A stretch of 64,000 bases of DNA from Phorcus lineatus. Lineage: Eukaryota > Mollusca > Gastropoda > Trochida > Trochidae. The notes beneath the pieces were generated by a model. It made no database searches. It saw only the letters and a list, made by a program, of their open reading frames with translations, and had not been told where the DNA came from. How positions within the stretch are numbered: the stretch's first letter is position 1; every line of letters begins with the position of its first letter. The position numbers were made by a program, and so were the translations under genes. Below, one piece after another: positions 1 to 64,000 of this stretch. The stretch covers positions 6,514,285-6,578,284 of the forward strand of contig OV121096.1 in NCBI GenBank assembly GCA_921293015.1, given 5' to 3'.

Positions 1-1569
1 AAAGAGCATTGTTTGCAATTAGTTCCTAATAGTCTTTGCGTAAACTTGATGTGAGAGTCTGTCCCATTTTTTTACCACAGCAGACTAATACCGTTTAGGC
101 ATAGCCAGTTTCTTACGCACCTTAACAGGAGTTCAGACACAAGATTTATTGTTTTTTATTGGCAATGTTCCAAAATTAAAGAATGACGATATCAGTAGAA
201 ATTACCCAAAGGAACCATTTTTTTTGCGTGTCAATAACATTCTGTACATAAATATAATACAAAACTCGCAATCATAACCGTTTTATTTATATTTGAGCCG
301 TTTATGATATTTTCATGCACATTTTGATTTCTTGATCAAGAGATGGGAATAGAAAAATTCCATTTAAATGATCTTTGGTAACGAAACCAACCATTATCGA
401 ATCTTATCACATGTACATGTAAAAAAGCTGTATATTAAGAGCCGTGAATTATTCCTTGGTGATGATCGATTTTCATTTACAAACAACTTGTAAACATTTG
501 AACCAATATCTAATGCTATAATTGGTTATTGGCAAACCAATGAGGTGAAAGTTTATTGTAATTAGATTACAAAAAGAGTGAAATATGACCGTGAATGGTA
601 ATTGTCCAATTCAAAAGAGATTCCTAAGATGCCTAGCGGTTAGAACAATCGAAAAAAAGTACTTTATCTGACAATAAAGGTATATTTTTTTCATGACGTA
701 ACAATTGAATGACGTTATATCCGCTCTTCCCCGCTGCCCCCTCGTGATCACGCGTCCATGGTAACCTTTCATCTCGGTTCTTTCGATCAACATGGCTTGT
801 CCCTATCAATGTCTATCGTATTGGCGCTTTTGCCGATAATGTTTCTTTTAATGGTGACTAGTTTCGAATCATTTCGTTCTATCTACCGGAAATAAGAATG
901 GAAAGCAAATACTTGTCGACTGTCGAGTGACCACGTTGTTTCGCGTCAGGTCACGGCGCCCCGTACGTGGGACTGTGACGTTGGTTCACGTCAACCGTCT
1001 CTACCAGGTTAAATGTGACACGGTCAACCTAATAATTACATAATTCTGGGTGTACAGCACGAACAGTCTGCTTATATAAGAGATTAAAGCATCACCTTCA
1101 ACGTTTATGACAGCAGCAAAAAAAAATAGATGTCAGGATTCAGTCCGCCATATCACGCTTCCAAAACAAACATTACCCATAATTCTTTGTGGAATGTTGA
1201 CCACGTGTTAAGCCTTATATGGGCAATGTGGCAAGCACTGCATAATCGCACGACAAGAGTTTCTAAAAGTAATGGTTTTTTAAAAACCAAGAGGTGTTAA
1301 TTTGTTTGTTTAAGTTTTTAAAGAAAAAAATAAGCAGAACATATAATTCTAAATTGAATAAATGAAAAAGTTAAAGTGCAAAACTGCAATAATCAGAGCT
1401 TTTACCAACTAAATGTCGTTTTAAACTAGGGGTTGGGTTCTATACTTGGAATAGCCAACAGTTAGCCCTGTTCATGGATTATTAATGTGAGCGATGTTAA
1501 AACTATATTTTATTTCGAGATTATTAAAATCAGAGTGGTCCCTGTAAAGATCATTTTAGCATCTTAGAA
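1..1569. other. Intergenic AT-rich DNA with a short CpG-dense patch
   Basis: No convincing gene is seen. Positions about 720-1025 are richer in G+C and CpG than the surroundings; around 915-1005 there are about a dozen CpGs in under 100 bases. A TATATAAG lies at 1073-1080. No supported first exon follows, so a promoter is only a possibility. Confidence 0.4.
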
Positions 1570-1743
1570 AAGAAATAAAGTTCGCTCTACCCCAATGTGT
1601 TTTGTAATAAAGTATAGTTTTGCCCTGAACTATTATAACGTTAAAGCACTCGGACTACCGTCCTCGTGTTTTAACTATAATAGTTCAGGGCAAAACTATA
1701 CTTTATTACAAAACACATTGGGGTAGAGCGAACTTTATTTCTT
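1570..1743. mobile_element. Fold-back (palindromic) MITE-like element, copy 1
   Basis: The two ends are reverse complements: the left arm runs 1570 to about 1638 and the right arm about 1676 to 1743, with a short loop. The arms contain GTATAGTTTTGCCCTGAAC. The arms are almost perfectly matched, so a strong hairpin could form. A second, more diverged member with the same core lies at 23557-23725. No coding capacity is present, and no clear target duplication was found. Confidence 0.85.
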
Positions 1744-4700
1744 AAGTGAAATCAGTAGGCCAGTGTGGGTTATTTAAATTTATACTGTATGTGTAAAGTT
1801 GACAGACATTATTTCTCATGGCTACTTTTGGAAAATAGGCCCACGCTATAAAATACCTCTTGTGTCTAGCCTATATGGAACAAAACAGCAAAATTATCAT
1901 TACTTATGTGAAGGTTTAGCTTATAACCATAGGTGATGAAGACCTTTTCTTATTGCTCTCTTATTGTTTTATTATTTGAGTTGATCTGCAGTTCTCCAAA
2001 AAATATTCACCGATGTTCATGAAATGTTAAGAAATGATAGCAATTCTAATGATTTAAATTAACGTCTCAGATTAACGTCTCTTTTTTATCCTGGATCTAA
2101 TGAAAAATAATTGGACTTGATGAAAACCTTTTACTGTGTGATTTATCGCATATAATCAATGGAACACAATAAAGGAGACATTCATATGCTTAATGCTTTC
2201 GAATATGTAGGAGACAAGGAGATTTTTAATATTCTGATAGATTTTATTTACTATGTTGAATGCAATATGTAAACCACGCCTTTGACAAGATTAAAAACTT
2301 TAACCACACAGCTGAAATTGATGCATTTCAAAATATAGTCAAGGACTCCGTTTGAAGTTGGAATTAGCATTTTCAAAAGGCTACTCTTCTATAGATCTAC
2401 TCAATATATATGAATGAAGCTATGAATATATATATGAATGTTTATTCGTATTTACACCCTCATGGCGAAAGGTACAAAATCGTATACATTCATGAGGTCA
2501 ATGCGCATGGACATCAGAATTATTGAGTACATGGGAAGATTGTATTTCAGATAAATGAAAAAATTATTTAAGCATTCAACGTCAACAAATTAAAAATATT
2601 TCGATTTTTTTCTACTGAATACAATGAACTATAAAAGACAAAACTTTTGTCCTTTAATGTCAAGCAATCACTTGTTAGCAACAGTGAATATAATGGCCTC
2701 TAGAAGAGTTTAAACATTAAGAAATGTTGATAAAAATGATAAAAATATCACCAATTGTTAAGGTTTTTTAAGGTTCCAGTACAGTTGAATAGAAAGTTAA
2801 AAGACATTTTATGGTTAAGAACTACACTATTGCTGCGGTTTCTCCCGTTACATACAAACATATACATAGCCTGTGCTCAAAGTGAAGTAGTTCTTGAATT
2901 GCCTCTCATAAAAGACAATGATATGCTTGTTTTATTCCTTGTTTATGCCCTTACTGGGATTTTGTTATGTCTGCAGATAATTGGCCTTTCAACAACTTCA
3001 TATCTTTTATCAACGTAACGAGAACACGTTGTATGCTTTATCTACGATTGTTTTTTTCTGGAAAAGAAAAAAGAACTCCTAAAACTTTTCTTCCTGAATT
3101 AAACGCTGCTACTATTGACAAAGTGAAAATAGGAAAGCACATATATGTACATATGCAGAATGAATAATGACTGGTTTCTGAAAAAGTAATTTTTTATGTT
3201 GGTGATGTGAAACTCTGTTTAAAAATTACTAAACCATAAGACTGACTATTAAAAGAAAAAAGATCAGATGCTAACGGATTTTAATGGGGCATTTGTTTTC
3301 TTAAAATGGAGACTAACTGAAGAGGGCTAAGATGCCTTTGGTAAATTCTTTTAAAAAAATTAAGTCCTCTACCTGACAACCTTGAGATAATGATTTTACT
3401 TTTAATTTAGAATATATATGTTTTATCGATTGTTGTTGACAACTATTAATAACCATTTTTAAAAGAAAAAAAAAACCTTAATGCAATAGTAATATAACAG
3501 GTTTGAGAACATAGCTAACTAGTTGAAACAGTCCGCTAAAAATATATATAGGAAATGAATGAAAGAGTTTATGAAACATGGATGATTTATTCAAATACTA
3601 TTTGACGTAGGTATTGTTAACATTAGTTCTAGTATTAATTTGTATCAACACATACAATTTAAATAGGTGCCATTCTGGATTTATCCAAATTATTTTCCAG
3701 ATATCCACTTGAAATTATTAATAGGCCTATAAGATAAGACGAAAATGGCTTAATTTCAAATTTTAAAAAATATAGGCTTTCAAATAATCTATTTGGACTG
3801 AATTTTTTTTACGTAATATAAGATCGAAAAAGCACTACATAAATAGTGTGAGGCTATCAAGATACAGGAAATCGCACTTAAAGCAAAATAGAATGTTGTG
3901 ATAAATTGTTAACATACTATTACTTTTTGAGAAGTCTACTGAAATAAATCTATCTAGTAGAATAATCACTTTAGAAAACGAGAAACATAGTAACTGGAAT
4001 GGGAAAAATAATATTTATCAGTAAACGGATTAGGTTATAACTGCCACATCTTTTGTGAAATGTTAAGCTCTGTTTCCATACAGATGATGAACATTAAAAG
4101 ATGATTAATGCTTTGGGATTTGTTTTCTTGTGAAGAAGTTATTTATTGCCAAATATTAAGTTGAAAATAAAATCAACGAAACATTTAACCTTTAAATTGA
4201 AACACTTGAACAAATTAGTGTTACCATCTAAAAGGAACGACTATTTTCTAGTTTAGTTTTATCCAGTCTCATATGTCTGAAAACACATGGGACATCCTGC
4301 TTGGTAAGTATGTACATTAATTGATATATCACCCAGAGCATAGTACTTGGAAAGATAGTATGATAAAGTACTGAGGTAAACCGATTGTTGCTCAACTATC
4401 CTGTGGTTGCATGCTTTCTGGCTTTATATTCAAATTATAAAGTTACATTGTGAAAAACTTGTTGGGGCGATCACCTCGTTGATATTATCACATTCCACTT
4501 TGAAAATTGTTTTTATTCTTTCAATTTCTCACCTTCCAGCACCCATTCTACTCACGATAGGTTTTTACCATATGATGCACTTTTGTTCACAACTTCATCG
4601 ATTAAAAACGGTATTCCATGTAAGCTAACACATTAAGAAATAAATATACTGACGTAGATGAATAAAAGTTTTGTAGAATGTAATTCTGAATAAAATGTGC

Positions 4701-5740
4701 AACCTACGAAACATACCGCCATTATTGGTTTGCTTGTCCCATGAAGTTAAATTGAAATAATAGCAAGGTACTATCGCCGCTCTGAATTACGCATGCGCCA
4801 GTTTTGATTGACTGACTGGATTGGTCTATTAACATGTAAGTGGTGATCAAAGAGTTTTTGGTAATATATCAAGACGAAGATGACATGTTAGAAAGCATTT
4901 GGATTAGTATGAGATGAATCATGAATATAAACATAATCATAACGTTGCTACAACTTCAAAGTAATTTATGTCTGGTTTCTATGAAGTTTTTACATTCATC
5001 TTATAATGAGTAATACGAGTAAATATCGAAAGGATAAATTTATTTCAAGTTATCCGTTCCTGATTATTCACAAACCACACTGACAGCAACATAATTGCGG
5101 TATAAATCTTTCGAGATGACGGCTTTGAATGATGTGTTCATCTACTCTCAGGGGTATCTTTTGAATGGATATGAGATTCAGCTTGTAAATCGCGAGAGAA
5201 TAGTTACATAAAGATGTCATAGTCGTTATATACTGCATCATTCCTACAGCACTACTAAGAACTAAGTAAAGTTTTTATGAATGGCTCTATATAAATTATT
5301 CACCATGGGGGAAATATTGAATTTGTGCATTCTTTTAATCATATAATGAAGTGACTCTTTTCTCAAACACAGTTTGTTTCATTTTTGTTTCTCTACTATG
5401 CACTTACATTCTTTACTATACTTAACTATTACTTTACTATGATTAAGTATTAGTTATAAAATTGCACTTCAAACCAAATGCATTAGGATTTTGAAAGGGA
5501 AACATCATTAAAGTATATATTTTAATAGTACAAATCTAGCTTTAAAACCATTTTCAACTTTGAAGAGAACAATCAACGACTGTTGAGAAAACTTATAATC
5601 ATAAATATTTATTGATTTCTATCATAATTTTTAAGTTGTAACGCAAAGAAACACACACAAGGGCCACGACCAAGCTGTCGGTATATTTATCGCAAACAAC
5701 TATGTCAAATATTTTATTCAGTAATATGTCATTTGATTCC
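1744..5740. other. Anonymous AT-rich intergenic DNA
   Basis: About 4 kb with only short chance open frames and no recognisable exon, RNA gene or repeat family. Local ATATAT and A/T runs occur, for example near 2400-2440. Confidence 0.5.
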
Positions 5741-5744
5741 AGTG

Positions 5745-6045
5745 AAAAGGGGGCGTGATAGCGCAGTTGTTAGCGCGTTCGTCTTCGGATCACAAGGCTC
5801 GTGGTTAGAATCCCGCCAGGGTCTACAGTAGAGAAGTGTTCAACAGGCAGTAAGGGTGCAATGCTACACTGCTGGTGCAGTATCACCTATGGTTCGCTAG
5901 TTACAGCCGATACTCGAAGGTTTTACCTCAAGACATAAACCACAATGGTGTCTCCCTTTCTCCCTGCAACAATGATAGCAGCCGTGATATAAGTGAAATT
6001 TGAAAGCGGCTTTAAACCCCAAATAATCTCACCTACCCCGAGTAA
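5745..6045 (+). mobile_element. tRNA-derived SINE (tRNA-Arg-like head)
   Basis: The head carries pol III promoter boxes: an A box TAGCGCAGTTG at 5759-5769 and a B box GGTTAGAATCC at 5813-5823 (one base off consensus). The anticodon-arm stretch TCTTCGGATCA resembles tRNA-Arg(TCG), and this is an inference. The body ends with GTGATATAAGTGAAA and AAAGCGGCTTTAAACCCC. The same body and tail are present in the minus-strand copy at 44962-45236. The tail style matches molluscan SINEs. Confidence 0.8.
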
Positions 6046-11040
<4,995 letters not shown>

Positions 11041-11100
11041 GAGCCAATCACGGAGTATTTAAATTAAGATATGAGTGCAGAGTGACAGATATATTGTTAC
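11041..11100 (+). promoter_or_regulatory. Candidate CCAAT/TATA promoter before a short ORF
   Basis: GCCAATCAC lies at about 11043-11051 and TATTTAAAT at 11056-11064. An ATG follows at 11101, 37 bases past the TATA-like motif. CCAAT and TATA are closer together here than in many promoters, so this is suggestive only. Confidence 0.35.
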
Positions 11101-11229
11101 ATGGACAAAAGCACGTTTAATTTTCTAGCTATCATAGTTCTATTCTTCCTTGCTGCTAAGCAGCGTTCTTTACCGTTTGCTCTAAAGGTTCCACCAAACA
11201 ACAATATGGACTCAAAGTATTTTGTATAA
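11101..11229 (+). CDS. Possible secreted short peptide or first coding exon
   Basis: The 42-codon frame opens with a classic signal-peptide profile: a short polar start (MDKSTFN), a hydrophobic core FLAIIVLFFLAA, then KQR and a small polar tail with PPNNN. The frame ends with TAA at 11227-11229. It may instead be exon 1 of a longer gene, because GT donors such as TCAAA|GTATTT lie just before the stop. The upstream CCAAT and TATA-like motifs support expression. I do not recognise the family; a neuropeptide or other secreted precursor is possible. Chance origin cannot be excluded for so short a frame. Confidence 0.35.
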   Translation: MDKSTFNFLAIIVLFFLAAKQRSLPFALKVPPNNNMDSKYFV

Positions 11230-14200
11230 CTGGTTTTATATATATAAAGCTTTACATTACGGTGAGTTACCTGCACTCAGAAAATAAGAGACAATGTCCC
11301 AAAAAATATCATGGTATTTGAAGCTATACGCAGAAATAGCAGGATATATGGTATAGCATGATTTTCAAATGCTTTGATATCAAGGTAATACCAATAAAAC
11401 ATGCGAATATCATCATCATTTACAACAACATTTCCTCAAATAAACTCTCGCAAAGAAGAAACTCACCGGTATTTTTTTTGAAGAATTCACCTTTTATTTC
11501 AAGATTAATAAAATGATGAACTACATTCGTGTCAAATTGCAAAGGATGGCAGTCAATGACCAACTGACGTACTTTAATGTAGCAATGAGCTATATCCACA
11601 TGAGGGTAAGAACATTGACGTCAGAACGTATACTTGATAGTTTTTCGGACTGTTTGGAATTCACTTGATAAACACGGCATGGATCCTTAGATCTTAACCA
11701 GATGCCATCTATACACATCTTCTTGGAATATTCTTGACATTAACGTCTGTGTCATTACTAACGTCATCAGGCCTCGTCGGCAGAGTTCATTCAATATGCT
11801 TACATTTGACAGAATATCTAGTTGTTTAGACATATGGGAGATATTTTGATTTTGTGACTGTTCAGCAACTCATTGATGCAAGATTCTGTTGGCAGTATTT
11901 GTTTTTCCCTTTAGAGTTATCTCTTTTTTTCTGGGAAAAAGATAGGAGGAATGTTGTGTTTATATGTAATTCGTGTGGTGGTTAAACTGCCTTGTACTTG
12001 CACCTACAGACATTGTATGATACATCTGTTGCCTTAACTCACACTATCAACACTTCGCAAACTGAATACGTATTAGTAGAGAAATAAATTCAGATGATTT
12101 GTCAAATTTCTTTTGTGTATACATTACGCTAGTATAAACGATAATGATCTTATCTGCAGGAAACTCCCAAAAGTAACATTTTTTAAATTTCAAATTGAAC
12201 TTGTGTGATGAGCGTGTTAGCAGCATGAAATCTAGTTTACAATCTCAGTTGCTGGTTAAGTCTCAATGCATCAATGCAATTGTCTCATGTGACAAAGTTG
12301 TGGTGACCCCGACCTACTGGTTCTATGACAGTATTGAAGTGGAATGATATTGTTGTTTTCAGATGGTGGTTTTCTTATCATGAAACATCATGCAAAAAAT
12401 AAATGTAAGATTCTTCTGATTGTTATTGACAGTGTGTTTCCCTATTTTGAATTTTGTAATAAACTATTAATTGTTACTGCTCAAATTCAAAATAAAATCA
12501 CATCGATGCATTACATATTTAATGACTATATTCGGCAATAACTCCACCGATGTACCCAAACAATCATCTCGTTTTCTATGTTGTGTTGAAATGTCAAAGG
12601 ATTATGGTAAAATATTGTAACACAGGCTAAGTATGCACCATTTAAAGCATGCCTGGAAAGCAGCATTTTTTCAATGTTATTAAAACGTGAAAACTTATTC
12701 AATGAATTCTAATGTTTAAAGTATTCTAACTTGTTTTCATCGAATGGTATATTTCTGAATAAATAAATTATCTTATTTTTCGTTGATTGCTTTCCAAGAC
12801 AGTACACTATTACATCATTTTGTTTTATTCTTTCCCAGGGCCATTGTTCATGTAAATGTCCTCACTGATACATTAATATGTCTTTATTAAGTGGAATGTG
12901 ACCTCTTAGTGTAGGTGAAAGTATACTTTGTAAAGTCTACAATTGATTAAGAAAGTTAATCATTTATGAATGCCAAGCATTGTTAGAAGTTTTGTTTATA
13001 TTATGACGTTATATGACATTACGTGAAAAGAAAATGTAAATCTGAAGGCGACAGAAATTGACTTGACCTTACCGACAAACACATTAGTCACTTAGCACAA
13101 TTAACAATTAACATTAGTCACATACTTTTTGAAATGCGAACCATAACATTTAACCTAATGATTAAAAATGAAACATGCTGTTTGCATGACATTTTCTCTG
13201 TGACACCAATGATGCCTTACTACAGGGATTTTGAGAAAATTACACAAATCTTATTCCACATACGGTTCATTTAGAATTAACTTCATACACTAGATATGCT
13301 TATGGCATTCCCCATGGTCATTATCGGTGAATATCTATCCTTCTTTTTAGACAAGGTAAGGGTCTTCAGAACACATGATAGAATTGAAATGAGCTTCAGA
13401 AAAATATAATGGATAGGGTTTTGTTGTAAATCAATCACAGAAAATTACATCTGACGTTCATGTTATTTATCATTCTGTAAAGATTTGTTTTGATGAAAAA
13501 ATAAATATTTTTCTTTATTAAAAAGGTTCTCAGTTCTTTATTGAAAATTGTATGAATATGACATATCAGTAAATAGAAAAACAAGATTTTCAGTGAAAAT
13601 AATTCATCCACAAGACAGTTGTTATGAAAACATGTTCATTACATTTTCATATATTCATATAAAAAACAATTAAGCACTCTATTTATTCAAAACTTACTTG
13701 TGATAATCTGGGAACGTTACGATGAGTTGACTGAATTTATCACTTTTGACATGTAAATTGAGTATTACATGAATAATTACTACAAATAAAGATTGTTCAT
13801 GTTTACATTTTAAGAAATTACGGCTGAAATTGTAATAATGCTGAATTTTTACTCAAAATAATTATTATCCTTGTCCCGAAACAATGTGATAAACTTTAGT
13901 TTTCTGATATCACAAACAACATATATTTTACCAAGTTGACTCTCAAAACATCTTATTAGTGGTTGTCGAAATGTTAACCCCTTTTCCAACAATAACTAGA
14001 ATTTGTAGACAAAACGACTATTATCATACGAATGCGAATTTGGTATATTTTTTTAGAGCGCTTCTCTTTGCTTTGGAGTACTAGTGGTCATTAATTACAG
14101 TTAAAACTTTCAAGATGTTGTTATTATGCCTCTTTTTTATTTGTACCGAGTAATGTGTTTATTACAAATTTACTAGTGCTTTAAATAGTGACTTACGACT

Positions 14201-16750
14201 TAAGGTCAAACACTAAAATTTGACCAGTTTATAATGAAATTGTAATGACTTCTTTTCACTTTGATTAAATAAGTTTTCAATTTTCTCTCATATTTGTGGC
14301 TTGATGATGAAGAGAGTATTGCAATAAAAATATTCCGATATAAAAGTTCACTAAGGAAAAGCGTAAGACGGGAATCATTCTTTTTTTTCAAAAGAGCAAA
14401 TTTATTACTCAAGTTTCAGACAACAATTATCTTAAGGACATTGCTGGCAAATTCCAATAATCGGTATATACAAAAACATAAGCGACATTGGCTTTTTGTA
14501 GCTCCTTGGGCTAACATAGAAGATTTCAAGTTTGCACTCAATAAATATTCAAAATATTGAAATGAAACCATAAATTATTTTGCAGTGACGTTCTTAAATA
14601 CGGCAATATCTCAATCCATGAAATATATTTTATTGGTGAATTGAAAATACATGTTTTGTACCTAATTTTCTGCCCGAACCAAACTATCATCTCCCTGTAA
14701 AATAAATCGAGCTTTTATTTGGACAGATTTTCGTTTGAAATTTTTATTCAATTTTTAAATTTATTAAAATTATTCTTTTTAAAACGTTTTCCTTTTTTAC
14801 AAAGATAATTGAACTCTAAAACATACATTAATGACAAATACTTTGCTACCTAAAAAACAACATCAGTTTCTAAAAAGATCATGACTATTAGTATATGTTT
14901 AAACCATTTTCATAACTATTCTTATACAGATACAAGATTTGATAAATACAATTCAGTTGAAATGTTTAACTAAAAACGAGATTTGTATAAAACATAGATA
15001 AAATTACTCTTTTAACAAATTACAATTACTCTTTTAACACTCGTAATTTGTTTTGTAACAATGAAATGATGTTTGAAATTTTGTAAAGGATCATTAAGTC
15101 ATGAGTCAAGTTAGGAGGTGCTTACATTTTATTACTATTTATGAATTATAATCAAGGTTATTTCTGAATAAATTACGTGTTAATAACGTGTTTAGATTAA
15201 GAAATATTAAGCTCAAAGCAGCTTTATCATTCAAGATGAAATCACTTTTTCTATTGTATTAAGATAACGGGGAAAAGAAAATGTGATCTATGACCTATTT
15301 GCCCTTGATAGAGTTAAAGTATCCAAAACATCTTGTTTATAACAATTAACAAATATATAGACCACAGCAGTTAACAAGTTCTTTTCTTGTCAAACTCCAA
15401 CCAAAAGAATGATGTTCAATTTTGAAATGCCTATATATAACTTCTATCTCGGTTAATGATAGCTTTATATTCAAAAAACTTTTTAGTAAATCATTTAATT
15501 CTGGAAAGGATGAATCACAAGTAATTCGATGTAGTAAAAATTTATTTGATTTAAAGTTCAAATTGCATATAAGTTAATTGTTAAAAGAAAAGTCACACTA
15601 ATAAGCCACTGCATTAACAATGATAGGTTCGAGCCAAAAGTACATAAAATGTGGTTAAGAAGTATGTGTCGCTCAAACGACAGTTATAAAGTCGAACAAC
15701 CGTCACACGTGTCAATCTTTAAAAAATGATGTGACTTATATTCGCTTTTAATTTTTTTTATTCCGATATATTTTCATTAAGGCGTTAATTAATAAGCGAA
15801 ATGTAACTTTTTCTGTTTGCTAACTGATGACAAAAGGCATTTTCTGAATATCCTGAAATTTTAAGAATATTTCAAACTTTTTCAACTCATTATAAATTGG
15901 TTCATGAGTTCTCTTACTTGCAGGAAGAAAACGTATACATCGTACAATGACACTCTACATAAAACGTAGAAAACATGGGGAAAAGTGTACCATTTTCGAA
16001 TGTTAAAGTTCAAGTTGAAATATAGCTTACTTGTCATGAGATCATCTTTTGAATAGATAAAAATCTCAATGTTAGAATGCAAATTTGCAACTCAGATATT
16101 AATTTATTTCATAGATTAGTACTGTTTCTGAAAATCAAATTTCAGTGCTAATCGGCCCTGAGCAGTCATGATATAAAGGTTAAAGACGCAATTCATATTA
16201 AAACACGAGCATTCAAACACGGCCGGCGCGTGTCATTTGAGTCTAACATATACTCAAACTGTTCTGAAGCAGACAGAATGTCTAATTGTGTTTGATAATG
16301 CCTTAAAGGCAATACAAAGAGTTCACATTTAAATACAGGTTTATATTACGTCGTCTTCTCCTAGTTAGGACCATTGGTAGATTTTGTGAATATGCTAATG
16401 ACTTCGATTTTGTATTTTGGTATGAATACGCAGGTTTAGTGAAACGGCTGTTAAACGTGTTTTTGGAGAAGGTTATTTGCCAACGTTATACATCGTTAAT
16501 TTACATCATATTGTTCTTTTCTAAATAAATGATAAAAAAATATCTGTATGCAAAGTGCTACGCATGGCAGACAACGAATGGTATATTTTATATTATCTTT
16601 GCTCAATACCTTTGATGATATATATTAAATGTCTGCTATAGGTTGTTTTGACTACTAAATGGAAGATGAAAGCTTTTCTTTCATTTTGTCATGATTGCAC
16701 ATGAGAGAAGATGATAAGACATATCGCAGCCTAACAATCATAGCTTAGAT
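11230..16750. other. Anonymous AT-rich intergenic DNA
   Basis: About 5.5 kb with no recognisable exon, repeat family or RNA gene. The open frames, such as 14294-14560, are short, low in complexity and without domain signatures. A downstream exon for the 11101 ORF could lie here but none was identified. Confidence 0.45.
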
Positions 16751-16751
16751 A

Positions 16752-17308
16752 TAGTCTTACAGACGTTACAGTACTATATTGCCCAACAAAAAGAATTTGT
16801 TTTACGACGGTGAGACATACTTCATGATTCAAATGATTTATTAAACATTATTATACATCATTAATTGATAACATACAAATCCACATATAAAGAAAAAGAT
16901 GGAAGTTTCTGGTGCGCACTGTGTGAGACAAGGAGAGAAAAATACAATATCTTAATTAAACGCAACATCATTTAAATGTTTGATGACATGAATAATTGAA
17001 AAAAATCCTACAAACTGTGAAAAACTTCTTCTTCCTTGATATGGTCTTAAAGACGTTATAGTACTATATTGCCCAACAAAAAGAATTTGTTTTACGAGAC
17101 ATACATCATGATTCAAATGATTTATTGAACATACAAATTATTTTGAAACGCCCCTTCAACACAATTGATAACATACAAATCCACATATAAATAAAACTAT
17201 GGAAGTATCGGAGGGCACTGTATGAGACAAGGTGAGAAAAATACAAGATCTTAATCAAACGCAACATCATTTAAATGTTTGATGACATGAATAATTGAAA
17301 AGAATCTT
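16752..17308. repeat. Local tandem duplication of ~260 bp
   Basis: Positions about 16752-17010 and 17038-17308 are two diverged copies. Both contain TACTATATTGCCCAACAAAA, then GATTCAAATGATTTATT, then CAACATCATTTAAATGTTTG. They differ by substitutions and by small indels; for example, copy 2 has an insertion before AATTGATAACATAC. The copies sit about 286 bp apart. Confidence 0.85.
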
Positions 17309-17689
17309 TTACTTTCACTTAAAAGTCTAAAACTGACGGATGTTAAAGATGATCGGAACCTTTCTGTTTTGAATATAAAAAATCTGCGTTCAGATGGTAA
17401 ATGTTTTAAAACGAAAGTGTGAACATGAGATTGACAATTGAACTCTACGCATACATCAAAACAGTATTTTCCTATAACAAAGGTGATTAAAATCCCTTTT
17501 TTGATCAAGTGTTAATTACTCAAACTTTAACAGATATTTCACCTATCTAAGCTAAGATTAAATGATGTTGAGTAAATCTAATGAGACATCACTACAGCGG
17601 TACAAGAAGTGCATAAAGCATGCTAAAGAGTACTCCTCTACAAAAAAACTGATCTGATATATTTGGGTTAATACTGATGATGAAGAAGA

Positions 17690-17735
17690 AGATAATAATT
17701 ATAATAATAATAATAATAATAATTAATATTAATTA
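17690..17735. repeat. AT-rich (ATA)n simple repeat
   Basis: A run of ATA/ATT trinucleotides that passes into ATTAATATTAATTAAT. It lies directly before the repeat element that begins at about 17740. Confidence 0.85.
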
Positions 17736-17739
17736 ATAT

Positions 17740-18722
17740 AGTCGCAAGCGACGACGACAGGATTCAGCGCTGTAAAAGCACATTCAGTAAAACATAGTCA
17801 TGTTAGCAATCAACCCTGAAAGTTTCATGAAGATTGACTCACGCATTAGTCCACAGCAGCATGTTTTATGTGACCAAGTCTCCTACCCAAACTGCGATTA
17901 TTGCAAAGAAGTTGACAGTGCGAAAAAACCATGACACTTACGGAATCGTAATGGTTTACTTTTTTGTTTGTAGTGTTATAACGCTTCTTTCAAAACAAGT
18001 TGCATGTCTTTAAGTACATTTTGAAAAATTAGCCAATGTTAATTTTGAAAAAGGTATTTTTCCCGATTTTGATGGTTTATTGTGAACGGAAATGACTGTT
18101 CGCGACAAATGTTTTAATAGATTTGTAAACTGCCGTAAGTGGTCTTAAAGTCCTGAAAAATTGGTGTATCTATGTGTCTAACCTTTTTGAGTTATCGCCC
18201 CTTGAACATGGTTACACGAGCTACGTTGCCCGACTTTGAAGGGTTGCTGACAAAAATGTATTTAAGTTACAGCAAAAAATTTCATTAACTTTTGTTCCTC
18301 AATGCTTCAGCTACAACATTTGTAACTTTCAGCTCTGGTATCTTCAGAGGAGAAGATTGTCAAAGGTTCGCAGGGTCCGGAAATTTCAAAAAGTCAAAAA
18401 CCGCAATATGGCAGCGAAACTATACATGCTACGAATTTGCCATGATTTACTTTTTTGCTCCAAATGTAATTGCCTAGCGTTTTAAAAAAGTTGCAGGTCT
18501 CTAAGTGCATTTTGAAAAAATTTCCCATGTTGAATTTTGAAAATTTGAGTGGTACTGTGCCTTTAACGCTTAATCCGATTTGGCCCAAAAGCTTATTGGA
18601 GCGTCTTCTTATGAAGGTCATTCAATCTGCCAAGTTTGGCTGTGATCCAGCAAAATTGCTGAATCTTTAATAATAAAACACGCCAATAACAATAAGGATT
18701 CAGCAAAATTGCTGAATCCTTA
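17740..18722. mobile_element. Unclassified repeat with internal duplication and terminal hairpin
   Basis: Two diverged ~140-bp copies lie at about 17918-18060 and 18395-18545. Both carry AAGTTGCATGTCTTTAAG or its variant, followed by ACATTTTGAAAA. The right end has a near-perfect palindrome at about 18694-18721 (GGATTCAGCAAAA then TTGCTGAATCC). The left end has AGGATTCAGCGCTG near 17760. A non-autonomous transposon, possibly Helentron-like, is an inference from the terminal hairpin. No coding sequence is supported. Confidence 0.45.
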
Positions 18723-18784
18723 ATGATGTCGGAGCTGCCGAAGCGCTGCAATTGCACATCCGTTATTTAAGGTACCCATTTATA

Positions 18785-18925
18785 CAGCGTGGTGGAATAA
18801 GTCAAATGATGAGTATGAGACCCAGGTCACAACGTTGTGGTATCTCAACCTGGATTTGAACCCTGGCCTTTGGTGTGAAAGGCCAGCAAGACAACTACGC
18901 CACTTTGCCCCATTTAAGTCGCAGA
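18785..18925 (-). mobile_element. tRNA-like SINE head or SINE fragment
   Basis: On the minus strand an A-box-like TGGCGTAGTTG (18892-18902) is followed by a perfect B-box core GGTTCAAATCC (18852-18862), at normal tRNA spacing. Between them CCTTTCACACCAAAGG forms an anticodon-arm-like hairpin. The acceptor stem does not close, so it is not a functional tRNA gene. The body differs from the tRNA-Arg-like SINEs elsewhere in the window. Confidence 0.55.
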
Positions 18926-20620
18926 CCCGTTAAAGACATATTTTTTTGTATAGTGAATTACACTCTTATTCTCTGTAAAAAAATCAGCTTTACAAAGGTA
19001 GTGTAGTGCGTTTTGGTCAATATCACGTTTACAACGATACAATTCAACTTAATTCTAGGAAATTAGTAAACCAGAAACTGTATAACAGGAGAAGTGTTTG
19101 ATCATAATTATCATATTATCATTAATGTTAACATGTTTATAAGACGAACAAAGTTACTTATATAGAATAACATAAAACAATAATCTGTTTAAAATATTTA
19201 TCCATATTATTGCAAATATAAGACAGTCACGACAATAAGTCTTAACATGAACGCTCAAACCCTAAAGTCCACTAATATCTGAGGAAAAGAGTTTCTTTGC
19301 ATGACACACGTTTAGCATAAGACGGCCCACAAGACATATTACATTAAGCAGGATAATGAATCCTAAATATGCTTAGATAATTACATAAATCGTTATCTTC
19401 TGCTCAATTTATGACAGGGATAGTAAAAATATTATATATTTTAAAAGAAAAATGAAATGCCACCCACAATTCATTCGACATATGACAGCTTGTCCATAAT
19501 GGGGAAGAGTAAATATGAAAGAGTAAAAGAACCCTTTGATAAAATAAGGTGGACATAAACATTCATCATTGTTTGCAATTCAATATGGTTCTTGTTTGAC
19601 AAAGATAGGTGTGTAGGTTGCAATGCGGAAAGAAAATGAGCTTTAGAAAAAATATTACAAATATCTTAGAATAAAAAACCCCAAAACAATCACGTGCAAA
19701 AAGAACAGACTTTCTTATATCATCAAAGAGATATAATGTCTATTTTGTAAGTGGAAAATCTTATATTAAAGTACTCTATTATTATATTGATCTTTTACAG
19801 GGATCAAAATAGAAGATTATACAGCGTATATATTGTTGTATATGAATTCCAAAGCTCAAATATCCATGGTGCCCATTAAATTTACATATACATGTTGCAT
19901 ACTCATAAAAAAGAAACACATAATAAATTTTTAAAATGATATATTCCTTAATGTTAAGTTTATCATATCATTTCAATGGCGATTGGTTGAGAATTATTAT
20001 TATGTCTCTTTTGTTTATAATTTTATTATTATTTGAAATGGATACCATCATTAAAAATGATAAGTCCATGAAATTCACTTTTGCCTTTTTTAGATGTTTA
20101 TTTTTTATTTTGAAAGGCATACAAAAAGTTGAAGTGTCAGGCGTATAAGTTACCCTTTTTTATAAGAGAATAGAAATGGTAAACAATCTATAGGTAAAAA
20201 CTTTCAGTTCCTCACAGGCATTTTTAAAAATTCCCAATAATAGTTTTCCATAATCATGCCTTATTAATTCCTTAACATGTCTAATTACTGAAATCATTTC
20301 AATTTACTATTTCATCTCTAATTATTTCAAAGAACAAAATTTCATTTCTGTCAATTGTTTCTTGTTTTTTTGTCGTAATGATTTTGTTAACAAGAATGCG
20401 ATGAATTATTGAACAAAACAGGAACAATGTAAGCATTGAACTTTGGTTACATTTAATACATTTTAATTAATGATAATATGTTATAAGTCTTTAAGGTTTT
20501 TAGCTCGTTTCCCTATTTAATGGTTACTCTAATGAGATATGGGTAAAAGCTTAAAAGTTAACATTATAACATAACGATTTTAAATGCAGTTAAAACTCGA
20601 ACTTTAACATTACCTGAAGT
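18926..20620. other. Anonymous AT-rich intergenic DNA
   Basis: No exon or repeat is supported. The hydrophobic frame at 19936-20148 is the sort expected by chance in T-rich sequence. Confidence 0.45.
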
Positions 20621-21110
20621 GCGTCATTTCTTTATCTTGATTAGGTGAGCAGGTGGTCATTTCTATCAATAGATAAGTGAGTGTACGTTATCAAATCAGA
20701 TTACTCAAATACTTGTGTGAATGTGGTGAGTTTTATCAATATAATGTCAATACTATATCTTCGACTATATGTGTGTTGGTGGGATAACAATATCATATGC
20801 ATATATATCATATTTAATAATGATATAGGTATAATATGATATGTTGAAGTCCATGTCCATGAGCAATTATTGATCCTCAAGTTAGTGTAACTTAAGTCAT
20901 TTATGAAAACCTCGCCTAAAGGTATGCATTTGGTCATTTCCTTATCCTAATCAAATTGTGTGAATGTGATCATTTCTACTTAATTTGTGTTATGAGCATT
21001 TTTTTTATCATCGATAGTATGTACAACTTTATGTGTTCTTTTTTATATCCTCGACTAATTGTGTGTACATGAGTATTTGTTTATCTTCAAGTAATGTTCG
21101 TTTTTCTGGT
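20620..21110. repeat. Degenerate minisatellite-like region
   Basis: Motifs of the type TTATC.T.GA.TA..TGTGTG.A.GTG.TCATTT recur about every 70-150 bp (for example near 20640, 20710, 20760, 20930 and 21050). The copies are strongly diverged, so period and borders are uncertain. Confidence 0.35.
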
Positions 21111-21338
21111 GTTTTTGTTATCTTATTTATACACAGACCTATCTTGACTTAAACCAAAAATAATATGTACTATTGAAATATTCTTACACGAATAACATAT
21201 ATTATACACTATAAGTTTACCGACAACAAGCTTATCAAAATTTAAACAAATTACCCGTATTCCACTTCAGAATATCTAAATCTCGATCACTTGTAATCTT
21301 GGATACTGCTTAACTACTTCCTCACAGACTATAACCCC

Positions 21339-21347
21339 TTTTCACGG
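21339..21347. repeat. Left 9-bp target site duplication
   Basis: TTTTCACGG lies immediately outside the left inverted terminus and is identical to 28497-28505. Confidence 0.92.
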
Positions 21348-23437
21348 GGGAAGCTGAAGTTAGCAGCGGGTTAGTTATTCGTTATTCGTTATTCGAATAA
21401 CGAATAACTGACGCAGCAGCGGGTTCGTTATTCGAATGACCGATCTCTGATCAGACAAACATTCAAACATTCAAACATTCAATATAGATATACTCACCAT
21501 ATATTCGAATAAACTGACCGGTGATTATAGACAAACATTCAAACAATTAACTTCACTTTTTATATATTGAAGTAACTATGAGGTTATCCAGACAAACATA
21601 AGGCATTCAATAGATAACTAGTTTAGTTTCTAAAATTTATTGTTATTCAACACCCGTATATTAAGGATAAAACCGTAAACATTACAAACGGAAGTGTATA
21701 TATCGATGTTGTAACATGACCCATAATTATTAGAATTTTAAGAGCGAACTCTATTTTGGCATAGGAAAAATAGTGATATAAACATTAATATCAAAAGATT
21801 GCACTTTTAATACAGTAAATATGCAATGGAAGTTATCTTAGATGTTATTTATGATATATTAGAGAGAAAACAGTTAGATAAGTCATCGACAAACATGTTA
21901 AAAAAATACATTCTCTCACTAGAAACTTGAATAACTGATCAGAGATTCAGACAGACATTCAAACATTCAAATATACTCTTAGTAGGGATTTGAATAACTG
22001 ATCAGAGATTCAGATAGATATTCAAACATTCAAATATACTCTTAATAGAAACTTGAATAACTGATCAGAGATTCAGACAGACACTAAAACATTCAAATCT
22101 ACTCTTACTTGGGATTTTAATAACTGATCAGAGATTCAGACAGACATTCAAACATTCAAACATTCAAATTTACTCTTACTAGCTATTTGAATAACTGATC
22201 AGAGATTCACACAGACATTCAAACATTCAAACATTCAAATCTACTCTTAGTAGGGATTTGAATAACTGATCAGACATTCAGACAGACATTCAAACATTCA
22301 AATATACTCTTACTAGAAATTTAAATAACTGATCAGAGATTCAGACAGACATTCAAACATTCAAATCTACTCCTACTAAGGATTTGAATAACTGATCAGA
22401 GATTCAGACGGACATTCAAGCATTCAAATATACTCTTAGTAGGGATTTGAATAACTGATCAGAGATTCAGACAAACATTCAAAAATTTAAACATTCAAAT
22501 TTATTCTTACTAGCTATTTGAATAACTGATCAGAGATTGACACAGACATTCGAACATTAAAACATTCAAAACTACCCTTACTAGGGATTTGAATAACTGA
22601 TCAGAGATTCAGACAGACATTCAAACATTCAAATCTACTCCTACTAAGGATTTGAATAACTGATCAGAGATTCAGACAGACATTCAAAAATTCAAAAAAA
22701 CTCTTACCAGCTATTTGAATAACTGATCAGAGATTCAGACAGACATTCAAACATTCAAACATTAAAATCTACTCTTACTAGCAATTTGAATAACGGATCA
22801 GAGATTCAGACAGACATTCAAACATTCAAACATTCAAAACTACTCTTACTAGCTATTTGAATAACTGATCAGAGATTCAGACAGACATTCAAACATTCAA
22901 ACATTAAAATCTACTCTTACTAGCAATTTGAATAACGGATCAGAGATTCAGACAGACATTCAAACATTCAAACATTCAAATCTACTCCTACTAAGGATTT
23001 GAATAACTGATCAGAGATTCAGACAGACATTCAAACATTCAAATTTACTCTTACTAGCTATTTGAATAACTGATCAGAGATTCAGACAGACATTCAAACA
23101 TTCAAAACTACTCCTACTAAGGATTTCAATAACTGATCAGAGATTCAGACAGACATTCAAACATTCAAATTTACTCTTACTAGCGATTTGAATGACTGAT
23201 CAGAGATTCACACAGACATTCAAAGATTCAAATCTACTCTTACTAGGGATTTGAATAACTGATCAGAGATTCAGACAGACATTCAAACATTCAAATATAC
23301 TCTTAGTAGGGATTTGAATGACTGATCAGAGATTCACACAGACATTCAAACATTCAAATCTACTCTTACTAGGGATTTGAATAACTGATCAGAGACTCAG
23401 ACAGACATTCAAACATTCACACATTCAAATATATTCT
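21348..23437 (+). repeat. Left terminal inverted repeat
   Basis: About 570 bp of non-tandem terminal sequence (to about 21920) is followed by about 23 copies of a 63-bp unit. The first copies start at 21929 and 21992. The unit reads approximately GAATAACTGATCAGAGATTC, then AGACAGACATTCAAACATTC, then AAATCTACTCTTACTAGGGATTT. Some copies are longer by extra 8-bp ACATTCAA repeats. The sequence matches the right end in inverted orientation. Confidence 0.92.
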
Positions 23438-23556
23438 TACTGGGGATAGATGGGTCCTGTTCGATTATCTTAATTTTGTGGCCTATTAATGATGTATATG
23501 TTTATTTTGGATGAAACGTAATTTAAACGAATCAAAATCGACCTAGTAGAAAATTT

Positions 23557-23725
23557 ATAGAATAGCCCTAGCCATTATGTGTTTAGTATTAATATATAGT
23601 TTTGCACTGAGCTATTATTACCCCAAATTACTCAGCCTACGGTGTCGTGCTTTAACTACAAAGGTTCAGGGCCCAGGGCAAAACTATACTTTATTGCAAA
23701 CACATAATGACTAGGGCTGTTCTAT
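23557..23725. mobile_element. Fold-back MITE-like element, copy 2
   Basis: The outer arms are inverted: ATAGAATAGCCCTAGCCATT on the left pairs with the sequence ending at 23725. The inner part carries CAGGGCAAAACTATACTTTA, the same core as the element at 1570-1743. It is more diverged and its central stem is imperfect. It lies inside the MULE-like element, so it probably inserted there. Confidence 0.75.
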
Positions 23726-24855
23726 CTCTAAAATAAATGATAACATGGACGTAATGAATCAGATTAAACACAGGTATGATGATATTTTTTTTATTGTTCC
23801 TGGTTCTCGATAAACATCATATTGAAAATTTCTTACTGAATAAAATTCTTATCTTAAATAAAACTTTTATAAGAATCATCTGTAATGTATCATCAGAAGT
23901 AAAAGCAACGACCTGAAATGGACATCTCTGGTTGAACAAAATTTAGGAAAGATTAATGAAACTTGTTACATTTTACTGTTACATTGTATAACAATTTACC
24001 ACACATTTTTGTGACATTTTACAGCACCCCCTATTACAATTAACTGTACAAGTCTGTATTACATTTCACTGCCTTTTTGTTTACAGCTGACACTGTTACT
24101 TCAATGCATCAAGTAATACTTTAATGAAAGGCATTATTTCGGAAACCTAAATTAATACCTACGTATAATAGGGTCTGAGAAAACAATCACGTCTGTTAAT
24201 CGCTATAGATTCAATTGCAGACTCAAAGGACTAATTCGGTCAGAAATAATATTTCAGAAATATGTTTTTAGCTCGACCACGAGTATAACCAGGTGTACCA
24301 ATTACCAAAATTTCACTCATCAGGATGAAAAAGTTCATGAGAAATCCCCATCATGCACCATACGATTAAAATGACATTTCCAATGACACAACCAACATTT
24401 AAAACAAAAATTTGAAAACTATGTGTGCAAACTGATGGCCCTACGGAAGGACGGAGATAAACGTAATAATTTCTATTCTATTTCTTTGTAGCGGGGATAC
24501 GAAAAGATTAGTCAAAATGAAACAAATTAATAGATTCCAATTACATTATAACTTGACCAAAATGTGTCTGATTATTTTGCAGTACACCACATAACAGATG
24601 AATAAATGTATCAGCTGCAACATTTAATCACATGTGAAAATAATGAAAAAGCTATTTCTCAATGACATTATAAGTATATATACACAATACTTCCACTAGA
24701 TTACATGCATGGCAATAAAAGTTCAAGAACTTCAATTCATGAAAAGACAAAATGATGTGAGGTATGCTGACAGAATAGTAAAACATTAAACATTTGTGGC
24801 ATTCCAAAAACTTCCAGGACAGCAGAAGCACAACTGCTGTAAATCTATCAACTTG
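23726..24855. other. Transposon interior without recognised coding sequence
   Basis: This lies downstream of the protease exon, between the fold-back element and the coding remnant. It probably contains the 3' UTR and trailer of the minus-strand gene. No exon is recognised. Confidence 0.4.
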
Positions 24856-24861
24856 TCATCT

Positions 24862-25045
24862 TTATGCCAAGTAAGTATCGTCCAGAACATACACAACATG
24901 TTCAAGCTGGCCGTTGGATCCGCGTATACCTGAGCAAGTAACTTCCGGTCGGTTTAATCCGTCATATCTGTACCATTCTTTGTTGATCAGGAAGAAGGCT
25001 TTGAAGTGACTTGAATGGCAGAGCGTGTAACCATACAAGGAGTAC
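24862..25045 (-). pseudogene. Last exon: His box of the USP-like domain
   Basis: The acceptor is TTTACAG|G. The frame reads YSLYGYTLCHSSHFKAFFLI then NKEWYRYDGL and ends DDTYLA-stop. The H..HF.AF...W..YDGL arrangement matches the catalytic His region and following acidic residue of ubiquitin-specific proteases. This exon is open throughout. Confidence 0.8.
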
Positions 25046-25299
25046 CTGTAAAGTACATGATGGTTGGACAATAATTATAAATGGCGTGTCTACATATTTT
25101 AATTTCTCACTAGGAGCTTAACAAAAGTGTGAAACTAAACAAGAACACTGATGCCTCCAATGCAAAGGTCAAATTCACGAGGTCAAAAGTTATTGTTATT
25201 CCCTCACCTGAAAGGCCTTGATAGGTGAAACGTTAAGTAATTTACCCGTTTATGTAATTTACTAGAGGAGCAGCATCGTATAATTTTAACTCCACTTAC

Positions 25300-25459
25300 G
25301 TTTTTTTCTGAATGCAGATGTCATCTGGCAACATAGTTGGCGTGAGTCCCCTTGATTGACTCAGATAGGAGACACTCATGATGAGGACTGGAGGGTCTTC
25401 CATGAGGAATTGTCGCTTTGTGCTGATTCTTATTCCTTTGCATGGTCCGTGTGGAGTTG
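25300..25459 (-). pseudogene. Protease-domain middle exon
   Basis: It encodes TPHGPCKGIRISTKRQFLME, then DPPVLIMSVSYLSQ, and ends at LPDDICIQKKT. It is bordered by TATACAG| and AC|GTAAGT. The P-x-x-L-I-M-S-V and L-P-D-D-I blocks are like the segment before the His box in C19 peptidases. Its 160 bases split as 2 + 156 + 2, consistent with both neighbours. Confidence 0.75.
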
Positions 25460-25567
25460 CTGTATAACCAAATGATTAACATATTTTGATATTGATTTTA
25501 AAAATTTACTGTAAATTAGTAGAGATTTTTTATAATTATCATGTTACCAGTACATGCCGAAACGTAC

Positions 25568-25653
25568 CTGCTAAACAGCGCGACGGAGGTATTTGCTCCC
25601 AGTGTTCCACGCTTTTCTGAAGGCTGCATTGTTCAGAATCTCCACCAACATCA
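25568..25653 (-). pseudogene. Small connecting exon of protease domain
   Basis: It encodes DVGGDSEQCSLQKSVEHW and then EQIPPSRCLA. It is bordered by TTAAG| and CAG|GTACG. Its 86 bases split as 1 + 84 + 1, fitting both neighbours. Confidence 0.7.
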
Positions 25654-25797
25654 CTTAAACATAATATTTTCAAATTATCTTAGGATTAAAAAGGGGACCA
25701 TTGTTTTGTTTTAAACACACGTAGATCACTATGTTGCATTTCTTATTAACTCATTTTCAAAATTACCTAAATTATGAGAACAAATTGTCATCCTTAC

Positions 25798-26345
25798 CCA
25801 AGTAGAATTTCTCTGCTACGGAAGTTTCGCTCATGTCTGGGACACAAACGTTTGGAGCATGAGGAGGACACTTCTGTTTCTTGAATTTCCCCGAAGTGTT
25901 GCACAAACTTCTCTGACTCTCCTCCCCAGACGTTCCACGTGGCCTCTTCAGGTATAGCGATGTACTTCTGTAACCATATTGCACGTCCTTCTGTCCAGTG
26001 CCCCGACTCAAACAGACTGCTGATGTCAAGAAGGGTTTGACAAACATTAAGTTTGTGTTCCTCAAACCATTTCCTGATACAGTCTTTCTTCAACAGGTAG
26101 AACAAAATCATCAGAAGATTGTCGACTGTGCATGTGTTGGAAAGATGCAACAGTCGGTCTCCAAACTGGACCTGTCCACCCCAGTGCAGTCCATCAAAGC
26201 TTTTGCTTGTATTCTTTGATAGTAATGTTGTCTTCAACGGTTTCACATCAGCTGGTGTGCTGAAGAACATCCCTTTTTTGGTTTTCTTTGCTCCCCACTT
26301 CTCCTCTGAGGTTGAAAAGGAGTTTTTTCTTTTCTTTTTCTTGAA
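25798..26345 (-). pseudogene. Protease-domain exon with Cys box
   Basis: The frame contains FFSTPADVKPLKTTLLS, FDGLHWGGQVQFGDRLLHL and SNTCTVDNLL, ending at REILLG. The donor is CTTGG|GTAAGG at 25798/25797. The phase matches the next exon (starting 25653), giving G-D-V-G-G. NTC within a hydrophobic helix start is the hallmark of the C19 (ubiquitin-specific protease) Cys box. The frame upstream of about 26335 is shifted by one base relative to the transposase part. Confidence 0.75.
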
Positions 26346-27136
26346 GTTTCCTGCTTAACAGGTTTGTCATTGCAATGATCTTGATATTCGCGTAGACGTC
26401 CTTTCAAATTCGCTCTAATGTCAATGATAAAATTGCTTGGGGTTAAGCGTTTTTTTCCTCCAAGGATATCTTTCTTAACTATCTTCATCCAGTTCTCCGC
26501 TGGGCTATTGGTGTCATGATTTGTATCTTCCAGCAGCAGGCCTGTCCACAATGGCAAGATGTGAAAATAGTTGTTCAGAAGATAGGATAGTGTACCTGGA
26601 CTGTAGTGAGGATTTAGTTTTAGATCTGATTGTAGAGGTTGCTTTTCGATTGCTGTATCCTGTGCTCTGATCTGATGCTCTGATCAAGCTCTGGGTGTGT
26701 GCCTAGGTGTTTAGACATCAGTAAGAATGCCAGACTTCGAAAATGGTTGTCGATTGCCTGAAGTTTATTCGTGTCTAGGATGCGAGCAATCACATATAGC
26801 ATGTATTTTCTTGAATCTTTGTTTTTTACAACCTTAACCAGCTTTCCCGAAATGGCGTGAAGAAGATGAGCAGAGCAAATGTGAATCTTTGTGAAGTTTG
26901 TCCAAATTCCATTGCCATGAACTACATCCCATGATAACATCCAATTAAAATGTATAAGCAGATGTAATCATATTTGAAAATGATTATGATACATTTATTA
27001 CTTACCTAAAATGTTGCTCTTTCCCCTCCATTCTTATTACGTTGTTGTTGTACCAGCTGATCTTCGTGAAGGATGACCCCGTCTTAGAAATTACCGTTAT
27101 GAAATCTTATATTATCTTGTTCATGTGAAATAAACA

Positions 27137-28496
27137 AATAAGAATCTCTGATCAGTTATTCAAATCCCTAATAAGAGTAGATTTGAATGTTTGAATGTCT
27201 GTCTGAATCCCTGATCAGTTAGTTATTCAAATCCGTAGCAGGAGTAGATTTGAATGTTTGAATGTCTGTCTGAATCTCTGATCAGTTATTCAAATCCTCT
27301 GCAGAAGTAGATTTGAATGTTTGAATGTCTGTCTGCATCTTTGATCAGTTATTCAAGTTTTTAGTGAAAGTAAATTTAAATGTTTGAATGTCTGTGTGAA
27401 TCTCTGATCAGTTATTCAAATCCCTACTAAGAGTATATTTGAATGTTTGAATGTCTGTCTGAATCTCTGATCCGTTATTCAAATCCCTACTAAGAGTAGA
27501 TTTGAATTTTTGAATGTCTGTTTGCATCTCTGATCAATTATTCAAGTTTCTAGTAAGAGTATATCTGAATGTTTGAATGTCTGTCTGAATCTCTGATCAG
27601 TTATTCAAGTTTCTAGTGAAAGTATATTTGAATGTTTGAATGTCTGTGTGAATCTCTTATCAGTCATTCAAATCCCTACTAAGAGTATATTTGAATGTTT
27701 GAATGTCTGTGTGAATCTCTGATCAGTTATTCAAATCCCTACTAAGAGTATATTTGAATGTTTGAATGTCTGTCTGAATCTCTGATCCGTTATTCAAATC
27801 CCTACTAAGAGTAGATTTGAATTTTTGAATGTCTGTTTGCATCTCTGATCAGTTATTCAAGTTTCTATTAAGAGTATAGTTGAATGTTTGAATGTCTGTC
27901 TGAATCTCTGATCAGTTATTCAAGTTTCTAGTGAGAGAATGTATGGGTTTTTTTTATCTTGTTTGTCGATGAATTATCTAACTGTGTTCTCTCTAATATA
28001 TCATAAATAACATCTAAGATAATTTCCATTGCAACTTTACTGTATTAAAAGTGCAATCTTTTGATATTAATGTTTATATCACTGGGATTTTCCTACGCCA
28101 GAATAGAGTTCGCTCTTAAAATTCTATAACTATGGGTCATGTTACAATATAGATGTACACTTCCGTTATGGTTTTATCCTTAATATACGGGTGTTGAATA
28201 ACAATAAATTTTAGAAACTAAACTAGTTATCTATTGAATGCCTTATGTTTGTCTGGATAACCTCATAGTTACTTCAATATATAAAAAGTGAAGTTAATTG
28301 TTTGAATGTTTGTCTATAATCACCGGTCAGTTTATTCGAATATATGGTGAGTATATCTATATTGAATGTTTGAATGTTTGAATGTTTGTCTGATCAGAGA
28401 TCGGTCATTCGAATAACGAACCCGCTGCTGCGTCAGTTATTCGTTATTCGAATAACGAATAACGAATAACTAACCCGCTGCTAACTTCAGCTTCCC
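27137..28496 (-). repeat. Right terminal inverted repeat
   Basis: About 13 copies of the 63-bp unit in inverted orientation (about 27141-27935) are followed by a ~560-bp terminal section matching 21348-21920 in reverse complement. There are roughly ten fewer units than on the left, so the arrays have expanded or contracted independently. Confidence 0.92.
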
Positions 28497-28505
28497 TTTT
28501 CACGG
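28497..28505. repeat. Right 9-bp target site duplication
   Basis: TTTTCACGG lies directly after the terminal CCC of the element and is identical to 21339-21347. Confidence 0.92.
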
Positions 28506-30355
28506 CTGATATCAGGCCAATGGTTGCCTTCCGTAGCTAATAGGTCATTTAGGCAAAGTGCATGAGTGAATGTAAATAACCTATTTGTGAGCAAATTGCA
28601 CATTGTCATACTATTTGAAAATATTGCTATGCATCATACATGCGGATTCTACAAGAGAATAATCTATAAGAAATAACACAAGCGGTTTATTAATTACTTC
28701 ATTGAAGGATGTCTGTTATGAAATTCTTTGACTTGTCTTTATGAATACAATGTGTGTGAACGCGAGCAGTGAGTCTTGGCACCAAAGGGAGATGCTCGCA
28801 AGACTAGTGACTTTATTGCTTTATAATCTGAGTCTTAAGGGTTTATTTCCTGCTCGCAAGTGGGCTATGATTTCAGAGACACACTTGGTTTGTGGTGTCA
28901 CACTTTGTACTTGTAATTGTCTAATACAGAATAGTGGCTGTCGACTAACTTCAGTGTCTGGTTTGAGATTAGATGGAAGTCTGAAGAGGAAAATGAGCAC
29001 TTATTAGCTGATGTGTTGTATTCTGGAGGGAGTGTTCTGTATTATTTAATATCTGCTAGAGCTCTGGGAATGCAACTCATCACAATAATTGAATATCTAA
29101 AAAAATATGACATAGGGAATATTTAATCCATTGCTTCATTTGAGCAGGGTTCATGACACACGAAATGCACGATGAGCTTGTGAGAGGGTCAGTATTGCAG
29201 CAATGGCACCGCTTGATGAACATTACAATAAGATTCGATTAAAACTAAACATCAGATGATATATTATCTAAACTTATATTGATATAATTTGAATCATACT
29301 TCACGTAAGAACCTTCTTCCCAATTGACTTGTGTTTGATAGATAGCAGATGTTACGATGGGAAAAAGAACATATCTGCCTTTTGCATTTCTCAATTTCTG
29401 AATGTATACAATTTTTTATTTATAACATTAAAACAAAGCAAGGAATTTGTTTTATCGCTTAGATGTATTTACCCCCTTGTGTAAAGCTGCTGAAATATAT
29501 TATAATTATTTTATAGTTTACATAAAGGATACGTTTGTGGTTTTACTGCAGGGTAGGTAATGATTATAATAGATCATAACCTTATGTTATACCTCAACTT
29601 TCGTTGACATAGTACATCTAAAACAACATTGACAGAAACTGTATTTGAATACAAAAGTACACTAATCACAACAAGCGAAATTAGCGATTAGAGTAAATTA
29701 AATATGCTTTTCCAAAGGTGCAAGTGTCATATGTAAATCCTTGTAAAATTGACATGCACGTGGCCTTGCTTAGATGTTAATATCAACCACCTGTAATGTC
29801 CTCATTTTTTAAAAGATCACTTTTATCAAGTCTTTTATTGTAGTCCCTTGTAAGTTCTGTAATTGTTATTGGGGTTTACCTACATGTATTTAACCTCTGT
29901 CCGACTTTAAGAAATGTTACTGTTATCACGACATTGGGAACTTGTTTGCTGTCAAAATATCGTCGATTACGAGGGTCAATTGTCTACGCTTGTAAATATA
30001 TATCATATGCTATTTCGGTTAGATGAAACAAAATGATAATCACCAATATCCAACTTTTGGAATGGGAATGGCAATGAAAAAAACGGAACCATTTAGACAT
30101 TTGTTTCTAATTGAACGTAAGGTTTTATTTTTTAAAGAGTCTATCGTAATTAAGGGGGGTCGCATGGAAAGGATAAAGATGAGCGATGAATTCACATCGA
30201 AATCATTGATAGTTAAGATATAAAAAAATTAGCCATTGAACAGGATGATCCAAGAGGGGAGCATAATATGGATTATCTCACTTTACAGTAAAGAATATTT
30301 TTGCATTGGCTGGTTTGTAATCAGTTGTATTTATAACTGTGGTACTATTGCCTCT
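28506..30355. other. Anonymous intergenic DNA
   Basis: No exon is supported. The 88-codon frame at 28741-29007 has no recognised domain or flanking splice evidence. Confidence 0.4.
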
Positions 30356-30359
30356 CATG

Positions 30360-30546
30360 TTGAACTAAATACTGGCGGCCAATTTTGCGTGAACACCTTG
30401 TAATCATTTAAGGTAGGTATGGTTAGTTCGTTTGAAAGCTTATTCTTTTGATTGAAAAAAATTGCCTTCTGATTGGTGATATTTATTTCCGTTTCCGTGA
30501 GATCACTTTGTTCACTTAAAAACGTGCTTCTATCCCTTTAAAGCAT
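30360..30546. mobile_element. Diverged MITE fragment related to the 58038 element
   Basis: It contains TACTGGCGGCCAATTTTG and ends AAAAACGTGCTTCTATCCCT followed by TTAAAG. That resembles the right terminus of the element at 58038-58410 (AAAAACGTGCTACTGTCCCT then TTAA). A similar diverged segment lies at about 63205-63400. Confidence 0.45.
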
Positions 30547-33500
30547 GTGCATGCTTATGTAACGGCCAGGATATTTTCCCTAGAGGTGCCTGTTTTCTCT
30601 GTCCTTTTACTAATTAGAATACTCTAAGGGAGGTAATTGTTGTGGTTAGAAATCAGCCAAACCCCTAGCCAAACTGTTGCTAGGTAACTAGTTCCATACA
30701 AGTGGTTCCAAACTGACCAATGGTCAGAGATCATGTGACCCCAGTTCTGTAGAGGGACAATCAAAGCCTCTTATCGCCCTCTTCTTTGTCTGATCACCCA
30801 AGGGTTAACATCCACTGTACCATACTCTCCATTGTTCATAGGTAACTACACCAATTAGAACTTTTGCTTTTCCCTTTATGCTGTTATGGAACCCTATGAT
30901 GTTCTAATGTATATTTACATTCAATGCTTTTACTTGCTGGATTTATAATTAGCAGATAGCATTTAATATCAATTGCTAAATTCATTATCAATAACTTTGG
31001 AAATTCCAAATTCCAAATTCGATTTAATTAGCTCCCCTTAGTGAACACTTCCCATTCGAATAATTCGCTTTTACGTACAATATCTGAACCAGTCTCCTTC
31101 TTCGCTACAAGTAGGTCATCAAACCACGTGACCCTCGAGAGAAGCAAATAACTTCTATCGTTCGTTTTATTTGAGGTAAAGATATTAGAAATTCATCTAT
31201 TCAGCGGTGATAAAAAAGTATTGATGTTAGAAATTTATCACATGATAGAAACCTTAGTGTTCTGCAAACACACTCTTCAGTCTTGCTTCGAGGAGAACTG
31301 TTTTCTTGCTACATATATCTAAGAGACTTTATAGTTTTTCATTATAGTATTCAATTTAAAATATTTGCTAATTCTAAGCATACGATATGCCAATAAAATG
31401 TTTACGATACGTGTTGTTGTAATTTACAAAACATCCTGCAATTAAAAAGGAAGCTATTATGTATAAAACCTACAATATCATAGTTACTCAAGATATTAAG
31501 TATCTTGACATTAACGATGAAAACCCCAAAACAATGACAGATTTAAAAAAAAATCCTGCCATTAAAAAGAAAGATAGTATGTATCACACCTACAATATCA
31601 AAGTTGAGTGTTTGACATTAAATATAAAAAAAAAATACAATGATAGATTTTAAAATTGATTTATTGCCATGGAAACAAGACCATCGAAATATATTACATA
31701 CACAACGTTTATCCATGTAAACAAAAGATGTTGAAGATCATTATCTAAAAATTCAATGTTTATACAGATGAAGAGAATGCATTGGTTCAAATGAGACAAG
31801 AAAATACTTATGGTACACAAGACCCTGGTTTTCATTGTTTGAAATGACATAGATCATGCACTGGAATTCAAATATGTCAACTTTATAATTGCTGTTGAAT
31901 TATCCAAATGTACAGACTGTCACTGAAAATTAAGATTTTAATTCTTCTCGGCTCGTCAAGTTAACAACATAAAGGTTAAAATCGAGACTTGTGATTGGAA
32001 ATTGGAGAATGGCGCTTTAAATAATCAAACGTTATATTGAAATAATAATAATATGTCATTAACCTCTATACAACTAAACTTGATGATGAACTTCGGCTTT
32101 TGAATATGAATCAAGCATTTGTTTGACCATCATAGAAAACAAGTAAATGTGAGGATGGAAATGCATGTACAGCGAAATGATTTTAAACGCACCAAGAGGC
32201 ATTTTGTCTTGTATCAGAGCCGTATTAAATTTTATGAAACTTTGTCACTTGAAATCGTACAATATTTTTTCGGTTCACCACTATTACGATAGGACACTCT
32301 CTTGGCTAGATGTTCTATTCGGTTACTTCTGAGTTACAAGTGTAAACCTGTAAAGAACCATAGATAGGACTCGACATCCTTTCGGATATACATGTTAATG
32401 AAGACAAATATCAGTCGAACATGTAAGATGAGAAATGGTTGGGCGAAAATAAGGACGGTACTGATGTTTCAAATCTGCATCGCTGGCATATTGAGAGCAC
32501 TCAAATGTGTGACGCCATTGTTATAAAGGTACAGCTTTTCTTATCATTAAACCTTTAACAAACAATGACGTGAAATGAATAGTCCGGTTCATTCTTTTTA
32601 AAGGATGGAATGAAGGATTTCACTATAAGTTACAAGATAAAGCCAACAACTTCATCGACATATTTAATAAACAGGTTCAAGTTATTGTTAGATATAATTT
32701 AAATTTTAGGAAATATTTCGACCCTCCCTTATTTAAAAAGCTAAACACTCTATAATGTATTTCAAAAGATGAGAAGAAATGGTTTTCTTATTCATACAAA
32801 GCAATTAGGAATGAAATATCCTACATGCAAAAATATGTTTTATGGACTTTTTGAACATTTTAAAATTCCTTTTAGTGAATAGTTATTTTGTCACCAAAAT
32901 GTTTATAAGATATTCCATGAATAAATGAAATCATGGCGATTAATTCACGGGTGCAAATCTTCATACTGTATTCATAGCAATTTAAAATAAAATATATATT
33001 TGAAGTTTCAATTGTGTTAAAAACTTACACTTACACTTAAAAACTTAAACTTACGTCTTTTTGTCAAAGAGATAGGAAGGGAGGTTGATCAACGTACATG
33101 AAATTCTTGCTTAAAAACATGCACAATTGCACATTAGCATGATATTGATATTGACTTAGGAAATGATTTAAATCAGTTCCATCTCATAAAATTACACATA
33201 TGTCAATCGGGACAAGGTAAGATATTACTTGAGTGCAATAAATCTGCTTGATATAAAAAAGCAGCTTTTCTTCAGGACAATCAGCATATTATATACATGT
33301 CATTATGCTAATTTCCCCATTCAACGTCAGTCCTTCACGGTCATCCAAGAACTCCTTCAATATTCATGCCAATGCCCTTGTCACATTCATCTTTGACCAT
33401 TTTAATGGTTTTGATAAAACAAATTCAATGATCGCGGGTCTTAGAAGCAAGCACTGACCATTTGTAGACTTAAAAATGTTCAGAAAATTTTGAATGATTC

Positions 33501-33738
33501 TTTTCATTGGCACGAACATTTTCAAGTTTCTTTCCAGAAGTATATGGAACTTTAAGTTCCAAAAACCAAATTAACGATTTCGACAGAACCATAAAAAGGC
33601 TTCCTAGCTTCGCAGGCATCGTCAGGGTAAAATCAGCTATCAACCCAAAACGGTTTTTAAGCAAATGTACATGGATGATTATGCAGAGACATCAATAATA
33701 AATAATATACCTCATGTGGAATCAGAAAACGTGCATTT
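30547..33738. other. Anonymous DNA downstream of the LU gene
   Basis: The 3' UTR of the minus-strand LU gene should lie at the right end of this stretch, but its end could not be fixed. A locally duplicated stretch at 31440-31650 has TATGTATAAAACCTACAATA and then TATGTATCACACCTACAATA about 125 bp apart. No other feature is supported. Confidence 0.4.
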
Positions 33739-33986
33739 CTATAAATTGATTATGTACACATTATTTATGAGGAGATACAAACTCATCAATAAGGCCACTG
33801 TAAGTATGGTGCCATATCCGTCACCATGGAAACCTACTGCTGCATTGCAAGAGTCTTTGCTACAAAAGCAGTATGTTGCTGTAAAGTTCTCTTTGGTATT
33901 GGTCCACACATGACAACCGTCTGTTTCGTTGATTCCCGGTAGCGATCCAAACGCATAACAACTCCTGATGACACCGACCCAGTCTT
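33739..33986 (-). CDS. LU gene exon 3 (coding part)
   Basis: The acceptor is TTTACTGTTCCAG| at 33987. It encodes residues 71-151, from DWVGVIRSCYAFG to the hydrophobic tail TILTVALLMSLYLLI, with a TAG stop at 33739-33741. The first two bases complete codon 70 (Glu). Confidence 0.9.
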
Positions 33987-36900
33987 CTGGAACAGTAAAT
34001 GAATTGCTTTCATCTCAATGACTCTATCTTGTCCTAGTAATATCATCATCATCAACATCATCCTCATCATCATCAACATCACTATCATCAACATCATCAT
34101 CATCATCAATATCATCATCAACATCAATATAATCATCATCATCATCATCATCATCATTTCATCAACAATTGTAAATTGAATTTAAAGTAAATGTTACAAA
34201 AAATCAACACATATATGATATTTTTACCAAAACAAATGGTCATTACCTTTTTCAATGAAAATATTGACAAATAGTTAGACACAAGGAGGCGCTTCTATGG
34301 GATTAAGAGGAGTCGGGGAAAGGTGATCAGAAACAGGGGTATACATGTAGGGTCGGAGGGGGGAGTGGGGTGGTTTGTATGGGATGGAGGGAGAGTGGCG
34401 GGTTCACTTGCCTTGTCCATTATGGTTGATGGGCGGCTGAATTTGCTTTCCACACTTAGCGTACCCCCTTGGACATTCGTGCTCTGAGAACTGGTACGCT
34501 TTAAACGACTCTCCACACGCGTCGGTCCTGCTGTTGTCGCAAATGTAACACTTTATTGCAGTTCCTGAAAACAAACACGCTGAGATTAAATCATGGACTT
34601 GCTTCAATATTTTTCTTGTCATTGTTTTACTTACATAACAATTAGTGGCGTATTAATGGATTTCTGTGACAGTTCTTTTCTCAACGAAAAAGAAATTTAA
34701 AAAGGCGGGACTACATTACAGTTTTTATTTTGACACTGCCAAAACGTTACTTTTAAATGTGATTTATGGATTTGAGAGTATGTAATAGTACACTGAGCCA
34801 TAACTTCTGAAGTGAAAACGCAACATCTCAGTTTTGAATTCGCCGTGCCGTGATGATTTAAGACATCAGAAACAATATTTGTACTAGGATTAGCAAATAG
34901 GTGAACAAACTTTCGGAATGCAGTTGTTTGACAATGTAGTCGGTCTGATAGATGCAAATTGATCAATAAAACATCAACCTACAATCGAAATCTATGAGAA
35001 ATAAAAGAAAAAGGAAAACCGCTTTGTATGACTAAGATTATTTTGATATTAATTTGTTGGAAATTCGGAAACCAAATGTATACTTTTAATGTAACAAAAA
35101 TGTTATCTATAACATTCCATATCACCTCCCGAACTTATTTTATAACCTTAAGTCTTACAGCGCAGGAATCAGGTCGATGCCATCTATAATCTATAATGGT
35201 ACATGTAGATTTATAGACATGGTTTATAAAAGGTGAATGTAAAAGGTAGGCGTGTTCTATTTTGATTTTAATTGGCAACAGTGTATAGGTAACGACAGAT
35301 TGACGAATCCATGTACTTTTACAAAAGTATAATACAATTGCTTTTTCTGCGAATTTCAAATCTCAGTATATACAATATTAATAAGATGCGTTTTTAATCT
35401 ATATCTCAATCTATAATTACAAATATAATCATAATTAAAATAGAGAACCATGAGAAGGTAAATAATAACTACTACTACTAAACCACTGATAGCTAAAAGA
35501 ATGATAAACTTTTACCATAAACATGTATTAGAAAACAATAATTTATCGTTTGATATGTTAACTTTAATCACTTCAGATGTATCTTGTAACTATCAATCAC
35601 CATGAGTTAATCATATTGAATCAATACTAAACAATTGTGGGCTTTCATATGTACTCTTGTTACCAAAACTTTACGATAGACTGTGGCTAGTGAATACCGT
35701 AGAGACGGTCCTAAGTGACCAATTTTATTTATCTTGGCATAGTTCGGTTAATAACAGCTCAAAAGGATTCTATTATAAATACCACAAAAAGTTACCTGGT
35801 TTTGAAAACTACCTTTGTCTACCAAAAAGCATCGCTTATCCTATGCTTAAATTCAGAACCACCAACCACAAATTACCTATTGAAAAAGGTCGCTGGAATA
35901 ATACACCTAAAGAAAACAGAACTTGTAATTTATGTAATTCAACAGCTATTGCAGACGAATTTCACTATATTTTCCGTTGTACTGCGCTAGATATCCAAAG
36001 AAACAACCTTTTACCAAGTAAATATGTTAATAAACTACCATGAGGTCGATAATCCATTCTAATAGATATATGATGAGTGATCACTTTAAGTGAGCAATCT
36101 ATCTTAATTAACAGGTCAATTTTTGACTAATAAAGGTAAAACGTTACAACCAAATCTACAAGGCATGCAGATATCATCTATTATGGACTTACCAACGATA
36201 ACCACATCTTACGTGGTTCTTACGTAAGGTCAAGGTCAAGGTCAAGGTCAAATTATAAATAAGTCATGACCTCGCTCCTACGGTTCACCACAATGTATTT
36301 ACATGTCACCGAAGAAACGTTTTTTTCACTAACCAGAAATAAGTAATGGCTCAAGATTTAAATCTGCAGAAATTATCAGCTGGCATGTGAGCTAGTCAAT
36401 ATAAGTATTAATAACCATGCCGAGTTACCTATGATTACGTCTTTTACAGCGCTCTTATTTTATAGCAAAGATCATGTAACACACTATTGGTCTCCAGGTC
36501 ATAAATACCAATAAAATCTGTCTGTGTGTAAATGTTATGATCTCCTCTCAAAGGTTTAATCACAAGGGTTGCAAATGTCAACGATAAAACGTTTAGCACT
36601 AATCAGTCAAAAGTTATGGATCAAAGTTAAGTTTTTTCGAAAATGATGAAGGCATTATCAAAATCGATTTGTATGTCAGGCATCAAAGGCTCATCACTAA
36701 CTAGGCATAAGTTATGAATCATCGTTAAAGTATTTGGCGATAAGCAGTTAGACGGAAAGGTGAAACACCAAATACCCGATGAATCTCTGATTCTTGGGCA
36801 TACAAATCTGCATAAGAACCTGAAATTGTATTCACACTTAACAACAAATGATTTTGACAATTAAAGAGACATTACAGTATTATATTGAACAAGATGTATG

Positions 36901-39900
36901 AAAAGATGATCGGATAACTTCATAGAACTAAAACTACTTTAAAAGGCATTGTAGCACATTTTGTATGCTTTATTTTAAAATTGTATTATTAAAGATAAGT
37001 GCATGCAAGATATATTTTCTTCGATGGGTAAAATATCTAATTACTAAACTCGATTATCAGAAATAGTTTTACGAATCAAGTAATCCCTTCATAAAGCCAC
37101 TTTAGTGTGAACGCTTTTTAATCATTAGAGTTAAGGAAATAGATTACGTAGCTCAACCGAATTTAGTAAATGTTCGTTAAATCAAAATGGTCTTTGAATT
37201 CGAAACATTTTGTTTCCTTTTCGTTAGACCAACTCATTCCACAACGCCTTAAAATAGCACTTTAATGATATATTTCATATTATACAATATGATAAATATA
37301 ATTATATATTATACGACCATATTCAGTCCTACCACCAGTATTACTATATCCTTAGGGAAAAAGGTGATAAATGATTTAGTTCGTAGTAGCAATTTCATTT
37401 AAAATGAACGACTGTGTCTTCAGCCAACCAAGGGGGAGGCATTTATCAATTTTCACATAAAGAGGTTAAGGGGCTTGCATCTCAACCGAAGCTTGGTAAC
37501 TTACAGGGAAATTAACGATCACATTTTCATTTTGTGTAGCATCACTCACGGTTCGTAAGTACCAGTGTCAGGCGATGCACTATGAACGTCTCAATGCAAT
37601 CTCAAATGCATACAATATTCTAATCTAAATGTAACACTAGTGCAAACACCCTTTAACCTAGGTTATAGTCAAGTAAATGTTAATGATGTATCATCATGTT
37701 TCTGACTTGAGTATTGCCTAGTTACATGCGAAAGTACCATCATTTGCTTGCACATTCCTCCCTTAAATGCCAAATACTTATAGCAATAGCATTTTTTAAT
37801 CAAACAAAAATAACCGCCTTCAATTTCTGCAAAAGCCGAAAGCAAACAATCCATTTGCATGCATTTTTATCACAAAGAAGTGAAAACGATTAACTAAAAG
37901 TGTCTTTTCTTTCAGATAAGAATCCAAAATTACGTTATACCATTGGTTTAACGCAAGCGTCCTAGCCCTGTTGTCGGTCAAAATCACGACTTAATACTTC
38001 ATACTGACACAGTATCATCAAAGAGAAAATAAATTTCAGAAACAAATCTCGAGAGAAAAACCCATGAACAACCGATAACATTGATATGTGTACCTAACAA
38101 AACTGATAGTAGCACTCTAAGCTTTTCCCACAATCAGGTTCCCTCTGATAGATGCGAGTGGCACTGCTCCAAGTATTCAAAATAAACACCATTTAGATAG
38201 TGAACAAATTTAATAATGTTATATGTTGCCCCGCACTATGTGAAGTTCTTAACTTAAGATGTCTGTACTTCAAGAGAATGAGTAAAGCTAGAGCACAAAC
38301 CCGATATAGGTAGAGAGGCGAGCACACCAGAAAACACCAAGAAAAACACTTTAGACAGGATAAGAAGACTGTCCCTATGCTGTACTGAGTTATAATTCCG
38401 TCATTGTCTAAATATATCCTAAGTAGGATATAAACGATCTTATCACCAAAACACACATCTGGAGATAATGACAACCATACTGGTCCAATTTCTTCAAGAG
38501 GGTGTGTATGGTTTTGGATATATGATATCGTTATCAAGTCACTGTTTTCTTTATGAGAAAAAGAAGGAGTTTATTGTATTCAAGGCTTCCGGCCCACATA
38601 CAGATTACAGAGTTAGACAAAATAATATATAGAGGATATTATATGAGTGTCCATGACATACTATGTTTACGACACGAATGCTTAATATTAGTATTTCCCG
38701 AGCAAGAGCGAGGGATATACTGATATTTAGGCACGAGTGTCGTAAACATAGTATGTCATGGAAACGAATATGATATTCTGTTTATTACCGAAGTCGAGAA
38801 ATCAAAGAAACTAATCAAAATCAACATCCACGCATAGGCGCATTTGGAACACAACGTCATAGGCGAACTGTGACGTCAAAGCATTGTTTTTTACGTGACG
38901 TCACAATGAAAAATATGAACCCCGATATGATTGCCCTCGTAGGTAATAATGTACAAGAGTTGCCAGTGTAAAATTGTTATGCTAAGTTATTATGATTCCA
39001 TGGACACTGCAAGAGGTACAATGTCCATTTTCATTAGATAAACTACATAATTTTCAGGGTCAGAAAAATAACTTGTATAGGAGATATGCTACAGACAAAT
39101 AATATCTGTTTAAGTCAATATGCCATGGAAACAGCAACATTTACAATACACGTACTCATTTGATAAACTACTGTTTTTTTAGTGTCAGAACACATAACTA
39201 TATTTCTCATCATTTCTTTGTGTACAAGTCAACACACTAGGAACTTCTTGTAGTTGCCCAAGATGCGTGATTTGTGTATCTTAAGATCTTCGGAAAATAA
39301 AACGGCAGTGAACAAATCGTAGTTTACTTTGCTCAAGCAACATCAAACAAGAGAAAAGACAGATGGTCTTGAAATATCGAATCGTTTTCTGGAATGAAAT
39401 AACAGAATGTACGAGGGAGTTAAAATGATTATTTTCTTCATATCCACATCCATTGTAATATCAGTCATCTTTTCTAAATTCTATTTATTAATACTAACAA
39501 AATCTAATTGTTATTTGTTACCATCTTACATAAATATTGTAGCATCTAATCAAGGAATTACACGTTTTACGTTTCATTATGAACTCGCTTTAATTCACCT
39601 TCTTTTCTTGATTTGCCTTTTATCTTTTTTCGAAAGAAAAATGAGTTTTGACCTTCCATGATTCAAGTGTCATCATAACCAAAGTTTTAATTCTCAACCT
39701 GCAGCAGTGAGATAGATAATTTACATCTATGTTGTTACAACATATTTACATATTCATGATTATGGATTGTCATACTTCAAAACTTTGTTTGTAATTCAAA
39801 AGGTATATTTTATAGATGCAAGACTACAGATTCCATTATTTGTAAACATTTACGTTTGCATATCTCTAAATACAATGCTTTACAAAAATCCTAGTTACCT

Positions 39901-42900
39901 TAACAAAGTCAAAATTGTTGATACATTTCAAGCAAAGCTTGGTAATATCCCGAGGAATTTGGGCTACAAGTGAAGTTTGTGAAGCCTCACGCATGGTCCG
40001 TAAGTACCAGTGTCAGACGATGTACTTTGAACGTCTCAATGCAGTCTCAAATACACTTATATCATCACATTATTATCATTATATATACATAAAAGTTCAG
40101 CATAGAAAGCACTTTTCGAGAAAAAACCCCCACAATCGATAACATTTGATATGTGACTCGATCAAAAATGATAGTGGCATTCGGAGCTTTTTCAACAACT
40201 AGTTCCCCTCTAATAGAGTGGCACGGCTCCAAAGGCTGAAGATAATTGCCATTTCGATAATGAACAATTGTAATATTCTTATATTTTGGCTCTCTGTGTG
40301 TCTGCATTTGAAACATTCTTGACTTTGTATGTGTGGCCATTCATTGTTACAAGAAAATAAGTATATTTTGAGCAATACCTTTATAAGCATAGGGGCCAAC
40401 ACAGCGTATAGCAGAATACACCAAGAGATACACTTCAGAGAGGACAAATAGAAATTTAAAGATGTTGTACTTAGTTATTATTCCATCATCTTCTAGCTAC
40501 AACTCAGATATAAAAGATCTTACCACCAAACACTCACATCTGGAAATAATGACACACAAGTAAGTCCAATGCCATGAAGATAACTTTTATGGTTTTTGCG
40601 ATGTGTTAAAGACAAATATCGTCTTTATCAAGTCACCGTGTAAGTTATATTACCTAGAAACTACCAATAGACAACGCTTGTACTCCTTAGATAAACAACC
40701 TACATGTTAGGGTTAGTATATAATCTGTATGGTAAAGGATTATGTAACAGACTTCGTCATTTAGTGTTTAGGGTAAGGGGTTATATGAACTGCAAATAGT
40801 ACAATGCTCATGTTCATCAGATGAGTACTTTTTAGGGTCAGAATATTCTATATATATTAAAAATTTACACCTAATATATTCAGTGTAGTATAAAAACATT
40901 TGTGCACTAAACACAACTTACATTTAATTGACATTAATCAAATTGCGATGAGAGATAGTTTATATAAATTGTGAGATCCAACGCAATTGCAATTTTTATA
41001 AATCGAAACGTTTTCTCAAGTGAAAAGACAGAATGTGCGAAGGAGTATGATTGTTTTCTTCAAATCCAATTCAATTGTAATATTAGTCATATTTTCCTAA
41101 TTTTTATAATTCTTACTCATAAAATCTGATTGCACTATGTTATCTTACAATTATATTTATCATTTGATAATAACATTCAGGTGTTAAGTTTCATTATGAA
41201 ATCGTTTCTTTCACGTTCATTTCACCATTTGTCAGTTTGTTATCACATAAACAATACTTACAAATAGCAACATGATATATGTGATATTTTTATAATGTTC
41301 ACAATGTAAATTTGTAAATGTCACTTTAAGTTATCCACAGAAGATATCGAGTTTTTACCTGGCGTCATTTCAAATGTTCTCATATCCAAAATTTTACCTT
41401 TCCACGTGCAGCGGTGATATAAATAATATACATCTTAATAAATATAGACTATTTAATCGTCTCACATCAAAACCAATGTTATCTTCGTATATGTTACAAA
41501 AGGTAATTATAATTGACGCAAAATTACATATTCCTGTACTTGAAAGTAATTTCACTTGCAAATTTCTAAATTATAATGCTTTACAAAATGTACTAGTTAC
41601 TTTAGCACAGTCAAAATGGTAATTACAAATTTAAAATACTTTAAAGGTCGACTGCAATGGTACTTTGTCACTTTCTGTATTCATAAAATGAGATAAAGTT
41701 TTGACATTGAATCGACTATAAATTTCGTAAATCGGCAGATAAACTGACAAAATAAAGGTTTTTAAAGATGCTTCCTAATTATGGCCAATGAGCAGATTTA
41801 AAAGGTTCCCTGTGGTCACTGAGGCCTTTTTTATCAATATAACCAATCGTTACCAAAACAACTCAAATGTTCGATTGTCTATTAGCTTAGATAACGAACT
41901 AGTCGATGACAGCATTTTTAATCGCATGCTTATTGTATACACATGTGTTGTAGGATATTTCAATCGTAATCGAAGTGATACTACAAAGAGCTTGTTAATT
42001 TGGCGTCTGAAGTTGTCTGGTAAGTATAGACACTGTACACGCATGGTACGCTAACATTTCCAACGGCAACAATGAATAGGTTCGTCTCTATATGTAAATA
42101 GTTACTCAGTGTGTAATAAATTATAGTTAACTTCAAATGACAGATGTTTAACGGTGGCAATTTGCAAAAAAATTAAAGTAGAAATGAAACAACAGATCAA
42201 TTATCCTCCTTATCGATGTCAGTGGTTTCATCTCGAAACTCAAAAACATGTAAAAGCCTTCTTTCAATGTTATTAACTGAGTGTCTGTTCCATTTACAAG
42301 ATATGTTATACATACTTTTGAGACATACTCTTTCAATAAAACCCTAAGTAGTTGATCTCTCACTGATTTATATACAGGTTGACATTAAATATGTTTTTAG
42401 GTATGAAAATATCATGAAAAAACACGTACAGGAATGGCCACATTAAAAAGGGGATACCGACAACTGAAAACGAATGTGTCCAATGAAAGTAAAAAGGATC
42501 AATTCCATCTTAGTTTATCTTACACCTTAGTTTTCTTCAACCAATTAGGTATTGTTTACAACATAACTGCACCATCGTTTTTTTATTTATCACGATAAAG
42601 CGATTACTTTTCAATACAAATTAGCACATTAACAAGGTGAACACTGTACTTAAAGTTATTTTACGGAGTTATAATGTGTTCTCATGTCAGGAAACATCAC
42701 GAAGAATTTCAATTTTGTTTGAGAATATTTATGTCATTGAGTTATGTTTACTTTTTTCATGTAACTGCCCCGATCTGTTATTGTATAATTCGTGTATATT
42801 GTAAAATCAGTCGGAAGCTTGACTCCCTTAGAACATTAACAGCAAACTACATTACCATTGAATGAGAAACAAGGTCAGGCCATTGCCATAATAATATTTT

Positions 42901-45900
42901 ATTGCAGAAGCTCTCTTACGTGTCAACAACAAAAAAACCTCAAAGACACTAATACAAATCTTTCTTGAATAAAAAGAAAGAGTCTGTGAGCGTGTATTTC
43001 AAGTATGCGTCGACTGTAAGGCGAAGAGGAGCGACATGATTTAATTGGAACAGCTTGCAGAGACTGAAAGACGAGTCAAGGGGTAGTTGATAGAGAAGTT
43101 GCTAGTTATCAATGAGGTTGTTATCTTCAGAAACCACCTGTAACCATTATCAGAACGTCTACGTAGTTAAAGCATCTGATTCAAGATCCTCCCATCATTT
43201 GAAGTACTTGCTGAGAGAAGAGTCTCTTATGCGCGCCAATAAGACGTTTACTGGCCAAGTGGGAATTCATATTAAAGACACCATGTAATATACCCATCAC
43301 GTGAATGTAGCTCTAAATGTTATTTAGTGATTAGGAACGAGAATGACTTTATGGACTATGGATTCTAATGTCATTGATGACGTACTCGACAAGGCAGTAA
43401 AAACATAATTCGAATGTCGTCTTCACGGAAAACAGTTATATTGCAATTACTGGCGTCATTCTGAATCCAAAAGCAGCTTTAAAATAGATAAGAGAATCAA
43501 ATTAAAAACCGTGTCAATTAATGTAATGTAATTGAAGATTTAAGTAGTTTCGTATTAAAGGCACTATCAAATAACAATTTTTAAAAAGACTAAAAAGTCT
43601 AATTGATTAAATGCTACAATACACAGCCTTACTCCAGCCGTACTCCAAGTTCGGTTATCACTTTGTAGCAAACGCTACCTGATAAATCTATCATGAAGCA
43701 TCAGGAATATGAAGTAGGAATATGTGTCACAATGCATCCATTTTCTAGGCAAAGAGTTTGCGATGCTTTTCATTTCAGAAACGTGAAGATAATATCGATC
43801 TGAAACGTAGATTGCAAAGTAAGCGCTTGAGGGGTAATTCGGCCGTTTTGAAGATCATATTGAATTATCGGTGTTCGGTAACTTTCGTCAGTAACGCATG
43901 TATCTGTATGTAATGCACTTCAAGAAATTTGTGTAGAGGCCACCGCTGAAGGAACAACCTCACCACTAATGATTCCATGTTAACAATTACCATCTTATTT
44001 ACACATTTGCAAAGTTTTGAATTTTCAATATACAGTTCAACTATGTTAGTTTAGCTATGGAAAAAAACCCATTTATATACATTTAACGCCATCCTTCGTT
44101 GAAACAGCAACCGGCATCAAAATTTCTAATCACTCTTAGTTTACGGCTGTAAGTGAAAAATCAATAGTAATCTGTGAACGAACCACTGGAATTTCTGTCT
44201 ACCCACAGCTGTCAACTATCATATATTTCGGAGAAAATAATCCGTGCAAGTTTATCTGATGATACAAAGAAATCATGTCATAGAATAGAAAAGAACCACT
44301 CATTACTCCAGCAAAAAAAAGGAATTTTCAACAGAGATCTTTCAATCATTATTCGAAATCATTGAATATTCAGCTCGTTTGCATTGATAAAAACAGTTAC
44401 ACACATGCTAGTTACTAACTTAAGTTTTTCAATTACTGCTACGACTTGATAATGTTAACTTGACTGACACCCGCACAAAATGATCATAATTAAATCAACA
44501 TCTGCAACTTCTCAGATCCGCATTGTTTTTCCCGTGATGCATTTCCTTCTGTTCAGTACAAAGATACGTTACAGACGTCAATCAGACGTCTTTGCGTTGA
44601 AAAATAAACTTTTAAAAATTAGGTTATTTATATATCGTTTCAAAACCCAACTGTTTTTTTTTAATTGAATAATACAGAACAACTTCTAGTTGAGGAAAGA
44701 TGAATGAACAATAATACATTTAGAGGTAATGTAGCAGGTTTATTTTCAGGAATGCATTCCACTAAAAAATATCAAATGTTACCAATTAATTAGCAATCGT
44801 TTAAGTCAATACAAGAATTTCTACACAATACAAATTCCATTGTCTTAATGATTAAAAGGTATTCACACTAAAATGGCCAGTTTCAATTTTGGCTTGACCT
44901 TTGACTACGGCTAAGAATGATCAGTTATAGATAATGAGAGGTTTTCGATTTTTGAATATAGGTGAGTTGAGTTGGGTATTAACGCCGCTTTCAAGAGTGT
45001 TTCGCTTATATCATGCCTGCTAGTATCATTGCAGAGAGAAAGCCTGCAACACTACCGTGACTAAGCACTGCGGTGAAACCGCGCTGATATTCAGTGTAAC
45101 ATCGCACCCATGCATTACTGCATGTAGAACTATACTCTACTGCAGATACTTTTGCCGAGCCCCTGGCGGGATTCGAACCACGGACCTCTTGATCCGGAGC
45201 CCGCCAGTGGCTAATCACTGTGCTATCCCGCCCGTTTTGAAAAAGAGCATGCCTTTATACATATTTAACGGCGAAAATTAAGCGGATAAGGTTCAAAACC
45301 CGTGACTTTAGACACCCTTATGCACACATTGCAGTGACAAAACGTGTACAAATTAGCTTGTTATTAAAACTATCATTTCATGAAGCTGGCAATGACATCA
45401 TACGAAACATGCTTAGTTCATGATAATGATATAAAACAATAATTGAGGGTGTTATGCTATATCATGGATCATATCCACATCATAGTAAAATGCTTTAGTT
45501 TCGAAAACATTATCCTTACAAACACACAAGCACAAATACTTTCCCAGACGCTAGTCTAGACACTTGATCAATAAAAGGAAACCTAAAATCTATAATTATT
45601 CAACAGCTGCTGACCTTTTTAAGTGGAAAACAATGCGTGAATAAGAGCATACTCATCTATGTATTATAAAAACATATATTGTTACGTCGAATCCATCTTA
45701 CAACATCAGAAACAAATTATGAATGTTATTAAAATTAAACATTGATAGCAGTCTGAAAAGTTATCATCAACATAAACATTCAACATTTATCCACATAAAC
45801 AATTTCCCTTTCTGTATCTATTGAACATATTTCTAAACAGCAGATCGTTTACCAAAGATAACTTCTTTTGCAAATACTGTGAGATAGAAGTGCCATAATG

Positions 45901-48900
45901 ATTCCCATAACAGAAAATCAAGTGTCTACATACTAGGCATTGTACCTTATATTGATTTTCCTGTATACAAACTGAAGTCAATTATTCTCTTTAGCGCAAG
46001 AGACAAACTAGCTGTGAGTTGAACACGATACTGTTTATTTAGGCAAGTCGTATTTTGAACTTTTCCCTGATAGAATCCTATGGAACAGATTATCTTCAAC
46101 AAATTCATTTTATTGAGTCTAATCTTACTATGCCTGAGAATCATAATATGCTGGACGAATACTCAACGGATTTACCAAGTGTTTAATGGCATCTTGAATA
46201 TAAATTTACTATTATTTGACACAAATTGCGAATCATTGACAATTGTGAATACACAAAAATATCTTCATCACGATACAGCGTGTATGTTACCGACATTCAA
46301 ACGGCAATTATCCATTACGTTTCATTTATTTTCTCTTTCATCTAAATGGCGACTGTAGATCGAAGAGATATCAGCTGATGCTACACTGATCTCACAACGG
46401 AGAAATGTATTTTTGCTGTAGGACAATTTGAAGTTTGATGAGTTTCAAATGTATTCCTCGTTAAATGGATCAAACAACGTATAATGTAAATTTACAATAA
46501 CTTCTGTCATGTGCATACATATTTACATGGATAGTCTAATGTACATAACCTGTTAAATAGATAATAAATGGTCACATGTACGTACCTGTGTTAAATAAAT
46601 CTGTATACATAAAGTCTTAAATAGATTATACATAGTCCAATGTACATAAAGTATTAGATAGATCATGCCTAGTCCAAAGTGCATAAAGTGTTAAATAGAT
46701 CATGCATAGTCCCATGTGCGTAAAGATCATACATGGCCCCTATGTGCATAAAGTGTTAAATAGATCATACATGTACATAGTCCCATGTGCATAAAGTGTT
46801 AAATAGATAATGCATGGTCCCATGTACATATAGTTAAATAGATCATACATGGCCCCATGTACATAAAGTGTTAGATATATAGATTATGCATACATGTAGT
46901 CCCATGTACATAAAGTGTTAAATAGATCATACATGGCCCCATGTACATAACGTGTTAAATAAATCATGCATAGTCCCATATGCATAAAGTGTTGAATAGA
47001 TCATACATGGCCCCATGTACATAACGTGTTAAATAGATCATGCATGGTCCCAAGTGCATAACGTGTTAAATAGATAATGCATGGTCCCAAGTACATAAAG
47101 TGTTAAATAGATCATACATAGTCCCATGTACATAAAGTGTTAAATAGATAATGCATGGTCCCATGTACATAACGTGTTAGATAGATCATGCATGGTCCCA
47201 AGTGCATAACGTGTTAAATAGATAATGCATGGTCCCATGTACATAAAGTGTTAAATAGATCATGCATAGTCCCAAGTGCATAAAGTGTTAAATAGATCAT
47301 ACATAGTTCCACGTACATAAAGTGTTAAATAGATCATACATGGTCCCATGTACATAACGTGTTAGATAGATCATGCATGGTCCCAAGTGCATAACGTGTT
47401 AAATAGATAATGCATGGTCCCATGTACATAAAGTGTTAAATAGATAATGCATGGTCCCATGTACATAACGTGTTAAATAGATAATGCATGGTCCCATGTG
47501 CATAAAGTGTTAAATAGATCATACATGGCCCCATGTACATAACGTGTTAAATAGATAATGCATGGTCCCATGTACATAACGTGTTAGATAGATCATGCAT
47601 AGTCCCATGTACATAAAGTGTTAAATAGATCATACATAGTTCCATGTACATAAAGTGTTAAATAGATCATACATGGTCCCATGTACATAACGTGTTAGAT
47701 AGATCATGCATGGTCCCAAGTGCATAACGTGTTAAATAGATAATGCATGGTCCCATGTACATAAAGTGTTAAATAGATAATGCATGGTCCCATGTACATA
47801 ACGTGTTAAATAGATAATGCATGGTCCCATGTACATAACGTGTTAGATAGATCATGCATGGTCCCATGTACATAAAGTGTTAAATAGATAATGCATGGCC
47901 CCATGTACATAACGTGTTAAATAGATAATGCATGGTCCCATGTACATAAAGTGTTAAATAGATAATGAATGGTCCCATGTACATAAAGTGTTAAATAGAT
48001 CATGCATGGCCCCATGTACATAACGTGTTAAATAGATCGCACATAGTCCCATGTGCATAACGTGTTGACTAGATCATGCATGGCCCGCTGTACATAAAGT
48101 GTTAAGGATGTTCGCTCCTCAGTCACAGTTACAAAATTCAAATAACCTTAAATGATAATGTTCTTATATAATAAACCAAAATGAAGCAGTAATTTCTCAA
48201 TTTTGATCATCTTGACTAAATATTCATCAAAATAAAGAGTATTTTCATTTTGAAATAATTGATAATTTTGCTGACTCAGCAATTTTAATTGTAACTATTA
48301 TTTGAGCAAGTTCTATTATCTGTTTTTCTTAGAAAGTAGATGTTGTTAAATAAATATGATTTGTATGAATGCGTTTGGGTATATTTTAAGATAATGAGGG
48401 GGAGAAAGCATGTTTATAGTCAAAAAATAGCTTGAAATGTTGATACTTTAATTGAAATGTGCTGTAGCGCCTAAAAACCCACAGTACAATACATATTTTT
48501 TACTTTTTTTTCTGGAAGAAGATTATGTTAACTCTAAAATGTTTTCATATTAAGTATATTAAGTTTAATACAGAAACTAATTAAAATTTAAGATTTCTCC
48601 GAACAGGTCATGATTTTTCCATATACTCCCATGATAAAATTCTGACTGACAGATGGATCTTTGTCATGAAATATCTCGAAAAAAAACACACTAACCCCTA
48701 TTTTTGGGGGTGGATATTTCAAGGAAATACACTAAACCTTTGAAAAAAAAACAAGTTAGAAAGAAAAGTTAAATACTTTAAATTTGAGGAACGGACATCC
48801 TTAAATAGATCATACACGGTCCCATGTACATAAGGTGTTAAATACAGCATACAAAGGCTGTGTATACTTTACGAGTCTTAAGTAGATAAGGTTTGTTACG

Positions 48901-51900
48901 GATCATTGAAAAATTTCTTTGAGTGACATTTGTAAGTTGAAAGTCTCAATTGTCTTTACATACAATTTTTTTACAACTGTTTGAGTCAACTAGACATGGG
49001 TGTTTAACAGAGCATGTAGAAAAGTTGTCCAATTGATGATATTAAAACAGTGAGTGGTCAATCGTACTTAACTTTTAAAATTTCAAACCTACTTGTTTAA
49101 AAGAAAAGCATAAAAAACAAACAAAAGATAAGAATTTGAGTTGCTGACTGTTCAAAATAATAATAATATTTGATTACACAAAGAACATGTTTCGTCTGCT
49201 TTAACTTAGAATAAAATCATTACAGAAAGTTTTGGTATAGTAGGCCATAATTTTTTGAAAATATACCATTACGTAATTATATTGGGGGAGTTGACAAGGC
49301 TATGTAAAGTCAAACCCAGATAAGAATGTGCGAAGGCTAAAACACATATCTCTTTGAAGAATGAAAGTTGATGAAACGTGACCTTTGATAATGAGCCAAT
49401 TGCGGACTGTAGCCCTTATTAGTGTAGGATACAACAGTATAGTTTTACGTTGTAGTGTATACTAACGATACAATTAACTTTTCTTATCATACTGAGATAG
49501 ACGTGATACCATACTTATAGCTGAATCACCACGAAGACTGTAACTAGGCAGTCATGTGTCCATTATGTAGATCAATTGTGAATTCAAATTTCATATATAT
49601 CAAACTGACATGAGGGGAATCTGATATGATCACTAAATATATAAACTTAATTTCATCGAACCAAATACGAGCATAACGATAGTTTTGTTTTACGTTGGTG
49701 GAATTGGCTGTTTTATGCAAGGATTCACACTTAATCACAGCATGTACTTGAATGACACTTAGAATTTATTCCCAGACGGGATCTAAACGTTGATCTAGTC
49801 GAAAAGAACAACTCCATTCAAATGAATCTAAAAAATTATGTTCTTTTCCCCAAATGGCAACGTTTGAGTGAAATATTGTGGTCCTTTTACTTCCTTGTTT
49901 CATAAATATTCACATCTTGCAAAAATAATGACCAAAATATTCAGACTTCAATTACGGTACTCACATTTTGGTTATTTGTTTTTTCTACTACTCAAAGAAA
50001 TCGTGCTGACCCATATCTAGACTGCATTCATAGTCTAAACACTTTGGATCAAATGCATATGTAACAAATATTGAAGGAATTATCACATTATAGGACATCA
50101 CACGGATCATTGGGTCGCCAAAGGTATATCGATCTGTTGTATAAACATGGATGATGTTCTGGACAAGAGAAAGCCAGCGGATATTTGCAGTGTTCGTATA
50201 GGCTATGGATATCGGTGTACTCTGTCTAAATTTAAAGAGACACTCGTGATTTTCATGACATGTCATTTCGCATTCATACGTGCCGAAACACCATTTATGA
50301 ACATATTAAATCAAAACATTAATCCACAAATGCGTGATATGTCCTACTTCTATATAATTATCCTATTTTAATAAATGCCCCAGCGCGTGTCGAAGCCGAA
50401 AATACACATACCATTTATACAGCTGCCATTTAGACAACATCGACATTTTTAAGCATCATTCACCCAAAACATGATTTTAGAGAGGATGAAGAAAACACAT
50501 ATTCTAATCATATACTTGAGATGATTGTCTTAGTGCAACAGGAACACATATGGCAGGCATTTTACGCAACACTTGGGTCAAAACTGAAAACTCATATTTA
50601 TACATTATCTTTAACTATTGTCATTTCAAAATATATTTGGTACACAACGCAATATATATCATAATAATGACCCCTTCACAAAAAGAAAATATGATGATTT
50701 ACATAGGAATCCTTGCAAAGTTAAACTTTATTCTGCAGCTACACATTTAAAAAACAATCAACTCTACTTTTATCTCCTATTTGATTTAGATAATTTTTCA
50801 AAATTACGTTAACCAATTGACGTAAACCATTGTCCGGTTTTCGATGTGAATTGCAACTTTATACCGTTATATTTGCCGATTCAGATCAACATGATACTTG
50901 TCTGCATCTGTCAGCAGGTGCAACAAAGCTGACCAGGTTAAAGAGTCAAGGTGAAACTTTGGTCGTTATATATTCTGCCGACACTCTATGGCTACATATT
51001 TCCTCCATCTTTTTCTTTATTTCCCTCCATTTACTGACCCTTATACTGACTCCCTATACCGATATTTCTACTCTTGTTTGGACGGGTAACTTCCACTGGA
51101 ACACTGCAGACAGCACGTTAAACCCTACTCACTCACTCACCCTTAGTATACTCGGTATGATGTCACAATTCATAAAGATTGGCATGTGTGACTGCCACAA
51201 CTTCATGGTTGTCTCTTTAAGTCATCACACACGTATGCAATGATCATACATGGAAAATCAATGCAGATTGGCCTGGACGGCTTTAAAGTTTCAAGGTTTT
51301 AAGCGTAAGTTACAGAGCTACAGAGATAAATCACATAAATCTATTTGTCCGAACTTCTTCCACAGGTCAAGAAATGTCGATGCATATTAGAGATCTCTAT
51401 CAAATCCTAGAAATGATGTCAAATTCAAATCTACCATGCACTCGTGCACAGATATCACAGATAATTTCCAACCTGTTGTTATTGTATCCGATGCATGAAG
51501 ACGTGAGAAACAAACTTGCCAATAAAAAGAATCGATGATAAAAGGATCACTATATGCATCTATGTTTACCATGTCATCGAAATCTATTAAGCCCCTTAAC
51601 ACTCGCTTTAAACTTATAACTATAAACTTGGCAGGAGGAAAGGACAGCTGATATCCATGAGAAGCCACAATTCGTTAAATGTCAGGATGAGTGATTTATT
51701 TTTATTCTCAGGAAACATCGGATTTTACTGATTTTTGCTATTTATAAAATGCGTGATACGCGAGATTACGAAAGACACAATTGACACATCACTTACAAAT
51801 GGTCTTTATAAAAACTTACCATGTCAGAAGCGTTGGCACACATTTTGTAAGGATTGAATGAATACAAAGCCGGATGCAGATGAAGGATAAAGAAGTTTAA

Positions 51901-53812
51901 ATGTCGTGACTTAACATGGATCAGAAGGAAACGTTCTTGCTCCCTCTGACATTTTGGGTTAAATAAACAAGTGAATATTTCTAAATGTCTCATAAAGATC
52001 AAATCCGGATGCCTGAGGTAAAATGGCGCCAGATGAATTTATTCGGTACTAAGCAATGTGTTTAGTAATTTATATCAAATAAATTCTTTAATATATTCTT
52101 TTTAACAGAATGTCTTTCATTGAAATATAATGTGTGATGAAAAAATGTCATCAGTTGAATGTAGAAATAACATATCAATCTAACAAAAATAGGGATTGTA
52201 CGTCCTCTTCAAGTACATGCGTCCCTGTAACTTCCAAAAACATAATATCGATACGTTAAAAATATTATAATCATTATGGATATCGAAAGATTAAGTTAAT
52301 AAATTCAAAATGTGAAATTATAGCACTTTAATTTTCAATTTATATGGAATCATTTATGAAAACTCAAAGTATTTAAACAATGGTCAGACAATACTAAAGA
52401 ATCAACATCTCCTGTACCGTTGGTATGCAAGGTTTCTGCCTGTAGATGAAGGGTTAATAAGGTATAACAAGAGTTTAATCGGAGTTGGTGAGGATCAGAA
52501 AACTGATAATAAGCATTTGTGATGAAAGAAGTCAATTTTCAACTTAATAAGAAATCGATTGACGAGGTCCAAAAAAAGCTTTTTCAACTCCAATGTAGTG
52601 TTGAAAGACGAATACATTCATAAGAAATAGCTTTACGTTTTCTTATACCCACTATAGAACTATGTCGTACATTGACCACACATATCGTTGCATTTATAAT
52701 GCGAGTCAGCGTAAGCGGACAAATCATTAAAACTATATATTAAAACACCTTAATAACGCCATAAAACAATGACGTGAAATCCGACACACTTGTTACAATG
52801 GGCAATCAGCCTCGATAGGGGGTAGTATCTAATTGAACTTGACTTAAGCATATTGGAAAAAGTTTCGAAGTTAGAATCGATCTTACTAGTTGTAAATTAA
52901 TGTGTTTTATGTATACATTTTCTAAAATGCGTGTACATTTATAGTTGCACTTAGCTTATTTCATATATAACGAAATAATGACATTAGTATTTAAACATTT
53001 CTGAAAATCAGGATTAACTAACCTAATATATCTGTAATTTATAATTTCTCATTATTTCGAGTAAACGGCAAACACGTAAGTGTTGCTCAAACAAACAGCT
53101 TTGTTTTTTAAAACAATATTTCATATTTCATATGAACAAAACGTACATTCATTCATCTTTCATTCGTACATTCATCAATTGCGATTTGTCAAAGAAACTT
53201 CCCCAAAATTCAGGAAAAAATAAAGTTTCTTTAACATAAGTAAAAAAGAACCTATACTAACTGCATTTACACATTATATGTTGTAAAACATGGGACCGTG
53301 TTTTTCAAAGTTCCAAAAATGTAAGATTAAATATCTACAAAGCAAAGCAACGTCTACATTTGACATAAAGTATGTTACAAAATACAAAATTACAGGATAC
53401 AGTGAGCTAGCAATGAATTGACAGTGAATTAACGGAATTTCTGAAAAAGCAATAACAAATAATATTTACAAAGCAAAGGATAGTTGCTTTGAACTGATAC
53501 ACCAAATGATATTTACAAAATATGAACCAGTGAAGAAGAATGAATAAACAGTCAATAAAGGATACTGATGTACGAAACAATTAAAACATCACTGTTTCTT
53601 GAATAATACTCTGATATAAACTCATAATTCACTAGGAGACAGTGAACGAGCAATTAAATTTAACGATTTACAATACACTATGTTACCAACAAATAGTTAT
53701 CCCTTAACAATAACGGAATAAATGAACAAACTGGAAAGACAAACATCATAGACTCACCTATAGCGAGAAGAGACATCAGACAGTATAGTCCAGGAACCAG
53801 CAAACGATACAT
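33739..53812 (-). CDS. Quiver/sleepless-like LU-domain (Ly6/uPAR) protein, three coding exons
   Basis: Joining 53812-53758, 34564-34412 and 33986-33739 gives 456 nt (151 residues plus stop) with every phase matching. Residues 1-18 (MYRLLVPGLYCLMSLLAI) are a signal peptide. Residues 24-117 are an LU domain with ten cysteines at 24, 27, 35, 49, 56, 79, 94, 109, 111 and 116, ending in the C-N pair 116-117. IKCYICD and VIRSCYAFG with TYCFCSKDSCN are typical of the quiver subgroup. Sequons lie at N89 and N103. Residues about 130-150 are hydrophobic, consistent with a GPI-anchor signal. Known relatives are small GPI-linked surface proteins; Drosophila quiver/sleepless modulates potassium channels and nicotinic receptors. 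The exact function here is unknown. Intron 1 is about 19.2 kb and repeat-filled; intron 2 is 425 bp and starts with GC. Confidence 0.88.
34039..34160. repeat. ATC trinucleotide microsatellite in intron 2
   Basis: Imperfect (ATC)n with AAC variants fills much of the 425-bp intron. Its minus-strand translation gives a poly-methionine frame, which is not a gene. Confidence 0.95.
34412..34564 (-). CDS. LU gene exon 2
   Basis: The acceptor is TTTGTTTTCAG|GA. It encodes the second base of codon 19 through the first base of codon 70, including TAIKCYICD and YAKCGKQIQPP. The end CAAG|GCAAGT is a canonical GC-type donor. The GT four bases further on would break the reading frame with exon 3. Confidence 0.9.
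34565..35478 (-). other. Start of giant intron 1, no repeat recognised
   Basis: AT-rich intron sequence with no supported feature. Confidence 0.5.
35480..36043 (+). pseudogene. LINE (non-LTR retrotransposon) C-terminal relic
   Basis: The frame from about 35490 reads KRMINFYHKHVLENNNLSF, meets a TGA at 35604-35606 where W or a similar residue would be expected, and reopens to about 36040. The later part has MLKFRTTNHKLPIEKGRW, then NRTCNLCN and DEFHYIFRC. This is the C-x-x-C...H-x-x-x-C knuckle found after the reverse transcriptase in many LINEs. The reverse transcriptase core is missing, so this is a 5'-truncated, decayed copy in the sense opposite to the LU gene. Confidence 0.8.
36226..36251 (+). 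promoter_or_regulatory. Four tandem AAGGTC repeats (AGGTCA half-sites)
   Basis: AAGGTC is repeated four times without spacing, creating three TCAAGGTCA sequences. TCAAGGTCA is the extended half-site bound by monomeric nuclear receptors (NR5A and ERR types). Function is unproven; it may be simple repeat growth. Confidence 0.4.
36252..37440. other. Intron 1 DNA with weak degenerate repeats
   Basis: Between about 36330 and 36740, AAGTTATGGATCAAAGTT-like strings recur at about 36335, 36610 and 36705, suggesting an old degenerate repeat. Nothing else is supported. Confidence 0.35.
37455..41630. repeat. Diverged tandem array of a ~1.65-kb unit (~2.5 copies)
   Basis: Blocks recur in the same order. 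GTACCAGTGTCAG..GATG is at about 37560 and 40003. The AACCGATAACATTGATATGTG type is at about 38070 and 40132, continuing to the end of a ~510-bp block. The AATGTCCATTTTCAT..GGGTCAGA type is at 38991-39067 and 40779-40848. AATCGTTTTCT...ACAGAATGT is at about 39378 and 40988. The CTGCAGCAGTGA/GTGCAGCGGTGA block is at about 39700 and 41406. The spacing is about 1,615 bp for the right pair. It is about 2,080 bp for the left pair, which carries an extra hairpin element. The copies are clearly diverged, with no shared intact reading frame. Confidence 0.8.
38570..38945. mobile_element. Hairpin-bearing insertion in one copy of the array
   Basis: A strong inverted repeat at 38651-38761 has arms beginning CCATGACATACTATGTTTAC, with the centre GAGCAAGAGCGAG. 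It is followed by two TGACGTCA motifs (38871-38878 and 38896-38903). The other copy of the array lacks this ~380 bp, so it is probably an inserted non-autonomous element. The exact borders are uncertain. Confidence 0.55.
41631..44960. other. Intron 1 DNA, nothing recognised
   Basis: No exon, RNA gene or repeat family is supported; all open frames are short. Confidence 0.45.
44962..45236 (-). mobile_element. tRNA-derived SINE, full-length-like copy
   Basis: On the minus strand the A box TAGCACAGTGATT (45225-45213) and a perfect B box GGTTCGAATCC (45179-45169) head the element. The segment CTCCGGATCAAGAGG resembles a tRNA-Arg anticodon arm. The body ends with GATATAAGCGAAA and TTGAAAGCGGCGTTAATACC. 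Head and tail match the plus-strand copy at 5745-6045, so they form one family. Confidence 0.85.
45237..46508. other. Intron 1 DNA, nothing recognised
   Basis: No supported feature. Confidence 0.45.
46510..48101. repeat. 37-bp satellite array, more than 40 copies
   Basis: The unit is approximately TGTTAAATAGATCATGCATG followed by GTCCCATGTACATAAAG, with period 37. The left edge (46510-46700) is degenerate and the centre is homogeneous. Variant units recur at multiples of the period: the GTGTTAGATAG variant starts at about 47174, 47359 and 47692 (185 = 5 x 37; 333 = 9 x 37). This indicates higher-order amplification. The array lies in intron 1 of the LU gene and continues after the insertion at 48801. 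Confidence 0.95.
48106..48800. mobile_element. 695-bp TTAA-flanked non-autonomous element inside the satellite
   Basis: The left end is GGATGTTCGCTCCTCA and the right end is the complement of GGATGTCCGTTCCTCA (two mismatches). TTAA flanks both sides (48102-48105 and 48801-48804). The satellite unit GTG-TTAA-ATAGATC is cut exactly at its TTAA and resumes with ATAGATCATACACGG. No open frame of note lies inside. TTAA duplication is typical of piggyBac and Kolobok groups; assignment is uncertain. Confidence 0.88.
48801..48865. repeat. 37-bp satellite, continuation after the insertion
   Basis: The interrupted unit resumes and is followed by one partial, diverged copy ending near 48865. Confidence 0.85.
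48866..50845. other. Intron 1 DNA, nothing firmly recognised
   Basis: A 92-codon minus-strand frame at 49988-50266 contains AFDPKCLDYECSLDMG, but no domain or splice support was found. Confidence 0.4.
50850..51142 (+). mobile_element. Decayed SINE with (ACTC)n tail
   Basis: The stretch ends CAGACAGCACGTTAAACCCT followed by ACTCACTCACTCACCC, a tail of the kind seen on molluscan SINEs. The upstream body (CAGGTGCAACAAAGCTGACC) has no intact A or B box. The 137-codon frame across it is a by-product. Confidence 0.5.
51143..53757. other. Intron 1 DNA with an exon-like minus-strand stretch
   Basis: At about 51823-52013 (minus) an open frame is bounded by TTTTACCTCAG| and GACATG|GTAAGT. It contains FNPYKMCANASDM. 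No homologue or partner exon is recognised, so it is not called as a gene. Confidence 0.3.
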
Positions 53813-53862
53813 TGCAAGAGTTGTAGCATCACCGTCCTTCCTCCCCTCTTCTGTGTGCGAGA
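53758..53862 (-). CDS. LU gene exon 1 (5' UTR end plus signal peptide)
   Basis: The ATG is at 53812. The 18 codons read MYRLLVPGLYCLMSLLAI, and the exon ends ATAG|GTGAGT at 53758/53757, leaving one base that completes Gly19 with exon 2. A plausible acceptor, TATTCTCGGTGCAG|, at 53863 suggests that the exon starts at 53862 and is joined to an upstream non-coding exon. Confidence 0.85.
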
Positions 53863-54694
53863 CTGCACCGAGAATACAATGCCTCAGCTATTGTGGACTA
53901 GTCCATCTTTGTCAGAAGGGGAGAATCACGCCGTACCCATGCATTAAGCCTGCTTGTAGAGTTGTTGTCTGGTAATTGCCCGACGGAAAAGCGTCGCATA
54001 GGGCTGATCGGGGCTTTGAAGATTGATCCAGTCTAACTAGGCCCAAATAGAAGGGCTTTAGGAAAATTAAACTAATTATGATGTGTATGGCTTCCTGCCA
54101 AGTCTCAATTATTCCCACTGTCATTGTTTGAACTCTCTTGTTGTTAAATCTTTTAATGAAATAATCTTTCTGAAACAGAAAATAGTGCTATGAACAGGAG
54201 CTGCTGTCCTGGCTAATATCAACTTCGATGTAGCAACTAACTAATTACACAGATATGATGAAAATTAATGTTATGAAGAAAAAAATATATGATCATTTAA
54301 TAGACTTCTCCAGAGAGATTTTGTATAAGACAAGAAATTTATCTAACGGGCTTCTTCTCTGATACCAAGTTTGTGGCCCTGAGTGAAAATAATTTAATTC
54401 ACGAGTGACAAAACATTTATATAAAAGGGGTACGAGATATAAATCTTAGCTACCACCAACTTTTACGATTTATTTTCTTTCAAGTTCTTAATGTGCCTTT
54501 TAGTGTTTAATATTCATATAGCAGATTGCAAATGAAAACTTAACATACTTTCACTTTATATAAGAATGCGACATTGATAAGTAACATTTTTACGCTCAAA
54601 TCCTACGTTTATTTATTACGTGAATTGTAGTGAAATCTGTTGCACCTATTCCAAACGAAGCGTACATGATAAAAATAAATTCGAAAATTCTTAC
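53863..54694. other. Probable 5' intron or upstream region of the LU gene
   Basis: No coding sequence is recognised. Confidence 0.4.
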
Positions 54695-54764
54695 CTGGAA
54701 TGATGTCATATCATGGGGGCCATCACTTGACAGATTCTCGTGGTAGAAGGTACGTCACCACAAC
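54695..54764 (-). other. Possible non-coding 5' UTR exon of the LU gene
   Basis: It is bounded by CCTTACTTTTCAG| (54765) and TTCCAG|GTAAGAA (54695/54694), both strong splice signals on the minus strand. Inside, two ATGs lead to a quick stop (ATGGCCCCCATGATATGA), so it would be a leader with a tiny upstream ORF. Its link to exon 1 is inferred from order, strand and a matching acceptor at 53863. Confidence 0.45.
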
Positions 54765-54922
54765 CTGAAAAGTAAGGTTACGTGGAGGAGGGGTCAAACG
54801 TCTCTTCAGTTAACTCGGTCAACCCTAGTCATAAAATAAATCATTACTCTCCCGTTGAAGATACCGCCGTTTAATAAATCTACAAAGTTATTACACATTG
54901 TGTAATAACATCGCGTGTTGAT

Positions 54923-54961
54923 TGACGTCACATGACGTCACAATCGTTAAGCATGACGTCA
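54923..54961. promoter_or_regulatory. Three TGACGTCA (CRE/ATF) palindromes
   Basis: Exact TGACGTCA octamers lie at 54923-54930, 54933-54940 and 54954-54961. They are about 160-200 bp upstream of the possible leader exon at 54764. TGACGTCA is the CREB/ATF bZIP site. The surrounding sequence looks repeat-derived, because TGACGTCACAATG is shared with the hairpin element near 38896. Confidence 0.5.
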
Positions 54962-57900
54962 CAATGTTAGCGGCGCAGCGACAATGGCTGTCCCGGCGAT
55001 TTTCATGATTTTCTTTGATATAATTCAGCGAGTAATAAATAAAATACTAAACTCAGTCCCGTATAATTACATTTTTATGAAACTCGTGAATGGTATCGGT
55101 ATCTAACTCGCTTTCGCTCGTTAAATACCAAACCACACACTCTATTTATCAAGTATCAAGCAAAAGCAAGAGATGGTGATACGGAAATGGATTCGCATAG
55201 CTTAACTGAAAACGGTACTTGTTTTTATCAAAGATTACTGTCATGCAAATGGCTACATTCATATTGTGTTTTGGGATCATTTTATCTATAAACACAACCT
55301 GCTTTATAACATATGACTAATATAAAGTTCTCTTGGCAACTAACAACATTTACACGTTAATTAAAACTATTTAATAACAGCCTACTTCAATTTGGCCATG
55401 TGGCATGACATATAGATATAAGCAATAACTAACTTGACGTAAATCTAAAATAAACCCAGTTACAAATGCAAAAATAAGTTTTTACTAAATAGATAGAATC
55501 GAAAACCTATATGTACATTATCAGTACATAATGGTTGCTAGCGTAGGTTCAAAGGGTTGAAATGGTTCATTACAGGATTGTTTGACACCACTCACTTCAA
55601 GAAACCTCAACTTGTCTCTCTGAATGCTCATTTGCAAACACACTAGTTTCCCCAAATAAGAAAATGCAAAGCATGGCTTCTTCAGAAAGGTATCAATTCT
55701 CGCTAATCAACACTTGATAGCAACAAAGTGCTTGGGTTACCCTGTGGTAAAGGTCTAACCCTTCCCATAATTACCCTGGCATGTACTCTTAGGTTCCCTG
55801 ACTTTTATTCGCCACTTGAATGTCTCTCGCAAATAGCGGGGATTGTTACATTTCTGGCACATCTATAATTGGGTTAGTGGTCTTCGAGAGAAAGGTTGGT
55901 TTCGAAAAGTAATATTTGTATTTAGCAAACTCTTGGCTCATTCTTTGCTCTCAATCATCGATCCATGTTTTCTCTAATTCACTTTCGGTCAATTTGATTT
56001 CCAAAGATGAAATATCGGAATCTTCTTCGTTCTGAATCCGAATTGTTCGTCTAATAAAAATTAAGAAAATAAAGCCAAATCACACGATACTGATATCACT
56101 ACCTACTTGGATCACGCCGATTGAAACCTTGGAAAACCGGACAACCTACGATGCAATATACATAATCGATATTCGACATTGTTATTTTGATAGGTATTAC
56201 TTAAATTATCAATCAGGTGTGTATATACTATTTATCATGATCATTTTGAGCACTTTTATTCTTTAAATGAAATTACATGAATGAAATACAGGATTTAATC
56301 CACTGTATCCATTTATTTTATCAATATGAATTTTGTTTCACTTTCTTGAAAAGCTCTACCTGTGTCTTGAATACATGTATTTCATGGCCATGCGGCAAAA
56401 CAAACCATACATATTTTTAAAAAAAAATGACATTAGCAGAATGTTTACTTTTACAATCACGTGTCGATTGGAAAAGAATTCTATATGAAATTATGTTTGT
56501 TAAAGAATCTGTTGAGGGATGCATCACTAATTGAATGCATCATTAATTGAATTACCAGTGTCACGAATTAAATTAATTTCGTAAAACTATTCAACACATT
56601 GCTTTTTTACGTGTGTTTTTACACATTATTTTCTTCAATGGCGTGTAAATTACAATCATAATCTTCTATTGTAAATATTCTGCCCTACCATAATTATATT
56701 AACATGTTTACCATCAACGGAAAAACATTAAGACAACAGATGTTATGTTGAACCCCTATCCATTTACTTGTCGTTTAAAGATGTCAGATGAACTGATTAT
56801 CTGTCAGTTTGTTTCAGGCAAAGTAATTCTTCAATGCATATACTAACGACTTGAAACATGAGGTGTACATACAGCCATCAGTCATAACATATAAAATGAA
56901 ATCCCCGATGAACCAAGCAGACACGTTTCGAATCAAAATGAGTTGCTGATACATATTGCACATACTGTACATGGTAAGGAGAATACATGGATGTTAATTA
57001 TGACATTAAGAAGTGATTTTTCTTATTCCTGGACTCACTGATAGAAGGACAGTTATAATAGATATAATATCTATACCACATCTTATACAATATATTGTTA
57101 GGGTGTTATAGCTTGATGTTTTGCAGCAGCAGTAGTAGTAGTAACATATCTGTACGATGGTCTCATACTGACGAGTTCCATCAAAATACAACAACTTGTT
57201 AAAACACGTGTCAACCAACACATTTTCAACTACACCAAAAGATCATATTATACCATAATTGACATTTATATAATGTTCTTCAAACCAGAGATCACATTTC
57301 TAATATTTTAAACATATTTCAGTTTGGAGGATCAAATATTTTGTAATTTATGTTACAAGTACAGTTATAATATTCACAAAACCTGATTATGCCATCATTC
57401 AAAGCACTTCCAAGATAACGAAAATCTCTTTTTCAGTTCGACCAATAAAGATCTCGTTAGTAAACCAACGAAAACAAAGTCGCATGAGTGACCCAAGCGA
57501 ACTATGTGATGTAATTGTGAAATCGATGTACTTATGCAAATAATCAAATAAACTTAAAGTTGGTGTTATGTAACTGCCTTAATATCAATGTCCTTAAAAT
57601 CTCATTATGTATGCCTTGTTAGAAAACTCCCACTTAAGTTCTCAACATAGCTTTAGATTGAATGTTAGCAACGCTAGATTAGTAATTCTGCAACTCATTA
57701 GGACATAATTTGGTTTTCGGAAGAACACAAAACAGACGATACAGGCATTCTCTTTTTAAGTCAAATGAAACAGGTGAATAAATCTAGGTATAATAATCTC
57801 TTTGTAACCAATTTGATTCCATTTGAATTGCTGAAATAAAAAGTCAAACAATATTTGACGTTATCTTGTCTATGGCACTAAAGTATACTTGTGTTTCCTA

Positions 57901-58033
57901 TTGTGGGTATGCTGGTATATAATACAATTATACGTCGTTTAGAAGAATGTGTAAGAAACAAATTTGCATTTACAAAATTTCTCAAATATGTCGTCAATGA
58001 GATCCAGTATAAGTTATGACGATATAGATGCAA
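54962..58033. other. Upstream intergenic DNA
   Basis: 55090-55260 resembles other non-autonomous repeat ends in the window (GGATTCGCATAGCTTAACTG recurs in similar form near 63258). No gene is supported. Confidence 0.4.
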
Positions 58034-58037
58034 TTAA

Positions 58038-58410
58038 AGGGGCAGTAGCACCTTTAAAAAATTGATAAAGTGATATCACGAAACCAAAAATGAATGATAT
58101 TAGCTGCAAGGCAATGATTTGTGATTAAACGGAGCAGTACTCACAGGAAAGTACCATATTGAGTTTTACTACCTAAAATGAATAAACGTTGTTCCCACCA
58201 AAATGGCCGCCAGTGCACTAGTGCTTTTTCTTTAATACTTGATAATTTTTTCTACGAATACGGATACTTAATATTTTACCATACGAAATGACTTAGGTTG
58301 AGTAATGAGACAATTGGCCCTCTGAAGATGTTACATATGACAATAACGTATGATAAATTTGGAAAATACTTTTAGAAATTGAATTTTCATAAAAACGTGC
58401 TACTGTCCCT
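58038..58410. mobile_element. 373-bp TTAA-flanked MITE
   Basis: The left end AGGGGCAGTAGCAC and right end GTGCTACTGTCCCT are inverted with one mismatch. TTAA lies outside both (58034-58037 and 58411-58414). The interior includes AAATGGCCGCCAGTGCAC, a motif found inverted in the related fragments near 30370 and 63210. No coding capacity. Confidence 0.75.
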
Positions 58411-58720
58411 TTAATGATCGGTATATCACATCAGCGGAATGCGTACATGTCCATCTACAGAGCCAACGCAGGACTGGACAATAGTCGAGGAGATAACCAA
58501 GACAACAAGGGGGGGGGGGGGGGGGAGGGGGTCTCGGGCGACGTCCTGCTAATCGGCGGGGGAGACAAACGTGACTTATTAGTAGATGGTCACGGCGTCT
58601 TGCCAAATCATGGGATAATATTGTGTTATCTTTGTTAGAATCGTTGAATCTCCCAGTGATAAAAGTTGCTGCAAATATCTAATTGTGAACTGGCTACATC
58701 AGCTCAGCATATACAGTTAA
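58411..58720. other. Short GC-rich stretch with a G17 tract
   Basis: A run of 17 G at 58509-58525, then A and five more G, lies in a locally GC-rich segment (58440-58600). The origin is unknown. It sits between the MITE and a LINE fragment. Confidence 0.6.
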
Positions 58721-59398
58721 TTGTTAGGTCATCAGGAGTGGCTACGTGAACTGTGGAATGACCAGGAAAATCCCAACGGAAATAAACTTCGTACATATAG
58801 ACAATTTAAGAACACTGTTATCCCAGAACCATATGTTACTCTTATATTGCCTAGATGGCATCGTGGTGTTCTAGGTAAGCTGCGTTGTGGTACACTTCCA
58901 TTAGAACTAGAACGTGGTAGATTTTCTCGTCCTGTGACACCGCTTGTTGATAGGATTTGTCGCCACTGTAGTCGTCAGGTTGTCGAAGACGAAGTTCACT
59001 TCTTGGTAAATTGTCCATATTACTCAGATCTCCGGTATGACCTATTCCAAAATGTTAGTACTTCGTACCCGAGTTTCACTCGATTATCGGATATTAAACA
59101 AACTGCATTCTTCTTACAACTAGAAACTATTGTAAATCCACTGGCCTCTTTAGTTAGCCGTATGTATCGACGTAAGATGACAACCCAATCACAATAATTT
59201 ATATTCTAGCCCTCCCGTATTTGATATATTTCTTGTATCTCAATTGTTTAATGCTTAACTTGTATACACAGTGTTTAGTGTGTCTCATTGGCCATATGGC
59301 CTGGTGTTTGTATATTGTTTTTGTGTTTTTAAACTGTCACTGTACCCGATTTACAAACATGTGACACAATAATAAAATATTTTGTCTGTCTGTCTGTC
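58721..59398 (+). mobile_element. 5'-truncated LINE: C-terminal ORF and 3' UTR
   Basis: The open frame 58721-59197 (158 codons) reads KLRTYRQFKN, then LGKLRCGTLPLELERGRFSR, then RICRHCSRQVVEDEVHFLVN and CPYY. The C-x-x-C...H-x-x-x-x-C knuckle after an LR.GTLPLE.ERGR block is typical of the region following the reverse transcriptase in non-LTR retrotransposons. A ~150-bp 3' UTR follows, then AATAATAAAATATTTT and a (TGTC)n tail ending at 59398. The tail and 5' truncation fit target-primed reverse transcription. It is a different family from the relic at 35480. Confidence 0.85.
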
Positions 59399-62300
59399 GT
59401 GACCCTTGTTCGTGAGAATCTGGTCACAAACTTGAACTTACAAGGGTATATTACGGGACTAGAACAATTAACAGCTATACTTTAGTGAGTTCTGTTAGAA
59501 AAGAAAAGAGATGTTCTTTATTGTCTGCCTCCAAAAAGAATTACAAATGAAGGATGACTTTGTCATTAATTTCATTTTCACTATAGTTACCTTCGGTCGA
59601 TTGTTTAAATATCAATATGAATGAATTTTTATATAATTGTAAATGAAAGATGTGAATATATTATGATATGAATGATAAGCTATGACATTAATTGACATGT
59701 AAATCTCAGTCCAAGTTAAGCCTGCAATTTGTTTTATCAACCTGTGCATCGATTGGATGTTATTGGACCAATTATCAGTCAATTAGCAATGTGTCACGTC
59801 AGATAGGGATAAATCCGATCACATTATTTATAGAGATAGAACCCGATAATTGACTACACGACTGCGTCTATTCAATTGTATACAGATTTGCAGTAGTTAA
59901 TATGAAATAACTCGCGTAGAATGTTTTACTTTCAACGCGGCGGGGATGGTTAATCCAAAATATTTATCGCTGGTTGGTAAATGTTTACGTAAACTGTGTA
60001 AGTGCTACAGTCTTTAAATGGCGGCAGAGGCAAAGTTTTGAACAAAATCCTACAAAATCCTGTCTAGACATACTTTCATATGTTCAAGAAACTGTCATAG
60101 CAATACATGTGTGTTCTTGTTACAATTAAGACATTCTACATAATTATATTCTTATATTCCGCAATACCAGATTGCATTTCAATATTTTTCTACTCTGGGC
60201 AACGAGACCTTCAAAACTGAAAAAAGCCTATGACTTTGTATGTATCGTATATAGTAAAGTCTGTGACATAGTAATTCTTTCGTTCATTTCATCGCAGAGT
60301 CAAATAAATATACCTACCTCCAATTATGATAATAAGAAACACACAAGTCTATGGATTTTTAAAATACAAAATCATGTATATTATAAATATATAATTTTCT
60401 TTCGATGGTTAGATGAAATTACTTTATAGAATGGACGCTATGTTTTCTGTTATTATTTTCGACTTGGCGGTATCTATTATGTCATAAAACGTACCGATTC
60501 AAATGTATCTACCATTTCTAAGCACTTCTTAGTGATATGTTGCTCTTTCTCTCTTGTAGAGCTCTCAGTCTACAGGGGCGATAGACCTTCGTCTTTTAAA
60601 ATTTGCGTGTCCAATGTTATCTATGATGGCAAAATAATTGTAAAAAACGTGTTCGAATATTATTTTATTGCAGCTATAAGATAACCAATATTTTCTAATT
60701 TTGACTCAATTCCGCTTAAGGGAATAAAACATTGTTCCTGGCATAGCACATATCTGACCCTTGTACACGTAGTGTGCAAAGGATTCGTTCGCAAATGGAT
60801 CTTAAAGTTTTACTTGTAAAGTATTTTGCTAAGAATGGTGACTAAATAAAATTTTCAAAAGATAATGGTGTTATATAGGAATTCTTACAGGGAAATACAG
60901 TTTTGTTCAACAAACGTTTATGTATCATGTATAGACGATAGGAAAGATTGCTGACCGTTGTTGCAACTCAAACTACGAGTAATGTACGTTTACACGTGTT
61001 GAAATGTATTTCCCCTATACAAAAAATTATTAATTACATATCTAAAACATTGATTAACCGCCACTGTGTAAAGCTTATTTAAATGATTATATCATAAGAT
61101 CATATTTCAACTACTTTTTAAACATTTTTCACCAAACCTTGTCCTACAATTAAAGCTCGTAACCCATATAGTTTGTTTTTTATGTTAACTTACTAATAGG
61201 TCAGCACAACGTTAATCGAAATAAACCTGCAAGTCTATCTACCAAATCTTACATGTATATCTTTCTTATAAATCATTCGAAAATTATCGCTACCAAACAC
61301 AGACATTTATACCGTAAAGTACACATAAGTTTGCCTTCATTCTTTAAGAAGTAAATTTATTTCCGGAAAGATTTCCTTGATAATGAAACGTGTGGATCGA
61401 GATAGACACCATGTAACCCATTAAAGGTTCCCTCAGAAACCTAACACTGAACCCGTTATCACGATAGACGCCTTCATCCCATTAACGTACTTCTGTGCTT
61501 CAATTTCAAATCTCGTCAGTCACGAGAGCTGTCACACCAGTGCTATTACCTGTCAAGGCCTTGTCGATTTCTCCTACACTAACAAACCATTTACTTCACT
61601 TCAAAAGAAGATATAAGAGACCAGGGTCTGGCACAAGAAACAAATAAATATTTGCCCCCTTAAGGGACTGCCATCTGCAAAATTGAAACGGCTCCCATGG
61701 ATAATATCTTTTGAAAAGTGCATAAGTGTGCAACAAGTATAGACTCGTAAATATTTTTGGAGTTAGAAGCTTTCTAAACGGTTGATGTTTTCTAAAAGAT
61801 ATTATTTGATGGCGTTCGCCCATACTTAAAAATGACTGATCTTGTGTGTATCAACCAGATCGTGTCTGTGTAAACCTGTGGTGACTTCATGAACCTTCGT
61901 GATCAAAGTGATATAATTGTTTGTATATCGTTGTCTTGCATATAGAAAGTCATTGTCTGGACTCTGAGACTATAATAGACGTGTTATAAGCTTACCTTTC
62001 CCATTTCATTAATTTTGTCTCTTTTATCTTTGACTTAATCAGAACCGATATACAATGAACATACTGCTTGAACTTTGCCAGGTTAATAATGATGTAAAGG
62101 TTTGTCAATCCATCATAAGCAAAGAAGTTTGCATTTATCAGAGAAATACAAATCAAAATAAAGACCCTAAAACATAGAAATGTGAAGTTTATAATTTTCT
62201 TCAACATTAAAACTATGCATTAATATTATATTTTTTACAGTCAAACGATTCATTAGTCATTTCGTTGAAAAATCCTACAATCCTTCAAACTCAAATATCA

Positions 62301-63200
62301 AACGACATACACTGTACCTTACGTGACAAGTTTGCATTTATTGTTTTCCATGTTTCACATTTGACTGAGAATAAGTAGAGTATTATTCGATTTTATCTGA
62401 GCAAACTTAGAGTAGCTGGCCCTATGATGTTAAAAGGTTTTGATAAATTTGTGTTAAGGCAAGGTTTATTCATATGTGCATTAAAGTGACTAAAGTATGC
62501 CTCTTGCATTTTGTGTGTAGCCTATATAGAACCAAAATATAATGTCACCCGCGTTAATTTCTAATCACCTGTCTTAAGTTGCATCTTTATCTCTTTAAGT
62601 CCAAAAAATATGATTTATATTGTTTTCGATTGTAAATAAAAAACGGCTATTTAGATGTATAAGAGTTCGAAATTCGGTGTCTCATTTACATGTACATTAG
62701 TGATCTGAGCTACTAAGCAACACCAACCTTTATTCCTCGTTTATTCTGCTATAGATAAGTTTCCAAAATTATGTTTGAGTCATAGGCGCGCGCCATTGTC
62801 CAGTTTGCGATAATAAATCTCGGCTATTCCTGTTTATTGTCACTTTGCTTACTGATCAGCTTTTCGATGTTGATATTAGAAAACGACCAACTCTTGTCGA
62901 TAGAACAACACCATTTAGGAAGATTGACATATATAGCCCAAACAACATACTCTGTGCCCCTTTAAGGACAGAACAGGAATACTGTTCAGCTACATGTGTC
63001 AATGTTTTCACGTTGAGGTCCCGTGTATCAATGGCATTACTGTAATCTTGGTATTTATCAAAATGGCAGTATAATGGTTTTTTTTGAAACGTATATACCT
63101 TAACAGACATAAATTTATTGCAAATATGTTATCTTCAGAAGGTAAAACATCTCATTACTCAATCCGGTCATCCGTAATCGTTGAGAGAAAATCTAGAATT
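59399..63200. other. Anonymous AT-rich intergenic DNA
   Basis: No exon or repeat is supported. Open frames are short and lack domain signatures. Confidence 0.45.
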
Positions 63201-63204
63201 AAGC

Positions 63205-63400
63205 TACTGGCGACCATTTTTGTGTGAACACCTTTTAATTATTTGAAGTAGGGAAATAAATTCGCATAGCGTAACTGAACATGGTACATTGTACAAGATC
63301 GATTTCTTTGATTAAAAATCACTATCTTGCAATTAGTAAAAATATTTTCATTTATGTTAAATCACTTTTTAAAAACGCACTAAAATGTACAAACCCTTTA
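63205..63400. mobile_element. Diverged MITE fragment
   Basis: It contains CTACTGGCGACCATTTTTGT and GTGAACACCTT, parallel to 30365-30400, and ends AAAAACGCACTAAAATGTAC followed by AAACCCTTTAAAA. Probably an old relative of the element at 58038-58410. Confidence 0.4.
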
Positions 63401-64000
63401 AAATGCTCATCAAGGTTCTAAGCGTCTCAAGATCATAACTATCTAACAAAAGTAGCAGTCTTGACGAGTGAATTAAGTATCAATTAGAAACTTACATCAA
63501 TTATATATTGGCCTTTGTTATATGATTTCATGTTCTTCTTAAACTCCACGGGGAGTATCTAATCCGAGGAACTGAACGTGTTTATGACACTTCTTTCATC
63601 GATTCAAACACTATTTTATTTCTTAATTCTCTTTACAGAGCGCCGGAAGATAATCTTACACGTAGCATTCGCACCAAAATCTGGTGTCAGTAACACTCTA
63701 TGGGCTATATTCAGAAAAATGTTATATCTGTCCATGGCTTTTTGCATTACTGATAATCAAAAAAAAAGATTTACATTGAATTATGCAGCTTTTTGTCTCA
63801 ACATCATTCACCCCAAAAAATCTGTTGTACTCTTAAAAAGAAAATAATTGCTCTAATCACGTTCGTGCCTCTAGGTGTACAGACTCTACCACTCGACTTC
63901 AGTTTTATATATATAAAAGATTATTAAGATATTAACAACGCCGATTTCCCCTTACCTGTTTCAACTTTGTCCTCAGGGAGGTTTACATTACAGTGATTAT
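63401..64000. other. Anonymous intergenic DNA at window end
   Basis: No supported feature. The frame at 63578-63847 has no recognised domain. Confidence 0.4.

Follow-up and report, generated by a model that had tools for sequence, protein, structure and literature searches.

The stretch of DNA analyzed here (the window; 64,000 nt of the genome of the gastropod Phorcus lineatus, contig OV121096.1, positions 6,514,285 to 6,578,284 of the forward strand) contains what is probably a foldback-type MULE-like DNA transposon, with a gene on the minus strand between its inverted arms (Table 1). An earlier note on this DNA had described a transposase remnant joined to a USP-like cysteine protease domain at 24862..27085. 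This extent was too small, since the feature is one element of 7149 bp (21348-28496), flanked by an exact target-site duplication. The inverted ends contain tandem subrepeats in both arms, as is typical of foldback-type elements, and the 331-nt outer repeats together with the tandem inner arms give the element the long terminal inverted repeats that characterize MULEs. The gene region retained upstream of an internal deletion possibly includes a 5' non-coding exon, as judged by eye.

Table 1 Features of the element in the window (positions of the window; strand as read for each feature).
Feature	Position	Strand	Remark
Whole element, probable foldback-type MULE-like DNA transposon, internally deleted copy	21348-28496	.	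7149 bp; ends common to other copies
Element ends	21348-28496		Start GGGAAGCTGAAG, finish CTTCAGCTTCCC; found in other copies too
Left target-site duplication, TTTTCACGG	21339-21347	+	Identical to 28497-28505
Right target-site duplication, TTTTCACGG	28497-28505	+	9 bp, exact
Outer terminal inverted repeat, left arm	21348-21678	+	331 nt; complementary to 28166-28496 at 330/331 positions
Outer terminal inverted repeat, right arm	28166-28496	-	331 nt
Inner left inverted arm, tandem array	21913-23419	+	63-bp unit, 22.9 copies; inverted relative to 27142-27923
Inner right inverted arm, tandem array	27142-27923	-	63-bp unit, 12.3 copies
5' part of the gene kept on the upstream side of the deletion	26932-27140	-	Matches L009 just inside the L009 arm
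Open frame with transposase remnant 1	26623-26967	-	Protein residues ~386-483; CxxH motif ICSAHLLHAIS
Open frame with transposase remnant 2	26246-26683	-	Protein residues ~521-663; Glu motif TNSPAENW
Linker and N-terminal half of the protease	25798-26354	-	In L010, part of the same exon as the transposase
Candidate catalytic Cys codon	26130-26132	-	LSNTCTVDNLL; in exon 25798-26354
Protease exon 2	25568-25653	-	Reading frame and splice sites consistent across the window, L010, L011, L012 and L013
Protease exon 3	25300-25459	-	Contains PPVLIMSVSYLS, which aligns with the LKRF box of USPs
Protease exon 4 and stop	24862-25045	-	
Candidate catalytic His codon	25006-25008	-	SHF; in exon 24862-25045
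Candidate Asp codon	24961-24963	-	YDG; in exon 24862-25045

Elsewhere in the window, two exons of a Quiver-type u-PAR/Ly-6 protein, joined by eye, lie on the minus strand at 33742-34652 (PF17064, E 1e-12), and a large tandem array with a 37-bp unit (about 40 copies) occupies 46606-48105.

The peptides quoted in the earlier note are present on the minus strand at the places it had assigned to them, as confirmed by rechecking the codons. The agreement that it had claimed for the three downstream intron phases also holds: the linker exon and protease exons 2-4 are predicted to join in frame with a single terminal stop. The transposase part is more damaged. Relative to the predicted protein of another copy, L010 (C25:18852156-18864356), the window has no match for residues before ~386 or for residues ~484-520. 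It therefore lacks the two catalytic Asp (residues 297 and 372 of L010), and the reading frame shifts between the transposase remnants and the protease. Thus, the doubt previously expressed about the activity of this copy was justified. The window copy is unable to make a transposase and could move only with the help of another copy.

L010 is predicted to encode a protein of 963 residues with a single terminal stop and no internal stop. Its first coding exon, of 820 full codons, covers both the D-D-CxxH-E transposase and the Cys box of the protease; the His and Asp boxes lie in three further, short exons. The union of both halves, proposed from the broken window copy, is thus found in a single predicted gene, and the same order of domains, transposase then protease, is seen in two diverged and decayed families (L016; L015/L030). 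We applied the same exon-joining script to the window and to six other copies. The frame is kept through these exons in four of the six (L010, L011, L012 and L013), a frameshift interrupts exon 3 of L009, and for L014 the exon-1 donor string of the script was not found and the exons were not joined. The gene of L011 has one internal stop. Over the 837 nt of protease-coding DNA, the window, L010 and L011 do not differ at any position, which points to recent spread.

The host genome (958 Mb) holds 33 matches to wnt, a gene family specific to animals, and is thus that of an animal. A search of it with the protease exon gave 11 matches, the window's own included, whilst the outer arm gave at least 146, many of which are tandem subrepeats. 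Nineteen loci were read for their ends, and the 15 with both ends were used to assess target duplications; outside these 15 are L012, L046 and L047, which have one end, and L011/L033, which has no complete left end. Two end-fragment sites, at C17:30.53 Mb and C15:37.27 Mb, are not among the 19. Exact duplications of 9 bp flank 10 of the two-ended copies, including that in the window, and exact duplications of 8 bp flank three; one of the remaining two has a 9-bp duplication with one mismatch and the other has none. When ends were mispaired as a control, a match was found in 1 of 210 pairings, between L044 and L045, the flanks of which are alike. These two loci (C41, 3.52 and 4.81 Mb) are elements of ~0.6 kb without a protein match, apparently at the same duplicated site. 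Screening of the 19 loci with the L010 protein (E 1e-5) revealed large parts of the gene in seven, a short C-terminal piece only in three and no match in nine, most of which have good ends. It is apparent from these sequences that the family has spread recently, deleted copies without a detectable coding part included.

Our best explanation of the locus, to which we assign as a whole a probability of about 0.7, is that the window holds a non-autonomous, internally deleted member of a young foldback-type MULE-like family, and that full-length members of the family are predicted to encode, within one protein, both a DDE transposase and, C-terminal to it, a USP-like cysteine protease domain.

A related locus on C13 (L027, C13:13201619-13202698) contains the same transposase and linker in an open frame of 1043 codons, followed by NRRNSCWLNSSAQMF and then by further exons. 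Joined by eye, the L027 exons match UCH (E 8.3e-7, 29.3 bits against a cut-off of 23.9) at the same position as the protease in the element, and also match solved USPs, the best being USP46 (E 1.1e-4). The unspliced frame has no Pfam match, and a pattern search of part of the locus did not find the His box. The simplest view is that the C-terminal domains of the element and of L027 share common descent, despite a direct comparison between the element's domain and the joined UCH exons that gave nothing (E 0.76). The wider locus (L027/L034, C13:13187000-13206999, minus strand) combines the triad-bearing MULE-like transposase frame and the UCH exons with Ulp1/C48 exons ~10 kb downstream on the same strand (PF02902, E 1.2e-13, joined by eye). 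A blastn self-search of 30 kb (E 1e-4) found no inverted repeat there. The C13 locus is a candidate for a domesticated gene, or for two neighbouring genes.

The predicted catalytic residues of the L010 protease run in the order Cys710, His916 and Asp931, which is the order of C19 proteases. Cys and His boxes are also present in L016, where NTC and SHF are kept at 45% identity. The Asn of NTC, the following DN, a PP box, SHF, W and YD are common to L010, L016, L015 and L030, with Tyr in place of Cys in the last two, both decayed (NAY in L015, NTY in L030). In Ulp1 (C48) proteases, which are carried by plant MULEs including the Kaonashi/KI-MULEs, the catalytic Cys comes last. L010 has no Ulp1/Peptidase_C48 match and its Cys comes first; the Cys-His-Asp order therefore fits USP and not Ulp1. 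We compared the domain with a reference alignment of five USP C-termini, which combines a USP of the host with parts of four solved ones. For the C-terminal half, the alignment covered 69 columns, running from the LKRF box as far as the GHY box, both in register, at a score of 23.3 that was reached by 1 of 400 shuffles (itself scoring 30.9); the reversed query scored 12.4 and the transposase 14.7. The Cys box is likewise in register with its counterparts in the USPs, but this match is not significant, an equal or higher score being reached by 62 of 400 shuffles. The residue at position -5 from the catalytic Cys, usually the oxyanion Asn in USPs, is His in the element.

Family searches with the element's own domain were largely silent. 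There was no UCH match (PF00443) in Pfam up to E 10, weak matches to Peptidase_C12 occurred in two of the four rows (L010, L016, L015, L030; best E 0.14), PDB searches returned no USP and chance matches only (best E 0.12, and 0.059 with a profile), and NCBIfam gave no match. Neither the window nor the L027 locus was among the 85 matches (E up to 0.1) when the genome was searched throughout for UCH, and the comparison with one host USP was confined to the LKRF box (E 0.099). Since its own domain has no UCH match, we call the protease USP-like and do not file it under C19. The resemblance to ubiquitin-specific proteases described in the earlier note is supported by the catalytic order and by the C-terminal alignment to solved USPs, and is not borne out by the Cys box on its own or by Pfam and PDB.

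USPL1 combines SUMO specificity with a USP-like fold, and a protease of this kind (Pfam Peptidase_C98), acting on SUMO in parallel to the Ulp1-bearing MULEs, is an unlikely but not negligible alternative. The element has an Asp three residues after the Cys (CTVD; CPLD in L016), as does the host C98 gene (CWLD), and its SHF...W..YDGL resembles the DHF...W..CDDL of that gene. Alignment with hhalign placed the domain in register on the host C98 His box (score 21.3, P 0.027; score 17.8, P 0.1), but this is not significant, as 48 of 400 shuffles reach the score. The C98 model (PF15499) gave no match in Pfam searches of the element's domain, and its four matches in the genome all lie in one host gene and none in the element. 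The joined L027 exons match UCH and not C98.

The transposase residues D, D, CxxH and E are conserved between L010 and L027, which are 32% identical (D36, D111, C155xxH158 and E327 in the numbering of the aligned piece). Both contain a DDE triad with CxxH between the second Asp and the Glu, in the same order as in a MULE of the host. Against the ORF of this host MULE, which matches PF10551 (E 8.6e-11), a profile of the L010/L027 pair scored 30.4, with the alignment lying around the second Asp and this residue in register; none of 400 column shuffles reached this score (best 25.2). Under other settings, this alignment received a score of 25.2 (P 0.011). Target duplications of 8-10 bp, typically 9 bp, are a further mark of MULEs, and exact duplications of 8 or 9 bp flank 13 of the 15 two-ended copies. 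Pfam searches of L010 returned no transposase model, only two unrelated sub-threshold matches, and PF10551, the Pfam MULE model, is absent from both L010 and the L027 frame. Because there is no PF10551 match, we use the name MULE-like, a label that rests on the profile comparison. The earlier reading of these blocks as transposase-like is upheld, as MULE-like, by the target duplications, the motif order and the profile comparison. Scans with the transposase pair found no relatives in viral contigs or in prokaryote genomes, and a phage scan with the L010 transposase found none.

It is improbable, in our estimate, that this is the transposase of a different foldback-ended superfamily, such as P/Galileo, or of a new superfamily. 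The lack of a Pfam transposase model would be in keeping with this, as would the spacing from the second Asp to the Glu, 216 residues in the element against 121 in the host MULE. The P-like Galileo also has foldback-like ends, according to parts of its description (PMC3573991). Against such an origin stand the 9-bp duplications, the inverted ends of tandem repeats, the D-D-CxxH-E order and the score against the host MULE, MULE being the sole superfamily compared. A divergent MULE-like transposase is our best reading, within a comparison that covered the MULE superfamily alone. The host MULE transposase ORF in L028 (~2488-3411, minus strand, C7; PF10551, E 8.6e-11) lies ~1 kb from a fragment of the element family's transposase at 4565-4741.

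To gauge constraint, we compared L010 with the diverged L016. The protease gave pN 0.344 and pS 0.884 (186 codons) and the transposase pN 0.377 and pS 0.780 (213 codons), values that show constraint roughly, the blocks having been chosen by protein alignment, which favors low pN, and the silent sites being saturated. L009 was left out of the protease table for its frameshift, and the L030 protease values (pN 0.417, pS 0.764) were discarded as an overlap of two blocks was counted twice. With silent change saturated, the low amino-acid change suggests constraint, and this is no weaker in the protease than in the transposase. L016 has inverted tandem-repeat arms, as in a foldback-type element. 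By eye, the arm repeat unit of this decayed family (C19:6263500-6273499) resembles the outer arm of the window, and AGTTATTCG and CGAATAACT occur in both. L015/L030 (C16:37519500-37536999) are two decayed copies in inverted orientation, ~5 kb apart, with blocks that are 93-98% complementary.

MULEs often capture host sequence. The protease could accordingly be passive cargo: as in Pack-MULEs, a piece of the host would have been picked up a single time, without contributing to transposition. The decayed L015/L030 have lost the Cys, and 9 of the 19 screened loci have no protein match (E 1e-5), most of them with good ends, as might be expected of cargo. On the other hand, the domain lies within one gene model in L010 and at the same place in L016 and L015/L030, as does the UCH domain in L027, and its amino-acid change is as low as that of the transposase while silent change is saturated. 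We therefore hold passive capture to be improbable too. The notion that the exons are unrelated and merely lie side by side, the remains of a transposase next to a host protease gene in decay, draws on the different frames of the two halves and the broken transposase in the window, and is refuted by L010, which joins both halves in one 820-codon exon of a gene between the same inverted ends.

The target duplications and the triad point to cut-and-paste transposition with staggered cuts of 8-9 bp. The transposase would bind the terminal or tandem repeats, cut the element out and paste it elsewhere. The fused protease may strip ubiquitin, with SUMO as the less probable alternative, either off the transposase or off proteins of chromatin or DNA repair where the element leaves or inserts, and this removal could stabilize the transposase or ease host silencing. 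Related roles have been suggested for the Ulp1 and OTU domains of Ginger1 (in sections of PMC2836005) and for the VTD deubiquitinases of Helitrons (in sections of PMC9741609). We propose, tentatively and at somewhat under even odds for the whole, that an animal foldback-MULE lineage independently acquired a USP-class protease that is integral to its transposase and was selected across diverged families, and that a single host gene on C13, uniting triad-bearing transposase, UCH and possibly Ulp1 parts, may have been domesticated from it.

Several known systems share parts of this design. Tm1, a Mutator/Foldback element of root-knot nematodes, likewise has composite inverted ends with internal repeats, a MULE-like transposase and non-autonomous copies, and 45 of 53 Tm1 elements have target duplications of 8-10 bp, mostly 9 bp (from portions of PMC3169594); those portions do not speak of a protease. 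Rehavkus shares the 9-bp duplications and a minisatellite with our element, but differs in its PHD finger, and MuDR-6_HM is a MULE with an OTU domain (PMC6446971, Table 1); that table has no USP entry. The words protease, peptidase and ubiquitin are absent from the main text of PMC13359780. We found no MULE with a USP among the open-access papers that our searches listed.

The element's protease is not the first on an animal transposase. Ulp1 on Mutators of Hydra and lancelet and OTU or Ulp1 on Ginger1 (in the consulted parts of PMC2836005), as well as OTU on MuDR-6_HM (PMC6446971), are already published. The Ulp1-bearing MULEs of plants, Hydra and lancelet likewise join a cysteine protease from the ubiquitin/SUMO system to a MULE transposase (same parts of PMC2836005); in our element, by contrast, the Cys comes first with His and Asp after it, and there is no C48 match. 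Ginger1 similarly carries a C-terminal protease (OTU or Ulp1) on an animal DDE transposase, but the transposase is Gypsy-integrase-like and the protease of another class. A Trichomonas vaginalis protein, XP_001314237.1, also pairs a transposase with Peptidase C19 and is the sole published transposase-C19 association met in this literature search, so far as the consulted parts of PMC2836005 go; it differs in having a transposase_11 domain and in coming from a protist. Helitron VTD deubiquitinases are likewise borne by transposons, and some were later domesticated, but Helitrons are not DDE elements and the Asp-x-His active-site motif of VTD is unlike the order in our element (from extracts of PMC9741609). 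Proteases of the ubiquitin/SUMO system (Ulp1, OTU, VTD) thus recur on unrelated transposons. A USP-like protease on an animal MULE would, if true, strengthen the case that undoing ubiquitin-type marks aids transposition, and such a role could be tested directly in this family, which is young and has an uninterrupted copy.
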